From positions 1 through 64,000 of the IMG/VR virus record IMGVR_UViG_3300008952_000009: a DNA stretch of 64,000 nucleotides. One strand, written 5' to 3'. Position numbers and translations under genes: made by a program. How positions within the stretch are numbered: the stretch's first letter is position 1; every line of letters begins with the position of its first letter. A model generated the notes under the pieces. That model did not search any database and was not told where the DNA came from. It saw only the letters and a program-made list of their open reading frames with translations. Positions 1-64,000 of the stretch are shown here, piece after piece. The stretch is from a virus.

Positions 1-63
1 CGACATTGTTCTATCTTCCCCTGATGCTTTAGTGAATGTTCCACTATAGATATTTACTTTCAT
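1..63 (-). CDS. Hypothetical small protein, 5' part only
   Basis: An ATG at 63-61 opens a frame that stays open for 21 codons to the window edge, beginning MKVNIYSGTF. An AAAGG ribosome site lies just upstream and the promoter at 109-137 points at it. Another ATG four bases upstream meets a stop after seven codons, so it is not the start. The beginning resembles small phage proteins of the WYL_2/SH3-like type (GTFTK..G..RTM). This is a weak impression from memory and the rest of the gene lies outside the window. Confidence 0.5.
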   Translation of the reverse strand, partial: MKVNIYSGTFTKASGEDRTMS

Positions 64-108
64 TCATTTACCCTTTCTAGGTAGTTTGTCTCTCGACGTT
101 GTTTTAAC

Positions 109-137
109 ATTATTGCAAACCATTTTGCAATTGTCAA
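109..137 (-). promoter_or_regulatory. Sigma70-type promoter (TTGACA-17-AATAAT)
   Basis: On the minus strand TTGACA (137-132) and AATAAT (114-109) are separated by 17 bases, directly upstream of the gene that leaves the window. The surrounding 50 bases recur almost unchanged at 587-615. Confidence 0.75.
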
Positions 138-154
138 ATCTTTATTAAACTTTC

Positions 155-559
155 TTATTTCTTCAATGATTCCAACACTTTACGTGGATCGAGGTCTTCG
201 TAAACACCACTAGAGGAGATACGGTCACCGTTCGGACCCTGCGACCAATAAGTAATACCCGAGGCCTCACAAAAGTATTTATCGTAACCTAGCGAGCGGA
301 GCTTATGCTTCGCCTGGTCCCAGTCGATCTTTGCTCGCGCTTCGGCCTCATAATCTCGGGTTGCACCCTCCGAGACGACAAGTGCCATACTAACTTTCGT
401 ATCTGTGATGCTCGGGTTCTCATAAGCATGAAACCTCATCTGAGCCGCAATGTTATCACTAGCAGCACACATTACTTCGCACCACAGTTCCTTTACCGTT
501 CCAAAGTCTTTATTGACATATGCTGTTAACAGTGCATCGCCACGTTCTTTAATATTCAT
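155..559 (-). CDS. Hypothetical protein, paralogue of the next gene
   Basis: 134 residues starting MNIKERGDAL. The start is set by an AAAGG ribosome site seven bases upstream; more upstream ATGs lie before or at the predicted transcription start. The last 45 residues (YDKYFCEASGITYWSQ, NGDRI, DPRKVLESL) match the C-terminus of the 643-876 protein, so the two are tandem paralogues. The middle section (about residues 15-75) is unique to this copy. I recognise no domain. It has its own promoter at 587-615. Confidence 0.7.
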   Translation of the reverse strand: MNIKERGDALLTAYVNKDFGTVKELWCEVMCAASDNIAAQMRFHAYENPSITDTKVSMALVVSEGATRDYEAEARAKIDWDQAKHKLRSLGYDKYFCEASGITYWSQGPNGDRISSSGVYEDLDPRKVLESLKK

Positions 560-586
560 GCTGTAACCTTTCTTCATTGTGTAAAC

Positions 587-615
587 ATTATTGCATATCA
601 TTTTGTAATTGTCAA
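587..615 (-). promoter_or_regulatory. Sigma70-type promoter (TTGACA-17-AATAAT)
   Basis: TTGACA (615-610) and AATAAT (592-587) have a 17-base spacer. The start region reads GTTTACACAATGAAG, which recurs at the 1130-1158 promoter, so these promoters share initial transcribed sequence as well as the core hexamers. Confidence 0.78.
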
Positions 616-642
616 ATCTTTATTGAACTTTCTAGTTAAAAC

Positions 643-876
643 TTAAAAGTCCGTAAACCAGAGCAATGATTCCAACACTTTACGTGGGTCGCCTTCGGTG
701 CAAATGTCACCGTTCTCGTCAGTGATACGGTCACCGTTCTCGGTCTGCGACCAATAACTTATACCCGTGACCTGACAAATGTATTCCCTGTAACCTCGCG
801 AATGTAGTCTTAACAGTGCATCGCTGCGCTCGTTTCGCTCTCGCGCTTCGGCATCAAAACGTTCTTTAATATTCAT
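643..876 (-). CDS. Hypothetical protein, short paralogue
   Basis: 77 residues, MNIKERFDAEARER. The leader (AAGAAAGGTTAtAGtATG) is the same as that of the 155-559 paralogue, so the duplication took the ribosome site with it. Shared C-terminal motif: GISYWSQ, NGDRI, DPRKVLESL. There is no promoter of its own; it follows 890-1099 by a few bases and is probably cotranscribed with it. Confidence 0.65.
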   Translation of the reverse strand: MNIKERFDAEARERNERSDALLRLHSRGYREYICQVTGISYWSQTENGDRITDENGDICTEGDPRKVLESLLWFTDF

Positions 877-889
877 ACTATAACCTTTC

Positions 890-1099
890 TTATTTCAACC
901 ATGTATTCATTGACTCACGCTTGATACGCTTAATCATATCTTCACCTAAAATCATCTCTATCTGCTGATACGGGATTGTACCGTTGATATCATCCCATAG
1001 GTCCGACACTGGTTGCGGGTTGCCTGAACATCCCGACTCTGTTAGTCTAGCGTTGAACTCTCTTGCCAACACACCACTTAACTCTTTATACTGACTCAT
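890..1099 (-). CDS. Hypothetical protein
   Basis: 69 residues, MSQYKELSGV. An AAGGA ribosome site precedes this ATG, and upstream in-frame ATGs fall at or before the transcription start of the 1130-1158 promoter. No recognised domain; likely soluble. Confidence 0.6.
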   Translation of the reverse strand: MSQYKELSGVLAREFNARLTESGCSGNPQPVSDLWDDINGTIPYQQIEMILGEDMIKRIKRESMNTWLK

Positions 1100-1129
1100 T
1101 ACTTTTTTCCTTCGCTTCATTGTGTAAAC

Positions 1130-1158
1130 ATTAAACCACATCAAGATTCAAAAGTCAA
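1130..1158 (-). promoter_or_regulatory. Sigma70-type promoter (TTGACT-17-TTTAAT)
   Basis: Hexamers at 1158-1153 and 1135-1130 with a 17-base spacer, followed by the same GTTTACACAATGAAG start region as the 587-615 promoter. Confidence 0.7.
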
Positions 1159-1175
1159 AAGTTTTTTGAACTTTC

Positions 1176-1370
1176 TTATTTGTTCATTCGTTTCAAGTAG
1201 TTACAATAATCATCCAATCCACTGTGCATCACTTCCTTTAATGCTTCCTTGTCATCAACAAGGTCAATCACTGCCAATAGTGCCTGATGTTTATCAACGC
1301 CCTGATGCTTTAGTGAATCGGCCACTGCAAATTTAATGTCATTAACTAATGCTTTTGTACTTGGTAGCAT
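1176..1370 (-). CDS. Hypothetical helical protein
   Basis: 64 residues, MLPSTKALVNDIKF. GGAG lies eight bases before this ATG; a GTG three codons upstream is possible but badly spaced. The start overlaps the end of 1342-1641. Predicted mostly helical, no recognised family. Confidence 0.55.
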   Translation of the reverse strand: MLPSTKALVNDIKFAVADSLKHQGVDKHQALLAVIDLVDDKEALKEVMHSGLDDYCNYLKRMNK

Positions 1371-1641
1371 AGATCTCACTCCTGATTCTTTCTTTATTCA
1401 TTCTCATCTGGTCGCTATCTGCGAACTTTATCTCATTACGATAACACTGGTGCTCGGGATAATAACCGTTCATCCACCTGACGCGATAGACAGAAGCGCC
1501 GATTGGATACCCTAAGTGGTTCTTCACAACAAAGTGACCTAGCACTAACCCGATGTCATCCCTCGGTATTGCTCGAAGCTCGCGCGATACCTTGCCTCTA
1601 TAGGATAACCTCACAAGTGTTCCTGCTGTTATTTTACTCAT
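1342..1641 (-). CDS. SH3-like small protein (family member)
   Basis: 99 residues, MSKITAGTLVRLSY, behind a GGAAGGAG ribosome site. It shows the pattern of the window's SH3-like family: a G(T/D)LVR start, a G-hydrophobic-V strand (IGLVLG) and a YRVRW strand, which suggests a small beta barrel. A charged helical tail of about 25 residues is extra. Function unknown. Confidence 0.6.
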   Translation of the reverse strand: MSKITAGTLVRLSYRGKVSRELRAIPRDDIGLVLGHFVVKNHLGYPIGASVYRVRWMNGYYPEHQCYRNEIKFADSDQMRMNKERIRSEIYATKYKSIS

Positions 1642-1642
1642 G

Positions 1643-1912
1643 CTACTCCTTCCAACACTTGTTAAAGTGCCCACAGTCGGGCGCTAGTTCTTCCATATCA
1701 TGAAACGGAATACACATATCTCTCTCGTGTGTTCTTGACGGGTCGCAGATAATATCCGCTGCCACCACTACGGGTTCTTTACCCTCTATGCTCAATCCAC
1801 AACGAACAACAGTGTGCGAGTAGTTAGAGTCGTAGATGCTGCAATCTTCTTCTGTAACATCACCACAAGCGATTAGTGATAGGGCGATTAATGCTAGAGT
1901 CAAAATCTTCAT
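1643..1912 (-). CDS. Small Cys-rich lipoprotein
   Basis: 89 residues starting MKILTLALIALSLIACGD, a clear lipoprotein signal with the lipobox LIAC; the mature protein would begin at Cys17. A GAAGGG ribosome site chooses this start. Several further Cys residues follow. The segment DCSIYDSNYSHTVVRC resembles DCDPYHPEYSHTEYDC of the lipoprotein at 18130-18357. A phage lipoprotein of this size could act in superinfection exclusion or envelope modification, but that is a guess. Confidence 0.7.
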   Translation of the reverse strand: MKILTLALIALSLIACGDVTEEDCSIYDSNYSHTVVRCGLSIEGKEPVVVAADIICDPSRTHERDMCIPFHDMEELAPDCGHFNKCWKE

Positions 1913-1943
1913 TTGTTTTTTCCCTTCAATCAATTACAAATAC

Positions 1944-1972
1944 ATCCTACCACAAGAAAAATTTTCGCGCAA
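1944..1972 (-). promoter_or_regulatory. Sigma70-type promoter (TTGCGC-17-TAGGAT)
   Basis: Hexamers 1972-1967 and 1949-1944. About 60 bases here resemble the promoter at 3005-3033 (ATTGACGATT, TTTTTCTTGCG, a T-rich spacer, GGATGTATT), so the promoter region is duplicated. Confidence 0.6.
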
Positions 1973-2005
1973 GAAAAATCGACAATCGTCAATTATTTCA
2001 ATGGT

Positions 2006-2287
2006 TTAGACCCCAAGACGTAGTACATAATATCCGCTGCCACCACGAGGATCTTTATTATATCTCTCCACAACCTTGAATATATCTGAAGGGCACAATT
2101 CGCTGCCCTTTTCCCCGTAGAGTTCGTGCCAGTTTGTCACATTGCCCATACCATCACATTCAAATAGCATGATCTCGGGTGTATTAAATGCTGTACTATA
2201 GGACGCTAACACTTTGTTGTTGGTGTTAACATCCTTGAATACAAACTTGGTGCCACTGGTGCCTAAAGGGTAATGTACTTTAAGCAT
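2006..2287 (-). CDS. Hypothetical protein
   Basis: 93 residues, MLKVHYPLGTSG. Its ATG overlaps the end of the preceding gene by eight bases. The protein has several aromatic-rich beta-strand-like segments and no recognised domain. Confidence 0.55.
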   Translation of the reverse strand: MLKVHYPLGTSGTKFVFKDVNTNNKVLASYSTAFNTPEIMLFECDGMGNVTNWHELYGEKGSELCPSDIFKVVERYNKDPRGGSGYYVLRLGV

Positions 2288-2528
2288 TTAACTCACTCTT
2301 TAAATCCTCTAGCAGACATTCACGTTTTTCTTTGTTGTTGTCGAATGCTTCTGGCATGAATCCCCTTTGGAACAACCAATCATCCAAGTCTGGCTTGCGC
2401 ATACGGTTAATCGTAGCCACTGACATAAACCGCTTGGTGCCAAAGATTGTCTCAACCTTGCCTGCGTTCCGTTGTCGGTTACTGGTACGCTGTAGGTTTG
2501 CGTGTAAGTTTTGACTAACTCTCATCAT
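2280..2528 (-). CDS. Hypothetical basic protein
   Basis: 82 residues, MMRVSQNLHANLQ, with a GAGG ribosome site. The N-terminal half is rich in Arg/Asn/Lys and the C-terminal half is acidic and helical. It overlaps the gene before it by 14 bases. Family unknown. Confidence 0.55.
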   Translation of the reverse strand: MMRVSQNLHANLQRTSNRQRNAGKVETIFGTKRFMSVATINRMRKPDLDDWLFQRGFMPEAFDNNKEKRECLLEDLKSELNA

Positions 2529-2706
2529 TCTTTACCTCTTCAATAAAATCGTATTCAATGTAACCAATATCTGATGTTTCTTCCCAATCACTCCAAGATT
2601 CGGGTGCTGCTATCTTTGCTTCATCGTAAGCGTCATCCTCACAGTCCGCCTCTATAACAATCGTTGATACAAACTCTCCAAACTTCTTTATACGATACCT
2701 ACGCAT
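2515..2706 (-). CDS. Hypothetical small acidic protein
   Basis: 63 residues, MRRYRIKKFGEFVS, behind AGGAGG. The pattern YRIKKFGEFVSTIVIEAD then E-D-A-Y-D-E-A resembles short phage proteins with a beta-beta-alpha layout, without a known role. The start overlaps the preceding gene by eight bases. Confidence 0.6.
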   Translation of the reverse strand: MRRYRIKKFGEFVSTIVIEADCEDDAYDEAKIAAPESWSDWEETSDIGYIEYDFIEEVKNDES

Positions 2707-2977
2707 TTAACCTCCTGATGTTATCCTTGTGAACGTGGATGATGTTTGGAGTATCACCCTCGAATAATATAATCTTGAACACATCACCCTCAATAATACT
2801 GGTTAGGTGTCTTGTGATGCCCTTTTCATCTAAGAAAGTATCGGTTCGCTTACTCGCTCCTACGATATACCCAAACTTCCCGTGGTCACTGATCTTTGCA
2901 GGGTCTTCAGTTCGCTCTGCGTAGTGATCCCACACTTGAATCAGGTCACCTGCTTTTGCTGGTCTTACGTTTTGCAT
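2699..2977 (-). CDS. SH3-like small protein (family member)
   Basis: 92 residues, MQNVRPAKAGDLIQVW; the GGAAGGA ribosome site favours this ATG over one six codons upstream. Family pattern: AGDLIQV, then FGYIVG, then VFKIILFEG. First gene after the 3005-3033 promoter. Confidence 0.6.
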   Translation of the reverse strand: MQNVRPAKAGDLIQVWDHYAERTEDPAKISDHGKFGYIVGASKRTDTFLDEKGITRHLTSIIEGDVFKIILFEGDTPNIIHVHKDNIRRLNA

Positions 2978-3004
2978 TTGATTTCCTTCCATCAACTTGA
3001 ATAC

Positions 3005-3033
3005 ATCTTAGCAAAGAAAAAAAATTCCCGCAA
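3005..3033 (-). promoter_or_regulatory. Sigma70-type promoter (TTGCGG-17-TAAGAT)
   Basis: Hexamers 3033-3028 and 3010-3005, spacer 17. Near duplicate of the region at 1944-1972. Confidence 0.6.
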
Positions 3034-3068
3034 GAAAAAAACCGCGAAATCGTGAATCGTCAATAAAA

Positions 3069-3227
3069 TCAACTACTTGCATACTTACCGATAATGGTAG
3101 ATATGTATTTATTAAACTGTCTTATCTCTCCACTAGGAGTGATACATCGGTAGAACCCATCATAGGCGCCTTCCCCTATCACTAACCAAGTCTGCCCTTC
3201 GTGCTTAAAGTATGTTCCCCTCTTCAT
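3069..3227 (-). CDS. SH3-like small protein (family member)
   Basis: 52 residues, MKRGTYFKHEGQTW. The ATG overlaps the stop of the gene before it as ATGA, which fixes this start rather than one 26 codons upstream. Pattern: RGTYF, WLVIG, FYRCITPSGEI. Confidence 0.6.
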   Translation of the reverse strand: MKRGTYFKHEGQTWLVIGEGAYDGFYRCITPSGEIRQFNKYISTIIGKYASS

Positions 3228-3463
3228 CGCTTGCCTTTCTTTGCTGGATAGTAATTGACAATACCCTTTTCGATACCACCGACAATAGACTGTCTTGTTG
3301 CCCACTGGATACTTGTGACTATCTGTCCTGTTTCATCGTGCGGGCTTGTTAGTGAGTAATACCACTTGTTGCCCTTACGGTATAGCAAGACGCCAGTGAC
3401 GTATCCGTTGTGTGGTCCTGATGGTTCAGGTGTTCTCATTATGCTACCTTTGGTTAATCTCAT
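3224..3463 (-). CDS. SH3-like small protein (family member)
   Basis: 79 residues, MRLTKGSIMRTPE. Start chosen from an ATGA overlap with the preceding stop. Pattern: KGSIMRT, GYVTGVL, WYYSLTS. The C-terminus is basic (YYPAKKGKR). Confidence 0.6.
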   Translation of the reverse strand: MRLTKGSIMRTPEPSGPHNGYVTGVLLYRKGNKWYYSLTSPHDETGQIVTSIQWATRQSIVGGIEKGIVNYYPAKKGKR

Positions 3464-3615
3464 CCTAATACCCTCAACTGACTTGTTACTGCCCATGCGC
3501 TACTACCACACGTTGTCCATATCTTAGTTAATCCTGTATCTTCGCATACATATCTCACCATGCCAACAATAGGTTTTAACTTGTGGTCATACCTTACGAG
3601 TGTTCCCTGTTTCAT
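3460..3615 (-). CDS. SH3-like small protein (family member)
   Basis: 51 residues, MKQGTLVRYDHKLK. Pattern: GTLVRY, IVGMVRYV, TKIWTT. It is first of three ATGA-coupled family members (3460, 3224, 3069), so the three are probably made from one message by translational coupling. Confidence 0.6.
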   Translation of the reverse strand: MKQGTLVRYDHKLKPIVGMVRYVCEDTGLTKIWTTCGSSAWAVTSQLRVLG

Positions 3616-3624
3616 ACATACCTC

Positions 3625-4908
3625 TCAATCAACAATCACTACACGTTCTTTAGTCTCGAAGTATCTCCTGTTAGCATACTGCTCTGTAGTCATCCACAAA
3701 CGCTGACACTTGCTAGAGATAGGTTTGGGAGCACACATATCTGTTAAGACAATGTGACCATCAAAGGCACGCTCATTGACATACTTGGTAGGAGCATCAA
3801 AGCATGTACCACCATGTAGGACTCGCTCTACCTTGCGTGATTGACCCTTGCGCCACACATAAACTTTATCTTCTTCTACTCTCGTGTCAAAAGGAATAAC
3901 CGTAAAGGATGCAACCTCTGATAGCTTGTTCAACTCTGCAAAGAACATAGCGAGCATCTGATCATCTACTGATCCCGATTGGTCAATACTCACCGCAATG
4001 TTAGCAACACGGTTAGACTTGCGTCCAGCGTGAATGTAGGGATACCTACGGTTAATTCGTCTAATAGTGTTAGACCTGTTTGCTTTCTGTGAAGACTTCA
4101 CAAAGAATCGCAGCACCTTGCGCCAGTCAATCTTAGTCTTGAGACTTTCGATAATATCCTTCCTGACCGATGCTGATACCGATCCCCAATTACCGTTGGC
4201 TGATGCCTCCTCGGACGCCTGTTTAACAATTTCTTTGAGTCTCTCATTGGCAATATCATTTAACTCCTTCGCTTGTTCATCACTAGCACCCCAACCGCTA
4301 TGGTCATCCAGCGTAGAAACGCCGCCAGACCCGTTAGAATCGCCGCCTGTGCCCTTTTCTCCACCTTGTGGTTGTCCTTGCCCATCCCCTGACTCACCTT
4401 CGCCTGAACCGCCGTTCTGCTGCTCTTCCAAAATCTTCTTGACGTGCGGAACATACCATTCTGCTGCCTGTCCTGAAGGTAAATCCTTGAAGACACCCTC
4501 GCCAGGAATACATCCTTCCTTGGGTAGATTCTTGATATGTGAATTGATAGCAAGGTCTGCGCTGATGTTCCAAACCTTAGCAGTAATATCACTACCCTCA
4601 GTATTCCAAGGAGCACGATCGGTAACGTGCTTGAAGATAATGTGATAGAACTCATGTATCAGTACAGCAGTGCGCTCCAATTCACTCAGTCCCCTGAAGA
4701 ACTCAGGGTTATAAAGCATTTCAAACTGTGCGGTCTCCTTGTTAACCATAACACCAACAGTAGGAATACCATAGGATGCTCGTTTGTTGATACGTCTTGA
4801 GATAGCGGCAAAGAACGGTTCATTCATAAGTAACCGCGCAGTGTGCATATTCAAATCAAAATCATTGTTATCTCTGGATTGGATATTCATTGCGATCCCC
4901 GTAGCCAT
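3625..4908 (-). CDS. Metallopeptidase-like / VWA-like protein (DUF2201 type)
   Basis: 427 residues. The N-terminal domain has a zinc-peptidase motif HEFYH at 85-89 inside a long helix. A Gly/Ser/Gln-rich linker runs from about 165 to 200. The C-terminal domain resembles von Willebrand A, with a metal-site sequence DQSGS near 309-313. This order is that of the predicted metallopeptidase/VWA-like family (DUF2201). In bacteria such proteins pair with MoxR-type AAA+ ATPases, and the next gene upstream (4971-6035) encodes one. The pair may act as a remodelling or metal-insertion chaperone; the substrate is unknown. AGGAG lies eight bases before the ATG. It has its own promoter at 4935-4964. Confidence 0.8.
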   Translation of the reverse strand: MATGIAMNIQSRDNNDFDLNMHTARLLMNEPFFAAISRRINKRASYGIPTVGVMVNKETAQFEMLYNPEFFRGLSELERTAVLIHEFYHIIFKHVTDRAPWNTEGSDITAKVWNISADLAINSHIKNLPKEGCIPGEGVFKDLPSGQAAEWYVPHVKKILEEQQNGGSGEGESGDGQGQPQGGEKGTGGDSNGSGGVSTLDDHSGWGASDEQAKELNDIANERLKEIVKQASEEASANGNWGSVSASVRKDIIESLKTKIDWRKVLRFFVKSSQKANRSNTIRRINRRYPYIHAGRKSNRVANIAVSIDQSGSVDDQMLAMFFAELNKLSEVASFTVIPFDTRVEEDKVYVWRKGQSRKVERVLHGGTCFDAPTKYVNERAFDGHIVLTDMCAPKPISSKCQRLWMTTEQYANRRYFETKERVVIVD

Positions 4909-4934
4909 AATTCAAACTCCTAACTTACAAAACA

Positions 4935-4964
4935 ATGATACTTAAAAAACTAACAAATGTCAAA
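4935..4964 (-). promoter_or_regulatory. Sigma70-type promoter (TTGACA-18-TATCAT)
   Basis: Hexamers 4964-4959 and 4940-4935 with an 18-base spacer, between the MoxR-like and VWA-like genes, giving the latter extra transcription. Confidence 0.7.
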
Positions 4965-4970
4965 TTTATT

Positions 4971-6035
4971 TTATTCTTTATCTCCTAACATTTCCACTAG
5001 GAAGTCAGAGAAGGTCCTACCATCTACTTCTGCCTTATGAATCTTTAGGAGATTCTCTTGTTCATCACCGCCAGTCTGTCCAAGCAATGCCCATACCTTC
5101 ATCACCACCTCTGAAGGCATACCAGTCATCATATATCGTGCTACGTTGCTGATCTGATCATCAGTCAATTCACCTGCAAATACCTTTTCTGCCTCAAACT
5201 TACTAACCAATGCAGAATGCTCGTTAATGTCAAAGTCACGCACCTTGGCAAAGTCACCCTTGTTCAATATGTCATCTACAGTTACCTGTCGGTCCATCGT
5301 AGCAACAAAGTCACGGAATGCGACAGCTGCCTCAAAACCAACGAACGCAGTAGCTAGGTGATACAATGCGTTGTGATCATCAAACAACTTGCTCTGAGAC
5401 AAACACTCATCCAATCGCTCCCATGATCGTCGTGAGGGATAGACCTTGTTAGGTTCAAAGTCATCCTTATGCTCAAGGTGATCATGGTTGTGGTTAATGA
5501 ATCCCCACACCTCATCTGAAATATCTGCTTTCTTTGCCCAGTCCAACCAGTCCTCAACTGTTGGTTCAATGTCAAAGACAGTCCATCGGTCCAACTCAGC
5601 AGGATCCATTTCACCTACCTGATACTGTGACCCATGCTCACCGCCATTGACAGCAGCAAAGATAATAGTATCATCATGCAGTACATGACCGTTTAACTTA
5701 CGACTGTCAGTCAACTCGAAGATACCCTGGCGTACCTCAAGCGTGGCACGATCTACCTCGTCCAGGAACAAGACCACTGGATTGTCACAAGCAGTCTTGA
5801 ACCAATCGGGGGGGTTGAACGAGGTAGAGTTGCCGTTAATACTAGGGAGACCAACCAAGTCACCCTCAGTCATTTGAGATGCTCGACGCTCAACAACAGG
5901 CATGCCAATGTGATCGGCGCACTGATAAACAACAGTAGATTTGCCGATACCGTGGCGACCACGGAGTAATACAGGTTTGTGAACTGCGGTAACATACTTG
6001 ACCATCTTGCCAAAGGTTTTAAAATCTACTGCCAT
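4971..6035 (-). CDS. MoxR-type AAA+ ATPase
   Basis: 354 residues. Walker A GRHGIGKST at 26-34; Walker B VVLFLDEVD at 87-95; a sensor-like segment IIFAAVNGG near 125-135. These are features of MoxR/RavA-class AAA+ ATPases, which hydrolyse ATP to remodel partner proteins with VWA domains. The adjacent gene supplies a VWA-like partner. An AGGAG ribosome site precedes the ATG, and a promoter lies at 6091-6119. Cytoplasmic. Target unknown; a host-takeover role is inference. Confidence 0.85.
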   Translation of the reverse strand: MAVDFKTFGKMVKYVTAVHKPVLLRGRHGIGKSTVVYQCADHIGMPVVERRASQMTEGDLVGLPSINGNSTSFNPPDWFKTACDNPVVLFLDEVDRATLEVRQGIFELTDSRKLNGHVLHDDTIIFAAVNGGEHGSQYQVGEMDPAELDRWTVFDIEPTVEDWLDWAKKADISDEVWGFINHNHDHLEHKDDFEPNKVYPSRRSWERLDECLSQSKLFDDHNALYHLATAFVGFEAAVAFRDFVATMDRQVTVDDILNKGDFAKVRDFDINEHSALVSKFEAEKVFAGELTDDQISNVARYMMTGMPSEVVMKVWALLGQTGGDEQENLLKIHKAEVDGRTFSDFLVEMLGDKE

Positions 6036-6090
6036 GATTTATCTCCTGTTGTAATTAGCAGTTAAAGTTGCGTTCCCAACGAACAAATAC

Positions 6091-6119
6091 ATTAGACCAT
6101 AATAAAAAACAAAATGCAA
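6091..6119 (-). promoter_or_regulatory. Sigma70-type promoter (TTGCAT-17-TCTAAT)
   Basis: Hexamers 6119-6114 and 6096-6091. The 29-base core is nearly the same as the promoter at 7977-8005. Just downstream the leader can form a short CGTT/AACG hairpin. Confidence 0.65.
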
Positions 6120-6143
6120 ATAAAAATGAAAAACTAAATGATT

Positions 6144-6845
6144 TCAAATAGATGCGTGGTTCATCAAGTCCCAAGGATCGAGGTCGCCGTGTGACACTAA
6201 CAGTTCTTCAATCGGGTCCAGCCTCTTGATATAATCTTGGCGCAAGTGCGGCGCATAAACTTTGTACAGGTTAATTAACTTTTTTTGTTCCTTCTGTGCT
6301 GCACTAACTTTCACTTCTAAATTGAACCACTTCCCAAAGTGAGGATTCAAATGCCTAACATTATTTTCACGAACGAATGACGCATAGAACGAGTATCTAT
6401 CCCAAATCTCTTCTGCAAAAAACTTGTCACAACTCTTTCCCTGCTTCTCAAGTTCTCTGTTTCTATCAACGATAGAGTATAGTCTATCTGCCTCCCTTTT
6501 TAGTTTGTTGCGTAACACAATGAGGTCTGCCCTATAGTCCTGAGAGGTAAGCTGTCCGTTGTCAAACCGTGATTGATGCTCCTTCAATTCCTTAATGTAC
6601 TTGCTGTCACTAAATTGAGTAGGCGTCTTATAACAGTCATACCCCACGTTACTTGGCAAGGGCACACTTCTCCTGGTGGAAATTCTCAAATCCCACTCAG
6701 TTGGTACGCCAACTCTCGGGTCTTTAAAGTCAGAGTATTCATTATCATAAAACATAACCATTCTGTACTCAATAGCATCGTCTACGAGTTTGTTCAACTC
6801 TTTAATTGACTGCTCAATCTCTTCTCTTCTTTGTTTGTTGTTCAC
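6144..6845 (-). CDS. Hypothetical protein
   Basis: 233 residues with a GTG start (MNNKQRREEIEQ), chosen because AAAGG sits nine bases upstream and because the longer form would overlap the previous gene. N-terminal coiled-coil-like helix, a central Tyr/Asp-rich part, and a charged helical C-terminal half. No recognised family. Confidence 0.6.
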   Translation of the reverse strand: MNNKQRREEIEQSIKELNKLVDDAIEYRMVMFYDNEYSDFKDPRVGVPTEWDLRISTRRSVPLPSNVGYDCYKTPTQFSDSKYIKELKEHQSRFDNGQLTSQDYRADLIVLRNKLKREADRLYSIVDRNRELEKQGKSCDKFFAEEIWDRYSFYASFVRENNVRHLNPHFGKWFNLEVKVSAAQKEQKKLINLYKVYAPHLRQDYIKRLDPIEELLVSHGDLDPWDLMNHASI

Positions 6846-6859
6846 AACAAAATACCTTT

Positions 6860-7072
6860 CTAATCTAAGATTTGCCACGGTTCATACTGGAAACTGTTCT
6901 CATGAAAGATAAGCACCTCTACACTCTTATCACTGTACAATACCTTGAACACGTCAGTGTAGAGCGAGTCTTTGTTATTAACCTTATACCCGTCGATAAC
7001 AACGCCAAGCTTGTCTCCAAACTTATACTTGACTGTTCTACCGATAAAACTACTCTTAACTTCTAGTCCCAT
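6860..7072 (-). CDS. SH3-like small protein (family member)
   Basis: 70 residues, MGLEVKSSFIGRTV. The ribosome site overlaps the stop of 7079-7396. Pattern: GRTVKYKFGDKLGVVIDG, then VFKVLYSD. Confidence 0.6.
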   Translation of the reverse strand: MGLEVKSSFIGRTVKYKFGDKLGVVIDGYKVNNKDSLYTDVFKVLYSDKSVEVLIFHENSFQYEPWQILD

Positions 7073-7078
7073 ACTCAC

Positions 7079-7396
7079 CTACCATTCAACACTTGTGTTA
7101 GTGTACATATCGTAGTCGGATGGGTGTCCTTTGCTTTCGATGTCCCCGTCTTCTTCACCCAACCTGATAAACCCATAGTCATCATCCTGTAGCATATCCA
7201 ATAGACTCTCTACTGCTTGAACCTCTGGGTAAGAGTCATACCATTTTGTATGCTCCCAATAAAAGTCTGTCTTGTTCCCTTCCTCTTCGGCCTCGGATAA
7301 CATCTTGTCAAGAGTATCATCTAGCTTGCGGGCAGCGTCCACTACCTCAACCAAAGGCTCTTTGATTCTAAGATAAACTTCTGATCTATATCCCAT
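7079..7396 (-). CDS. Conserved phage-type protein, MGYRSEV family
   Basis: 105 residues beginning MGYRSEVYLRIKEP, an N-terminus I have seen in many short phage proteins without known function. Acidic overall, with WEHTKWYDSYPEV in the middle. The stop of the preceding gene overlaps the start as TAATG. Confidence 0.65.
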   Translation of the reverse strand: MGYRSEVYLRIKEPLVEVVDAARKLDDTLDKMLSEAEEEGNKTDFYWEHTKWYDSYPEVQAVESLLDMLQDDDYGFIRLGEEDGDIESKGHPSDYDMYTNTSVEW

Positions 7397-7578
7397 TATA
7401 TTTTCTCCAATGCCAATCTAGTTGTTACTTCACGAGCGCCGCACGCATACAATACCCAATAACGAGCGCCCAGACAATGACCTGTAGGGAACGTCTCTTC
7501 TGGATCGATCCTCACAATAATCCCGATGCCTCTATGCATTAAGTCATGCTTCGGTCTAACTGCGTCACCGACTCTCAT
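7396..7578 (-). CDS. SH3-like small protein (family member)
   Basis: 60 residues, MRVGDAVRPKHDL. Pattern: VGDAVR, GIGIIVRI, YWVLYACG. Its first codons lie inside the last codons of the gene upstream (NESR-stop in one frame, MRVGD in the other). Confidence 0.65.
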   Translation of the reverse strand: MRVGDAVRPKHDLMHRGIGIIVRIDPEETFPTGHCLGARYWVLYACGAREVTTRLALEKI

Positions 7579-7753
7579 TGTAAACCTTTAAATCATAGTC
7601 CCATATATTACTTCCAATGGTTCCGTCGTGCCATAGGACTTTGAACAACTTGTTCGTTGGGCGGCATGCAGGCATTTCCCCAACAATCAAACCAGTTCTT
7701 TCTCGGTTCATCCAACTCGGGTGGTTGGTCTTTATCAAATCACCGACTTTCAT
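7565..7753 (-). CDS. SH3-like small protein (family member)
   Basis: 62 residues, MKVGDLIKTNHPSW. Start chosen by the family pattern and a GGAGG ribosome site. Pattern: VGDLIK, TGLIVGE, LFKVLWHDG. It ends in NESR, encoded by the same bases as the next gene's MRVGD. Confidence 0.65.
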   Translation of the reverse strand: MKVGDLIKTNHPSWMNRERTGLIVGEMPACRPTNKLFKVLWHDGTIGSNIWDYDLKVYNESR

Positions 7754-7952
7754 TGATAACCTCCAACTGATTACACCAGGCAGGACCAATCAAAGTAGGC
7801 AATGTTGGACTTAGTTCATTCCATAAAACCTTGAATAGTCTTGTACGGCCGCGAGAAAGACGTGCGCCCCATCGTTCAGCGTTTATGTCTGCCACAATAA
7901 CACCAGTTCGTTCCTGAAGACCTTTCTCTCTTACCAAATCACCGATTTTCAT
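7740..7952 (-). CDS. SH3-like small protein (family member)
   Basis: 70 residues, MKIGDLVREKGLQ, with a GAGG site. Pattern: IGDLVR, TGVIVADI, LFKVLWNE. It ends in NESR, whose bases also encode MKVGD of the next gene. First gene after the 7977-8005 promoter. Confidence 0.7.
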   Translation of the reverse strand: MKIGDLVREKGLQERTGVIVADINAERWGARLSRGRTRLFKVLWNELSPTLPTLIGPAWCNQLEVINESR

Positions 7953-7976
7953 CTTGCCTCGCTTTGTTATGTTTCT

Positions 7977-8005
7977 ATTAGATCAAAATTGAAAACAAAA
8001 TGCAA
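7977..8005 (-). promoter_or_regulatory. Sigma70-type promoter (TTGCAT-17-TCTAAT)
   Basis: Hexamers 8005-8000 and 7982-7977. Near copy of the 6091-6119 promoter. Confidence 0.65.
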
Positions 8006-8012
8006 ATAAAAA

Positions 8013-8120
8013 TTAAATGTTGAACAATTTCAAGACCTTATTGGATATGTCAACCAAACCGTGAACACCGATGGCTGAGCCTAAGATGAAACCTACTGCT
8101 ACCCATAGAAACTCTTTCAT
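8013..8120 (-). CDS. Small membrane protein
   Basis: 35 residues, MKEFLWVAVGFILGSAIG then a polar tail. One hydrophobic segment at about 4-20. The ATG overlaps the stop of 8117-8338 as ATGA. Confidence 0.6.
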   Translation of the reverse strand: MKEFLWVAVGFILGSAIGVHGLVDISNKVLKLFNI

Positions 8121-8338
8121 GGTTCTATGCCCGCATACACTGGGCACAAATGCTGTACTTCACTTGTGACTTGCTCCTCCAACAAGAGCACGTCGATGCC
8201 AGTATCCCAATGCAACTTCTTGACTGCTCTATCAAAACTGATCTCACCGTTCAGAACATCCACTGAATACTTGGTGATCAACTCCTTGATTAGTGTTGCT
8301 TCCATCTGCAACAACTTAGTGAAAGACGTATTCATCAT
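8117..8338 (-). CDS. Hypothetical helical protein
   Basis: 73 residues, MMNTSFTKLLQMEA. ATGA overlap with the stop of 8335-8556 and a GGAGG site. Mostly helical, with LLLEEQVTSEVQHLCPVY near the end. Family unknown. Confidence 0.6.
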   Translation of the reverse strand: MMNTSFTKLLQMEATLIKELITKYSVDVLNGEISFDRAVKKLHWDTGIDVLLLEEQVTSEVQHLCPVYAGIEP

Positions 8339-8556
8339 TTTCTTACCTCCGTTATCATAAACTCATCAGCAGTGGCGCAACGTCCACTAGGATAAATTAC
8401 CTCAACTACATTGGGATGCCCTTGAAGATCCTTTACTGAAACTTCAGTTACCATTGCCCAACCTCCGCTACCCAAATCCGAGTGCGGGTGAACATACACC
8501 ATTGTGCCTGGCCATGCTTTCTTGACTAAGTGTCGTTTGCCTTTGTTGTCAAACAT
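8335..8556 (-). CDS. SH3-like small protein (family member)
   Basis: 73 residues, MFDNKGKRHLVKKA. Pattern: PGTMVYV, GWAMVTEV, VVEVIYPSG. A GGAGGTGA ribosome site lies inside the end of the gene before it. Confidence 0.6.
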   Translation of the reverse strand: MFDNKGKRHLVKKAWPGTMVYVHPHSDLGSGGWAMVTEVSVKDLQGHPNVVEVIYPSGRCATADEFMITEVRK

Positions 8557-8710
8557 TAATCACCTCCAAATACATTTCAGTCAACCATTCTTTACCGCAG
8601 TCGTTCCATATAACCTTGAACATCCCCTCGGATTCGTCTACCTCAACGATGACACCATAGGGATTGGGGCGAACCCATTCCTTGTCTCTTACTAAATCAC
8701 CGACTTTCAT
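8549..8710 (-). CDS. SH3-like small protein (family member)
   Basis: 53 residues, MKVGDLVRDKEWVR. Pattern: VGDLVR, YGVIVEVD, MFKVIWNDCG. ATGA overlap with 8707-8862, and its stop runs eight bases into the next gene. Confidence 0.65.
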   Translation of the reverse strand: MKVGDLVRDKEWVRPNPYGVIVEVDESEGMFKVIWNDCGKEWLTEMYLEVINV

Positions 8711-8862
8711 AACGCCTCCAGCCAACGCTTACTAACTCTAGTTTTATTACCATGATGCCTGGGAGTGTATACCAACCAATCCCCACCGTAACGTGTGATG
8801 TCTTTACTCAACAATATGCAGAGTCCATAGATCCTGTGTCTTACCGTGTCACCGACTTTCAT
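8707..8862 (-). CDS. SH3-like small protein (family member)
   Basis: 51 residues, MKVGDTVRHRIYGL. Pattern: VGDTVR, then DWLVYTPRHHG. An ATG two codons upstream is also possible; neither has a clear ribosome site. The usual G-I-V strand is degenerate here. Confidence 0.55.
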   Translation of the reverse strand: MKVGDTVRHRIYGLCILLSKDITRYGGDWLVYTPRHHGNKTRVSKRWLEAL

Positions 8863-8888
8863 CTGCATGGTTTATAATACTGTACATA

Positions 8889-9581
8889 TTACTTTCTTAC
8901 CTTCTTTAAGTCTTTCTCACAAGCAAACAATGGCACGCTCTCACCAATAGGCAGAATGCTGTATACTTTTCCGCCTTGTGTGGTGCGATACATTGGTCGA
9001 GCGTTAGATTTAAGTATCAGTGCGAGGACTTGTCCACCGCTTGCTGCTTGTCTGTATAGTTTGTAGTTTCTCTTTCTCTCATCCATACTATCATAAGGCG
9101 ATAGATCCAACCTGTTTGATGCCCTTACTGAGACGATTTGTCCTTTTTCAAACTTCGGATCTGTACGATGTTCCTGAATCACCTTATCCGCAAACTTATT
9201 CATACACATCTTTGTGAACTCTCTCTTAGAAAGAACATGCCCCTGTGGATTTTCTAGAACTTTACGTCGAATAAATTTAAAATATCGATTATCTGTTGTT
9301 TGATTCTCGTAATATTCTGCACACAAGACGGCGATCTCCCTCAGATCGTCACTGTATTGTCTGATCCATTCATCGGCCTCTTTGAGTGCTTCCTCATCGC
9401 AGACCGCCTCAATATCTCTAAGATACTTGCTCTGTCCAGGCGAAAGCAGTCTTCCGTTCTTCACCTGACTGTTTATGCTTTTAAGAAATTCATTATATCT
9501 ATCCCTGGTGGTCTTCGTTACAACCCCAGCTGCGAGTGACATTTCAAGATTTGAAATACATTTTTGAATGCGCTCGATCAT
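8889..9581 (-). CDS. Hypothetical protein
   Basis: 230 residues, MIERIQKCISNLEM. GAGGAG sits just before this ATG. An ATG at 9605 would leave almost no leader from the 9614-9642 promoter. Helical for about the first 150 residues, then a beta-rich tail (GQIVSVRASNR, GQVLALILKSN) that could be another SH3-like fold. Not recognised. Confidence 0.6.
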   Translation of the reverse strand: MIERIQKCISNLEMSLAAGVVTKTTRDRYNEFLKSINSQVKNGRLLSPGQSKYLRDIEAVCDEEALKEADEWIRQYSDDLREIAVLCAEYYENQTTDNRYFKFIRRKVLENPQGHVLSKREFTKMCMNKFADKVIQEHRTDPKFEKGQIVSVRASNRLDLSPYDSMDERKRNYKLYRQAASGGQVLALILKSNARPMYRTTQGGKVYSILPIGESVPLFACEKDLKKVRK

Positions 9582-9594
9582 TCTGAACTCCTCT

Positions 9595-9756
9595 TCAAAT
9601 TTCATTACAACTAATAATATAATATATTTTTGGAATATGCAACTTCTTTTTCAAAATAAAGATTGCTTGTTTTTTTGTTATGGGGATGGCGACCTTAAGG
9701 ACTTCAGGAACCTTGCTTTGTGGGTTAGTATAGTAACACCATTTTGTAGATCGCAT
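9595..9756 (-). CDS. Hypothetical small protein
   Basis: 53 residues, MRSTKWCYYTNPQS, behind GGAGG nine bases upstream. The second half is basic and hydrophobic (KKQAIFILKKK). Its end covers the 9614-9642 promoter, which lowers confidence that it is a real gene. Confidence 0.45.
   Translation of the reverse strand: MRSTKWCYYTNPQSKVPEVLKVAIPITKKQAIFILKKKLHIPKIYYIISCNEI
9614..9642 (-). promoter_or_regulatory. Sigma70-type promoter (TTGCAT-17-TATTAT)
   Basis: Hexamers 9642-9637 and 9619-9614. Transcription would begin near 9607, about 25 bases before the likely start of 8889-9581. Confidence 0.65.
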
Positions 9757-9770
9757 GGGAGCACCCTCCA

Positions 9771-9998
9771 TTATCCATAGTTGCAAAGTCCCTTCTTTGT
9801 TGCAATAACTCTACCATCACTAAAGATAACTAGATCTTGTTCCTTGTTTAGTTCCCGAAAAGCAGAGAATATGTCTTTCAATTCCATACCTTTACCTACA
9901 GATTTAAGATCATGGAAAACATTACTTACAGCAACATCTAGATCTCTAGAGGTCTGATCTCTCGGTAAGTTCTGCATAATTATTCGTAATACTGTCAT
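9771..9998 (-). CDS. Hypothetical protein
   Basis: 75 residues, MTVLRIIMQNLPRD, GGAG nine bases before the ATG. It lies directly downstream of a tRNA gene and probably shares its transcript. The C-terminal DLVIFSDGRVIATKKG looks like a beta hairpin. Family unknown. Confidence 0.55.
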   Translation of the reverse strand: MTVLRIIMQNLPRDQTSRDLDVAVSNVFHDLKSVGKGMELKDIFSAFRELNKEQDLVIFSDGRVIATKKGLCNYG

Positions 9999-10017
9999 GT
10001 TTTCTCCGTTATAAAAT

Positions 10018-10093
10018 TGGTGGACCCGCTCGGATTTGAACCGAGGACCGATCGGTTATGAGCCGATTGCTCTAACCACTGAGCTACAGGTCC
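10018..10093 (-). tRNA. tRNA with CAU anticodon, probably tRNA-Ile2
   Basis: 76 bases that fold as a cloverleaf: acceptor GGACCTG/CGGGTCC, D arm AGCTCAGTGGTTAGAGC, anticodon loop CTCATAA, T loop TTCAAAT, and an encoded CCA. CAU can be Met or lysidine-modified Ile (reads AUA). Base pairs C4-G69 and C5-G68 and the D arm resemble E. coli tRNA-Ile2 more than elongator Met, so I favour Ile. A short GC hairpin (CCCTG/CAGGG) lies just 5' of it. The stop codon of 10084-10233 lies inside the tRNA. Confidence 0.93.
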
Positions 10094-10233
10094 TTATCCC
10101 TGCCATACAGGGAGTTTAATCTCTCTTTTCTCTCTTCTTCTGGTGAGGTTCGTACTCTCGAAAGAATCATCCTTACTATTGCAGAGAGAGTATATGCATA
10201 GCACGCAATCAGCAAGATATGCTCAAACTTCAT
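10084..10233 (-). CDS. Small membrane protein overlapping a tRNA gene
   Basis: 49 residues, MKFEHILLIACYAYTLSA, one membrane segment, then a charged tail (SPEEERKERL). The ATG overlaps the RNA ligase stop as ATGA. Its last three codons and stop lie inside the tRNA, so tRNA 5' processing would cut its message. Confidence 0.6.
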   Translation of the reverse strand: MKFEHILLIACYAYTLSAIVRMILSRVRTSPEEERKERLNSLYGRDKDL

Positions 10234-11372
10234 GCTGTTGTAAACCTGTAAAAGTTCCTACAGACAGTTCTGAAATAATTAACGCCACCCTCATTATCGT
10301 TGTGTAACTCATACAATACTTTGTGATCTCCAACATCTTGTGATTGCTGCATTGTGTCATTAACGACGTCAACCATCTTATATGCTGCTTCGCGAACTTC
10401 CTCTGGAAGCATGAACATCATTTTGTCCAAGCGTCCCTTGATCATACAATTCATAATGTATTTGTAACTCAATTTACTCTTGACCATTTCCCCGATATAG
10501 TTAATATATTTAAACTTAATCAGTTGGCCATCAAAGTTCATGACCCAACCCTCGTGATTTGACACTGCACGACTACCAACCTCATCGACTAGATCGTTCA
10601 GTGTCATCTCACGAGACTCAGGACACACAAAGAGGTGCGGCATTGCTTCGCAGATATGCTCTAACTCTGCGAGATTCAAGGACTCGCCATCGGCATCATA
10701 GGCGTTCAACAGGTACAGCGTTTCCGCATTGTCATAATCAACGAAGACCTTTGTATAGGGATGGATCAACTCAACCACTAGGGTCATGACCTTTTTACCT
10801 AACGTCTCCTCTACCTGTTGAAAGTCCGTAAGAGAAAGCATGTTGCCAGCAATCTCCGCACTAACTGTTCCAAATTTACCTCGGGTGGAGGAACACAGTT
10901 CACCGTTATGGACAAAGTATTCAATCATATGTCCATCCGCTTTCTCACGAGCGAGGTATTTTTGTGTCCCGAACTTACTGGTGAGTGCCTCATAAGTGTT
11001 CTCTGGCAACTCACTGTAGTTGAAGAACTTCTCGAACCCGCGACTAACGAGAACTGGTTCCTCCACACTGAAGTCGTAGATCATGCCACGCATGTCGCGC
11101 AGGGGTTGTGACCAACCTCGATCTACCTCATGTAATACATTATGTGCTTGTCCTGTGTAGTTCAACAGGATAATCTGACGCTCTTCGTCGATGTCAAACC
11201 CAAGTAACTCTCCTGGGTTTTTCATGTCTGTGTGCTCAAGGTGCAATAGTTCCTTGAACACATGAGCGTTTTCTCTCTTAAACGATGCCCACTTTGTTTT
11301 CTTGTCTTCGATAGTACGAATCTCCGAAGTAATAAGTTTAGCAATCTTCTGAACATTTGGATGCAATGACAT
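10230..11372 (-). CDS. T4 Rnl1-type RNA ligase
   Basis: 380 residues. Joins RNA ends through a covalent lysyl-AMP. The nucleotidyl motif is EKADG with the active Lys near residue 144. GFEKFFN precedes it, as in T4 Rnl1. Motif IV (EGWVMNF) and motif V (LIKFK) follow near 285-300. Such ligases repair tRNAs cut by host anticodon nucleases. The gene shares a transcript with the CAU tRNA downstream. The start at the second ATG has AAAGG eight bases upstream. A promoter with consensus hexamers lies at 11404-11432. Confidence 0.9.
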   Translation of the reverse strand: MSLHPNVQKIAKLITSEIRTIEDKKTKWASFKRENAHVFKELLHLEHTDMKNPGELLGFDIDEERQIILLNYTGQAHNVLHEVDRGWSQPLRDMRGMIYDFSVEEPVLVSRGFEKFFNYSELPENTYEALTSKFGTQKYLAREKADGHMIEYFVHNGELCSSTRGKFGTVSAEIAGNMLSLTDFQQVEETLGKKVMTLVVELIHPYTKVFVDYDNAETLYLLNAYDADGESLNLAELEHICEAMPHLFVCPESREMTLNDLVDEVGSRAVSNHEGWVMNFDGQLIKFKYINYIGEMVKSKLSYKYIMNCMIKGRLDKMMFMLPEEVREAAYKMVDVVNDTMQQSQDVGDHKVLYELHNDNEGGVNYFRTVCRNFYRFTTA

Positions 11373-11403
11373 AATCATGTCCTTTCATTTAAGTTGTGAA
11401 TGT

Positions 11404-11432
11404 ATTATATGAATTATTTATTTAAATGTCAA
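11404..11432 (-). promoter_or_regulatory. Perfect sigma70 promoter (TTGACA-17-TATAAT)
   Basis: Both hexamers match consensus (11432-11427, 11409-11404). 25 or so of the 29 bases match the promoter at 13087-13115, so the two are probably duplicates. Confidence 0.9.
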
Positions 11433-11438
11433 GCACTT

Positions 11439-12440
11439 TCAAGAAAAAAGTTTATCAAGTTTTAGAGTGGTAATTCCATTAAAGTTTGGATTACCTTGCA
11501 AATCTAAAACAATGCCCTTTGCAATAGAGTATTGTGACTTGTTGTGGACCGAACCTCCTGAAGTTTTCCACTTAGACACCTCGTGATCGAGCGCCGATTG
11601 AACGAACTTGCTGTGGAACCACAGCCTAAAATCCCCCTGCGGTCCAGCAGTTGACAGGATGCTAGGGTATGCACGCATCAGTTGAGTCAAACCACCCACC
11701 AGTTCACTCTTCAACTGGTCCTTGGTCTGCTTAAAAGATGGCAAACTACGGTAGACATCAACAGCGGGTTTGAAAAACATACCACTGTTCGGTGCTTCTG
11801 CTAGTGTGGGATCTCCACTCTTCCTCCCTGACGCATATAAGGCGCACTTCCTTGCAGCATTCACCTTAATCTTGCATCCTTGAGGGTCACCCACTCGACC
11901 CCCACTCTCACCTGATCCATAAACATAGACACCAGCGGCACGCATACAAGCAGCAAGGTCAACCTGCTCTCGGTAATTCGCGTAGTATCGGTGAACATAG
12001 GCTACTTCTGCTGAAATGCCAGTCCGACCCTCAAGGTTGAAGTCTACGAATAACTGATGGTACTCCTCTATAGTATCAACCTCTCGATAGTCCACAACGA
12101 TTTCTGTTGCATTTGGCCACATCTGCAACCAAAGGTGCAAAGAGTGATCACCATCATAAACAAGAAGTTGCTTTGTAGACCTGACATATACAACTCGCGG
12201 TGCTTGCCAGCTATCCCCGTTAATCCCTCTCTTGGTGATCTTCTTTAAATTCCTCACCTCAGTGTCTCTCTGGATGTGGCGCTTCAGATCAGAGATTTTC
12301 ATGGTACGAAACCTCTTTTTATACTCCTGAAGTCCTTTGTTTCCTGGTGATGGGAGTGGTTTGATCACTGGTGGTTGATCGAAATAATCCCACAAAGATG
12401 TTTGAATAGGGTTTCCGCCTGAAGTAATTTTACTACTCAT
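11439..12440 (-). CDS. ParB/sulfiredoxin-fold protein
   Basis: 333 residues, MSSKITSGGNPIQT, behind AAGGAG. The segment APRVVYVRSTKQLLVYDGDH then a helix (LHLWLQMW) and strand (ATEIVVDYREV) matches the ParB/sulfiredoxin N-terminal fold, where D-G-x-H marks the nucleotide site. The C-terminal two thirds are not recognised. It has its own promoter and sits in the restriction-like cluster. It may be a DNA-binding CTP/ATP-using protein or a nuclease; unknown. Confidence 0.6.
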   Translation of the reverse strand: MSSKITSGGNPIQTSLWDYFDQPPVIKPLPSPGNKGLQEYKKRFRTMKISDLKRHIQRDTEVRNLKKITKRGINGDSWQAPRVVYVRSTKQLLVYDGDHSLHLWLQMWPNATEIVVDYREVDTIEEYHQLFVDFNLEGRTGISAEVAYVHRYYANYREQVDLAACMRAAGVYVYGSGESGGRVGDPQGCKIKVNAARKCALYASGRKSGDPTLAEAPNSGMFFKPAVDVYRSLPSFKQTKDQLKSELVGGLTQLMRAYPSILSTAGPQGDFRLWFHSKFVQSALDHEVSKWKTSGGSVHNKSQYSIAKGIVLDLQGNPNFNGITTLKLDKLFS

Positions 12441-12483
12441 TGTTTTCTCCTTATTGCTCCTACGAGCTGTTAGTTTTATTTTC

Positions 12484-12516
12484 ATCGTGCCCTAACGTCC
12501 AATTGACTAACACGAT
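12484..12516 (-). other. 5' leader hairpin
   Basis: ATCGTG (12516-12511) and CACGAT (12489-12484) pair perfectly, starting at about the first transcribed base of the 12523-12550 promoter. Possible message-stabilising 5' stem-loop. Confidence 0.5.
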
Positions 12517-12522
12517 AAATCT

Positions 12523-12550
12523 ATTATATCATACTTTTTTTGTTTGTCAA
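12523..12550 (-). promoter_or_regulatory. Sigma70 promoter (TTGACA-16-TATAAT)
   Basis: Consensus hexamers at 12550-12545 and 12528-12523, spacer 16. Drives the ParB-fold gene at 11439-12440. Confidence 0.85.
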
Positions 12551-12559
12551 GATTTATTT

Positions 12560-13054
12560 TTAAATAATTCTAACACCGTGCTTCTTGATCTGAGTGTTCG
12601 TAATGTCTGCTGAAAGACGCGGGTCTTTCTTGGACAGTACAGTGGGGAACTTCTTTTTCAACTTGGGCAGAAGTAAGTTAAATACCTGCTCTCCTGACAG
12701 TTTCCACACCTCTACCAGTTTTCCGCCTTCAAACCTGATGTAAAAGTGTTCGGGATACTTTGCTAGTTTCTCGTTCTTTAGGTATGAAACCTGATCCTCC
12801 CATGTATTCTGCACTGATATGCCAGTGTACGATCCCTTGACTTTTTTGTCAATAGTGGACTTATATTCGACGGGTTGCCCTGCCTCATTGTACGCATCGG
12901 CACCAGATAGAGTCTCTGATATTGTGTGCCCCAGTTCAATCATTGCGTAAATCTCTTTAGATCTCGCATAACTAAACGGGTCTCCCCATCCTTGATTGCT
13001 AGATAACTCTGCCATACGATTGTATAGTTTCTTATATTCTTCTTCTGGGGTCAT
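12560..13054 (-). CDS. Restriction-endonuclease-like protein (PD-(D/E)xK)
   Basis: 164 residues, MTPEEEYKKLYNRM, behind AAAGGAAG. The stretch GADAYNEAGQPVEYKST has the Asp then Glu-x-Lys layout of type II restriction endonucleases, with a helix before it and strands after it (HFYIRFEGGKLVEVWKL). About usual size for a minimal endonuclease subunit. It lies between two ParB-fold genes and next to two adenine methyltransferases, each unit with its own promoter. Target site unknown. Confidence 0.6.
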   Translation of the reverse strand: MTPEEEYKKLYNRMAELSSNQGWGDPFSYARSKEIYAMIELGHTISETLSGADAYNEAGQPVEYKSTIDKKVKGSYTGISVQNTWEDQVSYLKNEKLAKYPEHFYIRFEGGKLVEVWKLSGEQVFNLLLPKLKKKFPTVLSKKDPRLSADITNTQIKKHGVRII

Positions 13055-13086
13055 CTTGTTTCTTCCTTTCTTCAAACTATAGAAAC

Positions 13087-13115
13087 ATTATATGAACTAT
13101 TTGTTTAAATGTCAA
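13087..13115 (-). promoter_or_regulatory. Perfect sigma70 promoter (TTGACA-17-TATAAT)
   Basis: Both hexamers consensus (13115-13110, 13092-13087). Near copy of 11404-11432. Drives the endonuclease-like gene. Confidence 0.9.
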
Positions 13116-13118
13116 GAA

Positions 13119-14162
13119 TTATTCTACAACTGAAAAATTCTTTGTAGCAGTCACAGAATGATGGTTGTTGTATAGTTCTACAACGGCGAACCTATCTCCT
13201 GGGAGTTGTCTGAAAATAACAACCGAAACTTCTGGAGTGTTTTTGTATACCTTCAAAGTCTTCTTAACCGATTCCACGATGTCTTTTCTGGTTTTTTTGA
13301 CGTCACTATCAGTCATACCGTTAAGGTTTGACAAACTAATTGCTATGGTCTGCTTCACCCCTGGGTTGTCTCGGAACTGTTGCGTCAATACCCCACTGAC
13401 ATTCGGGTCGAAACGTGACTTTGAGTTAATTACAATCAGGTGCTCGTTATAACTTATCGCCTTTGAGTCTGCGCCATCCCAACTAGAGTGTTGAGAATCC
13501 CTGTAGTATCGCACATTATCAACCACGCTGTAGGTAATTCTACCCAATTTTTGATTGATCGGTTTCGACAGTGCTTTCTCTATTCTATTATAGAACCACC
13601 GCTCTGTCCTAGCAGATCTCGGATAGATGTCCTCCTTCATATATTTCGCGGCAGCATTAGCGTACGGTTCCAAGTCCTCTGAGTTTTTCTCAGGGTCAAG
13701 GGGAACAGTACGTCCTTTGTTCACGATATTAAATATACGCCCGTTATTGATTCTCCTTAAAGTTGCACCCTCCATGTCTGCGTCTGTAGCAGGAGTATCC
13801 CCTAGATGATCATTAGCAGAGTCCTGGAAGTCCTCCCACTCATCGTCACTAAATTGTAAAACCTTTTGCTGAAATCTTGAGACTAGGACCTTCTGGTTTT
13901 TATCTACCTTTTTCACTGCTTGCTTTGCCTTTAGTCTTGTGGTTCCATCCATACAGGTATTAGCACGCAAACTTATTGGCACCTCTTGTTCAGTACCATT
14001 TAGAAATTGTGAAGTGTACCTTGCAATGTTGTTCTGCTGGTTTCCGTTAATTCGAGCCTTCTGGTTAAAGTCTTGAATCTCGTCAGGATCAACCCATTCA
14101 AGACTGTTGAGATAGGCGTCTCCATAAGTGGAAATAAAATTTTCGTGTTGCTTTTTATTCAA
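13119..14162 (-). CDS. ParB-fold-like protein
   Basis: 347 residues with a TTG start (MNKKQHENFIST), set by AAAGGAG seven bases upstream. The segment VPISLRANTCMDGTTRLKAK resembles the ParB motif (strand, D-G-x-x-R, helix). The C-terminal part (VKQTIAISLSNLNG, VSVVIFRQLPG) resembles in pattern the end of 50703-51941. Function unknown; context suggests DNA binding or processing. Confidence 0.5.
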   Translation of the reverse strand: MNKKQHENFISTYGDAYLNSLEWVDPDEIQDFNQKARINGNQQNNIARYTSQFLNGTEQEVPISLRANTCMDGTTRLKAKQAVKKVDKNQKVLVSRFQQKVLQFSDDEWEDFQDSANDHLGDTPATDADMEGATLRRINNGRIFNIVNKGRTVPLDPEKNSEDLEPYANAAAKYMKEDIYPRSARTERWFYNRIEKALSKPINQKLGRITYSVVDNVRYYRDSQHSSWDGADSKAISYNEHLIVINSKSRFDPNVSGVLTQQFRDNPGVKQTIAISLSNLNGMTDSDVKKTRKDIVESVKKTLKVYKNTPEVSVVIFRQLPGDRFAVVELYNNHHSVTATKNFSVVE

Positions 14163-14190
14163 CTAAATTCTCCTTTCATTTTCTTTGTAC

Positions 14191-14219
14191 ATACTATCAT
14201 GAGTTTTCTAATCTTGCAA
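14191..14219 (-). promoter_or_regulatory. Sigma70-type promoter (TTGCAA-17-TAGTAT)
   Basis: Hexamers 14219-14214 and 14196-14191. It lies inside the last codons of the methyltransferase gene and drives 13119-14162. Confidence 0.65.
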
Positions 14220-15081
14220 GACTTTTTTCGAAAAAAGTTTCATCTACCTCGCACCCTAGAAAGTTCCTCTCTGTTATCTTAGATGCAACAGCAGTAGTAC
14301 CTGATCCACTGAAAGGGTCAATGACTAAATCTCCAGGGTTGGAGTGTTTTGCGATCAAGTCCTGAAACAGTAGAAGACTTTTCTGCGTAGGATGAAATCT
14401 GTCCTTACCACCTTGTAGTGGATAACTGTAGATTGCGTTATCATACTTGCTATTAAACGTAGGGCTGCCTACCTTAACACCCAACAGTGCTATCTCTCTA
14501 CAGTTCGTTAGATAGTTTCTAGAACTATTCAATGGCTGAGGGTTTGTCTTGATCCACTCTACAAATCTCAACTGCTTGAACTTGTTTTGCTCCAGTATGT
14601 TCTTCAAGTCAGTGATCTTCCACAGATCAAAGAACACAATAGCAGTGCCGCCCTTACGCAATACTCTGTAGAACTGATGGACAAACTCGTTCAGAGACTC
14701 TAACGTAAATTTAGAGTCCCACTCCCCATAGTCTGTCTTTACTGCATATTTTTTGCCGTATATACTACCGTACTTTAGATAGTTTCTCTTGTGCTTCTCT
14801 AATTCGTCTCGCCATAACTCTTTGTTGTCCTTGAATTTACTGTTCTCGAAAAACTGTTGCCACTGTTCTGCGGTCTTGTAACTGTTCCATTGCTCAGTAG
14901 TCTTTACGTCTTGAGATCCCGCCTTATCCTGTTCGTTAACATGATCAACCCATTTATCCATACCAGTCTCTCTTGACGTGATATAGGGAGGATCTGTCAG
15001 CACAAGATCAACAGAATTGTTATCTAGTCCTTTGAGAAATTCTACCCCTTCCTTTAGTTCAATTGACTGTTCGATTTTCAT
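14197..15081 (-). CDS. DNA methyltransferase, beta-type order (N6-adenine or N4-cytosine)
   Basis: 294 residues. The catalytic motif TDPPY is at 29-33 and the AdoMet motif DPFSGSGTT near 258-266, so the motif order is catalytic first, as in beta-class enzymes such as DpnA. HPTQKS before the AdoMet motif is also typical. It begins directly after the stop of 15082-15651. With the Dam-like gene it gives a two-methylase set. Confidence 0.88.
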   Translation of the reverse strand: MKIEQSIELKEGVEFLKGLDNNSVDLVLTDPPYITSRETGMDKWVDHVNEQDKAGSQDVKTTEQWNSYKTAEQWQQFFENSKFKDNKELWRDELEKHKRNYLKYGSIYGKKYAVKTDYGEWDSKFTLESLNEFVHQFYRVLRKGGTAIVFFDLWKITDLKNILEQNKFKQLRFVEWIKTNPQPLNSSRNYLTNCREIALLGVKVGSPTFNSKYDNAIYSYPLQGGKDRFHPTQKSLLLFQDLIAKHSNPGDLVIDPFSGSGTTAVASKITERNFLGCEVDETFFEKSLARLENS

Positions 15082-15651
15082 TTAAAATGATCCTATAATT
15101 CTTTTTTGTAATTCGCGCTTCATGCTTTTATAATCAATATCCCCAATCAGTGTTGGCGTTACTGACCTATGCACAAACTCCAGTTCAACAAGGGGAATCT
15201 TGGCGATTATCGCATCAGAAGATCTAACAAGATACTTAGACAGTGACTCTCTGGTGATGATTGCTAGACTATTTTCTTGCCCAATCATATAGTAATCAGA
15301 TTTGAGTGAGTCTATTAGCGGTTCGTTATCTTGGTTGTTCCCGATTTTATTTACAACTCTGACATTGACATTCTTTCTAAGGTTTCCCTTCTTTGTTATC
15401 AACCCGTGAGAAATAAATTTGAATTCCACATGATGATTGTGCTTGGTATCAAGATGATCGCGTCCAGTTTCATCAATCCACTTGAGGCGTCCTTCACTAA
15501 AGGCTTCAACACCCCCCTCTGCGAAGTCTGCTTTGTCGAACCTAAGTTTTCTCTCATTCAGAGATGGACCAATGGATGTCATCAGATTAGTATAACGTCG
15601 TCCATCGATCACTGTCGACAACTCTTTTGCGTATTGTTTCAAGGTGAGCAT
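15082..15651 (-). CDS. Possible restriction endonuclease of the methylase cluster
   Basis: 189 residues between two methyltransferase genes, one base from one and abutting the other. The stretch around residues 60-80 (DHLDTKHNHHVEFKFI) has Asp and Glu-Phe-Lys spaced as in PD-(D/E)xK nucleases, but the motif is not textbook. Position between methylases is the main argument. AAAAGGA ribosome site. Confidence 0.5.
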   Translation of the reverse strand: MLTLKQYAKELSTVIDGRRYTNLMTSIGPSLNERKLRFDKADFAEGGVEAFSEGRLKWIDETGRDHLDTKHNHHVEFKFISHGLITKKGNLRKNVNVRVVNKIGNNQDNEPLIDSLKSDYYMIGQENSLAIITRESLSKYLVRSSDAIIAKIPLVELEFVHRSVTPTLIGDIDYKSMKRELQKRIIGSF

Positions 15652-15652
15652 A

Positions 15653-16537
15653 TCAGTTCCTTTTGTAACTGGTTATTAGCAACTCTTTGCGATCTTTTTG
15701 TGCTTCTGTGTATACCTTACTAGATTGCATTGTATATGTCAAGTCCCAATCATTAAAATAATAATCTGAAAATCGTTTTCTTAAAACTTCGTTAGAATTA
15801 TATGTAATCATCCATTCATGCTTACACTTTACAACGTCGTCATAAAATCTCATGTGGTCAAAACCTGAGTGCATGTTGCCGTTCTTACCATAGAGGTCAT
15901 CTTTAATGTCATATGGTGGATCGAGGAATACAAAGCAATCTTGCCCCTTTGCGTTCAACACGCGATCATAGTCAAAATTAGTGATTTTCCAATCCTGTAT
16001 TATCTTAGAATATGCTGGCAGCTTGTTGATGCCAGTCATACTAAAGTTCGATTCTGATGCTTGCTCTGAAAAAGAACTGCTCTCACCAAGTCCAGAGAAA
16101 CTACACTTATTTAGTATGAAAAAATATACCGCCTTAGTAAAATCATCGACACTTGCGATGTCTGCCCTTGCTTTATTGAACAGTGCTCTGTGCTTTTCGA
16201 TGTTATCCAAAATAGACCTGTCCCATTGCGACTTGTCTACTTTATCCTTTCTCAGGGGTTTGGTGACATACTCAATGGGTTTCTTGATGCGTGCCAACTC
16301 TTGATGCAGTGCTGGTCCTTTATCCCTTAGTTGCACCCAGAAGTTATACAAACTGTAGTACGCATCGTTAACCCAGACCTTTGTACCTGGTCGTGTTTGT
16401 GTGACGTGTAGTGCCATTGAACCACCTCCGAGGAATGGTTCTCTAAATTCCTTAAACTGCTTAGGCAGATCAGGATCCAGTTTCTTGATGGCCCTGGACT
16501 TGCCGCCAGGGTAACGTAATGGTGTTTTCAATGCCAT
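15653..16537 (-). CDS. dam: D12-class adenine-N6 DNA methyltransferase (Dam-like)
   Basis: 294 residues. RYPGGKS at 8-14, AdoMet motif FREPFLGGGS at 31-40, catalytic FLDPPY near 200: the alpha-class order of Dam, DpnM and T4 Dam, which methylate adenine, usually in GATC. GATC occurs often in this window, so the phage does not avoid the site. It leads the operon Dam, endonuclease-like, second methylase. GGAG ribosome site. Confidence 0.92.
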   Translation of the reverse strand: MALKTPLRYPGGKSRAIKKLDPDLPKQFKEFREPFLGGGSMALHVTQTRPGTKVWVNDAYYSLYNFWVQLRDKGPALHQELARIKKPIEYVTKPLRKDKVDKSQWDRSILDNIEKHRALFNKARADIASVDDFTKAVYFFILNKCSFSGLGESSSFSEQASESNFSMTGINKLPAYSKIIQDWKITNFDYDRVLNAKGQDCFVFLDPPYDIKDDLYGKNGNMHSGFDHMRFYDDVVKCKHEWMITYNSNEVLRKRFSDYYFNDWDLTYTMQSSKVYTEAQKDRKELLITSYKRN

Positions 16538-16561
16538 TTGTTTGTGCTCCTATTTTTATAA

Positions 16562-17110
16562 TTACCAGTTAACGCCAGTTGTAATTGCAGTTGCCCAATA
16601 GTTGTTGACATCAGGTATGAAACTGAAGTGTACTGGTACGCTGAACATGCCAGCATCCAGAGTGTATCCAACTGCGCCGATCAGGTGAACAAACTTATCC
16701 TCTCCTGATGGATCGTGGAACGATAGGTTTGGACCTACGGCGATCTGAAATGACTTATCAATCTCAAATCCAATCAGTGCTCGAACTGATGGAGAGATAA
16801 CACTCTGATCTAATCCTGAAAGACTTACGTTCTGAATGAACAACACGTCCAACCAATCTCCACCTGGCATGCATTGCTGTAACTCGTACCCCATAGTGGT
16901 CATGTGTGGGCTCTTGAGTTTTGACTCCTCACCATTAGAGTCTGGTTTGTGTGAGTCGTTAGCATACGCATAACCGAATCGGACACCTGACCGCTTGGTC
17001 CACTTGCCTTGTCCCTTGGCGTCTGTTGGGTGTGCCGATGCCTGGGGACATCCTGCTAGTGGTGCAACGATTAACATCGCGAGTGCACAGATTAAAATTT
17101 TCTTCAACAT
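16562..17110 (-). CDS. Exported outer-membrane-like protein
   Basis: 182 residues. Signal peptide at 1-20 ending in the lipobox-like LAGC; an A-S-A signal peptidase I site follows a few residues later, so lipid anchoring is uncertain. The rest alternates polar and hydrophobic residues in beta-strand-like runs and ends in TGVNW with a terminal aromatic, as outer-membrane barrels do. It could alter the host surface during infection, for instance to block other phages; this is inference. AAAGGAG ribosome site. Confidence 0.65.
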   Translation of the reverse strand: MLKKILICALAMLIVAPLAGCPQASAHPTDAKGQGKWTKRSGVRFGYAYANDSHKPDSNGEESKLKSPHMTTMGYELQQCMPGGDWLDVLFIQNVSLSGLDQSVISPSVRALIGFEIDKSFQIAVGPNLSFHDPSGEDKFVHLIGAVGYTLDAGMFSVPVHFSFIPDVNNYWATAITTGVNW

Positions 17111-17142
17111 AGTTTCTCCTTTTTTTGTTGATTAAATAAAAG

Positions 17143-17216
17143 CGCCCTGGGTAGGATTCGAACCTACGACCTGCGGATTAGAAGTCCGATGCTCTATCCA
17201 GCTGAGCTACCAGGGC
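17143..17216 (-). tRNA. tRNA-Arg (UCU)
   Basis: 74 bases: acceptor GCCCTGG/CCAGGGC, D arm AGCTCAGCTGGATAGAGC, anticodon loop CTTCTAA (UCU), T loop TTCGAAT, discriminator G. CCA is not encoded. Reads AGA and AGG, which are common in phage genes here and rare in GC-rich bacteria. Confidence 0.96.
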
Positions 17217-17223
17217 ATATATA

Positions 17224-17316
17224 TTAGTGACTTCTTCTACGCCACCAATCAAATACTACACTGCCGAGGAAAATCCCAGCAGAGAGAGCGACAATATCAA
17301 TTATAAATCCGAACAT
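17224..17316 (-). CDS. Small membrane protein
   Basis: 30 residues, MFGFIIDIVALSAGIFLG then SVVFDWWRRRSH. One membrane segment and a basic end. GAAGGG ribosome site; promoter immediately upstream; tRNA-Arg immediately downstream. Confidence 0.6.
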   Translation of the reverse strand: MFGFIIDIVALSAGIFLGSVVFDWWRRRSH

Positions 17317-17343
17317 GTTTTATCCCTTCATTGTTGTGTAACT

Positions 17344-17372
17344 ATTGTATCAACACTTAAATTGAAAGTCAA
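17344..17372 (-). promoter_or_regulatory. Sigma70 promoter (TTGACT-17-TACAAT)
   Basis: Hexamers 17372-17367 and 17349-17344. The start region (AGTTACACAACAATGAAG) resembles that of the 587 and 1130 promoters. Would drive the small membrane gene, tRNA-Arg and the methylase cluster. Confidence 0.8.
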
Positions 17373-17605
17373 GCGTTTTTTGCTCTTGAAATGATTTTTA
17401 AAAATTTAGCACGAATCCACTCACACTCACCTGTAGACATTCTTATTTGGCATCTATACTCATCCCTGTGCCAAAAGTAATCGTCCGTAACGCTCGGCAA
17501 GTCGTGTATTCGCTTCTTCTGAGTTACTAAACCAATCTCTCCGCAATCCTTTGTAGGTTCCGTAACTCTAACGATGTCTCCAATGTCAAACTCTTGTCTG
17601 TGCAT
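17369..17605 (-). CDS. SH3-like small protein (family member)
   Basis: 78 residues, MHRQEFDIGDIVRV. Pattern: IGDIVRV, EIGLVTQ, YRCQIRMSTG. A longer loop (about 30-45) than in most members. Confidence 0.6.
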   Translation of the reverse strand: MHRQEFDIGDIVRVTEPTKDCGEIGLVTQKKRIHDLPSVTDDYFWHRDEYRCQIRMSTGECEWIRAKFLKIISRAKNA

Positions 17606-17617
17606 AAACCTAACTAC

Positions 17618-18124
17618 TTAAAACCAATCGTCGTCGTCCCAGTTGAACGGGTTGTCATATTCATCCGTATCACTAGGATCCTTCTTGTTGCCACTAGATA
17701 CCTTAGTTGATGGTACGTAAGGTGGTACAATTGGCGGTTTCTTGGTTGTTTTTGCTGAAGATCTTTTAGTGTATTGCTTTTGCTTCAGCACCTTCTTTTT
17801 CTTTTCAAACTTTCTTCTCAATATCTCAACCTTATCGTGCCTTTCGATAATACCCTGGGACATTGCTGGCAAATAAGACGGGTCTCCCCCGTCAAACACT
17901 CTTACTTTTTCTCCCGACTTGAGAGTGAGTACAGGGTCTCCACCGATGATAGAAGGATGTGCAATAAGTTCCGATGCTGTCAGGTTCTTATAGAGAGTCT
18001 TCACTCGCCCCTCAATTACACTCGTTACGGGTACCCTAAAAGTACCCTTACTATCAGCCTCCACGACTGTTCTCTCCCCATCATAGAGGAAAGAGACATG
18101 TTTTATAATCCTGGTTGACTTCAA
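17618..18124 (-). CDS. Hypothetical protein with Lys-rich and acidic tail
   Basis: 168 residues, probably from a TTG with GGAGG eight bases upstream; TTG and GTG codons slightly upstream are alternatives. First half beta-rich (SFLYDGERTVVEAD), then a Lys-rich stretch around 105-135, then Pro/Ser-rich, ending NWDDDDWF. Could be a nucleic-acid-binding protein; no family recognised. Confidence 0.6.
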   Translation of the reverse strand: MKSTRIIKHVSFLYDGERTVVEADSKGTFRVPVTSVIEGRVKTLYKNLTASELIAHPSIIGGDPVLTLKSGEKVRVFDGGDPSYLPAMSQGIIERHDKVEILRRKFEKKKKVLKQKQYTKRSSAKTTKKPPIVPPYVPSTKVSSGNKKDPSDTDEYDNPFNWDDDDWF

Positions 18125-18129
18125 GTCAC

Positions 18130-18357
18130 TCACCTCCAACGCCTCTTCTCGTAGCAGATATGGTACTCATCGCAGATCTGAACTTCTCTGGTTTCTTCCC
18201 AGCAATAATTCCTGTTACAGACCTCAACCCTCTCCTGTCCATAATAACAGTCGTATTCCGTGTGAGAATATTCTGGGTGATATGGGTCGCAATCATCGTC
18301 TAGCAAAATTAGACATCCTTGCAACATACAAAACAAAACCAATAATACTACTCTCAT
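18130..18357 (-). CDS. Small Cys-rich lipoprotein
   Basis: 75 residues. Signal MRVVLLVLFCMLQGC with lipobox LQGC. The mature part has nine or so Cys and many Tyr/Glu; DCDPYHPEYSHTEYDC resembles the lipoprotein at 1643-1912. ATGA overlap with 18354-18497. Confidence 0.7.
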   Translation of the reverse strand: MRVVLLVLFCMLQGCLILLDDDCDPYHPEYSHTEYDCYYGQERVEVCNRNYCWEETREVQICDEYHICYEKRRWR

Positions 18358-18497
18358 GTTCTACCCCAAATCAAAGTTCTCAACGACTTCACTCCAACTT
18401 CGGCCGCAATCAACGTACCATAGACAGCTGCACCAAGAATTAAAGGTGCTGCGAGAATGGCAACATCAAGACAGAGTGTTATGTCATCCCGTTTCAA
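18354..18497 (-). CDS. Small membrane protein with TTG start
   Basis: 47 residues, MKRDDITLCLDVAI then LAAPLILGAAVYGTLIAA: one long hydrophobic segment. GAGG lies seven bases before the TTG, inside the end of 18484-18744. The stop overlaps the next ATG. Holin-like in size, but the function is unknown. Confidence 0.6.
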   Translation of the reverse strand: MKRDDITLCLDVAILAAPLILGAAVYGTLIAAEVGVKSLRTLIWGRT

Positions 18498-18744
18498 AAG
18501 TAATCCTCAATTCTTTAATACGAGCACAAAGTTTGGCGTACTTCTCTGGGACGTGGCCCTCTTTCTTCCTCTCCAAGATCGACACCAGTGGTTCTGCCCA
18601 CTCATCGACGGATGGCACATAGACCAAGTACTTGTCGCCAAACACTTCCTTGTAAAACATCCCCTCAAGTCCATTACAATTAGTGCCAAAGAGATCATAA
18701 TCTCCAATAAAAATTAACGCTTCGCCCTGTTTAACTTCACTCAT
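18484..18744 (-). CDS. Hypothetical protein, distant SH3-like
   Basis: 86 residues, MSEVKQGEALIFIG. The first 55 residues (ALIFIGDY, DKYLVYVPSVDE) fit the small-barrel pattern loosely; the C-terminal 30 are a charged helix. Confidence 0.55.
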   Translation of the reverse strand: MSEVKQGEALIFIGDYDLFGTNCNGLEGMFYKEVFGDKYLVYVPSVDEWAEPLVSILERKKEGHVPEKYAKLCARIKELRITFETG

Positions 18745-18748
18745 CTAC

Positions 18749-18841
18749 CTAGTCCCTGTAATCATAATTAATGATAGCAAAACAAAAAAATAATAGCAAC
18801 ACAAAAAAGAACTTAAAAATAAAACCATCCGTAAGCAGCAT
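18749..18841 (-). CDS. Possible small membrane protein
   Basis: 30 residues, MLLTDGFIFKFFFVLLLF and on to FFCFAIIN, then a polar tail. Strongly hydrophobic, but no clear ribosome site, and the bases also read as a promoter (18771-18799). Confidence 0.4.
   Translation of the reverse strand: MLLTDGFIFKFFFVLLLFFCFAIINYDYRD
18771..18799 (-). promoter_or_regulatory. Possible sigma70-type promoter (TTGCTA-17-TATCAT)
   Basis: Hexamers 18799-18794 and 18776-18771, in an A/T-rich region upstream of 18484-18744. Weaker match; competes with the small ORF reading. Confidence 0.45.
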
Positions 18842-18855
18842 GTTGCCAAGAGCGC

Positions 18856-19059
18856 TTAACGCTTTGTGAGTTGCCAAATCCATACTTCCTCCACAATGCC
18901 CGTGGTCCAAGCTACGCGATACCTCTTCGCACTAACTGGTTTGATAACAATACCCACGCAAGCAGAAATATCCTCCCCCAAGAACTTTGAATATTCTCTG
19001 GCATCCAACCCAATTAGCATGCCTGGGTATATCTCGTTTGGTTTTAATCTCTTAGACAT
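18856..19059 (-). CDS. SH3-like small protein (family member)
   Basis: 67 residues, MSKRLKPNEIYPGM. Pattern: YPGMLIGL, CVGIVIKP, YRVAWTTG. Overlaps the gene before it by 16 bases. Confidence 0.6.
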   Translation of the reverse strand: MSKRLKPNEIYPGMLIGLDAREYSKFLGEDISACVGIVIKPVSAKRYRVAWTTGIVEEVWIWQLTKR

Positions 19060-19304
19060 TTTTTATTTTGTGATATGTATCGACTGATGTGATGACAGAT
19101 GTCAAGACTGTCACCTTCGAATCCTCGATCAAGTTCTTTATAAGACTCTAGTGCCTCTCTGGTTAATATAAACAATCTCGCAAATAAATCTGCTCTTGGC
19201 CCAAGATCTGATAATTGTTTCGTGTCCAAGTCATCCACTGAATACCCACTGTCTTCGTCAGACTTCCAATGGTAACCACTCCCCACTCTCCATTCTTTTG
19301 ACAT
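19044..19304 (-). CDS. Hypothetical protein
   Basis: 86 residues, MSKEWRVGSGYHWK. Acidic, mostly helical in the second half (LFARLFILTREALESY). No family recognised. Overlaps 19258-19491 by 47 bases, so the start of one of them may differ. Confidence 0.5.
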   Translation of the reverse strand: MSKEWRVGSGYHWKSDEDSGYSVDDLDTKQLSDLGPRADLFARLFILTREALESYKELDRGFEGDSLDICHHISRYISQNKKCLRD

Positions 19305-19491
19305 CTTTCTTTCTAATTAAACTCCACGACTTAAATTTGGTAATCCTACCCTCGTTTAACCCGTTTAACAATAAAACATTGTAATAATCATTGGGAAGAA
19401 ACCCAACTACTTTTCCAAAAACATTAATTGGTTTACCTAGAGGAAAGTCCCTTAAGTAAACCTCATCGCCTCTGTTAAACTCCCTGTCCAT
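19258..19491 (-). CDS. SH3-like small protein (family member)
   Basis: 77 residues, MDREFNRGDEVYLR. Pattern: RGDEVYL, FGKVVGFL, YYNVLLLNG. A tail of 16 residues lies in the overlap with the next gene. Confidence 0.6.
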   Translation of the reverse strand: MDREFNRGDEVYLRDFPLGKPINVFGKVVGFLPNDYYNVLLLNGLNEGRITKFKSWSLIRKKDVKRMESGEWLPLEV

Positions 19492-19529
19492 ACTAAGTAA
19501 TTAGTACAGACAGGGGTTCAAAAGGTGAT

Positions 19530-19967
19530 CTAATTTACCTCTACTAATTCGATATCAAAGTTGAGATTCTTGCCTGCCATAGGATGATTAAAATCAATCA
19601 CAACAAACTCCTCCTCAACCTGATTAATCACTCCACGAACTGGCTGATTCTGTACGTTTCCTTCAATAACCACTCCCGCTTCAAACTCAAAGTTCTCTGG
19701 AAATGATTGTTTTGGCACAGATTGGATGCCTTCAGGATTATGTTCACCATAAGCCTGTTCAGGTTCAAGTGTAACAGTCTTCGTTTCGCCAACCTTCATC
19801 CCATTAACAGCTGCGTCAAATCCAGGGATCATCTGCCCTGCACCCACAGTAAACTCAATGGCCTCGCCACGGTCATACGAACTATCAAAAACAGTTCCGT
19901 CCTCGAAGGTTCCCTTGTAGTGAACATGCACTGCACGACCTTCCTTTGCTATTGTCTTCTTACCCAT
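19530..19967 (-). CDS. FKBP/SlyD-type peptidyl-prolyl isomerase
   Basis: 145 residues. Catalyses cis/trans isomerisation of X-Pro bonds and helps folding. VHVHYKGTFEDGTVFDSS is the FKBP start; GAGQMIPGFDAAVNGMKVGE is the conserved core; an insert-in-flap domain of about 60 residues (AYGEHNPEGI to VEEEFVVIDFNHP) and NHPMAGKNLNF are as in SlyD and SlpA. No His-rich tail. Cytoplasmic. Prolyl isomerases are unusual in phages; with GroEL, GroES and Hsp20 it extends the folding set of this phage. Confidence 0.92.
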   Translation of the reverse strand: MGKKTIAKEGRAVHVHYKGTFEDGTVFDSSYDRGEAIEFTVGAGQMIPGFDAAVNGMKVGETKTVTLEPEQAYGEHNPEGIQSVPKQSFPENFEFEAGVVIEGNVQNQPVRGVINQVEEEFVVIDFNHPMAGKNLNFDIELVEVN

Positions 19968-19981
19968 TTTATGTACTCCTT

Positions 19982-20236
19982 TTAATTGTTTTGGTTAAGA
20001 TCTTTTTTTCTCTTCATTTTTTTCTTGAGGTATTTTCCAACCTCTGATTCTAGTTCAACCTCCTCCAATCCCTCCTCTTCTGGAGGTTCCCATATGTCCC
20101 ACTCTACATTATCCATATTATCCTTTCCGTAGATGTAAGTCAAGTGATTTTCGAAATCTTTTGCCTTACAGTCAAAAGTCGAAGTCCTATCTTCGATATG
20201 ATTATTCTTGAGAATATATACTGTCGCTTCAATCAT
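19982..20236 (-). CDS. Hypothetical acidic protein
   Basis: 84 residues, MIEATVYILKNNHI. Beta-alpha start, a very acidic middle (PPEEEGLEEVELESE), basic end (KKKMKRKKD). ATGA overlap with the upstream gene. Confidence 0.6.
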   Translation of the reverse strand: MIEATVYILKNNHIEDRTSTFDCKAKDFENHLTYIYGKDNMDNVEWDIWEPPEEEGLEEVELESEVGKYLKKKMKRKKDLNQNN

Positions 20237-20670
20237 CCAACAATCCTTATAACTGGTCTTAATTCGGAAGAGAACCCCTTCTCTTCATAGTATTCTAAAT
20301 CCATCTCATTCAACTTCTTAAAGACCGCGCTCAACTTATCAGAAGAATTGGGTCCAAAAACTACACTCGACGGGAATGAAACAAAGTTTAAAAACTCATC
20401 CAGTTCCCTCTCAATGTTGGTTGTGGATATACCTCGCATGTCCAGGGTTCTGTATCTTTTCTGTGTTCTTCTATATTTCTTGTTCTCAGCATATTTGATT
20501 CTCATATTACCACAGTCAATCATTTGCCAAAACTGCGCCTTCTTGATTCTATTTACTCTGTCCCTAAACAAGTAAAACCAATACGCCCTAGTCTCTTTGA
20601 TCAACAGCCCTGTACCAATATCTGTCATGATCATGTCGCCTGGTTTTACATTGTACCTCTCTTCTATCAA
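20233..20670 (-). CDS. Hypothetical protein with SH3-like N-terminus, TTG start
   Basis: 145 residues from a TTG that overlaps the preceding TGA as TTGA, with GGAG nine bases upstream. A longer reading from 20769 would cover a membrane gene in another frame. VKPGDMIMTDIGTGLLI then WFYLF fits the small-barrel pattern; the C-terminal 90 residues are charged and helical. Confidence 0.6.
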   Translation of the reverse strand: MIEERYNVKPGDMIMTDIGTGLLIKETRAYWFYLFRDRVNRIKKAQFWQMIDCGNMRIKYAENKKYRRTQKRYRTLDMRGISTTNIERELDEFLNFVSFPSSVVFGPNSSDKLSAVFKKLNEMDLEYYEEKGFSSELRPVIRIVG

Positions 20671-20792
20671 TCTCTCGTTCTCCAGAACAGATAAACCTGA
20701 AGGACAAACAAGGCCACTATCGCGAGAATATACCATTGCCTGTTCTCCATCGTTATGACACCATACCAATCGTTTACTTCCATAACATTCAT
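20667..20792 (-). CDS. Small membrane protein
   Basis: 41 residues, MNVMEVNDWYGVITMENR then WYILAIVALFVLQVYLFW, then RTRD. One membrane segment with positive residues inside. ATGA overlap before and TTGA overlap after. Confidence 0.6.
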   Translation of the reverse strand: MNVMEVNDWYGVITMENRQWYILAIVALFVLQVYLFWRTRD

Positions 20793-20965
20793 TCTCTCAC
20801 CAAACTTAAATCCCCAGACCACACCCAAAGTCTCTGCTCACCGAAGAGCACTAGAAGTTTGCCCACCTCATTTGGCTCCTTGAGTATTATACCATGCTTC
20901 ACCTTGGGGGATAACAAGGGATCATGGTGCCAGTGAGTATATTTTACCAAATCTCCGACTCTCAA
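20789..20965 (-). CDS. SH3-like small protein (family member), TTG start
   Basis: 58 residues, MRVGDLVKYTHWHH. Pattern: VGDLVKY, KHGIILKE, KLLVLFGE. The TTG directly follows the TAA stop of the DUF2061-like gene. Sequence similarity to the other family members makes the reading convincing despite the rare start. Confidence 0.65.
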   Translation of the reverse strand: MRVGDLVKYTHWHHDPLLSPKVKHGIILKEPNEVGKLLVLFGEQRLWVWSGDLSLVRE

Positions 20966-21169
20966 TTATTTGTCAACACCAAACCTTGTCTTGTACCACA
21001 ACCTCTCATGAGTATAGTATAGGACCGTCTTGGTCAAAATCTCTATGCCACTAAACATTGCTGCATAGTCAATGCTACCAGTCATTATCCACGATAATAT
21101 GAACGTGTCCAGTGTTCCTACAATTCTCCACGTTAGCGCCTTAGCGACGTGTCTCTTCTTTTGTACCAC
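20966..21169 (-). CDS. DUF2061-type membrane protein
   Basis: 67 residues with a GTG start behind GAGAGG. KALTWRIVGTLDTFILSW, then IEILTKTVLYYTHERLW, is the pattern of DUF2061 proteins: two membrane segments and a conserved K-A-x-T-W-R start. Role unknown. Directly after the 21203-21231 promoter. Confidence 0.8.
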   Translation of the reverse strand: MVQKKRHVAKALTWRIVGTLDTFILSWIMTGSIDYAAMFSGIEILTKTVLYYTHERLWYKTRFGVDK

Positions 21170-21202
21170 TATTACCTCTCCTTTGTTTGTTATTGTTTAT
21201 AT

Positions 21203-21231
21203 ACTATACCAGATATGTTTTATGAAGTCAA
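21203..21231 (-). promoter_or_regulatory. Sigma70 promoter (TTGACT-17-TATAGT)
   Basis: Hexamers 21231-21226 and 21208-21203, spacer 17, immediately upstream of the DUF2061-type gene. Confidence 0.8.
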
Positions 21232-21244
21232 TCTTTTTTTTATG

Positions 21245-21616
21245 TTATGGTAGGGGGCGTCCAATATAATTATTCCAGGCATATCTCTTTCTCTTTTCGA
21301 GATAATCTTCCTCGTCTTCGCAGTCATATGATTCTCTTTCGAATGGAATGTCATAATACGCCTTCCTGCCGTTGCCGTGTCTCAAGTATCCCTTCATCCA
21401 GTACCATCCGTAAAGAATTAGAAATCCGACAAAAAAGCACTCGATTTGCTGCTGAAAATGGATACACTCGTGGCGCCTGGTTGTTTCGCCTACTTCTCCG
21501 CGACACCAGACAAAAATACCAAGATTAATCGCTCCGATCTCAATTGGAGCAATCTTGCTCAACCAAACTGGGACTCTACTATTCTCTATGAAAATAGGCG
21601 TTAATGATTTCAGCAT
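21245..21616 (-). CDS. Membrane-associated HExxH-type protein
   Basis: 123 residues, MLKSLTPIFIENSR. RRHECIHFQQQIE carries H-E-x-x-H, the zinc-peptidase signature; a hydrophobic stretch (FFVGFLILYGWYWMKGY) follows, then AYYDIPFERESYD and a YAW motif near the end. I have seen this layout in phage and bacterial proteins of unknown function. Whether it is a protease is untested. Confidence 0.65.
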   Translation of the reverse strand: MLKSLTPIFIENSRVPVWLSKIAPIEIGAINLGIFVWCRGEVGETTRRHECIHFQQQIECFFVGFLILYGWYWMKGYLRHGNGRKAYYDIPFERESYDCEDEEDYLEKRKRYAWNNYIGRPLP

Positions 21617-21866
21617 CAGTCTTACCTCCGTCGTAAACCCACAACCATTTTTTGTAGAGCCAACCTTGACCGTTTTCAGACCTCCTTAGATTAGTAAAAT
21701 ATGATTCATACTTAACTCCTGGGACCATCCGTACAAGGGCCTTATCGCTATAACCGTCTCCTCTTTGCTCTATCCTAAGAAGTAAACCGATCCACTCGTG
21801 TCTTGGAAAAATATAGTGATGAACAAGGTCCCCCACTTTCGGTTCTTTTCTACTGGTTCGTACCAC
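21579..21866 (-). CDS. SH3-like small protein (family member)
   Basis: 95 residues, probably GTG start. Pattern: PKVGDLVHHY, IGLLLRIEQ, KALVRMVPG. The extra 30 C-terminal residues overlap the next gene by 38 bases. Confidence 0.55.
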   Translation of the reverse strand: MVRTSRKEPKVGDLVHHYIFPRHEWIGLLLRIEQRGDGYSDKALVRMVPGVKYESYFTNLRRSENGQGWLYKKWLWVYDGGKTDAEIINAYFHRE

Positions 21867-21874
21867 ATAAGTAA

Positions 21875-22012
21875 CTAGTATTTACAAGAACATTCTGTCT
21901 GCTGATATTCAATTTGCCTATCGTAATCCCTATACCAAAACACTACCGCAGTCAATATTAGAGACCAAAGTATTAAGGAAGTTTGTTCAAGAACTTTAGG
22001 CGATAGTTTGAT
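21875..22012 (-). CDS. Possible small membrane protein without a standard start codon
   Basis: An open frame of 45 codons encodes LEQTSLILWSLILTAVVFW then a polar tail ending CSCKY, the usual shape of the small membrane proteins in this window. There is no ATG, GTG or TTG before the membrane segment. An ATC at 22012 stands six bases after a GGAGGTGA ribosome site, the strongest in the area. The first codons overlap the end of 21996-22553. Confidence 0.35.
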   Translation of the reverse strand: MKLSPKVLEQTSLILWSLILTAVVFWYRDYDRQIEYQQTECSCKY

Positions 22013-22553
22013 AGTTAGTCACCTCCACGACTTTCGAAAGGTCATACTTATACTTAGCAGCAACGTTTGGTCTGCTCCTACTTTCCGCTTCTTGGATTAG
22101 GAACTTGAGCCTCTTAAACAACAACTCACAGTTTATATAAAACTGAAAGGCTTTGACCAACACACTAACACCCGTGAAACTCATGGAGGTAGTATTTTCA
22201 CTGAAACAAGTTCTGTCCTTCATATCGTTTCTGAACTCAATCTTCATCATTGTCTTAGACTTTAATGAGAGTTCCCTTCCAGCTGAATGATCTACTTGAA
22301 AATATAAATCACTCAACCCTATTGTGTCCAAAGACTTATAAGTTTCACCAAAGTGATTGACCAATGCATTAAATCCAGCGTCGACGAGACCAACTCCGTT
22401 ACCAGAAAATTCTCTCTCTTCCGAATTGTACTGCATCTTCAATGTAATGTCTGTTTGGTTCCTTTCTTCATATAAATTAAGTGATAGTAGTTTTAACTCT
22501 ACCCTCTCTTTAAGATATTCCACGAAATACTTCAAGATAAGATCTCTGTTCAT
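21996..22553 (-). CDS. Protein resembling the LeuA regulatory (dimerisation) domain
   Basis: 185 residues. Two similar halves: EFSGNGVGLVDAGFNALVNH near 48-68, and FTGVSVLVKAFQFYIN near 126-141, each after antiparallel strands. This repeats the layout of the C-terminal allosteric domain of 2-isopropylmalate synthase (G-x-G-x-G-P-V-D-A then A-L). No synthase domain is present. Family call from memory of the motif; it could be a small-molecule sensor. Confidence 0.45.
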   Translation of the reverse strand: MNRDLILKYFVEYLKERVELKLLSLNLYEERNQTDITLKMQYNSEEREFSGNGVGLVDAGFNALVNHFGETYKSLDTIGLSDLYFQVDHSAGRELSLKSKTMMKIEFRNDMKDRTCFSENTTSMSFTGVSVLVKAFQFYINCELLFKRLKFLIQEAESRSRPNVAAKYKYDLSKVVEVTNYQTIA

Positions 22554-22933
22554 ACTGTTGTCTTTTCAAATCCCTGTGAAACTTTAAAAATTTTGCGAAC
22601 GCCTTTTGTTTGTTTGATCATTCTGAGGATCTTTAATTTTGCATCCTCTGGTGATCTGATCATTCCTGGTAGACTAGGTATGAACTTTACCTTCAACCCT
22701 GCTATGTAATCTGTTTCTGATATTTTCTGATTCTTTACCATGATGGTTACAACGGTGATACTAGGGATTGCTCGAATATCGGCAACGATGTCCTCCAACC
22801 CTCTATATCCTCTCTCACCGCCAGATTCGGACTTGTATCCTAACATCATATAGAACTGGTAAACGCCCGTCTGTCGGGAGCGATCCTGCCTTTCTTGGAT
22901 GAGCGAGTCAAAATAATCTTGAACTTCTTTCAT
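22550..22933 (-). CDS. Conserved phage-type protein, alpha/beta
   Basis: 127 residues. GLEDIVADIRAIPSITVVTI, then DYIAGLKVKFIP, then AKLKILRMIKQTKGVRKI give a beta-alpha-beta ferredoxin-like layout. I recall similar sequences in marine phages without assigned function. ATGA overlap with the next gene. Confidence 0.55.
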   Translation of the reverse strand: MKEVQDYFDSLIQERQDRSRQTGVYQFYMMLGYKSESGGERGYRGLEDIVADIRAIPSITVVTIMVKNQKISETDYIAGLKVKFIPSLPGMIRSPEDAKLKILRMIKQTKGVRKIFKVSQGFEKTTV

Positions 22934-22970
22934 AAATAATACCTTACATTAAATAGTCAAAGGTGGAAGT

Positions 22971-22992
22971 AAAAGAGGGGCAAAAGCCCCTC
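22971..22992 (-). terminator. Intrinsic terminator after hsp20
   Basis: Minus strand: GAGGGGC, loop TTTT, GCCCCTC, then TTTTAC. A 7-bp GC-rich stem with a short T run, nine bases past the hsp20 stop. Confidence 0.8.
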
Positions 22993-23000
22993 TTATGTAT

Positions 23001-23435
23001 TTAGTCAATCTTGATTGACAGTGGTTGTACCTCTGGGCGCTGCGGAACTCTAACTGAAAGCAAACCGTTCTCAAACTGCGCTTGTGCTGCAGCAAGATCA
23101 AGGTTGTCGTCATAGTTAACGTACGTTTTCGTGAAGTTCCTACGGGCAATGCGTTGGCGCTTCTCGTTGTTCTCGTCTACCTGACCAGTTATAGTGATTG
23201 ACCGCTTATCAGTCTGAATGTCAATAGTGAGTTCTTTCTTCTTGAACCCTGCTAGGGCAAACTCCAGAATTGTAGAACCATCGTCGTCTCGATAAATGTC
23301 GGCAACGGGATAGCCCTTTGTTGTGTGCTTAATCGCACCATCCATAAAGTGTTGATCACTAAACAGATTATCTAAAACTTCACTTAAGTACTTGTGACCC
23401 AGAAGTCCTGGTCTATGTATTGCTATGTTGTTCAT
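23001..23435 (-). CDS. Hsp20/alpha-crystallin small heat-shock protein
   Basis: 144 residues. ATP-independent holdase that binds unfolding proteins. N-terminal arm to about 40, alpha-crystallin domain from YPVADIYRDDDGSTILEF to about 135 (ALAGFKKKELTIDI, GLLSVRVPQ), and a C-terminal tail. It is a one-gene unit with a perfect promoter (23504-23532), a structured leader (23444-23498) and a terminator (22971-22992). Strong AGGAGG ribosome site. Small Hsps occur in several marine phages. Confidence 0.93.
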   Translation of the reverse strand: MNNIAIHRPGLLGHKYLSEVLDNLFSDQHFMDGAIKHTTKGYPVADIYRDDDGSTILEFALAGFKKKELTIDIQTDKRSITITGQVDENNEKRQRIARRNFTKTYVNYDDNLDLAAAQAQFENGLLSVRVPQRPEVQPLSIKID

Positions 23436-23443
23436 GTTATTTC

Positions 23444-23498
23444 CTCCTTATTAAGCAAGTTACATTTTATGATCAAGTCCCGAAGCAACTCAATCATA
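23444..23498 (-). promoter_or_regulatory. Candidate ROSE-like RNA thermometer in the hsp20 leader
   Basis: The roughly 62-base leader can form two hairpins. The first (23498-23468) pairs TATGAT with ATCATA, extended by further pairs including wobbles. The second (23459-23444) is CUUGCU, loop UAAUA, AGGAG: the UUGCU anti-ribosome-site motif of ROSE elements pairs with AGGA of the ribosome site, leaving the G bulged as in known ROSE RNAs. The ATG follows the AGGAGG by seven bases. Heat melting would free the site. Folding was done by eye. Confidence 0.6.
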
Positions 23499-23503
23499 CC
23501 TAT

Positions 23504-23532
23504 ATTATAAGCACTGCCCAATAGAATGTCAA
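23504..23532 (-). promoter_or_regulatory. Perfect sigma70 promoter of hsp20 (TTGACA-17-TATAAT)
   Basis: Hexamers 23532-23527 and 23509-23504. No sigma32-type site was seen, so any heat response would have to be after transcription. Confidence 0.9.
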
Positions 23533-23867
23533 TAGTAAAGTTGAATAAAAATTATTAAAACCGCTAGTCCGAAACAGACCATAGTCTTGGGCGTGAGCAT
23601 CGACTCTCCCAATAGAAACCAAGTCAGTATAGGAAATATGATCAGTCCTGCCGAAGACCCTATAAATCTTGCTGTCCATGCTGAACCAGTCTCATCGACA
23701 ATAAACTTCCAAGAATACCAAAAAGCAAGTGAACACGGCACACCCAACACAAATGCTGCAGTGATTGGTTTGTCTTTCCACCAGTCAGAGATATATTGAG
23801 AATTTAATTGAAACCACCCTACGATCTGGCCAACGAAAACCAGTACGATACCTAACGACATCTTCAT
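23529..23867 (-). CDS. Small multi-span membrane protein
   Basis: 112 residues, four hydrophobic segments (about 2-20, 35-52, 63-83, 92-111). FIVDETGSAWTARFIG and FPILTWFLLGESML are strongly patterned; I recall similar proteins in marine bacteria and phages, resembling half of an EamA/DMT transporter. Substrate unknown. TGATG overlap with the preceding gene; its end covers the hsp20 -35 box. Confidence 0.7.
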   Translation of the reverse strand: MKMSLGIVLVFVGQIVGWFQLNSQYISDWWKDKPITAAFVLGVPCSLAFWYSWKFIVDETGSAWTARFIGSSAGLIIFPILTWFLLGESMLTPKTMVCFGLAVLIIFIQLYY

Positions 23868-24217
23868 CAGTGTACTTCCAGACTCAGCGATGCATCTTTT
23901 AAAAGTTTCTTAGACTCAGATAATGCCAACAAACATTTCCAAATGTTTGCTATCTCTTCTTCTAGAAGTTCAAGTTCTCCATTTTCGTTCAACTCAACAA
24001 CCTCTATCAGTTCATCCAGGAAATTTCTAAATATAAAAGCGTTGACGCAGATCTTGTTTAACTCCTGATAAACAGTCTCTGAGACGTTCATGTCCTCACA
24101 ATGTGCTGCTCTCAAAAGTTCCTTACTGAAGCTCAAACACTCAACAGTCCATTTGCGCCATTCTTCCAGAGAATCAGGTTTGAACTTCAGTTTGATATCA
24201 CTATCTCCCGCTGACAA
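23867..24217 (-). CDS. Hypothetical helical protein
   Basis: 116 residues, MSAGDSDIKLKFKP. Almost wholly helical and acidic, with a coiled-coil-like stretch (LDELIEVVELNENGELEL). Not recognised. Confidence 0.6.
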   Translation of the reverse strand: MSAGDSDIKLKFKPDSLEEWRKWTVECLSFSKELLRAAHCEDMNVSETVYQELNKICVNAFIFRNFLDELIEVVELNENGELELLEEEIANIWKCLLALSESKKLLKDASLSLEVH

Positions 24218-24602
24218 AACCCTTACCCCAAAAATGTTTGCTGTTTCTTTCTTCTGTTATAAGCAATACACTGATAAACATATCTTCTTGCTTTCTAATC
24301 ACCTTAGCACTGTGAAGTTCTAGACTTCCATACTTTGGTTTCCTAATTCTTCTCTGAAACTTTCTTCTTGGGGGAGGGGCATTTAGAAATTCTATACACC
24401 CGTCTATTAAATCTTCATCGGTAACCGAAGGCGGGATGGAGTCCTCGACCCTAATCCTCGCAGCAATTACCCACTTCTTCGATGCGAACCCTGGTACATT
24501 CCAAAACATACTTCCATGGTATCTACCGAATTTAGTCTTGCCTTTTGCAAACTTCCTAATACCTTCATGTTCATAAATCGGTTCTAAATCACAACTAATC
24601 AC
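24201..24602 (-). CDS. Hypothetical protein
   Basis: 133 residues, MISCDLEPIYEHEG. A basic segment PPPRRKFQRRIRKPKY lies near 75-90. Overlaps both neighbours by a few bases. No family recognised. Confidence 0.6.
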   Translation of the reverse strand: MISCDLEPIYEHEGIRKFAKGKTKFGRYHGSMFWNVPGFASKKWVIAARIRVEDSIPPSVTDEDLIDGCIEFLNAPPPRRKFQRRIRKPKYGSLELHSAKVIRKQEDMFISVLLITEERNSKHFWGKGFVSGR

Positions 24603-24849
24603 TTAATTCGCCTTTCAGGTCATCACAACCACCAACTAATTTAACTATACCAGTTTCTCCGTCGATGCGCAAGACAATTGGTACCGTGCGGTGGTCATAA
24701 AACTTCTTCGCTTCTTCTAGGAACTCTCGATCGTCCTCTAGGTCAAAAAAATCATATTCTATACCAGCAAAATCCAGGAGATGCACAGCCTCTATACAGT
24801 ACGGACAAGAGGATCGCCCATAAACTAAATAACTTGTCCCCCTAGCCAT
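24595..24849 (-). CDS. Glutaredoxin
   Basis: 84 residues. Thiol-disulfide exchange, active site CPYC at 15-18, cis-Pro segment HRTVPIVLRI, and the GGCDDL motif near the end. Usual length for a glutaredoxin. Phage glutaredoxins often serve ribonucleotide reductase; the class II enzyme here also needs a dithiol donor. Confidence 0.92.
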   Translation of the reverse strand: MARGTSYLVYGRSSCPYCIEAVHLLDFAGIEYDFFDLEDDREFLEEAKKFYDHRTVPIVLRIDGETGIVKLVGGCDDLKGELSD

Positions 24850-25126
24850 TGAGAAGTCTCCTGGTGTCCTTCATAGACTTCAATACCTGTGCGTATTCTC
24901 CCAGGACTGTAATTCTTGCTACAGATGATCCCATAGAATATACAACTTCTGTAAACTTAAGGTCGTCTGCGGTGTTACCATTAACTTCCTGGATGTTCTG
25001 ATGAGAAGGACTCACCGAGATAATAGAGTTTGTATTAATCGACATTGGTGTTGTGCTGAACACGTCCCTAACCAATCCATTATTAAATGCAGAATCTCTC
25101 GACAGTACATCAAGCGTTATCATCAT
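24842..25126 (-). CDS. Hypothetical protein
   Basis: 94 residues, MMITLDVLSRDSAF; GGAGG nine bases upstream fixes this start. Ser/Thr/Asn-rich middle, helical end. Not recognised. Confidence 0.55.
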   Translation of the reverse strand: MMITLDVLSRDSAFNNGLVRDVFSTTPMSINTNSIISVSPSHQNIQEVNGNTADDLKFTEVVYSMGSSVARITVLGEYAQVLKSMKDTRRLLNG

Positions 25127-25397
25127 CGCTAGGTGCCTCCCTTTTTGGTTCCACAAACATGGCTTTCATGAACCCACTCAAGATAGACTCACAATCAGCG
25201 TACGATTCGGAAAGGTCCGCAGATAACTGCCTCATTCTACCCAGGTCGTTCAGGGACTTAACTCCCAGATCACCTGCGTGGATTTCCTGCGTTATCTCTT
25301 TGATTTGTGATATCAAATCTTCGTTCTTTTTCACAATTTCTTTAATCTTATTTGGTATTTCTTCCAAATCGATCGTATAAGATACTTTTACCTTCAT
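25110..25397 (-). CDS. Hypothetical coiled-coil protein
   Basis: 95 residues, MKVKVSYTIDLEEI, then a long heptad-like helix (IKEIVKKNEDLISQIKEI). Acidic end. Not recognised. Confidence 0.6.
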   Translation of the reverse strand: MKVKVSYTIDLEEIPNKIKEIVKKNEDLISQIKEITQEIHAGDLGVKSLNDLGRMRQLSADLSESYADCESILSGFMKAMFVEPKREAPSDDDNA

Positions 25398-25412
25398 TAT
25401 TTCTCCGTGTTA

Positions 25413-25682
25413 TTACAAAACTTTAATAAGCAATGCACTTGCAAGACCCACGACGGCCGTAAACAAAGTCCAGATAACCTTGGAAGATGTATCTCTCCAG
25501 GACTCAAGCGCCCTGATGCGTGCGTAGAGTCCCTCATCTGGGTTGTATACGGCTTCTTTGATCTTGCCGACATTCTCCATCATCTCATCCTGTCGATCCT
25601 TAACTGTCTCAATTGCTAAACATAACTTATCTAGTTTTCTAGTCAACTCTAACACCAAGTTCCTATCAAGATCTTCTGACAT
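25413..25682 (-). CDS. Coiled-coil membrane protein, XhlA-like layout
   Basis: 89 residues: helical N-terminal 65 residues, then a C-terminal membrane segment (VIWTLFTAVVGLASALLI). This layout is that of XhlA-type lysis accessory proteins, but no lysis genes adjoin. Confidence 0.55.
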   Translation of the reverse strand: MSEDLDRNLVLELTRKLDKLCLAIETVKDRQDEMMENVGKIKEAVYNPDEGLYARIRALESWRDTSSKVIWTLFTAVVGLASALLIKVL

Positions 25683-25735
25683 TTATTAACCCTCCTGGAC
25701 TTCATCCACACAATAACTAGTTGCGACAAGGGCAA

Positions 25736-27319
<1,584 letters not shown>

Positions 27320-27336
27320 TCACTTTGTATGGTTAT

Positions 27337-27365
27337 ATTATAATCAAGTATACACTAGATGTCAA
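27337..27365 (-). promoter_or_regulatory. Perfect sigma70 promoter of groEL (TTGACA-17-TATAAT)
   Basis: Hexamers 27365-27360 and 27342-27337, leader about 17 bases. No CIRCE repeat was seen. Confidence 0.9.
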
Positions 27366-27373
27366 GTGGTTTG

Positions 27374-28318
27374 TTAGATTTTTTCGGCAGCGGCCTTTGT
27401 TTTGACAGTCTTCTTTATTGTCTTGGATTTTTGAGCGGACGTCTCTTTCTTTCCTTGGATCGATGCGTCAGTCTTAAACCTCTCCGCAGCAGTAACGAGT
27501 TCCTGCAGCGTTGAAAAGAGATTCTTAAATTTTGAATCAAGTGCTTGAAAGAGTTTTTCTGTATAATCAACAGCATTCGATAAGTCCAATGTTCCTATGT
27601 CCTTAAATTCATATATTGAATCCTTTAGTTCGTCGGGTTTTAACACAAACGTGCCGCCCTTGACCAACCGATTCTTCTTGTTTCGGGACAATGAAGATTC
27701 CATCTTGTTATATGCATCTATATTTATGACAAATCTATAGAACCTAATCTTCTGGTCTTCTGGGAACTTTTCGCCAACAATGTAGGTCAAATATCCATCC
27801 GACTGGAGATGTGTACGCAAGTTCTTGTAAGATCCTTGTACATTCGATCCTGGTTTGATAAATTTAAGTGACACGGGCATTCCTGGGAAGTCCACATCGG
27901 CCAAGTTAGTCGCAGTGCTCTGGATTACCTTACCACCGAAGATCTCAGCCAGAAGGTGCTCAAACTGATACCCTTTGGCTGATTGATTTGGTGCGGACAA
28001 CAGATTGTGCAAAGTGCGTAAGACATCAACCTTAGCGATAGATGCTACATGATCGTTGATATCTATCTCTTCAGTTAAGAACTGGTTCATTCGCTGAATA
28101 AAACTACTCAACTCTGCAATGCTTCCAGGAACAACGTTTGCGACAGCTGTCTGAAGTCTTTTTAAACTTTCTGGTTTGGTTGCGTCTGATGCATCATTCA
28201 TCCAGTTGAAGTCCATAACAATTGGTTGATACTCTATTGTTGCTGGTTCTTCCTTGTTCTCCGAAATAGGTTTTCCAACTTTGGCGAACAACTCAACTAA
28301 AAGATCTAAATCACTCAT
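27374..28318 (-). CDS. Possible nuclease-fold protein
   Basis: 314 residues. GYQFEHLLAEIFGG, then LADVDFPG, then MPVSLKFIK has the Glu, Asp and S-x-K spacing of PD-(D/E)xK nuclease folds (residues about 118-160). Lys/Ala-rich tail from 285. It lies between ClpP-like and GroEL genes. Function unproven. Confidence 0.5.
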   Translation of the reverse strand: MSDLDLLVELFAKVGKPISENKEEPATIEYQPIVMDFNWMNDASDATKPESLKRLQTAVANVVPGSIAELSSFIQRMNQFLTEEIDINDHVASIAKVDVLRTLHNLLSAPNQSAKGYQFEHLLAEIFGGKVIQSTATNLADVDFPGMPVSLKFIKPGSNVQGSYKNLRTHLQSDGYLTYIVGEKFPEDQKIRFYRFVINIDAYNKMESSLSRNKKNRLVKGGTFVLKPDELKDSIYEFKDIGTLDLSNAVDYTEKLFQALDSKFKNLFSTLQELVTAAERFKTDASIQGKKETSAQKSKTIKKTVKTKAAAEKI

Positions 28319-29082
28319 AGATAATCATCTGCGATCCCGTATTTGATCGCTTCCTCTGCAGATAAATAGGCATCAACGTTGTTTAAAAGTAACTTTTTAA
28401 TCTTGTTCCTGGTTAGTTTCGTACATGAACAGAGGTAATCAAAATACATGTTTTGTAACTCTTTGGTTTCCTTCATCTCATTCTCAATATTGGGAAACGA
28501 ACCGTGATGTCCACTAATGACACTATGAAGCATCACTCTGCAGTTCTTGCCGATCTTTCTTCGCCCCTTTGTACCGCTGGCAAGGATCAATACCCCTGCT
28601 GACATTACTTTACCGATACCAATCGTTTCGATGTCACAATCTTGCTTGATTGTACTCATAATATCAATGATAGAAAACATATCAGATACAATACCTCCAT
28701 GAGTGGAGATGTACAACTTGAAAGGCTTCTTCACCTCAACCATACTACCATCTTCAATCTCCACAACCGATGTCTTGGTGTGATCAAAGTAAAGCATTGC
28801 CTGGACAACCTCGGCCGCCATTCGTTCTGAGATGTCCCCATAACAATTGATTGCTCGTATATCGTCCTTATCGTCCTTACCTGCAATGTTATTGACGATG
28901 TATATCGGTTGCTTTCCAGAATCAATGATTTCATCGGCAAAATCATTTGCCAATTCTTCAAGGGTCTCTTCTTTCTTCTTTTTCTTCTTTTTGGAAGATT
29001 TTCTCGGCACTACGAATTCTCCAAAACTATTGTTTATCAATCCCTCTGGTGCTTCGACCTTCTTAGATAACTTTCTTGGCAT
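28315..29082 (-). CDS. ClpP-type serine protease
   Basis: 255 residues, MPRKLSKKVEAPEG, start fixed by AAGGAG. A Lys-rich N-terminal extension, then the ClpP fold from about residue 55: LYISTHGGIVSDMFSIID, catalytic Ser in IGKVMSAGVLILASG, catalytic His in RVMLHSVISG, and EEAIKYGIADD at the end. Could be a prohead protease or act with a host Clp ATPase. The acidic protein 29764-30363 is close by. Confidence 0.88.
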   Translation of the reverse strand: MPRKLSKKVEAPEGLINNSFGEFVVPRKSSKKKKKKKEETLEELANDFADEIIDSGKQPIYIVNNIAGKDDKDDIRAINCYGDISERMAAEVVQAMLYFDHTKTSVVEIEDGSMVEVKKPFKLYISTHGGIVSDMFSIIDIMSTIKQDCDIETIGIGKVMSAGVLILASGTKGRRKIGKNCRVMLHSVISGHHGSFPNIENEMKETKELQNMYFDYLCSCTKLTRNKIKKLLLNNVDAYLSAEEAIKYGIADDYL

Positions 29083-29356
29083 TGTAAACTCTCTCCTTGT
29101 TTGTTGGCGTTTTTTCGACAATTCTGAACGGGAAAGTTCTTAAGAACGACTTCCACTTATTATCATTCTGAAACTCTCTTTGCAAAATAAGGATCGATTC
29201 CTTTCGCTTTGGACTAAATCCCGTAGAACATTCATTCCACTCACCCAACTCCCTTAACAAAGTCTTGACCTTTCGACCATCCTTATATCTTAATTGTATT
29301 CTACATACGACGGTCTTGTCGTCGTTCCTAACTTCTCTCCAAGCAACGATATCCAT
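29063..29356 (-). CDS. Hypothetical basic protein
   Basis: 97 residues, MDIVAWREVRNDDK, GGAG five bases before the ATG. Beta-strand start, then many Lys/Arg. Not recognised. Confidence 0.55.
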   Translation of the reverse strand: MDIVAWREVRNDDKTVVCRIQLRYKDGRKVKTLLRELGEWNECSTGFSPKRKESILILQREFQNDNKWKSFLRTFPFRIVEKTPTNKERVYNAKKVI

Positions 29357-29364
29357 GCTCACTC

Positions 29365-29715
29365 CTACTGTTTAAAATCTTTAAAATCTGTTTCCTGAAA
29401 GTACTTTATATAACTCTTTGGTGCACCTCTCAATATAATCGCTGTGCATACAAGATCCCACTTCCGTACGACCTCTTCTTCATTCGCACAAAGTTTTGAG
29501 ATCTCTTCTTTTGAAAGTCCCGATTCTTCAAGATGTCCTTTCTTCATCTCGAATGCAATCCTAAGTTGTTCTTTGAAATCTTGTGAAATCAACAGGAACT
29601 GTGCCATGATCTTCACAATCATGTCTCGCTGTTCCTTTGCGTGCATAAACCTGGAGAGTGCTCTTGTGAGCACTGCTCCAGTTACGAACCAAAATAATGA
29701 ATAGGTTATTTCCAT
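29365..29715 (-). CDS. Single-span membrane protein
   Basis: 116 residues. N-terminal membrane segment (YSLFWFVTGAVLTRAL), then a long amphipathic helical region. No ribosome site, and the A of ATG falls about seven bases after the -10 box of 29722-29750, so the message may be leaderless. Confidence 0.65.
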   Translation of the reverse strand: MEITYSLFWFVTGAVLTRALSRFMHAKEQRDMIVKIMAQFLLISQDFKEQLRIAFEMKKGHLEESGLSKEEISKLCANEEEVVRKWDLVCTAIILRGAPKSYIKYFQETDFKDFKQ

Positions 29716-29721
29716 GGTCTT

Positions 29722-29750
29722 ATAGTACCAAGTCCTTATGGTGGGGTCAA
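29722..29750 (-). promoter_or_regulatory. Sigma70-type promoter (TTGACC-17-TACTAT)
   Basis: Hexamers 29750-29745 and 29727-29722. Transcription would start at or next to the ATG of 29365-29715. Confidence 0.65.
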
Positions 29751-29763
29751 GTCAAAAATCAGA

Positions 29764-30363
29764 TTACTTGCTTTTTTTAACAAGTGATTCAGAGATTCGC
29801 TTTGCAACTCTGCTTGCGATGCGCTCTGCGATCTCTTCGAGTTCTTCCTGATCTACTTCCTGAAGTGGTGCCTCTTCGTCGTCGAGTGGTTCCTCTTCAG
29901 CTGCTGGTTCATCAAGAGCAGGCTCTTCTTCATCGCCCAATCCCTCTTCAGCGCCACCTACTGCAGACAAAATCTGGTCGAGAATATCGCGAGCAGTCTG
30001 TAAAGAAGCAACATCACCTTCTGGGATATCAACCTCAACATCCTGTCCTTCTTCTGGACCTTCTTCAGCACCTAAATCGTCTTCGAGTCCTGGATCTTCT
30101 GGTGCTGGTTCTTCAGCAGCCATATCATCCTCAGCTGCATAGTCTAGTCCACCCTCTTCAACGGTCTCTTCCTCTAGTTCTTCCGTTGCCTCTTCGATCT
30201 CTTCTTCAACGGTCTCTTCCTCTAGTTCTTCCGTTGCCTCTTCGATCTCTTCTTCCTCACCAAAGACAAATGCCTTTTCGTGAATTGGTTTAAGTCCTGC
30301 TAGTTTCCAGAACCTCTTGGTTGTTGCCTCGTTTAAGAGTGCTTTCTTGTTTTCATTTGACAT
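29764..30363 (-). CDS. Acidic repeat protein, possible capsid-core or scaffold component
   Basis: 199 residues. N-terminal ALLNEATTKRFWKLAGLKP, then extremely Glu/Asp-rich with two 16-residue repeats at 39-54 and 55-70, and a helical C-terminus (ELEEIAERIASRVAKRI). The N-terminus recalls virion or prohead-core proteins of marine T4-like phages. GGAG ribosome site. Confidence 0.6.
   Translation of the reverse strand: MSNENKKALLNEATTKRFWKLAGLKPIHEKAFVFGEEEEIEEATEELEEETVEEEIEEATEELEEETVEEGGLDYAAEDDMAAEEPAPEDPGLEDDLGAEEGPEEGQDVEVDIPEGDVASLQTARDILDQILSAVGGAEEGLGDEEEPALDEPAAEEEPLDDEEAPLQEVDQEELEEIAERIASRVAKRISESLVKKSK
30154..30249. repeat. Two tandem 48-bp repeats inside the acidic gene
   Basis: Two nearly identical 48-base units encode EIEEATEELEEETVEE twice. 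In-frame, so copy-number change by slippage or recombination would keep the gene open. Confidence 0.85.
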
Positions 30364-30434
30364 GTCATTCTCCTTATGAAAATAGTGTTTTTTGTTAACA
30401 TTAATAAATAGAGTCGAAACTTACAAAAAGGAGA

Positions 30435-30725
30435 TTAAAATTCATCCTTCAAATCCTCCAGTAAATCCTGCGTCTCTTTCTTGTTAGATAGTTTCCTTAG
30501 TGCATTAATTTCTATCTGCCTCACCTTTAAATAGTTTATCTGCAGTCGTTCTGCACACTCATGCAGAGTCAAACCCTTGTCGGATCCGTCCTTGCCCTTT
30601 TCTTCTATCGAAATCAAACAACAGTTGTTCTCCTGTTCGTAGTCTATCCATTGTCTGCAGTCGGTGTTGGGGCATCCAATCTCCGATAGCTTGCATTTCT
30701 TGGCGCATTCTGGTAAACAACTCAT
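30435..30725 (-). CDS. Zn-binding protein with sigma-region-4-like helix-turn-helix
   Basis: 96 residues. Cys-rich N-terminus (C-x3-C-x3-C, CPNTDCRQW, NNCC), then LTLHECAERLQINYLKVRQI followed by EINALRKL, which matches sigma70 region 4 (helix-turn-helix that reads the -35 box, with V-R-Q-I-E-x-x-A-L-x-K-L). Regions 1-3 are absent. Could redirect RNA polymerase or act as a DNA-binding switch. Confidence 0.7.
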   Translation of the reverse strand: MSCLPECAKKCKLSEIGCPNTDCRQWIDYEQENNCCLISIEEKGKDGSDKGLTLHECAERLQINYLKVRQIEINALRKLSNKKETQDLLEDLKDEF

Positions 30726-31087
30726 TCGGCGTCATCTTCTCCTCTTTCAATCAAATCAAAGACAAAGTCAATATCCTGATCGGTGATTCCCAGATCTCGC
30801 AGGGTTTGATTGCCTTGTTCAATGTCTTTGTTTTGTCTCTCAATTTTCTTTTTTCCAATTTTGTTCTTCTCCTGTTTTACTTTTGTAATGTACATCAAAA
30901 TGTTTGGATCATTGTTGATGTACCCTGTAACCATAGACTTAAAGAAGTCGACCTGACTTATGCCATCCCTCCTTAACTTAAGTCTCAACTCCGCATGCCT
31001 CTTGTCTGTGTCTGCGAAAGTTATCTTTTTTTCTTCCTGTCCGTACCTATAATAACCCACGATATAACCCACACGCTCTCCTGACAT
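30722..31087 (-). CDS. Hypothetical basic helical protein
   Basis: 121 residues. KITFADTDKRHAELRLKLRR looks like a ribbon-helix-helix start; the rest is helical and charged. ATGA overlap with the sigma-4-like gene, so the two may work together. Confidence 0.55.
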   Translation of the reverse strand: MSGERVGYIVGYYRYGQEEKKITFADTDKRHAELRLKLRRDGISQVDFFKSMVTGYINNDPNILMYITKVKQEKNKIGKKKIERQNKDIEQGNQTLRDLGITDQDIDFVFDLIERGEDDAE

Positions 31088-31304
31088 GCTCCTGGTCAGG
31101 GTTTTGACAGATTGTTTCGCTTATCGCAAAGCACATAGCCGTTCCCGTATAGTCCCTCAAAGTACAATTCGCGTTGCACTCCGATAGATGCCATACGGAA
31201 GACGGGTTGTAACAAACCTGTATACCGAGAGATCTAGTAACTGGTTCCTCTACTGTGGAATTGTCACCACAACCAAGTACCACTATCAACAACAAATATC
31301 TCAA
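31047..31304 (-). CDS. Small Cys-rich lipoprotein, TTG start
   Basis: 85 residues, MRYLLLIVVLGCGDNS, lipobox VLGC at 9-12. Six or so more Cys. TTGA overlap with 31301-31444 and GGGAGAGG eight bases upstream support the TTG. Confidence 0.7.
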   Translation of the reverse strand: MRYLLLIVVLGCGDNSTVEEPVTRSLGIQVCYNPSSVWHLSECNANCTLRDYTGTAMCFAISETICQNPDQEHVRRACGLYRGLL

Positions 31305-31444
31305 TCGAAATACCTCTCCCTAATGTATCGAATAAAGTCTTGCAAACAAAAGAGCGTAGCAACTATTGCCGCGAAGATCAGCGAAGTACCTATTGCGGTA
31401 GCTACCAGATCCCAATTATGTTCGATCGTACAAACTTCGTCCAC
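31301..31444 (-). CDS. Small membrane protein, GTG start
   Basis: 47 residues, MDEVCTIEHNWDLV, membrane segment around 15-34 (TAIGTSLIFAAIVATLF). AGGAGG stands seven bases before the GTG. Confidence 0.65.
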   Translation of the reverse strand: MDEVCTIEHNWDLVATAIGTSLIFAAIVATLFCLQDFIRYIRERYFD

Positions 31445-31445
31445 A

Positions 31446-32441
31446 CTAGTTCCTCCTAAGTATATGTGTACTGCTCTCTATCTGAGAAGCATTCGACTGA
31501 ATAATAAACTCTGCCTTGGCCTGAAGTTGGGTTATGTTCCTTGCTCCAGAGTACGAAAGACCTGATCTTACATTCTGCGTTAAACTTTCAACTATCCCCA
31601 CAACCGACCCCTTATATGGAATCGTAGTGGAAATACCCTCAAGAGACCTGGCAGATCCGCGCCAATCCTGCTGTGCTTCCACTGATGCCATTCCCCTATA
31701 GACCTTATATTTACTACCATCAGTACTCTGAAAGGTCTCTCCAGGACTTTCGTCTGTGCCAGCTAACATTGACCCCAGCATCACAAAGTCTGCTCCTGCA
31801 GCAAGAGCCTTGACTATATCGCCTGCAGTCTTTATGCCGCCGTCAGCAATAATCACTGCGCCGTCCTCATAACTACAAGTCAACACCGATTCAAAAGTTG
31901 GGACACCATGACCAGTCTGGACCCTGGTTGAGCAGATTGATCCACCACCAATTCCAATCCTTACTGCATCTGCGCCCCACTCCGAGAGGGCAACGTATGC
32001 CTTCGGTGTGGCGACGTTACCAGCGATGACATTAACTTCCTCACCATACTTATCTTTAATTGTTTTCAGGGCCCTCTCAACCAAAACGTGATGTCCGTGG
32101 GCGACGTCTAAACAGAAAGTCGAAACACCCACATCATTAAGAGACTTGACCCTATCCATGAAATCACCAGAAACACCAATGGCGGCGGCCGCGTTAGAAG
32201 GGGTCATCTGAATTTGCTCTTCTTTAGTGCAATATCTGTGTGTTATTGCAAGGGCGCCCAACTCTCCAAAGGTGCTTGCCATTCGCAACCCAGTTACCGT
32301 ATCCATCGGACTTGATATGATTGGCAAGTAATACGTCCTATTCCCCAGCTGGCGGGTGAGGTCAATTTCCGATCTCGACTCCACGTCGCTAAATTGAGGC
32401 ACTAATAAAACGTCATCAAAACTATGTGTTTGTCTTTTCAT
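31446..32441 (-). CDS. IMP dehydrogenase/GMP reductase family enzyme
   Basis: 331 residues, a TIM barrel without the CBS domains of bacterial [14 protein letters not shown] start; ISSPMDTVT; catalytic loop [24 protein letters not shown], then [14 protein letters not shown]; a flap-like segment [11 protein letters not shown]. The family oxidises IMP to XMP (IMPDH) or reduces GMP to IMP; the YKG and LSYSGA end looks more IMPDH-like, but I cannot decide. Supports guanine nucleotide supply. Confidence 0.85.
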
Positions 32442-32694
32442 TTAATTCTTTTCCTATCTCATCAAGGAGATTCGTTGCCTTGGACCAGCAATCTGGACAA
32501 TAAAGGTTTACTCGACCCTCTTTCTCCCTGACCACAACATTCCACGTTCTTACTTGTTCTTTATTCATCCTATCATAGGGAGCGAGACAAGTCAAGCAAT
32601 GATCTGGTAATTTGTCAAATAATCCAACTTTCACTTGCATATCTTTTTCTGCTTGCTTCTTTCTCGCTCTCTTTAGTTTTCTTGTAGCACTCAT
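32422..32694 (-). CDS. Small zinc-finger protein
   Basis: 90 residues. Basic N-terminus, then CLTC and CPDC, a C4 zinc site about 30 residues apart. Similar small proteins occur in marine phages. ATGA-coupled to dUTPase. Role unknown. Confidence 0.65.
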   Translation of the reverse strand: MSATRKLKRARKKQAEKDMQVKVGLFDKLPDHCLTCLAPYDRMNKEQVRTWNVVVREKEGRVNLYCPDCWSKATNLLDEIGKELNEKTNT

Positions 32695-33143
32695 ACGCCC
32701 GTAGACCCGAAACCGCCACCACCTCTTGATGTCTTACTTCCATAGACACTATCCTCCTCGATCTCCCATAGTTCTGGTTTTTCAATTCTCACAAAAACTC
32801 CCTGGGCGATTTTTTGACCAGGTTCGATATATTGAATGTCCTTACCTATGTTCTGGAGGTTTACGAAGATCTCTCCATCATACCCTTCGTCCACGACGCA
32901 AGCACCCGTGATCAACTGTGTCTTTGTAGCGATGCCCGACTTGTTCATGATCTGAAGCATACACCCTGGTGGTACCTCCACCTTCACGCCAGTCTCCAAC
33001 AGACAACTCTTACCTGGTTTCAATCGTTGTATTGCATTGTCCATTGGACAGAAGAAGAAGTCCATTCCTGCGTCAGTCTTGTGTGCGCGCACTGGAACCT
33101 GTGCCGTTGGTCTTGTCTTGTAAACTCTAACAAATTCTTTCAT
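32691..33143 (-). CDS. dut: dUTPase
   Basis: 150 residues, a trimeric dUTP pyrophosphatase. Motif 1 DAGMDFFF, motif 2 NKSGIATK, motif 3 GVVDEGYDGEI, motif 5 RGGGGFGSTG. Keeps uracil out of DNA and supplies dUMP to ThyX. Confidence 0.95.
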   Translation of the reverse strand: MKEFVRVYKTRPTAQVPVRAHKTDAGMDFFFCPMDNAIQRLKPGKSCLLETGVKVEVPPGCMLQIMNKSGIATKTQLITGACVVDEGYDGEIFVNLQNIGKDIQYIEPGQKIAQGVFVRIEKPELWEIEEDSVYGSKTSRGGGGFGSTGV

Positions 33144-33523
33144 CTCAAAATCTCCTCAGATGGTCCTACCACCACTCTCTTCAACCCCTCATCCCTTCTG
33201 ATGCTGAACGCTATGGATCTAGCATAACGAGGTTTACTGGGGTCCATATCATTTATCAAATATCTTGCGCCGCGTTCAATGCCCATGATCAACTTATCCC
33301 ACGGGACATCATTCAACAACAACTCCTTTACTGTATGGTTTCTGTATTCTTCAGGTCTTGCAGTAGTGAAGATAATCATGCACCCTTCCCTCTTCCAAGT
33401 CTTTAATTTTTCCAACGCGCCAGGTGTAAGTTCTGGTTTTGTCGTCTTCAGTTCTTCAAACTTACGATATTTAAAGATGGTGCCATCAATATCACAAAAT
33501 ATAGTTCTCTTCTTTTCTGTCAT
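33140..33523 (-). CDS. HAD-family phosphatase
   Basis: 127 residues. CDIDGTIF gives the D-x-D-G-T nucleophile; IIFTTARP is motif II; LINDMDPSKP near the end is the acidic motif. Small, no cap domain. Similar to 3'-phosphatase or sugar-phosphatase-type HADs; substrate unknown. ATGA overlaps on both sides. Confidence 0.85.
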   Translation of the reverse strand: MTEKKRTIFCDIDGTIFKYRKFEELKTTKPELTPGALEKLKTWKREGCMIIFTTARPEEYRNHTVKELLLNDVPWDKLIMGIERGARYLINDMDPSKPRYARSIAFSIRRDEGLKRVVVGPSEEILR

Positions 33524-34170
33524 GCTTCGCAGGTGCCTCCACTCAAGTCCCTCTCCTCTAAGAGTGTATAAGTAAATTTGTTTCCATACTTATCAGATGC
33601 GTCCTCGCATGTCTCCATAAACTCTGCAAAGTCCACACTACTTTGGAACACTTGACAACCTGCTGATACACCGCCAGTGTTAACTCGTGCATCCGAACCA
33701 CGGTGCTTATGAATGTTAATACCGTACCAACCCTCGTCTTCTGGTCCGTGATAGTCTGGAGTTGTATCTCTGTTGTTGTCTCTCCATACGCTCACCTTAC
33801 CGCCTCTTTGACATAGTGCGGTATGCCCCTTTTGACTATTACCATGCCAGTCGATCTTGTAAGTGCTCCTGTATTGCCCAGGAACCAAAATTGCAGTACC
33901 CTTGTGCGCTACTGCCTTTAATGGCCATCTCAAAATAGAAGTACCTGGTTCGGTAGTTACTGGGTATACATCCGCCACCCACTCTCCGTCCACTTTATAG
34001 ATAACGTTAATTGAGTCATCAAACTTTGATGCGTCACCAGAGTCGTTACGAACTCCAATGATGTTCAAGTTGAGGTCTCCGTTCTCAAAAAATGCATAAC
34101 CTTTACTGGTTAATGCCTGTTTGTATTGGTCTGCCATCATCTTGGCAGCGAATCCTGTTAATTTAGCCAT
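33520..34170 (-). CDS. L,D-transpeptidase-like protein, putative endolysin
   Basis: 216 residues, no signal peptide. The segment YGINIHKHRG, then GGVSAGCQVF, has His and S-x-G-C in the order of the YkuD catalytic site (nucleophile Cys near 173). Phage proteins with this motif may cleave or bind peptidoglycan peptides. AGGAGG ribosome site. Confidence 0.65.
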   Translation of the reverse strand: MAKLTGFAAKMMADQYKQALTSKGYAFFENGDLNLNIIGVRNDSGDASKFDDSINVIYKVDGEWVADVYPVTTEPGTSILRWPLKAVAHKGTAILVPGQYRSTYKIDWHGNSQKGHTALCQRGGKVSVWRDNNRDTTPDYHGPEDEGWYGINIHKHRGSDARVNTGGVSAGCQVFQSSVDFAEFMETCEDASDKYGNKFTYTLLEERDLSGGTCEA

Positions 34171-34181
34171 TGTGTTTCCTC

Positions 34182-37100
34182 CTATGCTAACATTCTAAAA
34201 GTTTTTCTAACTGATCTAGTGCTGAAACCCCACTGTGCATCCCAGTGAAGGCGTGCCATGTAGGGTCTGTTCACATAAACCTTATCCTTGTTTGGGTCGA
34301 CACCCCAACACTTGATTGTATTCTCCTCAGAGTTGGAATCGATCACCTTAACTACATAAAACAATTTACCATTTTTTGTTTTCTTTTGCAAGACTTCTCT
34401 TGGAATAAACCAACAAACCTGGAGTTCCGCATCGAACTCTGAAATGGGTGGTATCATCAACTCGTCTATCTTGCTCTGCAGCTGCTCATTCATGACCGTG
34501 CTCATGGGAAAGATCCCAACTAGATCCACTAGATACTGTAACTTCTCCTCATCTGTGAAGTCCCCCTCTGGTTCAAACTTCTCAATGTTGTCTTCTAGGT
34601 TTTTCTCTTTGCGTGGGCGCTCAACTGCAACTGCAGACCAGAAGTGTTTCATTCCCGAAAACCTCTCATCCATCAAACAGTTCAGTGCCTGACTCAAACA
34701 GAGTGCAGAGACCGCCTTCTTGTTTAATTTTGAATAGATAATATTATCATTGAACAGGAACTCCTCAATCTTATTGAAGGGTCTGTTGTCTATTATCTGC
34801 TGAATAGCGGTCATACCCAATCCCTTTATGGAAGAGAGTGGTTGAATCAATGTCTTGCCATCTTCACTGATCTCCCACCTGACACCAGAAGTATTCACAT
34901 TAAGTGGTTCAATCTTATACCCATAAGATTTTGCAACGTTGATTGCGCGCTCCTTGCGCTTATCAGGTTCCTTGTCCAAGAAGGCAGCTAACCAGCACTC
35001 TGGATAATAATTAAGAAGATAAGCACATTGAAAAGAAAGCACGCAATAGGAGACAGCATGAGATTTATTAAAACCGTAACCAGAAAAATACTTGAACTTG
35101 TCCCACAACTCCTTCGCTTCATGTTGTTTCATTCCTTTCTCTAGGCAACCTCGCCTAAACTTATCGTAGATCTTATCCATCTCTACCTGTGGGGCGCCTG
35201 TACCTTTCTTTGTGAGCAACTTGCGCAACTTATTACCCTCATCGAGTGACAAGTTCTTGCCCAATTTGTGAGCAAGCATAGCAATCTGCTCCTGAAAAAT
35301 CAGGAACCCATAGGTCTCTTCGGTGACATCTCTTACATATTGATTGAGATACTCTACCTCTTCAGGATTTTCTTTAGCGCCGATGTACATCTTATCCACA
35401 CCCGCAGACAGCGGTCCAGGGCGATAAATAGAAGTAATGGCGGCAAGGTCCGTAATATTATTCGGGCGACCATTCTTGCAGAAGTCCTGTGCCCCATTCT
35501 CTGTAAATTGGAATATTCCTGCCCATTTTCCCTCATGAAAGACATTCTTCCAAACCTCCTCGTCATCCAAATTAATCTTCTCTGGATGTAACTTAGTTTC
35601 ATAGAAAGTCTTAATGTCCTCAAACGTAGGATCACTAACACCCTCATACCTAACTAGTATATGCCTGATTGCATCTTCAATCATACGCAACGAGGCGAGA
35701 CCCAAGATATCAAACTTGATAAACCCCATCGTCTCTAGGTGTCGAACGTTTTGACCTTCTGACCATGGTGTTTGTCGAACACCTCCAGAGTTAATGAGTG
35801 GCATCCATTCATTTAAATTCTCTCCAATCACCACACCTCCAGCATGACGAGATGCTGATCGAGTCTGACCATACAATGCATTAACATGTGTCTCAACTTC
35901 TGGATATTTATTTAAAAACTTTTGTAGCGACTCTGAGTATTGCATAAGTTCTTCAAAGGTTGGACTGTAAACACCCGCAGTGATACCATGTGCCTTCTTC
36001 GCAAGAGGAGTTGCCTCGTAAACCATCTTGTTGGTTACCGCATTCACTTCAGCAAATGGAATCTTATAAAACTTCGAGATATCTTTTACAAGTGATCGCA
36101 GCTGCAATGTGTTCCAGTTTGTGATAGGAACAACAACATCGTCACCCCATTCATCAATTAGGTGTTCTTTGAGTACCATAGGGTCAGAAACATCATAGTC
36201 GATATCAGGATATCCAGACCCACCTTTTGTTAAAAAACGCTCGAATTGTAGTCCGTAACGGATCGGATCTATCTGTGTGATACCCAAGGCATAAGCGACC
36301 AGAGAACCCGCAGCAGAACCTCTTCCTGCGCCTGTAAGTTGCATCCTCGTCGCTTCTTCTGCTATCTTCTTCATCGTCAAGAAGTATTTGCTAAAACCCC
36401 TGTCTTCAATTACGTTGACCTCATACTTGAGGCGTTCAATATACTCTGTCTTGTCAGCAAATCCCTTCTCCTTTGCTCCTGCGATACACAGTACTGCGAG
36501 CGCCTGGCCAGCTGACTTTCCATCGGGAACAACAAAGTCTGGGAGTCTTACTGTGTTATCTGGTAAGAAGGATTCAATCATGTTGTAAGCAATATCGTGT
36601 GTCTTGGTGATGGAGTTCAGAACCAAGTTGTCGTTATACTCCACCCCACACTCTTCGGAATACTTCTTATAACTCTCCCACATTTGGTCGCCATTCTTAG
36701 GATACAACTCGTACCCTATCTCCTCAACATCGATTGGTAATTCTTCACTCAACCACTCTACCTTACGACCTAGAAATCCCAACCTCTTATATAACTCTCT
36801 GTCTTTCCACGCTTCTGGGGAATAGTAATGAGAGTCTGCTGTGGAGATCAGATCAATGCCAAACTCATAATGCATCTGGATGATGAATTGATTTAACTTA
36901 TGTTGTTCTGGGATATTATTCCACTGCAATTCTCCATACCACCTGTCACCAAAGATAGACTGCATCTTTTGCGTTGTCTTGCGCATAGCATCCAGTACTG
37001 CGTCTTCCCCCTCATCTCTGTTTTGCCAGAAGTCCCCAGCATAAATCCCACCAAGACAGGCAGATGCTGCAATGACACCCTCGCTATGCTTCTTTAGCAT

Positions 37101-37604
37101 GGCATAGTCAATTCTAGGAAATCGATAAAAATAATCCCCCGAATAAGATTTGGAAATCATCTTATAAATATTCTGAAGTCCTGTCTGATTTTGTGCCAAC
37201 AAGATCATATGACTCCTCCTATTAAGGATGGACTTCATCTTCTTCTTGGATGCTTCATTCTCGACAGTGGCGCCTGACTGCGTGGACTCAAGAGACTTTT
37301 TATTCTTTGCCTCTTGTCTTGCTTTTTCGTAATCCTCTTTCCAATTTGCAACACTTGGCACGAAATATGCTTCACAACCGAATATTGGTTTGAACTCCTT
37401 TCCTTCGGACATCATCTTCTTCGCGTGAATGACCTGGTAAGCAAGACCGTTTGCATTACCGTGATCCGTAAGAGCAAGGGCATCCATGCCGTTATCGTAG
37501 GCATAATCCATGTGCTGCTGGGGGTATCCGAGTGCGTCGAATATTGACCCAGCTACTGAGTGGGCATGTAGTCCCACAAATGGTATCTCTGGTTGCTTTC
37601 TCAT
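34182..37604 (-). CDS. dnaE: DNA polymerase III alpha subunit (family C, DnaE-type)
   Basis: 1140 residues, full length for DnaE1. PHP domain at the N-terminus (GLHAHSVAGS, LTDHGNANGL) with metal-binding His/Asp. AGRGSAAGS near 426-434; catalytic PDIDYDVSD at 466-474; third Asp in FDILGL near 632; YRPGPL near 727-732; GYGFNKSHAVSYC near 845. The main replicative polymerase. Family C polymerases are uncommon in phages of this type, which normally carry family B. No separate exonuclease subunit is visible, so proofreading may lie in PHP or be absent. Confidence 0.95.
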   Translation of the reverse strand: MRKQPEIPFVGLHAHSVAGSIFDALGYPQQHMDYAYDNGMDALALTDHGNANGLAYQVIHAKKMMSEGKEFKPIFGCEAYFVPSVANWKEDYEKARQEAKNKKSLESTQSGATVENEASKKKMKSILNRRSHMILLAQNQTGLQNIYKMISKSYSGDYFYRFPRIDYAMLKKHSEGVIAASACLGGIYAGDFWQNRDEGEDAVLDAMRKTTQKMQSIFGDRWYGELQWNNIPEQHKLNQFIIQMHYEFGIDLISTADSHYYSPEAWKDRELYKRLGFLGRKVEWLSEELPIDVEEIGYELYPKNGDQMWESYKKYSEECGVEYNDNLVLNSITKTHDIAYNMIESFLPDNTVRLPDFVVPDGKSAGQALAVLCIAGAKEKGFADKTEYIERLKYEVNVIEDRGFSKYFLTMKKIAEEATRMQLTGAGRGSAAGSLVAYALGITQIDPIRYGLQFERFLTKGGSGYPDIDYDVSDPMVLKEHLIDEWGDDVVVPITNWNTLQLRSLVKDISKFYKIPFAEVNAVTNKMVYEATPLAKKAHGITAGVYSPTFEELMQYSESLQKFLNKYPEVETHVNALYGQTRSASRHAGGVVIGENLNEWMPLINSGGVRQTPWSEGQNVRHLETMGFIKFDILGLASLRMIEDAIRHILVRYEGVSDPTFEDIKTFYETKLHPEKINLDDEEVWKNVFHEGKWAGIFQFTENGAQDFCKNGRPNNITDLAAITSIYRPGPLSAGVDKMYIGAKENPEEVEYLNQYVRDVTEETYGFLIFQEQIAMLAHKLGKNLSLDEGNKLRKLLTKKGTGAPQVEMDKIYDKFRRGCLEKGMKQHEAKELWDKFKYFSGYGFNKSHAVSYCVLSFQCAYLLNYYPECWLAAFLDKEPDKRKERAINVAKSYGYKIEPLNVNTSGVRWEISEDGKTLIQPLSSIKGLGMTAIQQIIDNRPFNKIEEFLFNDNIIYSKLNKKAVSALCLSQALNCLMDERFSGMKHFWSAVAVERPRKEKNLEDNIEKFEPEGDFTDEEKLQYLVDLVGIFPMSTVMNEQLQSKIDELMIPPISEFDAELQVCWFIPREVLQKKTKNGKLFYVVKVIDSNSEENTIKCWGVDPNKDKVYVNRPYMARLHWDAQWGFSTRSVRKTFRMLA

Positions 37605-38416
37605 CTGTTTCCTTTCATTTTAATTGCCGCGCTGAAACAGTATCTCCAATCTGTTCCAATTTTGAGGGGATCTCTCATCATATCCTGATATCCCTCCCAC
37701 GACGAAATATCTTTATATGTATCTAGTTCAATTGAGCAACTGTTGTCACTCATTATATCATCACCAAAAACTAAGTCAAGTGTATAATCACTTTTTACAT
37801 CGATTCTTTTAAATAAGTAAGAGCAGTGCTTAAATTGTCTTACACTAAAACTAAACCCCATATGATGTCCAGTTAAGGCGCTTTCCCCATTGTGTGTATA
37901 AAAGAAAGATTCATTTTGCTTGATCAACCCCCTAGCCTCTATGTTCCTTGGGTCATACACTCCGTAGGGCATGGACACGTAGTATCTATATGGCACTATC
38001 CATTTAGATATCTTGTCACTGATCGTGAAACTTGCATTAACACCTTCCATAACTGAAACACCAATCCCATCTTTGTTCATGTTCTTGTATGATATCGGTA
38101 CATAAAATATTGGTACCGATGTCCTGTTCTCCTGGGGGAAGTTAGCAAACTTTGCTCTCTCATGTTGAGCAAGATTGAGAACAAAATCCCCGCAAACACT
38201 TTTAAGGAGTGGTGCAATAGACTCATCACAAACTACCCATATGGTCTTGCACCCAACATACGAACACTCTACAATACTTCTCTGTATAGCATAAAAGTTA
38301 TTTGCAATCGGCAACATGCCTGGGTGGAGTACTAAATCTATATCAGAATCAACCTTCGATACTGGAATGATGCCTGCTATATGCTTCGATAATGTTGCTT
38401 CGTTTCTTTCTGTCAT
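37601..38416 (-). CDS. Conserved phage protein, nucleotidyltransferase-like start
   Basis: 271 residues. AIQRSIVECSYVGCKTIWVV near 43-62 and VPIFYVPISYK recall the fold of sugar-nucleotide transferases; YYVSMPYGVYDPRN follows. I recall similar proteins in marine T4-like phages with no function assigned. The start overlaps the previous gene by 68 bases, so a later start is possible. Confidence 0.55.
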   Translation of the reverse strand: MTERNEATLSKHIAGIIPVSKVDSDIDLVLHPGMLPIANNFYAIQRSIVECSYVGCKTIWVVCDESIAPLLKSVCGDFVLNLAQHERAKFANFPQENRTSVPIFYVPISYKNMNKDGIGVSVMEGVNASFTISDKISKWIVPYRYYVSMPYGVYDPRNIEARGLIKQNESFFYTHNGESALTGHHMGFSFSVRQFKHCSYLFKRIDVKSDYTLDLVFGDDIMSDNSCSIELDTYKDISSWEGYQDMMRDPLKIGTDWRYCFSAAIKMKGNR

Positions 38417-39122
38417 AAAACTTTATCTTCTTGGTACTCTTATACACTGTCTCCTCCATTGAGACAACCATTCTTTCCATTACTTCCAATTTGGGCTTCC
38501 TTCTTACTGTGCCACCCTTGTGGATTAAAGGTCTGTGTACTCCTCCCTGTTCCATTAACAACTTCTGAGTAATGAACCTAACCATTGTATCAGAATAATC
38601 AAAGTCTGTCAACTGTTCTTTCGTTAAGAAAGATACAGAGAAAATCTCTTTCTTTCCCGTGGACTCGATCCTCGAAATAAAACTGCCATTTGGAAAAACG
38701 GGAACTAAATTAGATGCATCACAAAATTTCAACCTCATAAAATCGATAATTTTATAAGAATCTCGACCCTCTGTTGCCAATACTTCCAGATCTACTTTGA
38801 TTGCACTGTCTGGAAAGATGTGACACTTTTGAAACTGAATGTCAGTTCCTCTAATTTTAAGTATGTTTTCCTCTATTCTCACATATTCCAAATCAAATGG
38901 ATTAACAATCAATCCCTTCATCCCACACAAGAATTTAAGCATAGACCATGCCTCTGAATGTCTTGTAGTGGTCAGCTGCCCCACCTTTATCTGTTTGGCA
39001 AATTTGAGATCGACGGTGGGTAGTTGATGTCGGGGCAGGATTATCGGCACCTCTTCAGTATAAGACTTCATGAGAGCGCAGACATCCTGTCCGACTATAA
39101 CCTCATCGAGTATCAATAGCAC
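38349..39122 (-). CDS. Hypothetical protein
   Basis: 257 residues from GTG at 39122; a TTG at 39116 overlapping the preceding stop as TTGA is equally likely, given the habit of this genome. Beta-rich middle, basic helical C-terminus (KKIKFYDRKKRSN). Not recognised. Confidence 0.6.
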   Translation of the reverse strand: MLLILDEVIVGQDVCALMKSYTEEVPIILPRHQLPTVDLKFAKQIKVGQLTTTRHSEAWSMLKFLCGMKGLIVNPFDLEYVRIEENILKIRGTDIQFQKCHIFPDSAIKVDLEVLATEGRDSYKIIDFMRLKFCDASNLVPVFPNGSFISRIESTGKKEIFSVSFLTKEQLTDFDYSDTMVRFITQKLLMEQGGVHRPLIHKGGTVRRKPKLEVMERMVVSMEETVYKSTKKIKFYDRKKRSNIIEAYSRHHSSIEG

Positions 39123-41179
39123 ATACCCATGGCAAAATCATACCTGGAACCATATGATTCATCTATTACAATCCCAGAGACGTTCATGAACCCTGAAGGT
39201 GTTACATACGTTGCCTCCTGCTCAGATGATCCCAAACAAATGTCATCCAAGATAGACATTAAGTCATCATACATTTGCTGTTGGTTGCGAGATAGTTCAA
39301 AAATAGTTCCATTGCCACTTGTCACATAGTCGTTCCAAACACGAGAGCGCCTTTCTGCGAAAGCATAAAACTTTAAGTTCGGAGTAGATTCAAGTGCTTC
39401 CAAGACTTGAGTTGCAGTGACAGTTGGAACCAAGTAGGACTGTGCATATTCATCACTAAATAAGACAATAATCCTATCTGCGTTTGGTCTCCAGTTCACC
39501 TTGAAGAATTTTAATTCTGGGATTGAACCCATTCTATTGGCCCAAGTTGCTTGAGCAAAGTTATAGTTAACATTGCCAGAGATGTTTTGCAGAGCGAGTA
39601 AAATGGCATCCTTAAATTGCTCGTTGCCTGTCGAGTTGTCGAACTGCCCTACATTGGAAAATGCTGTTAGGAACTGATCGAACTCAGTGATATTCGACTC
39701 CATAATAAGCATCTCTTGCGTGCCAGTAGGAGTAGGGGCTCCTTTAGGTCCAACGATTAGTCCCCACTTCAATTTATCCTCTGCTGCAAAATTCTGAGCA
39801 AATCTATTCATTGCCATCCTCACTGCATTGATATAGTTCTCCATGGAACCAGACCAGTCTACTAAAAATAAAATATCTGTCTCTGGAATTTCCTCTCCGT
39901 AGTCTACGATACCGTCACAGTCATCGTCAGCACCATTGCAGATTTCCTCCTGTGGTAAAGTTTCACCTCCACAAAAGTCAACGACTTGACCTTGTGTTGG
40001 GTGGTCTCCATACCACTGCCCTCTGTTACAAGACTGCTCTCCCATTTCGCAGATTCCCACATTCAAGGTACCTTCAGGCCCAGTGTAGCAATCTCTAACA
40101 AGCTGTTCATCTATCAAACTATCACAGTCTTCATCGAAGTCGTTGCACATCTCAGGGTTTATGGCAACTCCTGCAAACTGATCGCACTCCTCACCAGGTT
40201 CTAACTCAGGAACCCAATGGCAAAGAGCAAAGCACTCGGTCATCTGAGTGATTTGGCACTCCTCATTAATACACTCGCAAGTCTTAAACCCCATACCACA
40301 AGTTAAGGGAGGTTCCATGCAGGGCACGAGCGCGCCCACTGACTCTGGTGGGCATTGGCAGTTCAAACCTTCGTCAACTAGATTATCACAGTCATTATCC
40401 TCGCCATCGCAGGCTTCAGGTGCAGGTCTTTGAGCAGTGCAACCTATCCAGTTGCCGTTTGCACATATCTCTAAACCTGAGTTACAAGTAGTTGAACACT
40501 CTCTAATAAGTTGTTCGTCAGCTGAACCGTCGCAATCATTATCAAGTCCGTCGCAAATGTCTTCTGGAACCTGTCCACAACCACCGCAGGCATTTAACTG
40601 GTTTTCATCAACATTGCCATCGCAGTCGTTATCCTGGTTGTCACAAACCTCTTCCTCTTCAAAACAAGTAATACACTCTCCGTAGTAAAGTCTGCCCTTG
40701 TCACATTTAACTTCCTGTCTACCTGTGGTGCCATCTATTTCACAATCATAATACATCGTGAAGTCTTCGTTTATCCCAGGAGGACAGTCGAATGCGTGTA
40801 CACATTCAGATTCCTCTAAAATCTCTGCTGGTGGACAGTTTGGATCTCTGTTTCTATCACAGGGAATCAAATCTTCTCCACAAATGTCTAGGATTGCATA
40901 TTTTGCCCGAATCTCTGTTCCCGTAGGTGGACAGTACCAAGTTTGGCGTTGGCAACAAGTCGGATTGCAGGTGCAATATAAATCATCAGTGTTCGCAAGA
41001 TTAGCACAGGGGTCCACCCAAGCATCTACAGTGATATCTGGGATTTCAACAATCTGAGTGTCAACAGAGGAATCAACAATCACCATTCTTTGTACATCTG
41101 GTGCTGGTGCAGTGCCGATGGGCGTCGAGTCTGTACAAGCAACAACAAATAGCATACAGAACAAAATTCTACTTTTCAT
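39113..41179 (-). CDS. Lipoprotein with five MopE-type repeats and a VWA domain
   Basis: 688 residues. Lipoprotein signal MKSRILFCMLFVVAC (Cys15). A Cys-rich region, then five C-(D/N)-x-x-D-x-D-C-D repeats near 178-195, 207-224, 256-273, 344-361 and 412-430, as in the putative metal-binding MopE motif. A von Willebrand A domain runs from about 436 to 640 with metal site DWSGS at 443-447. Such repeats are common in Myxococcota surface proteins and rare in phages. Could be a surface adhesion or exclusion factor, or a virion adhesin; the signal argues for the host envelope. Confidence 0.85.
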   Translation of the reverse strand: MKSRILFCMLFVVACTDSTPIGTAPAPDVQRMVIVDSSVDTQIVEIPDITVDAWVDPCANLANTDDLYCTCNPTCCQRQTWYCPPTGTEIRAKYAILDICGEDLIPCDRNRDPNCPPAEILEESECVHAFDCPPGINEDFTMYYDCEIDGTTGRQEVKCDKGRLYYGECITCFEEEEVCDNQDNDCDGNVDENQLNACGGCGQVPEDICDGLDNDCDGSADEQLIRECSTTCNSGLEICANGNWIGCTAQRPAPEACDGEDNDCDNLVDEGLNCQCPPESVGALVPCMEPPLTCGMGFKTCECINEECQITQMTECFALCHWVPELEPGEECDQFAGVAINPEMCNDFDEDCDSLIDEQLVRDCYTGPEGTLNVGICEMGEQSCNRGQWYGDHPTQGQVVDFCGGETLPQEEICNGADDDCDGIVDYGEEIPETDILFLVDWSGSMENYINAVRMAMNRFAQNFAAEDKLKWGLIVGPKGAPTPTGTQEMLIMESNITEFDQFLTAFSNVGQFDNSTGNEQFKDAILLALQNISGNVNYNFAQATWANRMGSIPELKFFKVNWRPNADRIIVLFSDEYAQSYLVPTVTATQVLEALESTPNLKFYAFAERRSRVWNDYVTSGNGTIFELSRNQQQMYDDLMSILDDICLGSSEQEATYVTPSGFMNVSGIVIDESYGSRYDFAMGMCY

Positions 41180-41438
41180 TTTTGTTTCTCAACTTAAGGA
41201 TTCCCTTTACTTCATTTAGGTCTTTTGAAGTTTCTTCGAGATCTGCTTGCGTCGATTCCAGAATCCTCAGTACAGTATCTGATTTTTCAATTATACGATC
41301 TATACTTTCATTGAGTGCTTGAGATTGAATCTTTGCTTCTCTCGCGCTCTCTTGACGCTCTGCCCCTTTATACTGATAAACCCCAAACAAACCCAAGGCA
41401 AAAACGCCATAGAATATAAAAATACTTCTTGTCTTCAT
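41169..41438 (-). CDS. Membrane coiled-coil protein, possible inner spanin
   Basis: 89 residues, MKTRSIFIFYGVFALG, start fixed by GAGGAGG. One N-terminal membrane segment (FIFYGVFALGLFGVYQY) then a heptad-rich helix to the end. This is the shape of Rz-type inner spanins, and the next gene upstream is a lytic transglycosylase. No certain outer spanin partner. Confidence 0.65.
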   Translation of the reverse strand: MKTRSIFIFYGVFALGLFGVYQYKGAERQESAREAKIQSQALNESIDRIIEKSDTVLRILESTQADLEETSKDLNEVKGILKLRNKNEK

Positions 41439-41463
41439 GGTACCTCCTCGTACGCTCCCTATC

Positions 41464-41946
41464 TCAACATCCATCTTCATCTAAGATAGATTTATATTTC
41501 TTCACAATCTTAATATAATGCATTCTATCATAAGAATTCTTCCAGCGCAAGCAGATCGTGCCAGTACTATAAAAGCACAACCCCTTGTTTACATTACCCT
41601 TGGCATAAACCCTTATATTGTAAGATAAGATTTGGGCGCCTACTTTTATTGACACTTTCGGGTTCTTCAACTGTTCGCAAGTGTATTTCCTATTTTTGGT
41701 TTCTGGTCCACCTGTCCATCTAGGTATTACCTGAGTGAGTCCGCATGCTCCCGCTGGCGAAGTGACCCACGGTACAAACGAACTCTCGGCCATAATTACG
41801 GCCGCCAAGAGAGATGGTTCAATGTCATTCTTTTCTGCTTCTGCAATTATTGTTGGAACATAAGAGCACGCTCTGCGTGATGAAGAATCTGTAAGTCCAA
41901 AACTGCTGCCGATAATTGCACAGAGTGCTAGCATTGAGACTGGCAT
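41464..41946 (-). CDS. Exported lytic transglycosylase (SLT type)
   Basis: 160 residues. N-terminal signal-like segment (MLALCAIIGSSFG). Catalytic Glu in AAVIMAESSF; GACGLTQVIP; later VGAQILSYN. Cuts the glycan chain of peptidoglycan. Could act in lysis or DNA entry. Four or more Cys suggest a periplasmic, disulfide-containing enzyme. Confidence 0.88.
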   Translation of the reverse strand: MPVSMLALCAIIGSSFGLTDSSSRRACSYVPTIIAEAEKNDIEPSLLAAVIMAESSFVPWVTSPAGACGLTQVIPRWTGGPETKNRKYTCEQLKNPKVSIKVGAQILSYNIRVYAKGNVNKGLCFYSTGTICLRWKNSYDRMHYIKIVKKYKSILDEDGC

Positions 41947-42653
41947 TATCTCTCCTCCATCTTATTCAATATAAATGATTGTACTGAGTGTGGGAACAGA
42001 CCCTCTACAATCTCCAGGCATGCCTCGGCAACCTGTTGGATCTCCCACTGGGCGCCCTCATGTGAGCGCAGCTGCACAAACTTAAGAAGGTTGTGTAAAT
42101 TAACAGTTCCATAATATTTGGTGTATAAATTCTGAGGGAGGATACCTCTGGCCTGTTCCCTGCAGACACCCGCATCAAGCAGACTTTCAAACAACTTCAG
42201 ACTCTCTGAGTGATGAGATTTTACCAAGTCTGCCGCTAGAGCGGAAACTGGAAATCCTGACCTGTTGTATTCCAGTATTGGATTTGTTAATTTATCCTTA
42301 CTCGCCTGTCTATTACTTTCGTGCTGGGTTCTAAATTCTCTAGGTTCATAGAACTCCATATCTACAGCAGTATACCTTCTAGATATCTCATTGTATGCCC
42401 AAGTGCGGTGTCGATGATGCTGACTACGAATAAACAAAGGTACCGTGAACCTAAAAGTAACAGTGCAGTGCTCAAAAGGAGAAGAATGATTATGGGACAT
42501 AAGATAATTGATGAGTTTGATGTCCTTCTCATCTACTTCTTCCTTTTCCGACCCAAAAGAGACCCGCGCTGCATTAACAACCGACAAATCTGAACCCATA
42601 TGTGAAATGTATTCAACCGCACCTATATCGTCTCCATATAGTTCAATTCTCAT
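41946..42653 (-). CDS. thyX: FAD-dependent thymidylate synthase
   Basis: 235 residues, MRIELYGDDIG behind AGGAGG. Signature RHRTWAYNEISRRY (R-H-R-x7-S). SPFEHCTVTFRF before it and QLRSHEGAQWEIQ after. Makes dTMP from dUMP with methylene-tetrahydrofolate, NADPH and FAD. Works with dUTPase and thymidine kinase in this window. Confidence 0.96.
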   Translation of the reverse strand: MRIELYGDDIGAVEYISHMGSDLSVVNAARVSFGSEKEEVDEKDIKLINYLMSHNHSSPFEHCTVTFRFTVPLFIRSQHHRHRTWAYNEISRRYTAVDMEFYEPREFRTQHESNRQASKDKLTNPILEYNRSGFPVSALAADLVKSHHSESLKLFESLLDAGVCREQARGILPQNLYTKYYGTVNLHNLLKFVQLRSHEGAQWEIQQVAEACLEIVEGLFPHSVQSFILNKMEER

Positions 42654-42963
42654 TCGGCCTCCTGTAGATCCCAACTACATAGTTTTCTAAAATCATGTAG
42701 TGTGTTCTACCACCTGCTTCAACTTCCTCAATCATAGACTTGTCAACAACAATCTCTTTCGGTCCGATTCTGTTAAACTTCAACTCATGAAAGTCCTTCT
42801 TACAATCAGAAGCAACATCCACTACGGTTGCCTTGATGAACCTGGACTCTTCTTGCTTGAAATCATCTGGTAAAATTACACCAGTGTCCGTCTTCTCTTC
42901 CTTGTAGTGTGGCACAATTGCAATGTGTCTGTTGACAGGTTTCAGCATCATCAAATCAGTCAT
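42643..42963 (-). CDS. groES: GroES-like co-chaperonin
   Basis: 106 residues. LKPVNRHIAIVPHYKEE starts as GroES does; DTGVILPDDFKQEESR occupies the place of the mobile loop; IVVDKSMIEEVEAG then HYMILENYVVGIYR closes the barrel. Caps GroEL during folding, the role of T4 gp31. GGAGG ribosome site. Lies 15 kb from groEL, in a different operon. Confidence 0.8.
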   Translation of the reverse strand: MTDLMMLKPVNRHIAIVPHYKEEKTDTGVILPDDFKQEESRFIKATVVDVASDCKKDFHELKFNRIGPKEIVVDKSMIEEVEAGGRTHYMILENYVVGIYRRPNEN

Positions 42964-43228
42964 CGGCGCCTCCGAAGTTTTGCTTTAGGTGGTTAAAGTA
43001 ATCGGTAATCATCTCAAGGTCATCACCTTGCTTTAACATTCGATATACCTTGACCGCCATACGCATGTCTTCTTTGGTCAACCAATCGTTCTCAGCATAA
43101 CTGGATCTTAGGTCTTTCAGATGCTCCTTGAGAGGTTGCATCTCCTCTTCAATGGCAACAAATGCCTTAATAAATTTGACGATGTGCTCGTCCTTTGTCA
43201 TATGATCTTCTTCTTTATCACCAAACAT
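42956..43228 (-). CDS. Helical protein resembling DUF2312/GapR
   Basis: 90 residues, MFGDKEEDHMTKDE. FIKAFVAIEEEMQPLKEHLK then EDMRMAVKVYRMLKQ has the layout of GapR-type DNA-binding coiled-coil proteins (DUF2312). A tentative call by pattern. First gene after the 43255-43283 promoter. Confidence 0.5.
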   Translation of the reverse strand: MFGDKEEDHMTKDEHIVKFIKAFVAIEEEMQPLKEHLKDLRSSYAENDWLTKEDMRMAVKVYRMLKQGDDLEMITDYFNHLKQNFGGADD

Positions 43229-43254
43229 AGTAACTCCTTTCCATTGGTAGAATA

Positions 43255-43283
43255 ATAATACTAAATTATATCAATTAATGCAA
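43255..43283 (-). promoter_or_regulatory. Sigma70-type promoter (TTGCAT-17-TATTAT)
   Basis: Hexamers 43283-43278 and 43260-43255. Leads the GapR-like, groES, thyX, transglycosylase run. Confidence 0.7.
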
Positions 43284-43315
43284 GTGTTTTTTCAAACAAA
43301 ATGAAATAAAATTAT

Positions 43316-43387
43316 TTAAGATTGAAGGGGCGGAAACATGTACCATACGTAGATGATGGCCGCTTGCAACAACAGTAACCTTGCCAT
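43316..43387 (-). CDS. Possible small membrane protein
   Basis: 23 residues, MARLLLLQAAIIYVWYMF then PPLQS. Hydrophobic, GGAGG ten bases upstream, directly after the phosphate transporter. Very short, so uncertain. Confidence 0.4.
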   Translation of the reverse strand: MARLLLLQAAIIYVWYMFPPLQS

Positions 43388-43390
43388 CGT

Positions 43391-44326
43391 TCACGACACC
43401 TCCTGAACCAGTAACACAATAATGATCGAAACGGACAGTCCCAACATCATCTTCATGAAGTCCTTGGCGACAAGAGGAAAGACCTTTTTCACCTTTCTAT
43501 CCATTCTCGTTGCAATGGCGAGTTCACGACCACAAAGCAACCCTACAAACACCCACGTTGTGCTCATGGGAATGTTGTTCATCTGCTTTAGGTACAGTAA
43601 GATAAAAGCATAAACCGCATCGATGATTGTGGCCGAGCGCACATAAGACGTAGAGGATTTCTCAATTACTATCTGCTGTATCTTGCCACCCTTGGTATAA
43701 AAGACATACCCCAACACAGACACCAATAACACAAGCACGCCTGACAAGAACTCTACGCTCATCTGTCTTGGTGCGAACACTGCTATGTTCGCGAGGTCAT
43801 GACTTAGCCAAGTGAACCATAAGAATCCCGTTGTACCCCACTGGGCGATGCGCCAGGCACGTTCATGGTCTGGTTTAACCTTCTTCTTTTCGTCTAAGTA
43901 TTTGGACAGAATCATCCAAAACCCGTAAGCTACAGTTGCTGCTATGGCATATCCAAGGACACTCTTAACCAACATCTTCTCAAAAACAACAGTACTAGCA
44001 AAGGCGGATAACACCAAGAATGTCGTAGAGACTGGAATGCCATATCTTGTCAGCAACAGTAAAACACCTGGTGCTAATGCATGGTACCACTCAACTGTTA
44101 CGAAAGGTATCTTCTCTAGGCGTCCGAAGGATATGTCTCCTCCATATGCAAACCAACTGTACAAAACAGTCGCAACAAGCACTGATGAGGCAGCTGCCCA
44201 CAGTTTCCACCATGGCGTCTTCTTATTCGACACCATAAACGTTCCCAAGGTTTGAACGGCATCGTTACTCATAACCGCTGTGCCAGCAAGGGTGATCCCA
44301 ACAAGGGGCAAAATCATCTCTAACAT
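43391..44326 (-). CDS. Inorganic phosphate transporter (PiT family)
   Basis: 311 residues, about nine to ten membrane segments. Signature repeats: SNDAVQTLGTF near 20-30 and SHDLANIAVF near 176-185. Imports phosphate into the host, as an auxiliary gene of marine phages facing phosphate limitation. Shorter than E. coli PitA (499 residues) but similar to phage versions. Confidence 0.92.
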   Translation of the reverse strand: MLEMILPLVGITLAGTAVMSNDAVQTLGTFMVSNKKTPWWKLWAAASSVLVATVLYSWFAYGGDISFGRLEKIPFVTVEWYHALAPGVLLLLTRYGIPVSTTFLVLSAFASTVVFEKMLVKSVLGYAIAATVAYGFWMILSKYLDEKKKVKPDHERAWRIAQWGTTGFLWFTWLSHDLANIAVFAPRQMSVEFLSGVLVLLVSVLGYVFYTKGGKIQQIVIEKSSTSYVRSATIIDAVYAFILLYLKQMNNIPMSTTWVFVGLLCGRELAIATRMDRKVKKVFPLVAKDFMKMMLGLSVSIIIVLLVQEVS

Positions 44327-44416
44327 TTCTATAAACTCCTTTTAACTTGGATAAGTATACTCTATGTTAGAGATGTTGTTGTGCCATTTGTGTGAAGTGT
44401 TTGAGACAAGCAGGAG

Positions 44417-46279
44417 TCAAACAAACTTAATTTCACAAGCTCCGCCAGCGCAGGCAATTTCGCCCTGCAGATCTGTATTGTCTTCCTCTTCAACAACCTT
44501 TGAGAGGTCAACCTTAGTGAGGGATGCCATCATCGCTTCATAGGTCTCCTCTGCGCAGTCTTCGAAGGGTGCCTGGGTGTACGTTCCACCATCGTATGGC
44601 AGCACTGACAGTCCATTATAACTGTTCCTATTTTCCCACATCCATTCACCGACGTCGACCCACTCAGCGTCCTTGATCGACACAGTTGCAGAAATATTGT
44701 GAGTATTCTGACCCTTTCGGAAACCTGGCTTTACCCATTCGTCCGTCACCTGCTTTACTCTCTTAAGCAACTGAAGAGCAGACTCTGTTCTCATTATAGC
44801 ACCTTCTGGGGCTCGCTGAGGGATGGAGATAACTGCCGTACTGTGTGGGCTAAAGTACTCGTCTTCAACCAACTCAGGATGATTCTTCGCCAAGTAAGAA
44901 TAAATCGGTTCATTCTTGCCAACACGAATACGACGAACATAAAAATCATTGTGCCAAGCATGAATACCAGAGGAAGTACCAAGCGCAAGACTTGTGGTAC
45001 CAGCTGGTTTAACACATGTTGTTCTAGCTGCTGGTTTTACACCAATCAACTCTGCGACTCTAGCATTCTCCTTCTTGACAGTAGCGGCAGCTGCCTTCAT
45101 ATCCAAAAGAAGAACCTTGCCAGATGCAATACCCGTCATCGATACGCCAATGAGTGCATCTTTCTCTGTTGTTCTTCTCCATACGTCTCTAAGATAATGA
45201 AAATCAGTGTAACTCGCCTGAAGTGTTCCGATAAAACTAGCAGCGCGGACTCTGCTCTCCAAGTCCTCCTGCCCTTCCAAATCAGATACATTTACCTCAG
45301 TCAAATTACAAAACTGATACGGTCGGAGACCTATTTCACAGCAAGGGTTAGTGCCCCAGTCCTTATCATTGGAGAAGTAAAACCCAGGTTCTCCTGCCCC
45401 TGATGCTTTGACTCGGTCCCACAAATTCATAAAATATTCTTTATCAATCTTGTGTCTCAATAATACAACTGAGTTGTTTGCACGTCCTCTCTGTGGGTTT
45501 GTCTCCCACCAGTTGCCAGTCTTAGCAGAGATCATCTCCTCGTCGTCTGCTGAGAATAGCGATATAAGCGCTGCCCTGCGGATACCTCCCGCAAGTACAG
45601 CGTCTGCGATATGGCAAACCATATCGTGAACTTCAATAGAAGAAAGTTTGTCACCGCTCTCCTTTTCAGATAACATACCTTCCAACTTCACAAGACACTC
45701 TCTTAGTGGTTGTGGTCCAGGTGCTTTGCCTCCCGATGTTACGAGTGCCGCGCCTTTTGGACGGATGTCTGTATAATCAAATCTAAGTCTAGAACCTCCA
45801 TTGAAATAGGAACGAACCAATGCCTTTACAGCATCTGCCCAACCTTCAATAGAGTCGTTGACCAAAAACCTTCGTGTTCTTTTCATGTTTGGTCTAGTAA
45901 TTTCTGGTAGTTTTTCGACGTGATGCTTTTGAACACTATATCCAACACCCGTACCACCAAGCAGCAAGAACATCGCCTCGCCGAATGATCGCCAATCATC
46001 GATTGGCATGAAAGCGCAGTTAAAAATCCTGTTAGGAGCAACCTCAATTGGTTTGCCGCCAAACTGCAGGGACCTCATAGAAGGCAAAACCTTCTTGTCA
46101 AACACCAACTTATAATTTTTTCTAATCTGCAACTCTAGTTCTGGAAACTTCTTTAAGTGCATCTCCATATTTCTTGTAACCAGTTCATGCCACGTCTCTC
46201 TCCTGTTCTTTTCTGGCACATACTTGGCATATTTCATGTGCACAGTTATTTCTGACAAAATGTCATTTGATAAACTCAC
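44417..46279 (-). CDS. nrdJ: Class II (adenosylcobalamin) ribonucleotide reductase
   Basis: 620 residues, monomeric reductase. MRSLQFGG and NRIFNCAFMPID near 63-95; LLGGTGVGYS; NPCCEIGLRPYQFCNLTEV with the active-site Cys/Glu; PAGTTSLALGTSSGIHAW; C-terminal CAGGACEIKF carries the redox Cys pair. Reduces ribonucleoside triphosphates using B12, so it works with or without oxygen but depends on host cobalamin. ATGA overlap with the helicase gene. Confidence 0.95.
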   Translation of the reverse strand: MSLSNDILSEITVHMKYAKYVPEKNRRETWHELVTRNMEMHLKKFPELELQIRKNYKLVFDKKVLPSMRSLQFGGKPIEVAPNRIFNCAFMPIDDWRSFGEAMFLLLGGTGVGYSVQKHHVEKLPEITRPNMKRTRRFLVNDSIEGWADAVKALVRSYFNGGSRLRFDYTDIRPKGAALVTSGGKAPGPQPLRECLVKLEGMLSEKESGDKLSSIEVHDMVCHIADAVLAGGIRRAALISLFSADDEEMISAKTGNWWETNPQRGRANNSVVLLRHKIDKEYFMNLWDRVKASGAGEPGFYFSNDKDWGTNPCCEIGLRPYQFCNLTEVNVSDLEGQEDLESRVRAASFIGTLQASYTDFHYLRDVWRRTTEKDALIGVSMTGIASGKVLLLDMKAAAATVKKENARVAELIGVKPAARTTCVKPAGTTSLALGTSSGIHAWHNDFYVRRIRVGKNEPIYSYLAKNHPELVEDEYFSPHSTAVISIPQRAPEGAIMRTESALQLLKRVKQVTDEWVKPGFRKGQNTHNISATVSIKDAEWVDVGEWMWENRNSYNGLSVLPYDGGTYTQAPFEDCAEETYEAMMASLTKVDLSKVVEEEDNTDLQGEIACAGGACEIKFV

Positions 46280-47658
46280 TTCTTCGACCCTCCTTTAAAC
46301 TCTTTATACTTTTCATTCAATAATTTCTTTTGTTTCTTTGCTGCATCTTTAACAATATCTTCCATCTCCTCTTGCGTCATCGCCTTCGGCAAGACCTTGA
46401 TTTTGACATTAGCAGTATCCATAAATATGGGGTATATCATACCATCGGGACCATTTCTGTTCTTTGCGATGTAAATTCTTCCACTATTGGTATTTTTGTC
46501 CTCAACAGTTCTTGAGACAGAGAAAATAAAATCCGCGACGAAGCACTTATTGAATGCTTCAGATATTGACTCCATAGTAATAACCTCTGCATTGAGACCA
46601 GACCGATTAGTCTGGGAGGCGGTCCAAATTGGGCAACCGACCTCCTGTGAAATGCCACGCAATTCTTCATAAATAGCCTCAAGTTGGTGTCTTTTCTCTT
46701 CTTTTGAGGATCCCTCTGGTTTTATCAAGTCAGCATAATCTACAATAATTAGATCTGGAACAAACTCCTGGTTTTTCATCTTCTCGATGTGGTTCTTTAT
46801 CGTCTGGATAGTAGCTGACCTAGTAGGATACTCTTTTACGATGAGTTTACCTTTTAAATCCTTCAAGTCATCGTAAATCTGTTCCTTGAATGCTGTTATG
46901 TCATTGAGATGATACCCAGTAATGCAACTATCATATCTATTGGCGACAACAGTGTCAGCCAACTCTAGAGTGTAGTGCACCACATTCTTTCCTTCCTGCA
47001 GCGCTTTAGATCCAAGATGAACTAGCACCATGGACTTGCCAGCACCTGTTGGTGCAATCACAACACCAAGTTCACCCTTTCCAAGCCCACCTTTAGAGAT
47101 ATCGTCAAGTGGATCCCACCCAGTAGTAACTGGATTTCTTGCCTTCTTTTCAAATCGCTGTTCAAAATCCTCCATATAATCATACCCGAGGTCATTTGAG
47201 GTTCCTAGTTTGATTGCATCGTTGATTACTTTTGCAACCTGGTCAAACGATGACTTCTTTAACAGCGGAACACACCTGATCATCGCTTCTTGTAACTTCT
47301 GCTTCTTACAGAAGTCAAGGGCAGTATCCTTTATATATCCAGACTCTGAATGGTTGATTTCTTGAGACAATACCCTAGCATAATAATCCCTCAACATCTT
47401 CTGCACAGAGTCTTGCTCCTCAGTGATGCCAGTTCGCAATATGCTGGTCATTATCTTTCTAGTGGGGTGTACGCCATACTTTTTCTTATACCCCTTGATC
47501 TTGTTAACAAAGACTCTGAGATAAGTTAATTCAAGGAAATTTATGTCCAAGACCTCAAAGATCTGATCCGCAAAGGGACGATCATCCAAGATTAAGTGGC
47601 ACAGGTTTTCTTGAAAGTTCTTTCCGAACTTAGAGAAGTCTTGATTCATTTTATCCAT
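46276..47658 (-). CDS. Replicative DnaB-type helicase (T4 gp41-like)
   Basis: 460 residues. N-terminal helical domain to about 170, RecA-like domain with Walker A APTGAGKS at 202-209, Walker B LIIVDYADL near 305-313 and WTASQTNRSG near 345-354. Unwinds DNA ahead of the polymerase. No primase was found in the window. Confidence 0.92.
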   Translation of the reverse strand: MDKMNQDFSKFGKNFQENLCHLILDDRPFADQIFEVLDINFLELTYLRVFVNKIKGYKKKYGVHPTRKIMTSILRTGITEEQDSVQKMLRDYYARVLSQEINHSESGYIKDTALDFCKKQKLQEAMIRCVPLLKKSSFDQVAKVINDAIKLGTSNDLGYDYMEDFEQRFEKKARNPVTTGWDPLDDISKGGLGKGELGVVIAPTGAGKSMVLVHLGSKALQEGKNVVHYTLELADTVVANRYDSCITGYHLNDITAFKEQIYDDLKDLKGKLIVKEYPTRSATIQTIKNHIEKMKNQEFVPDLIIVDYADLIKPEGSSKEEKRHQLEAIYEELRGISQEVGCPIWTASQTNRSGLNAEVITMESISEAFNKCFVADFIFSVSRTVEDKNTNSGRIYIAKNRNGPDGMIYPIFMDTANVKIKVLPKAMTQEEMEDIVKDAAKKQKKLLNEKYKEFKGGSKK

Positions 47659-48626
47659 TAGTTATAACTTACTCCTGATTCGATCATCGCATTGAATGTA
47701 GTCTTCAAGCAATCGATATTCAGGGAAGTCGCACCATCAACAGACATCATCTTGTTTATCTCGGTCTTGTTGAACATGGGTTTATATTCCTCAAAGGTTG
47801 AATTAATAAAGTTGGCACATTGAATGGAGATGAGCGGTGTACTCAGCTGCATTATAGAGTAATTATCGCACACCTTCTTGTAATCGTCAATTACTTTATG
47901 ATAAATTGCAAGTTTAGATTCTTCCCGCTCAGAATGCTCCTTGAGATCACTCAAATAGTAATCCCTCTCTTCGGAAAGAAACGGAAATGCCTTAGCAACA
48001 GTCTTAAGTCCAACACCCTGGAGTCCATCGATGTTGTCACTCTTGTCTCCAACCATCGCCCTGGCAAGGGCAAAGTTACAGGGATGGATAGAATGTTCTT
48101 CCAGCACTCTGCTAGTATTTAGAATCTGATCCTGTGTTGGTCTCAACAGGAGCGTCCTATCGTCCAACAGCTGTATAAAATCCTTATCACTAGACACAAC
48201 AACCTTTCGCCATTCCTGAAAGAGTGGCATTGATTTGACGTAAGCAATTACATCGTCCGCTTCGACATTTGGTTGCCTAAACTGGATGATGGGAGTTTGG
48301 TTAACGTACTCAATACACCTAACCTGCTGCCAAATCTTATTTGTGTGAATCTCTGCAGGATTCATAGACTGGGACCATCGATTTAATTTCGGCGGCTTTC
48401 TACCTACCTTATAGTTCTTGTTCTGTTGTCGTCTTTTATTAGATCCATTGTCACCATCCCACACAACAACCAAAAGGTCGGGTTTGATCTGTCGGCACAA
48501 CTTATTCATCGTTTGCAGAAAACCAACCACACCTCCGATGGGGTCGCCATTGGGTGACATAGTGGGATTAACAATGTAGGATCTCATAAACTGGTTTTGC
48601 GCATCTACCAGCATTAACCTCTTCAT
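47658..48626 (-). CDS. 5'-3' exonuclease / flap nuclease (FEN family)
   Basis: 322 residues. VDAQNQFMRSY at the start, NVEADDVIAYV, SSDKDFIQLL, and GDKSDNIDGLQGVGLKTVAK (acidic sites and helix-hairpin-helix). Removes RNA primers, like T4 RNase H or the PolI 5' nuclease domain. Suits the minimal PolA, which lacks this domain. It starts just after a terminator. Confidence 0.92.
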   Translation of the reverse strand: MKRLMLVDAQNQFMRSYIVNPTMSPNGDPIGGVVGFLQTMNKLCRQIKPDLLVVVWDGDNGSNKRRQQNKNYKVGRKPPKLNRWSQSMNPAEIHTNKIWQQVRCIEYVNQTPIIQFRQPNVEADDVIAYVKSMPLFQEWRKVVVSSDKDFIQLLDDRTLLLRPTQDQILNTSRVLEEHSIHPCNFALARAMVGDKSDNIDGLQGVGLKTVAKAFPFLSEERDYYLSDLKEHSEREESKLAIYHKVIDDYKKVCDNYSIMQLSTPLISIQCANFINSTFEEYKPMFNKTEINKMMSVDGATSLNIDCLKTTFNAMIESGVSYN

Positions 48627-48639
48627 ATAACTCCTTAGT

Positions 48640-48667
48640 AAAAAAAACCCCCTGCTTTCACAGGGGG
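48640..48667 (-). terminator. Intrinsic terminator after recA
   Basis: Minus strand: CCCCCTG, loop TGAAAG, CAGGGGG, then eight T. The next gene starts 14 bases later and has no promoter of its own, so it depends on read-through. Confidence 0.9.
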
Positions 48668-48683
48668 TCGACCGAACACTATG

Positions 48684-49823
48684 TCAGTCTTTGGTGGGGG
48701 GATCCTCCTGATCATAAAAATCAGAAGCGTTTCCTGTTTTGTTGCTGAATTTCATTATAACATCATCATCCATGATTTGCAAAACTCTTTTCTTAAATCT
48801 CTCATCTTGCAATTTCGAAACCCAATGTGCTCTCTGAAATTTCTCTTCCGTTCCGTCACTATGAACAAGAGCGTACCAAGCACCTGACTGCTTCAGGTTT
48901 TCAGAAATTTGAATTGCATCGAACCAACTTTCCTTATCTTGTACACCGACAGTATCGGAATCACCCCAAAGGATCTTAAAGTTGCAAGTTCTACCAGTTG
49001 ACCCAAATCGAGACTTTTCAATCTTACACTTCACTTCGGAACCAATCCTAAAACCATTGTCATCCGTGACAAATGATGCCTTTGCCTTCCTTCCAGTTAA
49101 CCACACTCTTAGAGAGTAGGAATATGGCAAAGTCTTACCACCTGGTGTCATGTAAGGCGTTGTCAATGCCTCAGATGGGGACCTAGTGATATTTGTTTTA
49201 AGTTGGTTTAATACCAACAGTGTAGCGCCAGCATTCGCAATAGGTTGTACCAACTTGGGCATACCCTTAGATAACACTCGCGCCTTCATTGCCATCGACG
49301 ATTGGGGATTGTAGTCCGATTCCAAATCATGCTCTGATGGAGTGAGTGCCAGGGAGTCCCAGATAAACAACCACTTTTGAGGCATCTTCAAGAGATCCTC
49401 AATTGTGGCCATCACCATCTCCACAGAGTGTGCCTGTACATAAATTAACCCATTGTCTTCATCTTCAAGATCACATCCCGCTCTCGAAAGAAACTCTGGA
49501 TCAATCGCCGACTCTGAATCAAAATATGCTACACGGTATCCCATCTGCTGTGCATTAGCTGCTACCTGAGCTGCCATAAAAGACTTGCCCGTCGCTTCGA
49601 GACCTGCTATCTCGGAGATCTTCCCTACGGGAATTCCAGCGAGTCGACCCTTACAAATAATAGAGTCTAACCATCTGGATCCCGTAGGAATCCACTCCTT
49701 GACCTTGGTTGGGTTCTCCTCCTTGAGATTATAAGCAACAACACCACCAGCAGACTTGTTGAGTGACTTTATAATGTCCTTCGTGGACAAACCTCCTGGT
49801 TTCATTTTTGTTACTTTTGCCAT
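48684..49823 (-). CDS. uvsX: RecA/UvsX recombinase
   Basis: 379 residues. Walker A GLEATGKS at 74-81; VAYFDSESAID; LFIWDSLALT (Walker B); LLVLNQLKTN; then the C-terminal part LPYSYSLRVWLTGRK. Strand exchange for recombination-dependent replication and repair. Follows the gp32-like gene by 12 bases. A terminator follows. Confidence 0.93.
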   Translation of the reverse strand: MAKVTKMKPGGLSTKDIIKSLNKSAGGVVAYNLKEENPTKVKEWIPTGSRWLDSIICKGRLAGIPVGKISEIAGLEATGKSFMAAQVAANAQQMGYRVAYFDSESAIDPEFLSRAGCDLEDEDNGLIYVQAHSVEMVMATIEDLLKMPQKWLFIWDSLALTPSEHDLESDYNPQSSMAMKARVLSKGMPKLVQPIANAGATLLVLNQLKTNITRSPSEALTTPYMTPGGKTLPYSYSLRVWLTGRKAKASFVTDDNGFRIGSEVKCKIEKSRFGSTGRTCNFKILWGDSDTVGVQDKESWFDAIQISENLKQSGAWYALVHSDGTEEKFQRAHWVSKLQDERFKKRVLQIMDDDVIMKFSNKTGNASDFYDQEDPPTKD

Positions 49824-49834
49824 CCTACGTCACC

Positions 49835-50590
49835 TCAACCAAGAAGCTCATTAAATGCTGATGAGACAGCATCTGTTTCAGACTTGACCTCCGTGTTGCC
49901 ACCTCCACGAGTGATCTCGGACTTGTCCGTATCGCCACTAAGATGTGCATCTAGGATTCCTCTCACTTCTTCGGTCGTCTTTCTTTCAAAGACACTGTCA
50001 ATGTTCGGAACCTTTTCCAACAACTCTGCACATCGCTCGTCGCCGCCCACAGCGTCGTCACAAAGAACCGACTTGCGAGGGCGTGGTCGAATGTCTGTTG
50101 TAGGATAAGAAGCACCAGGCTGCTTACCGTACATCAACTTGAGGTCATTACCGTCCTCTGGATCAGTAATATCCCCATAATCAGGATCAAGGACGATGCC
50201 GAGAAGTTTCTGGTATGCTAACTTACCATAACCCCAGACCTTGACGCCTTCTGCCTCTTCCCCTCTCACCAAGACGGGTGAAAAGAATCTCTGCTTCGCA
50301 AACATACCCTTGGCGAGTTGCTTGCTCTCTTCGGTGCCTTCGTTCCATAGTTGATTTGCGAAATCACAGACTGGACACTTATCTCCGAAGTTTCGTTTTG
50401 GACACAAGAAGGATTGATCACCCACTCCATAGTGGAAAAACTTCTCCTTGAATGGGTCGCCATCCGCTGTCGGAACAATACGAATATTGTTCTCACCATC
50501 TTGTGGACGCCAGAAGTTGTTCTTCTTACCGTCACCCTTTCCTGATAATGAAGCCATCTTTTGCTTCATAAGATCTAAATTCAGTGCCAT
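49835..50590 (-). CDS. Single-stranded-DNA-binding protein (T4 gp32-like)
   Basis: 251 residues. NFWRPQDGENNIRIVPTADG, then FFHYGVGDQSFLCPKRNFGDK, CPVCDFANQLW: an OB fold with zinc-ribbon Cys as in gp32. Acidic C-terminal tail (TDAVSSAFNELLG) for partner binding. Protects single strands and loads UvsX. Promoter and hairpin leader upstream. Confidence 0.9.
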   Translation of the reverse strand: MALNLDLMKQKMASLSGKGDGKKNNFWRPQDGENNIRIVPTADGDPFKEKFFHYGVGDQSFLCPKRNFGDKCPVCDFANQLWNEGTEESKQLAKGMFAKQRFFSPVLVRGEEAEGVKVWGYGKLAYQKLLGIVLDPDYGDITDPEDGNDLKLMYGKQPGASYPTTDIRPRPRKSVLCDDAVGGDERCAELLEKVPNIDSVFERKTTEEVRGILDAHLSGDTDKSEITRGGGNTEVKSETDAVSSAFNELLG

Positions 50591-50642
50591 TTTTATTACC
50601 TCCTATGGTATGTTATTTTTTTGCACACTTTCGGCTATAGCG

Positions 50643-50662
50643 GGTCAGCAAATCTTCTGACC
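50643..50662 (-). other. 5' leader hairpin of the gp32-like gene
   Basis: GGTCAG/CTGACC, a perfect 6-bp stem with an 8-base loop, begins about four bases after the predicted transcription start. Possible message-stabilising or autoregulatory element. Confidence 0.55.
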
Positions 50663-50672
50663 AACTTTCTAT

Positions 50673-50701
50673 ACTATACTAAACGTTTTTTTGTTTGTCA
50701 A
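50673..50701 (-). promoter_or_regulatory. Sigma70 promoter (TTGACA-17-TATAGT)
   Basis: Hexamers 50701-50696 and 50678-50673. About 25 of the 29 bases match the promoter at 51973-52001. Confidence 0.82.
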
Positions 50702-50702
50702 C

Positions 50703-51941
50703 TTAATTGTCTAATTCTTTAAAGTTTTTTCTTACGTGATCGATGTCGTAAAGTTGCCCAACAGTCTCTACTGGATAAGATTGCGATTGCCCCATATACT
50801 TGACATTCAAGGTGACGCTTGGATAGGCGTCGCCGATAAGACGATCTAGGTAATCGTGAAACTTAATTCGATGATTGTGCAAGTTTTTATCACCGCCCGA
50901 ACCGGTAAGAGAAACTAGGACTCTAACTTCTTCTGGCAGTGCGCCGTTGTTCTGCTCCCGATGGTTCACAATCATGTTCCACAAGTCTCCACAGATCTGT
51001 CTTTTTGTGCCGTTTGCTTTTCCACTGTGTCTCTTGACGATAACCTTGTTAGAGTTTACGGACTCCTTCTCTTCTGATTCCATCTTAATCATTTCTGCAT
51101 CAGAATATGAATACGCTGCTTTTTGTTCTTGATAGCACCAACTATTAAACACATTCGTAATACACTTTGTTGCATATTCCTCGGACCAACGATATCCACT
51201 ATCTTTGATAACATCTGGAAGCAAAAAATCAACGATTTTAGTTCTCAACCTACCTCGCTGACTCTTCAGTGATCTTCTAGTAGAATTGTCAATCCTTTGA
51301 TCTTCAAGTTGGCGGTTAATCTGATTGACAGCGGCAATCTCGTCTTGCAAGACGCCAGAACCTGTTGTTAGCGCAGAAGCAATGCCATTCTTAATTGCTG
51401 CCTCACTGTTTGGTTCTCCGTTGTCTGGATGAGAATTTAGTTGTCTCAAATATCTGTTCTTCTCATATCTTGTTTTAAGTGACATGAAATCCCTATCCAA
51501 TATTGCTGGAAAATAAGTAAGATTTGTCAGAGGAAGCATTGCGTCCCTGTTGAATCCTCCTATGCCCTCTAGAATATGGGTTACGTTGTTCAAATTATTG
51601 TATGGTATGAGATTTAGGGGGGTTCTAATTCCAAACTCTAATTTTCCACGCTCATTAAGTACACCCTGATTCGCTTGAGCGGCAAACTGTTTGACCTTCG
51701 CATGATTGATTGTATCAGGGCGCACCTGATACTTTGACCTTTGCTTATTGTAGACCTGCTCACCTACCTTCACAGCGATTAATCCTTCAATGTGTTCTTT
51801 GTGGTTTGAATCAAACATTTCTGGTTTAAATGCATTGTTTTCGTTACAACACTGCTTGATTCTCTCAGGCGTGTTGCAGTACTCAATAATCTGCTGAAAC
51901 ACGTCCTTGGTTTGTGGAAAATCCACTACGTTGTGAGGCAT
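50703..51941 (-). CDS. ParB-fold-like protein
   Basis: 412 residues, MPHNVVDFPQTKDV, behind AAAGGAGGG. LEFGIRTPLNLIPYNNLNNV, then HILEGIGGFNRDA, resembles the ParB region of 13119-14162 and 11439-12440. A Lys/Arg/Gln-rich helical middle; PEEVRVLVSLTGSGGDKN near the end. It stands alone between thymidine kinase and the gp32-like gene, flanked by two near-identical promoters, as an inserted cassette would. Confidence 0.5.
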   Translation of the reverse strand: MPHNVVDFPQTKDVFQQIIEYCNTPERIKQCCNENNAFKPEMFDSNHKEHIEGLIAVKVGEQVYNKQRSKYQVRPDTINHAKVKQFAAQANQGVLNERGKLEFGIRTPLNLIPYNNLNNVTHILEGIGGFNRDAMLPLTNLTYFPAILDRDFMSLKTRYEKNRYLRQLNSHPDNGEPNSEAAIKNGIASALTTGSGVLQDEIAAVNQINRQLEDQRIDNSTRRSLKSQRGRLRTKIVDFLLPDVIKDSGYRWSEEYATKCITNVFNSWCYQEQKAAYSYSDAEMIKMESEEKESVNSNKVIVKRHSGKANGTKRQICGDLWNMIVNHREQNNGALPEEVRVLVSLTGSGGDKNLHNHRIKFHDYLDRLIGDAYPSVTLNVKYMGQSQSYPVETVGQLYDIDHVRKNFKELDN

Positions 51942-51972
51942 TTGGGCCCTCCTTTTCTTTTATTGTTTTTAT

Positions 51973-52001
51973 ACTATACTAAATGTTTATTTGCTTGTCA
52001 A
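51973..52001 (-). promoter_or_regulatory. Sigma70 promoter (TTGACA-17-TATAGT)
   Basis: Hexamers 52001-51996 and 51978-51973. Near copy of 50673-50701. Confidence 0.82.
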
Positions 52002-52541
52002 CTGTTTTTTGTAATGTTTGAAACATCTTGGTTCATACATTTCTGAACCGCCAATTAATAACTCTCTGTCGTCCTCAAACTTTCTAAAAGTGAAGTAAGC
52101 ATCTCTACCACACTTAGAGCAGACTGATGGACACTTCACCACGTTCGTTGCCCAGGGCATCATCTTTGACACTTCCTTAAAAGGTTCTGCCTTTGAGGAT
52201 AGGTCCAGACTCGATACTAACACAGAGACACCTGACTTGTAAAGACTTATTGCAACATTACTTACACCTTTTATCATAAACGCTTCGTCGATGGCAACCA
52301 CTTCGGCGGGACTCTCCTTTAGATGTCGGAGAATGTCTGCTCCAGACGTAACGCAATGCGCATCGATGCGTCCACCGTTGTGAGTCACTATCTCTCCAGC
52401 AGAGTACCTGTCGTCGATCATTGGTTTAAATGCCAGGATCTTCTTTCCTTGATATTTGTATCTTTCCAGTGCTGCAATAAGTCTTGTTGTCTTTGATCCG
52501 AACATTGGACCAACAAACATGACTAGGTCAGGGTTTTTCAA
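51987..52541 (-). CDS. tdk: Thymidine kinase (TK1 type)
   Basis: 184 residues. P-loop GPMFGSKT at 11-18; VVAIDEAFMI (Walker B, catalytic Glu); zinc Cys in CPSVCSKCGR and EPRCFKH. Phosphorylates thymidine, salvaging host nucleosides. The end overlaps the promoter of the following gene. Confidence 0.95.
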   Translation of the reverse strand: MKNPDLVMFVGPMFGSKTTRLIAALERYKYQGKKILAFKPMIDDRYSAGEIVTHNGGRIDAHCVTSGADILRHLKESPAEVVAIDEAFMIKGVSNVAISLYKSGVSVLVSSLDLSSKAEPFKEVSKMMPWATNVVKCPSVCSKCGRDAYFTFRKFEDDRELLIGGSEMYEPRCFKHYKKQLTSK

Positions 52542-52553
52542 CTTAATCTCTCT

Positions 52554-53390
52554 TTAAAAATCTTGTACTTTTGAAGAATATGTCTTTATATAACAAAAAT
52601 CTGTCTCATACTGAGTCTCGTAGACTCCGTAACTGTACTTGCACAGTTCTTCGTTTTTGTCTTTAATTAATTTTATAATATTTCTCTGCAGATTTTTGTC
52701 TTCTGCTAAACTTTGTTGAGAAATACCGTAATAAAGTCTGGTGTCCATTTTGTTTGTCAAGGGATACAGCAAACTTTCTTTTCCCTCTTTCATATCTAAA
52801 ACTCCCAGAGTGCAAACTCTCCTAGAATCGTTTACTATCGAAAAGTTACTCACCTCTGCATCCTGGTGGTCAAACACCATAACCATGTGGAAAACAGAAG
52901 CGATCAAACTGTTGATTGCAGGGTAATACTCTTTTATACTCGCATCTTCAACCAGTGTGTCCATTTCAGAGTTGCTTGTCAAGTATATGTTTTTAAATAT
53001 GCCTGACCTAGTATACTCCTGCATTATAGAGAATACCATCCTTTCATGCATCAACTGTTTTTCGTCAAGAAGGTCTAACTCTGGTCTAACGCAGACAACT
53101 GTAATTTCTTTGTCTCTAATTTGATACAAAAACTTGAGTGCAATAGACGAAACAAAACTCGAACCGCTAAGTACAAAGATTACCTTATCTTTTATCTTGT
53201 CTTTCAGTCTTTTCGGTATTGTCTTGAAAGATTCTTCGTACTCTTCTGGGGTTTCTTTCTTTTTTACAACCAGTTTATCTTTCCACTCAACAGAGGAATC
53301 ATCTACGCAAATAACATTGTACTGAGAGTATTTGTCGAACTGCATGGCAACGCGGCATCCGACACCGCCTAATCCTATTACTGTATACAT
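52554..53390 (-). CDS. Tubulin/FtsZ-fold-like protein
   Basis: 278 residues. VIGLGGVGCRVA at 4-15 and NVICVDDSS fit the first strands of FtsZ (VIGVGGGGGNAV). VIFVLSGSSFVSSIALKFL then ITVVCVRPE aligns with the FtsZ signature region and the strand after it, but GGGTGTG is replaced by LSGSSFVSS, so GTP use may be lost. Similar proteins exist in marine T4-like phages without known function. Sits directly downstream of the minimal polymerase (start overlaps its stop). Confidence 0.5.
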   Translation of the reverse strand: MYTVIGLGGVGCRVAMQFDKYSQYNVICVDDSSVEWKDKLVVKKKETPEEYEESFKTIPKRLKDKIKDKVIFVLSGSSFVSSIALKFLYQIRDKEITVVCVRPELDLLDEKQLMHERMVFSIMQEYTRSGIFKNIYLTSNSEMDTLVEDASIKEYYPAINSLIASVFHMVMVFDHQDAEVSNFSIVNDSRRVCTLGVLDMKEGKESLLYPLTNKMDTRLYYGISQQSLAEDKNLQRNIIKLIKDKNEELCKYSYGVYETQYETDFCYIKTYSSKVQDF

Positions 53391-54508
53391 TAAACCTCTT
53401 TCATTTCCCCAAAGTTTTTACCGATACCAGAGTTGACAACGTACTTTCCAAACCTAGTGTCTGCAAATATACTCTTCGCCTCCAAAAACTTTTCTTTATC
53501 TTCTTTAGCAAAATCCAGTATAACAGAGTCGTGAAGCAAATAACAGATTTTTGTTCTAAATCCTTTAAAAAAATCTCTCAACTTATATGCCTGCTCGATG
53601 CAGACATCACTGCTCGTGCTTTGAACAATATAGTTTAGTGCCCTTCTTTCATCAGTTTCAATATATCGCAAAAAGGGGGTCTTTACGCCGTCTTTGTGAC
53701 GATAGTTATCTTTGACCCAATCCCTGTTGTAAAGTCTCTCCAGCAGAGGATCTCGCGCTTCAGGGTTATATAACCAGGCGAAAGTTCGCTTCTTCATCTC
53801 CTCTCGGGTGATCTCGTCAGATGTCTGTTGCATATTCCATTCATGAATGTCGTTCAATGGTTGTTCCTTGCCCGAAAGTGCAAGGAGTGTACGCAACTCT
53901 GCAGCGTTGAAGTCAAATTCGACAAAGAGGTCATTCGATGGTTCCAAAGAGGATCTGTCTTCCCTTTTCATGGTCAGGATAGGTATACCAGACTTCTTGT
54001 TGGACAACCTGCCTGTCCTCGTTCCAAAGATACTATAATTTGTGTTCTTCAGTTCCCCATTGTAAAGGTTGCTCTTGGCATTCATCTCTTCTGTTAGGAT
54101 GTGTGCCTTTTTGAGTACATCGTAGTGCGCTGGCTTTCGAATATTCTCAAATGCATGCTTTATAATGTTTCCTTTGTCCTTTAGAAAGTCAAGCAAAATA
54201 TCGGAAGGTATATAATCATATATACAGTGATCCTGCAGGTTACATTTCGATGTAACGACAGATTTCATGATTGCGGAAATTCTTCCCGAGGTACACTTCC
54301 AAGAATCAAGAATGAAAATCGGGCAGACCGATTCTATCTCCCCATCTGAGGTGTACAAATATGCATAGTCCACATCGTCCCTATCTGAGAGGTGATCTGT
54401 GTGCCTCCACGTCTTATTGAGTTCTGGTAGATTTTGGAAATCTGCCAAATCACCAGAGACGTACATTTTCAAGCACTTCTTGTTATTGTCAATTATCTGA
54501 AAATACAT
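53390..54508 (-). CDS. Minimal family A DNA polymerase
   Basis: 372 residues, less than half of E. coli PolI; no 3'-5' or 5'-3' exonuclease domain. Polymerase motifs in order: GTRTGRLS near 162-169, motif A FDFNAAELR with Asp199, an O-helix-like TREEMKKRTFAWLYN near 234-248, YIVQSTSSDV near 293-302, motif C LLHDSVILDF with His326-Asp327. The usual H-D-E is H-D-S. Could fill primers or repair gaps while DnaE replicates. Start overlaps the stop of 54508-55611 by one base. Confidence 0.85.
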   Translation of the reverse strand: MYFQIIDNNKKCLKMYVSGDLADFQNLPELNKTWRHTDHLSDRDDVDYAYLYTSDGEIESVCPIFILDSWKCTSGRISAIMKSVVTSKCNLQDHCIYDYIPSDILLDFLKDKGNIIKHAFENIRKPAHYDVLKKAHILTEEMNAKSNLYNGELKNTNYSIFGTRTGRLSNKKSGIPILTMKREDRSSLEPSNDLFVEFDFNAAELRTLLALSGKEQPLNDIHEWNMQQTSDEITREEMKKRTFAWLYNPEARDPLLERLYNRDWVKDNYRHKDGVKTPFLRYIETDERRALNYIVQSTSSDVCIEQAYKLRDFFKGFRTKICYLLHDSVILDFAKEDKEKFLEAKSIFADTRFGKYVVNSGIGKNFGEMKEV

Positions 54509-55611
54509 TATCTATAAATATCTGTCTTTATTTCAAGGATTTTTCTCTCTACATAATCCATAGATCTTTCAAACCCTTCCTTTATGAGCAAACTATAACA
54601 GTTTTCAAGAAGTCTGTCAATCTTTGTTTTAGGAATATTTATTTTTTCTTCTAATACGAGGATTTTAACATACAACTGAAACCACTTCTTATCCCCATAT
54701 GCCGCGACAGCTGCGGAGGCAGGCGTTCTACTTGTGATAGTTGTACCCCTTAACAAGGACCCATCCTTACATATCTTATATGTGGCCGTCTCTCCGTGAG
54801 CCGCGGTCAAGAGATCGTACCAGGACCCAATGCTATATTTGATCTTGTCTAGGTCGAAACCGCGACAGTTATAGTAAAAAGAACTTTGTATATCAGATTC
54901 GACACCAACGTATTGGCTGGCATATTCAAGCATTTGTCTGCTTTTGATGTTTGCGACTAGTGCCCAAGGCGCGTGGGCCATTAGGGAGAACCCATGTTGC
55001 GCTGCAAGATTAGCATATGCATCAAAAGAAGGACTGTTGATAATTTTCAACTTGGTTTCTATTCCGTCGACTGAATGTGATGCCTTCATTAATTCTATAA
55101 CCAATCCAGTACCATGAATTGGACATAATCCAGATTTAACAAACCTGGAGTAAGTCACTGGAGACTGGTGCGAATAGTCTTTAATGGCAAGCAATACAAC
55201 TTCCACAAACTGATCAAGACTTTTTATGCTATCCTTTCGCGGTAAAATATACTCGGAATAAATCACACTAAATAAATTTTCTAATTGCCTATCATACAAT
55301 TCTAGCGGATTTACATACCCCCTCTGTGCCACAATGATTGGTATTCCCTCTATGGGGTGAGACAACCTCTCATATTTAGCAGAAAATTCAACAAACGCAT
55401 CAACAACAAAATTCAGAGCACTAATCTCAGTGCCTGGGATTTGCTCTATTGCTGAGTGGTTCAATGGGGCGATAGACTTACCATTCGAATCGATACGTCC
55501 ATACATCTGATGTTTCGGAGACCTATTATCAAAAGACTCAAGACTGGGTTCGAATTGAATCTCGCGCATATATCCTAAATTTTCTAGAAATTTTCTTTTT
55601 GAATCAGTCAT
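54508..55611 (-). CDS. Hypothetical protein
   Basis: 367 residues, MTDSKRKFLENLGY. Mixed alpha/beta. GYVNPLELYDRQLENLFSVI and GFSLMAHAPWALVANIKSR are the most patterned stretches. I recall similar proteins near structural genes in marine phages. Could be a virion protein. Overlaps both neighbours by a few bases. Confidence 0.55.
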   Translation of the reverse strand: MTDSKRKFLENLGYMREIQFEPSLESFDNRSPKHQMYGRIDSNGKSIAPLNHSAIEQIPGTEISALNFVVDAFVEFSAKYERLSHPIEGIPIIVAQRGYVNPLELYDRQLENLFSVIYSEYILPRKDSIKSLDQFVEVVLLAIKDYSHQSPVTYSRFVKSGLCPIHGTGLVIELMKASHSVDGIETKLKIINSPSFDAYANLAAQHGFSLMAHAPWALVANIKSRQMLEYASQYVGVESDIQSSFYYNCRGFDLDKIKYSIGSWYDLLTAAHGETATYKICKDGSLLRGTTITSRTPASAAVAAYGDKKWFQLYVKILVLEEKINIPKTKIDRLLENCYSLLIKEGFERSMDYVERKILEIKTDIYR

Positions 55612-58600
55612 TAATCATCGCCACCGTCTCGGCATCTGTCAAGGTGTCTCCTCTTTCTATCTTTCTCATAATACGCGCAAGATTTCTTTCTTTTTTGGCC
55701 GTGGCTTGCCTCTCCAGAAGACGTTTCTTTTCTTCTTTGCTCTTGGGTTTGATTGCCTCGATGGCCTCAGCCCAATCTACGGTCGATTCATTATAACACT
55801 TAAAGGAAGTCGAAAACCCTGATGAATCAATCTTGTGTTCCACGTTAATAACGTTATAAAGTCCAGTTAGTCCAACCTCCTTAAAAACTGGTGAATCAGA
55901 AATATCTGCGACACCTATCAAACTCGGCTTAACAAAAAAGGATAATCCAGGGTAAAAATCTATCAACCCGAAGCTCGTTATATCGACATTGTAAAGCTGC
56001 GGTATCATAATCAGGCCATTCTCCGATCTAAATCCTTTTTCTATGTTATCATCTTGCTTTGCCTTCATGCTTTGGTTCTCCACCTGCTTGAAAGAAATTT
56101 TTCTTATTATGCTCTTATCCTTGCCCACTTCCCATTTCGTTAATCTTAGTGCATCTTGGATATTAAGTTCTGTCGAAGCTTGAGACATTGTGTAATAGTA
56201 CACCGTTTCATCACCCCCGCCTTGTCCGTACCCTTCTGCATAGAGTTTGTCAACTGATGGCGCTGTGCGCAATTTTTTAATCTTTTCTGGCGTAGTCCTG
56301 AATTGACCCACTTTCATACTATATGCTGATGTGTGTTTTCCAGAATCCAGAACATAATCCCCTTGATTGTAGTACCTCTGCACTTCCCTCAATAACGATG
56401 TTATTAATTTCTGCAACGTGAACCTTCTTGCTGTTGACTGTTCGAAATCCTTCATGATCTTTTGATAAGTTTCCAGCGCAATAGGTATTTTATATAAATT
56501 ATAAAAGTCACGATTGATACGAATATTTCCCAACATCACACTGACTTTATCTTTCTCCAGCACCTTGACACTTTCGCTAACTTTCAAAAATGAAGAAATT
56601 ATATCCCCCATTGTAAAAAACAGAACAGCATGCTCGCTGTCGAGTGTCGCCAATACCTGGGCGTGGCGGGCCAACTCATCATCAAGTTCTTTTTGAGCTT
56701 TCGCTACCTGCACTGATAATGGATCATCGAACCAACCGTCGTCGTTTCCTTTCTTGGCTCTCTCAAGTTTGTCTTGTAGAACCTTCACCTTTTTGGCATG
56801 GGTTTTGTTTTCTTCATCGAGGACAGCCTTTCGACCTTTTTTGGTTTTGCCATCTCCCTCGGCAATCAGATCGACTTTAGATTTTATTTTCTTGGTGGGG
56901 TTGTCACTTTCAGTAGTCTTTTTAGTAGGAGATATCTCTATGTATGACTTATCAGTACCAGGCAGGCGATAATTTGCGCTATCAGCGGCGGCCTGTTCTT
57001 CCATTATACTCAACCCTGGAAGTTCATTACCTTCAGAATCTTTAGTTACGAGCATTCTTTGAACCTTTACTCGCTTTTCTTCTGGTTTTAAGAATTCCTC
57101 ATCCAGCGTCTTAGAAACCTGCATCCTAAATCTACATACTCTTCTAAAGTCCACAACTTTCTGTGATCCACCAGTTGTACGCATCTTCGGAGGGAGCATC
57201 TGGTCGTCAGCAAAATTTAACTTATAGAAGTGGGGCCTCATAACCCTATTAAAGGCAGTATCGAACAACTTCTCTCTGTATGCTTTTCCTTCTATTGCGA
57301 ACCTGTACATCTTGCTATTATCTGTCAGATGATTTAGTACGGCATTTATCTTCTTTGTCTTCTTTTGTTGAAAATAATCAGTGTGGACACTTATGTGAGT
57401 GGTCACTTGGTTGTGTTCCTTTTTGGGAATCTTCTTGAAAAAGGTTCGGATCTTCTTCTTAGTATCGTCGGAAGCAGTCGGATGCACCCTATTAATATAC
57501 TCGTTCACGACCCTCTGTATATTTCTGTTCAAAGTCGGTTGTGTTTCTTTGGCCATTTGAGAGATTAATCCATCATAATAACTGTGGACGTGTGAGTCAC
57601 CGTCGGACATTACATCAATATCTTGAAATACCTCACTGGTTCTTGAAACATAATCACACTGAAGCATGAAAGACCCATCCTCATTGAAGTTGAATGAGTG
57701 TTTGTAATAACTCATGACAAAAGTCTTCAATTGCCTCTTCAATGACTTTACTTGCAGGGGTGTATAGTTAAGTGATTTGATTGTCTCCGAACTGGGCATG
57801 TTCCACCCCACTGTCAACATAAGGTCTTTTGGACTACCGTCTTCGGACCCTAACCCCTCTGGCTGAATAAGTGGCAAATACAATTCACGTCCTCTCTTGC
57901 TGCTAAAAACAGACAAGTTGGATCCATAAAAAGTTATAGTTGAATCAATGTCTCTCTTGGCGGTCTCTGGGGTGTCACCTGCAAGACGAATTGTTAAATC
58001 TTGAAGACCCAGAACACTCTGGAAGTTATTAAGGGCAGTAATTCCTGTCCTTTTTTGAGTTGATAATCCCCTATTTTGAATGGGGATCGGTTTCTTTGTT
58101 TTCTTTTCGCGGTTATATACGAAGAACTCCACCCTTGGTGTTAAAGCAGCGAGTTGGGCATTATTAAGAGTGACAAGTGGATTTACTAAAAACCCCTCAT
58201 AGTCCTTATTTTTGACATACTCCATTTTAAAACTAAAAATATTGGTGAGTCTGTTTGTGTCCAGTCCTGACTTTATCGAAAAAACGCGGCCTTTTGCTGC
58301 GATCGCAGAGGTGCGGGTCATGGCAGTTGTGTTCATTATGTGCGCTCCATACATGCTTAGTAGGTGCTGATCCTTTGTTCCCTTTCTTAAGGATATATAG
58401 TTTTGTCGGATTCTATCAAAAGTGAATTCTGCGAATTGAGGTTTTATTGGGTTATCCAGTGCATGGTCTTCTGTTGCCGTTTCTTGTTCAATTTCTGCAA
58501 CGACTTCTGAGTCTGTACCGTACGCGGAGAGTAGTTTACCCGTTGTGGCGGCCGTTCCTAGACTCTTTTTTAATTTTGCTATTTTCTCGGCATTTGCTTC

Positions 58601-59017
58601 TCGGGACTTTTTATCTTTTTGGTTCTTGTTATTACGCAGGACTGTGATTAGTTCTGCAATTTCCTTATCAGCGTCGCCGCCAGCACCATATTTCTTTTCC
58701 CAGCCCTGGAGTTTCTTATAATCCTTTTTAGGACCTAATTTATACAAATTCAAATCTTTGGACAATGGGTAGATTTTGCTATAATCTTCTACCGTCAACT
58801 CTTTGGCACTTGGGTAGTTGCCATCGTTGCGCGGTTTGATCACTTCATTGAGATAATCATTGATTGGTTCATACTGCTTGGATTTAGGGCCATTCCTGTT
58901 GGAAGCTGCCATGTCGAGCATCTGCTTGGTGATACTTTGTTTAAAACTTTTGATGTTGCTCTCGGCTTCTGCCTTAATACTGTCAACGATTTTCTGTTCA
59001 GCTGATGTGTATTTCAT
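55604..59017 (-). CDS. Very large virion protein, probably baseplate or tail
   Basis: 1137 residues, MKYTSAEQKIVDSI; GAGGGGG ribosome site favours this ATG. Long helical and Lys-rich segments alternate with beta-rich parts (FSIKSGLDTNRLTNIFSFK). The C-terminal 150 residues (VGLTGLYNVINVEHKIDSSG) resemble a baseplate hub domain. It follows the LysM baseplate gene by two bases, which supports a baseplate role. Confidence 0.65.
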   Translation of the reverse strand: MKYTSAEQKIVDSIKAEAESNIKSFKQSITKQMLDMAASNRNGPKSKQYEPINDYLNEVIKPRNDGNYPSAKELTVEDYSKIYPLSKDLNLYKLGPKKDYKKLQGWEKKYGAGGDADKEIAELITVLRNNKNQKDKKSREANAEKIAKLKKSLGTAATTGKLLSAYGTDSEVVAEIEQETATEDHALDNPIKPQFAEFTFDRIRQNYISLRKGTKDQHLLSMYGAHIMNTTAMTRTSAIAAKGRVFSIKSGLDTNRLTNIFSFKMEYVKNKDYEGFLVNPLVTLNNAQLAALTPRVEFFVYNREKKTKKPIPIQNRGLSTQKRTGITALNNFQSVLGLQDLTIRLAGDTPETAKRDIDSTITFYGSNLSVFSSKRGRELYLPLIQPEGLGSEDGSPKDLMLTVGWNMPSSETIKSLNYTPLQVKSLKRQLKTFVMSYYKHSFNFNEDGSFMLQCDYVSRTSEVFQDIDVMSDGDSHVHSYYDGLISQMAKETQPTLNRNIQRVVNEYINRVHPTASDDTKKKIRTFFKKIPKKEHNQVTTHISVHTDYFQQKKTKKINAVLNHLTDNSKMYRFAIEGKAYREKLFDTAFNRVMRPHFYKLNFADDQMLPPKMRTTGGSQKVVDFRRVCRFRMQVSKTLDEEFLKPEEKRVKVQRMLVTKDSEGNELPGLSIMEEQAAADSANYRLPGTDKSYIEISPTKKTTESDNPTKKIKSKVDLIAEGDGKTKKGRKAVLDEENKTHAKKVKVLQDKLERAKKGNDDGWFDDPLSVQVAKAQKELDDELARHAQVLATLDSEHAVLFFTMGDIISSFLKVSESVKVLEKDKVSVMLGNIRINRDFYNLYKIPIALETYQKIMKDFEQSTARRFTLQKLITSLLREVQRYYNQGDYVLDSGKHTSAYSMKVGQFRTTPEKIKKLRTAPSVDKLYAEGYGQGGGDETVYYYTMSQASTELNIQDALRLTKWEVGKDKSIIRKISFKQVENQSMKAKQDDNIEKGFRSENGLIMIPQLYNVDITSFGLIDFYPGLSFFVKPSLIGVADISDSPVFKEVGLTGLYNVINVEHKIDSSGFSTSFKCYNESTVDWAEAIEAIKPKSKEEKKRLLERQATAKKERNLARIMRKIERGDTLTDAETVAMIND

Positions 59018-59019
59018 CC

Positions 59020-59355
59020 CTACCCCCTCACATAATCGTATATTAATTCCCAATTGATCGGAATATAGATGGTGTCACCAATGTCAAGGTGTGCTTCGGT
59101 TGGCGCAAGATTGAAACTTGCTATGATCCACCACAATTCTGGATCGCCATAATACCTGTCTGCAAACTTAAAGTATTTATCGCCAATTTGCCATATGGCA
59201 AGTTCATAACTTACATTCTTTCTCAAATCGTCTGGTAGGGTTATGAACTTTGGTGTTGCGAACTGTGTTATTCTCTTTGTCCCCCTATTCTTTAACGTGT
59301 TGTGATACATCTTGTGACTATTAATAACCATGGTTCTGTTTGAATATCTACTCAT
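59020..59355 (-). CDS. LysM-containing baseplate protein (gp53-like)
   Basis: 111 residues. WQIGDKYFKFADRYYGDPEL then WWIIASFN and LDIGDTIYIPI is the LysM-like pattern of phage baseplate wedge proteins (T4 gp53, P2 X). ATGA overlap with the gene before it. Confidence 0.82.
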   Translation of the reverse strand: MSRYSNRTMVINSHKMYHNTLKNRGTKRITQFATPKFITLPDDLRKNVSYELAIWQIGDKYFKFADRYYGDPELWWIIASFNLAPTEAHLDIGDTIYIPINWELIYDYVRG

Positions 59356-60296
59356 TTCTTATCTGCCTTTGGCGCGTTGGCCTTATCTATTTTATCATTG
59401 ACTGCAGATTTATTTACTTGTGTTTGTTTATTTTGTTTATTGTTTCGTTTCGAATTCTTTGCGGAGGTCGACACGGAAACTTGATTGCCAGTGCCGCCTC
59501 TGGTCCTTTTCAGTGGTGAATTATTCACTGCTGCGGATCCTCGCTTGACATCATGGAGAACGCCGCCTTGCGACTCATACCCATAGGGATATCCCGTTGC
59601 GTGGCCACCTAACCACTTCTTTGCACCACTCCACCCGAGAGAGTGTTCATGAACAACAACAAAAGACATATTAACCTCAAACACTTTAGGGACAAAAGTA
59701 TGACTCTTGTTTGTGGTTTGCCTTTCGTGTGCGTCGTTTGTCCTATTATAAGACTTTACATCATTTGCGCTCATTGCTGGTGACATGTGATGAAACCCAG
59801 CTTCTAGATTGGGGGTGAAATCAACATTCTCCATCCATCCAGAAAGTCCACCCTTTAACACGCTTACTGCGTTTTGTTCTTGTCTTGCATCCTTGACAAA
59901 GTTTGCAAACTTCATTTTAAGTAACGGATAAGCGTTCATTACATTATGTCCGCCATTAGAACTGTAGGATGGATACAAAAACCCTATCAAATGCTCCAAT
60001 TGGTGCATGTTGGCGTATCCCTCTTCGGGTGTAAAGGATGGAATACTCAACGATAATGAGATTCTCCTTGTAGTGTTATTCCAAGATCCAATTGGATCAG
60101 CGCGGCCGAAGACATTCTGCGTGTTCCACTGACTTGTAAAGTTCTCATTAAAACTGGTTAACCAAGCTGGAAACACACACGCCTTACCAGTTGCGATGTG
60201 CATAATTTCTATACTAAACCCAGCTTCTTCAAATCTCGACAATATCGGATCTGTGTGTTTTGCATCGACTGACCAGAATCCATCACCACCTGCCAT
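59352..60296 (-). CDS. Virion structural protein (tail/baseplate)
   Basis: 314 residues. NVFGRADPIGSWNNTTRRIS, then QLEHLIGFLYPSY, is a pattern I recall from tail proteins of marine phages. VNMSFVVVHEHSLGW follows. Lys/Asn/Gln-rich tail from about 265. Tail role supported by the LysM and tape-measure neighbours. Confidence 0.65.
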   Translation of the reverse strand: MAGGDGFWSVDAKHTDPILSRFEEAGFSIEIMHIATGKACVFPAWLTSFNENFTSQWNTQNVFGRADPIGSWNNTTRRISLSLSIPSFTPEEGYANMHQLEHLIGFLYPSYSSNGGHNVMNAYPLLKMKFANFVKDARQEQNAVSVLKGGLSGWMENVDFTPNLEAGFHHMSPAMSANDVKSYNRTNDAHERQTTNKSHTFVPKVFEVNMSFVVVHEHSLGWSGAKKWLGGHATGYPYGYESQGGVLHDVKRGSAAVNNSPLKRTRGGTGNQVSVSTSAKNSKRNNKQNKQTQVNKSAVNDKIDKANAPKADKK

Positions 60297-60297
60297 A

Positions 60298-62511
60298 TTA
60301 TAACCTCTTTATTGCATTGAGTCCATCGACCACCATTTGACCTGCATCCCTCTCTTTCATAGATAGTTTCAAATCCGACTTTTTTGCTGCGATTTCGGCA
60401 ACGATCTCTGTGATACCTTTTATCATCGTGGCCAAGGCGCCGTCTGCTTTAGCAGCATAAAACACATCATTCTTATCAAAAACGGGGGTCATATAATTGC
60501 GAGCAATGTTTGGAGTTGCCATAACTGGTCCCAGTGATTGGGCTGAATTTGAATCCTCAGTTGGGGCAGCTTGGTTTGTCCCTCTCCTCGCAACCGAACT
60601 AGCACTGAACTGTAAATCCGTACGTGCTTCGTTCTTGCCTGCCTTTACGTTGGATTTGCTTGAACCGCGAACCTTAGTGCCGCCAGGAAGTTTTAAGTTT
60701 GCATTGGCAACTGTTCCTTCCATCCTTTTTTGAATTTCATTCAAATTATCGGGACCTTTTTTGGTGCTGCCTCCTTTTGTTGGCCACTTCTTTTCACGTT
60801 CGTCCTGTATTCTTTTTTCACGCTCTTCTCCACTGGTACCAGCGAAGCTTGCGCCTGCGCCCATGCCAATAACTGTGCCAATTTGAGCCGCCGAGCCGAG
60901 CCCGAAAGTGTTCATAGCCATACCCATCATTATGCTCGAAAACAGAGCAATGTTATCAGTGAAAAAACTTATCATGCCCACGACGACATTTGTTAACTCC
61001 ATCAAACCCTTCTCCCCGCCAATGGCATTGACGAGCATTCTAATCGCCTGCTCCATTGCGGCGTCTATCTTTGTAGCGACTGACAACTGGTCTGCGATCT
61101 CTGATTGGGTTCCTTGCATATCTGTCGCCACTGCATCAAGACCCTCCCTGTCACTCTCTAAAAGATCAGCTTCGGCGTCCATAAACTGCTTCAATTTTGC
61201 GACGTCACCGCCGAAACCCAATGTTGGTTCTTTTGCAAGTGCTCGCAATTCTCTTGCACTAAGTTCCTTGATCGATCTCCCTTCCTTAGCAAGGGAATCC
61301 ATGATCACTTTTCTCTTTTCTGCTGGAGATTCAGCTGCTAGTAAGGCTTGAGCACTGACAAGAGGAGCACCGAAAGCAATATTGATGCTTTGGGCGAACT
61401 TTGCGGCGCCTTCAAATGTATCCATATTTTCATTCATTTGCAACAACTGGTTAACCTCTATTCCCAGTTTCGCTGCCATAAATGCTGTGTCTTTGAATAT
61501 CCTGCGGCCCAGTTCTGCCTCGAACCTGGCCAGAATCGGTTGGGCGTTCTTAAAATCTTGTGCCATCTCTTGTGGAGGGCGCCCCAGTGCTCTGGCTACG
61601 CCTGCAAGGTTGAATAGAAGATCTTTTGCCTGTTCTGGTGTTTGTCCCAGTGCCTTAACTTGAGTTCCAATAATCTGCGCCTGAGTGTCCATAGACACCC
61701 CTAGTTTGCTCAATGTACCTATACCAGCTGTCAATGCAACCAGTTGAGAGTCCTCTCCTGTGGTCAATTCCGAGAACGATAAAAAATTCTCTTTAAGAGA
61801 AGATGCAGCTTCGGCAGCAACTCCTTCGAGATTTGTACCTATTTGACCCATTGCGGCAGCTGCTTCACCAACATTTAACTGCTCTCTAGTGATTTGGGAC
61901 CTTTGGAAGAGTGCTGCGCGTGCTTTGTCCATCCGCAACATTGTTTCAAACATTTTAGCGGTAATTGCAACTAGAACGTTTTGCCACTGCATTGTTTCCG
62001 CAATACCTTTGGTGAACCCTTCTAATAGACCTTTGCCTGATAAATTCTCCCAACCTTTTGATAATCCAAAGGTAGCTTGCAACAACCTCTCGGCAGCTGC
62101 TTCACCTTTAGCTAATCCTTTATCGTAGTCTTCTTGAAGTTTGACTATTTTCTTGATTTCTTTATATCTCTTTCTGGCGGTTTCAAGTTCCTTTTCATCT
62201 ACCTCATCCTGCGTGACCATAAACTCAATCTTTCTTTTTAGATCATATGCCTCTTGGCCCAAGAGTTCTAGTTTCTTCTTTTCAAGATCGATAACGCCTT
62301 CTATCTTATCTTTCTGTTCTGATAAGAGTCTATCTATGTCTTGGTATCTTTTTGAAAGTTCTTCTACACTTACTTTTCGGACATCAACTAATTGATCGCC
62401 CATCACTTCGGTAATTGCCTCAAGTAGTGTTTGGGCAAGTGCTGGATCTATTCTAGAGTTTGCAGCAGCTGCTTTGAGTTGCTCTATAAGTCTTTTACCC
62501 TGATCGCTCAT
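60298..62511 (-). CDS. Tape-measure-like protein
   Basis: 737 residues. Coiled-coil N-terminus (about 45-155), Ala-rich helical middle with the tape-measure feel (QAQIIGTQVKALGQTPEQAK), a hydrophobic segment near 520-560 (MISFFTDNIALFSSIMMGM), then a disordered basic tail. Sets tail length and may enter the host membrane. ATGA overlap with the neighbouring tape-measure-like gene. Confidence 0.7.
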   Translation of the reverse strand: MSDQGKRLIEQLKAAAANSRIDPALAQTLLEAITEVMGDQLVDVRKVSVEELSKRYQDIDRLLSEQKDKIEGVIDLEKKKLELLGQEAYDLKRKIEFMVTQDEVDEKELETARKRYKEIKKIVKLQEDYDKGLAKGEAAAERLLQATFGLSKGWENLSGKGLLEGFTKGIAETMQWQNVLVAITAKMFETMLRMDKARAALFQRSQITREQLNVGEAAAAMGQIGTNLEGVAAEAASSLKENFLSFSELTTGEDSQLVALTAGIGTLSKLGVSMDTQAQIIGTQVKALGQTPEQAKDLLFNLAGVARALGRPPQEMAQDFKNAQPILARFEAELGRRIFKDTAFMAAKLGIEVNQLLQMNENMDTFEGAAKFAQSINIAFGAPLVSAQALLAAESPAEKRKVIMDSLAKEGRSIKELSARELRALAKEPTLGFGGDVAKLKQFMDAEADLLESDREGLDAVATDMQGTQSEIADQLSVATKIDAAMEQAIRMLVNAIGGEKGLMELTNVVVGMISFFTDNIALFSSIMMGMAMNTFGLGSAAQIGTVIGMGAGASFAGTSGEEREKRIQDEREKKWPTKGGSTKKGPDNLNEIQKRMEGTVANANLKLPGGTKVRGSSKSNVKAGKNEARTDLQFSASSVARRGTNQAAPTEDSNSAQSLGPVMATPNIARNYMTPVFDKNDVFYAAKADGALATMIKGITEIVAEIAAKKSDLKLSMKERDAGQMVVDGLNAIKRL

Positions 62512-64000
62512 GCACTGCCCCCATTAATGGCATAGACCCTACTTCCAACCTCTAATGAGACTGAAGGGTCTATGTCTCTTAGTTTAATTAGACCTTTCCG
62601 TAAATTATCTAACTGCTCCAAAAGCACGCCGTCATGTTTTGAGTTCTCAAACTTTGCCTTCTTCATCGGAACTGGACTCATGGCAGTTAAGGTATCCTCG
62701 AACCCCATCAATTGTGATTGTGTCATCTCTTCAGCAACAAACTCCCCTTTTGCTCTTGCGATATCCTTCGGGGACATGCCAGACTTCTTCATGTGCTGTT
62801 CATCCAACTTCAATTTCATACTTCCGTCTTCAATCCCCATCTTTACAAACATCGGAACAAGGACGTTGTCGGCGAAGGCGTGCCCAATACTAGACGAAGC
62901 GAGCAATCGACCAATGTAACTTCCCAGGAGACCACCTGCCATATAAGCAAGAGGTGTCAAGGCGACACCGAGACCAGGAGCAACATTTGCTAGTTGCACA
63001 ATCCAACCGCCTGCCATGCCACCCAACCATCCGCCGAGAGCACCTGCAACTGCCTCTAGTACCCCTCTGGCTTTACCTTTCACATCCAAAGTATCATCAT
63101 TCAGAACCATTGCAGACTCACCTATTGCAAAAAGGGTTTCAACAATTGGGTACTTAGCGAGGGCAGCGAGCATTTTGCTGTTTGCTAATGCTTCACCCAA
63201 CTTTGATCCATATTTAGCAAGAAGTCCACCGCCCGATTTCGCTCCCGCTTCGACTGCTTCGCCTGCAACAGTAGCTCCTATACTTGATGCTGCGCCTTTC
63301 GCGACATCATCAATACCACCTGCGGCCGATCCGGCTACCGAAGATGCGGCTTGAGTGGCTGCCTCGACGCACCCTGCTGCGCCTTTTGCTGTACCTGCTG
63401 CCCTTGCTGCGGCGAGCTGAGCCTTAAGTGTACCAATTTGTAACTTCATCCTTGGTATTCGCACGAAGTTATCGAATTTTGATTTCATGTATGCTGCGCT
63501 AACTGCCATCCCTGCCAAGGCAAGTGCTGGTATAGTTATCTTGGCATGCCTGGCCAAGAATCCGACCGTTTTGGCAATAGCTGGCATGTGCTTGTTGATC
63601 TGGTTGTTAAGTTTTTGGATCAGTTCTGCCATTGCAGCATCGATTCGCTTGCTTTGGTCTAGTGTTTTTTCTGTATCCTTCTTAATCTCTTCATCCGTTG
63701 CTGCTTCGTCTAGATTAGCTACCTTAGCATCAAAATCTGCGAATTGCCCTCTAACTATCTTTTGAAAGTTTTCTGCACTCACCCCTGCAGACCCAAGATA
63801 ACCCTGCATTGCGCGTTGAACGCGTTGATGTGGTACCCCGAACTGTGCTTCTGCTCTCTGATATGCTTCTGCAATCAATCTCACCTTGCCAGATGCATCT
63901 GCAGCAAGAAGGGCAACCCCATTAACAAAAGATCCGCCCAATAATGAATTTAGTTTGGCAGCTGTCTTCAGGGCGTTTTCTGATGTGTCCAAATCTTCAG
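62508..64000 (-). CDS. Tape-measure-like protein, 5' end outside the window
   Basis: At least 497 codons, open to the window edge; a TTG at 63992 is unlikely to be the start because the frame continues. Helical; Ala/Gly-rich hydrophobic stretches (GALGGWLGGMAGGWIVQL, AYMAGGLLGSYIGRLLA) typical of tape-measure or internal tail proteins. C-terminus ends SLEVGSRVYAINGGSA. Confidence 0.65.
   Translation of the reverse strand, partial: EDLDTSENALKTAAKLNSLLGGSFVNGVALLAADASGKVRLIAEAYQRAEAQFGVPHQRVQRAMQGYLGSAGVSAENFQKIVRGQFADFDAKVANLDEAATDEEIKKDTEKTLDQSKRIDAAMAELIQKLNNQINKHMPAIAKTVGFLARHAKITIPALALAGMAVSAAYMKSKFDNFVRIPRMKLQIGTLKAQLAAARAAGTAKGAAGCVEAATQAASSVAGSAAGGIDDVAKGAASSIGATVAGEAVEAGAKSGGGLLAKYGSKLGEALANSKMLAALAKYPIVETLFAIGESAMVLNDDTLDVKGKARGVLEAVAGALGGWLGGMAGGWIVQLANVAPGLGVALTPLAYMAGGLLGSYIGRLLASSSIGHAFADNVLVPMFVKMGIEDGSMKLKLDEQHMKKSGMSPKDIARAKGEFVAEEMTQSQLMGFEDTLTAMSPVPMKKAKFENSKHDGVLLEQLDNLRKGLIKLRDIDPSVSLEVGSRVYAINGGSA

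Follow-up and report, generated by a model that had tools for sequence, protein, structure and literature searches.

The leader of the small heat-shock gene hsp20 in a marine phage is, with a probability of about three in four, a viral member of the short two-hairpin class of ROSE-like RNA elements, for which heat would be the expected trigger. Judged by sequence features, this ROSE-like device is common to the heat-shock gene leaders of many distantly related phages: U(U/C)GC lies opposite GGA near the start codon in 88/88 phage leaders, versus 1/67 other starts in the window, i.e., the whole 64-kb stretch of viral DNA that was analysed. This count was anchored on UYGC and GGA, is independent of any covariance model, and comes from a search that required the G. 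A ROSE-like reading of the hsp20 leader was put forward in the initial annotation and is supported by its position, its two hairpins, the pairing of U(U/C)GCU with the Shine-Dalgarno (SD) sequence, the unpaired G, covariation, and the recognition of Escherichia coli ibpB and ibpA by a phage-only model.

Organization of the hsp20 locus

The hsp20 gene is transcribed from the minus strand of the window (Table 1). Direct reading confirmed the sequence and coordinates given for its leader in the initial annotation, and the promoter described there as perfect indeed agrees with the consensus at every position; no heat-shock sigma motif was seen by eye at this promoter. The 5' end of hairpin I lies at about the presumed transcription start. 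Since a terminator-like hairpin follows the hsp20 stop, hsp20 is probably transcribed alone, i.e., its mRNA is probably a single-gene transcript. The motif GTGNTTAY occurs in 44/88 leaders (loci L024-L118), 130 to 40 bases before the start, and overlaps the -10 box in the window; it was considered as a heat promoter and dropped. Because several other perfect or near-perfect sigma-70 promoters occur in the window, no special promoter is claimed for hsp20.

Table 1. Features of the hsp20 locus in the window and positions of the element before phage dnaK genes
Feature	Position	Strand	Remarks
Sigma-70-type promoter TTGACA-N17-TATAAT	23504..23532	-	12/12 consensus match, 17-nt spacer
Promoter boxes	-35 TTGACA 23532-23527; -10 TATAAT 23509-23504	-	
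hsp20 leader, two hairpins	23497-23436	-	Behind perfect sigma-70 promoter
Hairpin I, AUGAUUGAGUUGC(UUCG)GGACUUGAUCAU	23469..23497	-	Unpaired G at 23486; covariation
Hairpin II, ROSE-like, CUUGCU-U-AAU-A-AGGAG	23444..23459	-	Unpaired G at 23456; 88/88 leaders
Anti-SD CUUGCU	23459-23454	-	Direct reading
SD AGGAGG	23443..23448	-	Paired in hairpin II; direct reading
hsp20 start codon ATG	23435	-	
hsp20 codons 4-7 (AGCAAUACA)	23416..23424	-	Predicted by folding: can pair with UGUA(AC)UUGCU (23464-23454), which excludes hairpin II
hsp20, alpha-crystallin small heat-shock protein	23001..23435	-	144 aa; Pfam HSP20 E 2.4e-10
Terminator-like hairpin, symmetric, directly 3' of hsp20 stop	22973..22994	.	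Listed on + strand by program; minus-strand T run by eye
Element before phage dnaK	L128/L126 (G006:C1:280969-281035); L185:938-1003; L147:938-1003		Covariance model

Several neighbouring genes are of the chaperone and protein-quality type: the cluster at 19530-29121 contains an FKBP-type isomerase, a glutaredoxin, GroEL (525 aa), a ClpP-like protease, and Hsp20. A second perfect sigma-70 promoter (27365-27337, -) stands directly before groEL, the leader of which is too short for a ROSE-like element. Elsewhere in the window, a large protein (39113-41179, -) combines MopE-like metal-binding repeats with a weak VWA match; proteins of this kind are known from Deltaproteobacteria and Myxococcota, which may hint at the host. 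Two genes may be auxiliary metabolic genes, namely, one with a weak PHO4 phosphate-transporter match (43391-44326, -) and one with a strong IMP dehydrogenase/GMP reductase match (31446-32441, -).

Occurrence of the element in phage leaders

Relatives of Hsp20 were collected from IMG/VR (22, then 80 loci), giving about 70 distinct leaders. DNA and protein similarity searches of named phages with the hsp20 of the window gave no match, and named cyanophages were reached through the divergent relative L017. The final set of 88 leaders comprises 85 from hsp20 and three from dnaK. The element is present in the cyanophages S-RSM4, S-N03, P-RSM1, S-RIM32, S-CAM4, S-MbCM7, MA01, S-CRM01, Bellamy, Sf-CH1b, and Syn1, as well as in Pelagibacter phage HTVC115P, Kyanoviridae phage C48C1, and the Pseudomonas jumbo phages PA5oct and MIJ3. 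The expectation that such an element would be unusual in a phage thus misjudged its scope, as it is the rule among the phage hsp20 leaders examined here.

ROSE elements are reported to occur exclusively with small heat-shock genes (PMC4166951). The genome of jumbo phage G006 contains a second strong match (49.1 bits) before dnaK (Pfam HSP70 E 2e-195), and the dnaK leaders L185 and L147 score 47.1 and 33.2 bits, respectively; the element is absent from most of the 60 viral dnaK loci searched. A weak second model match before a ClpP-like gene (L189; G027:C1:18552-18652; 20.2 bits) was rejected on account of a long insertion between anti-SD and SD.

Conserved pairing in the two hairpins

As in other ROSE-like elements, the leader belongs to a small heat-shock gene (Pfam HSP20) and adjoins its start codon, at which the model matches end; of the expected two to four hairpins with the SD in the last, two are found (RNAalifold, covariation); and U(U/C)GCU pairs imperfectly with the SD. 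The run of four U opposite the SD that marks fourU elements was not found, the anti-SD being CUUGCU. UYGCU is present in 87/88 leaders and UYGC in all 88, with Y being U in 66 and C in 22, and an unpaired G interrupts the helix of hairpin II in every leader, as the motif search demanded. The outer pair of hairpin II is C-G in 84 leaders and G-C in four, and the loop-closing pair is U-A in 75, A-U in eight, and G-C in one. The four G-C cases are S-RSM4, S-CAM4, S-MbCM7, and Sf-CH1b, in which an SD of AGGAC instead of AGGAG is matched by GUCGCU, so that the compensated change lies in the SD itself. In hairpin I, many leaders have (U/C)GC(C) opposite GG with the same kind of unpaired G as in hairpin II, and the loops above this motif are UUCG or GNRA-like.

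Compensatory changes back the pairing in the phage leaders beyond chance. Among 24 close leaders, 92.5% of the cells pair, versus at most 65% in slid versions, and 10/19 pairs change on both sides (9/13 in hairpin I); no shuffle reaches the observed values. For 55 non-seed leaders, the alignment of which was fitted to the model and therefore leans towards it, 92.3% of the cells pair, versus at most 61% when slid, covariation is 0.60 versus 0.19 in shuffled alignments, and 12/13 pairs of hairpin I change on both sides. Unaided, RNAalifold recovered both hairpins, albeit with a one-position register shift in the three outer pairs of hairpin II, which places the G opposite a G of the SD. Compared with 200 dinucleotide shuffles, the hsp20 leader of the window folded better (z -2.86), with one of the 200 as good. 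The two hairpins that had been drawn by eye are thereby borne out by RNAalifold and covariation, and so, by covariation, is the pairing of CUUGCU with AGGAG around one unpaired G. The five-base loop UAAUA proposed for hairpin II has to be reduced to three bases (AAU), because the relatives show an extra closing U-A pair. The window leader could also form a stem, AUGU/ACAU, that masks the start codon, but this stem was rejected as it is absent from the relatives.

Covariance models and Rfam families

In the 146.6-kb genome from which the window derives, model R1 found one strong site, the hsp20 leader (77.6 bits), followed by a next match of 14.6 bits. Model R2, built from phage leaders plus L120 and L121 (metagenome bins that are probably phage contigs), placed its strongest match on the hsp20 leader in each of 47 further virus records; weak second matches, present in a few of them, did not exceed 23.1 bits. 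In 125 kb of E. coli DNA, R2 matched only the leaders of ibpB (29.8 bits) and ibpA (14.9 bits).

By score, the phage element lies outside all present Rfam ROSE families. A search of the 64-kb window with all of Rfam at gathering scores returned two tRNAs only and no ROSE, and the gathering cut-off of ROSE, ROSE_2, or ROSE_3 was reached by no phage leader that was scored. When the limits were relaxed, the whole of ROSE_3 could be aligned with the hsp20 leader of the window at 16.1 bits (cut-off 43); since another place in the same genome reaches 15.8 bits, ROSE_3 alone is not discriminating here. The best genome-wide match, though below the cut-off, is the hsp20 leader for ROSE_3 in the phage of L085 (E 7.1e-6) and in C48C1 (E 1.3e-4), and for ROSE_2 in S-N03 (E 1.7e-4). 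The best Rfam ROSE scores in other phages were 31.1 bits against a cut-off of 43, and 26.2 against 65. The Infernal/Rfam check suggested in the initial annotation is divided, the best genome-wide ROSE_3 and ROSE_2 matches in these three phages speaking for the proposed element and the lack of a ROSE match above the cut-off speaking against it.

Folding predictions

When 30 nt of the gene are included in nearest-neighbour folding, the SD of the window leader is 75% open at 10 C; with 9 nt, it is 39% open. For the family as a whole, folding with 9 nt of coding sequence gave an SD less open than that of controls (median openness 0.30 versus 0.50 at 15 C, p 1e-5); with 36 nt, it was no less open than in controls. 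A scan from 10 to 50 C showed no opening for the window leader, nor for E. coli ibpA and ibpB, and for this reason folding scans cannot settle whether the leader opens upon heating. The temperature scan proposed earlier on hence went against the ROSE-like reading insofar as the SD is mostly open at low temperature in the presence of coding sequence, with the reservation that it is equally blind to E. coli ibpA and ibpB. The two outcomes named in advance as contrary to this reading, i.e., no ROSE hit and an SD that is unpaired in the cold, were seen in part, as no Rfam match exceeded its cut-off and coding sequence opened the SD; this is a weak test, given that the E. coli controls are flat.

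Proposed mechanism and alternative explanations

According to the mechanism proposed here, a housekeeping-type promoter would supply hsp20 mRNA, in the folded state of which hairpin II would keep the SD in an imperfect helix and presumably slow the translation of Hsp20. Opening of hairpin II, with heat as the trigger expected by analogy, would then allow ribosomes to bind, and Hsp20 could be synthesized immediately with no need for further transcription; hairpin I would be a stable accompanying structure at the 5' end. Because no Rfam ROSE cut-off was reached and folding leaves the SD of the window mostly open, we only infer the heat response of the leader by analogy, along with its repression and melting temperature.

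What a marine phage would gain from sensing heat is not self-evident, since the temperature of sea water rarely changes quickly within a single infection. The signal may instead be protein damage: free Hsp20, of the phage or the host, might bind its own leader and block translation until it is titrated by unfolded or aggregated proteins, a reading that we consider unlikely and that may act together with melting. Aggregates reportedly relieve the repression by IbpA of its own translation. E. coli IbpA binds the ibpA 5' leader and represses its own translation, for which R93 is needed (PMC10474464); R99 of the Hsp20 encoded in the window aligns with R93 and is invariant in 16 phage Hsp20, and the aligned Arg is also found in S-N03, S-RSM4, and HTVC115P. 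The conservation of R99 may, however, have other reasons, dnaK leaders carry the element as well, and PA5oct and C48C1 carry it yet have Lys at this position, which is inactive in IbpA (PMC10474464). Loss of Hsp20-mediated repression would be a second trigger, compatible with the melting of hairpin II. As a tentative and rather doubtful extension, many kinds of phages may own an RNA-controlled heat-shock regulon (hsp20, and dnaK in some large phages) that senses the protein damage of infection via melting and Hsp20 autorepression, and not the temperature of the sea.

With 30 nt of coding sequence attached, the UGUA..UUGCU segment of the window leader is predicted to pair preferentially with codons 4-7, which would fit a two-state switch, particular to the clade of the window, where the anti-SD pairs with either the SD (off) or codons 3-7 (on) and the gene start sets the balance. 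Matched changes point the same way, with leader GUAAC facing gene UUAC and GCAAC facing UUGC in L031, L033, L041, L042, and L050, as does a complementarity between leader and codons 4-7 above a synonymous-codon null (z -3.6 for the phage of the window; clade mean z -1.6). Such a switch is nevertheless improbable, as the independent changes are few, only 19% of the clade members pass p 0.05 singly, and 58 distant leaders show no excess (mean z 0.0); the coding-region pairing may be a second switch state or a quirk of this clade. Still less probable is a fixed attenuator or mRNA-stabilizing 5' structure that keeps Hsp20 low and constant regardless of any signal: it would agree with the stable 5'-terminal hairpin I, with its UUCG or GNRA-like loops, and with the lack of a temperature response in folding, but does not explain why the unpaired G and U(U/C)GCU are invariant in phages that are only very distantly related, or why the leaders resemble that of E. 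coli ibpB. Chance resemblance in an AT-rich leader, for which the weak Rfam match of the window alone might speak, can practically be discarded in view of the covariation, the motif counts in leaders and controls, the hsp20-leader matches in 47 virus records, and the E. coli ibp leaders as sole R2 matches. The ROSE-like reading, with melting of hairpin II, is preferred.

Relation to known RNA thermometers

The phage RNA thermometers named in PMC11182007 are those of lambda cIII, SPbeta blyA, and the leader of a sigma-70 gene. They share with the element proposed here the temperature control in phage leaders, but their structures are unrelated (fourU or two-conformation), and they are single cases that do not precede heat-shock genes. 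In a literature search that covered few subscription papers, such that an earlier report is possible, no RNA thermometer before phage heat-shock genes was found, and the leader goes unmentioned in the papers that deal with small heat-shock proteins of phages. In comparison with the three single cases in PMC11182007, the phage leaders would represent a whole viral family of one thermometer type, which goes with a core gene of marine T4-like phages and extends to dnaK. The family lends itself to testing why chaperones are carried by phages and in what way temperature or protein damage affects infection, and its leader alignment could become a new RNA family.

Among described ROSE elements, Rfam ROSE_2 (RF01832) or ROSE_3 (RF02523) can be aligned over the whole length with the hsp20 leaders of the window, S-N03, C48C1, and the phage of L085, always below the gathering score. 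The E. coli ibpB hairpin (CUCGCUUCUUAGAAGGAG) is nearly identical to the phage hairpin, and both ibpB and ibpA leaders are found by the phage model, although they are longer and part of a sigma-32 operon. Of the elements described, the short one of Pseudomonas ibpA comes closest: it is a proven thermometer with the same two-hairpin layout, in which only hairpin II melts, hairpin I remaining folded, and hairpin II alone is sufficient (PMC3669281). Like that element, the phage leader has only two hairpins in about 60 nt, a stable hairpin I, and a hairpin II in which U(U/C)GCU faces the SD with a lower C-G pair, a U-G pair, and an unpaired G. It differs in being phage-borne, in its perfect sigma-70 instead of sigma-32 promoter in the window, in a second unpaired-G motif in hairpin I, and in its additional occurrence before dnaK. 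By its sequence features, the phage element belongs to this short ROSE-like class.
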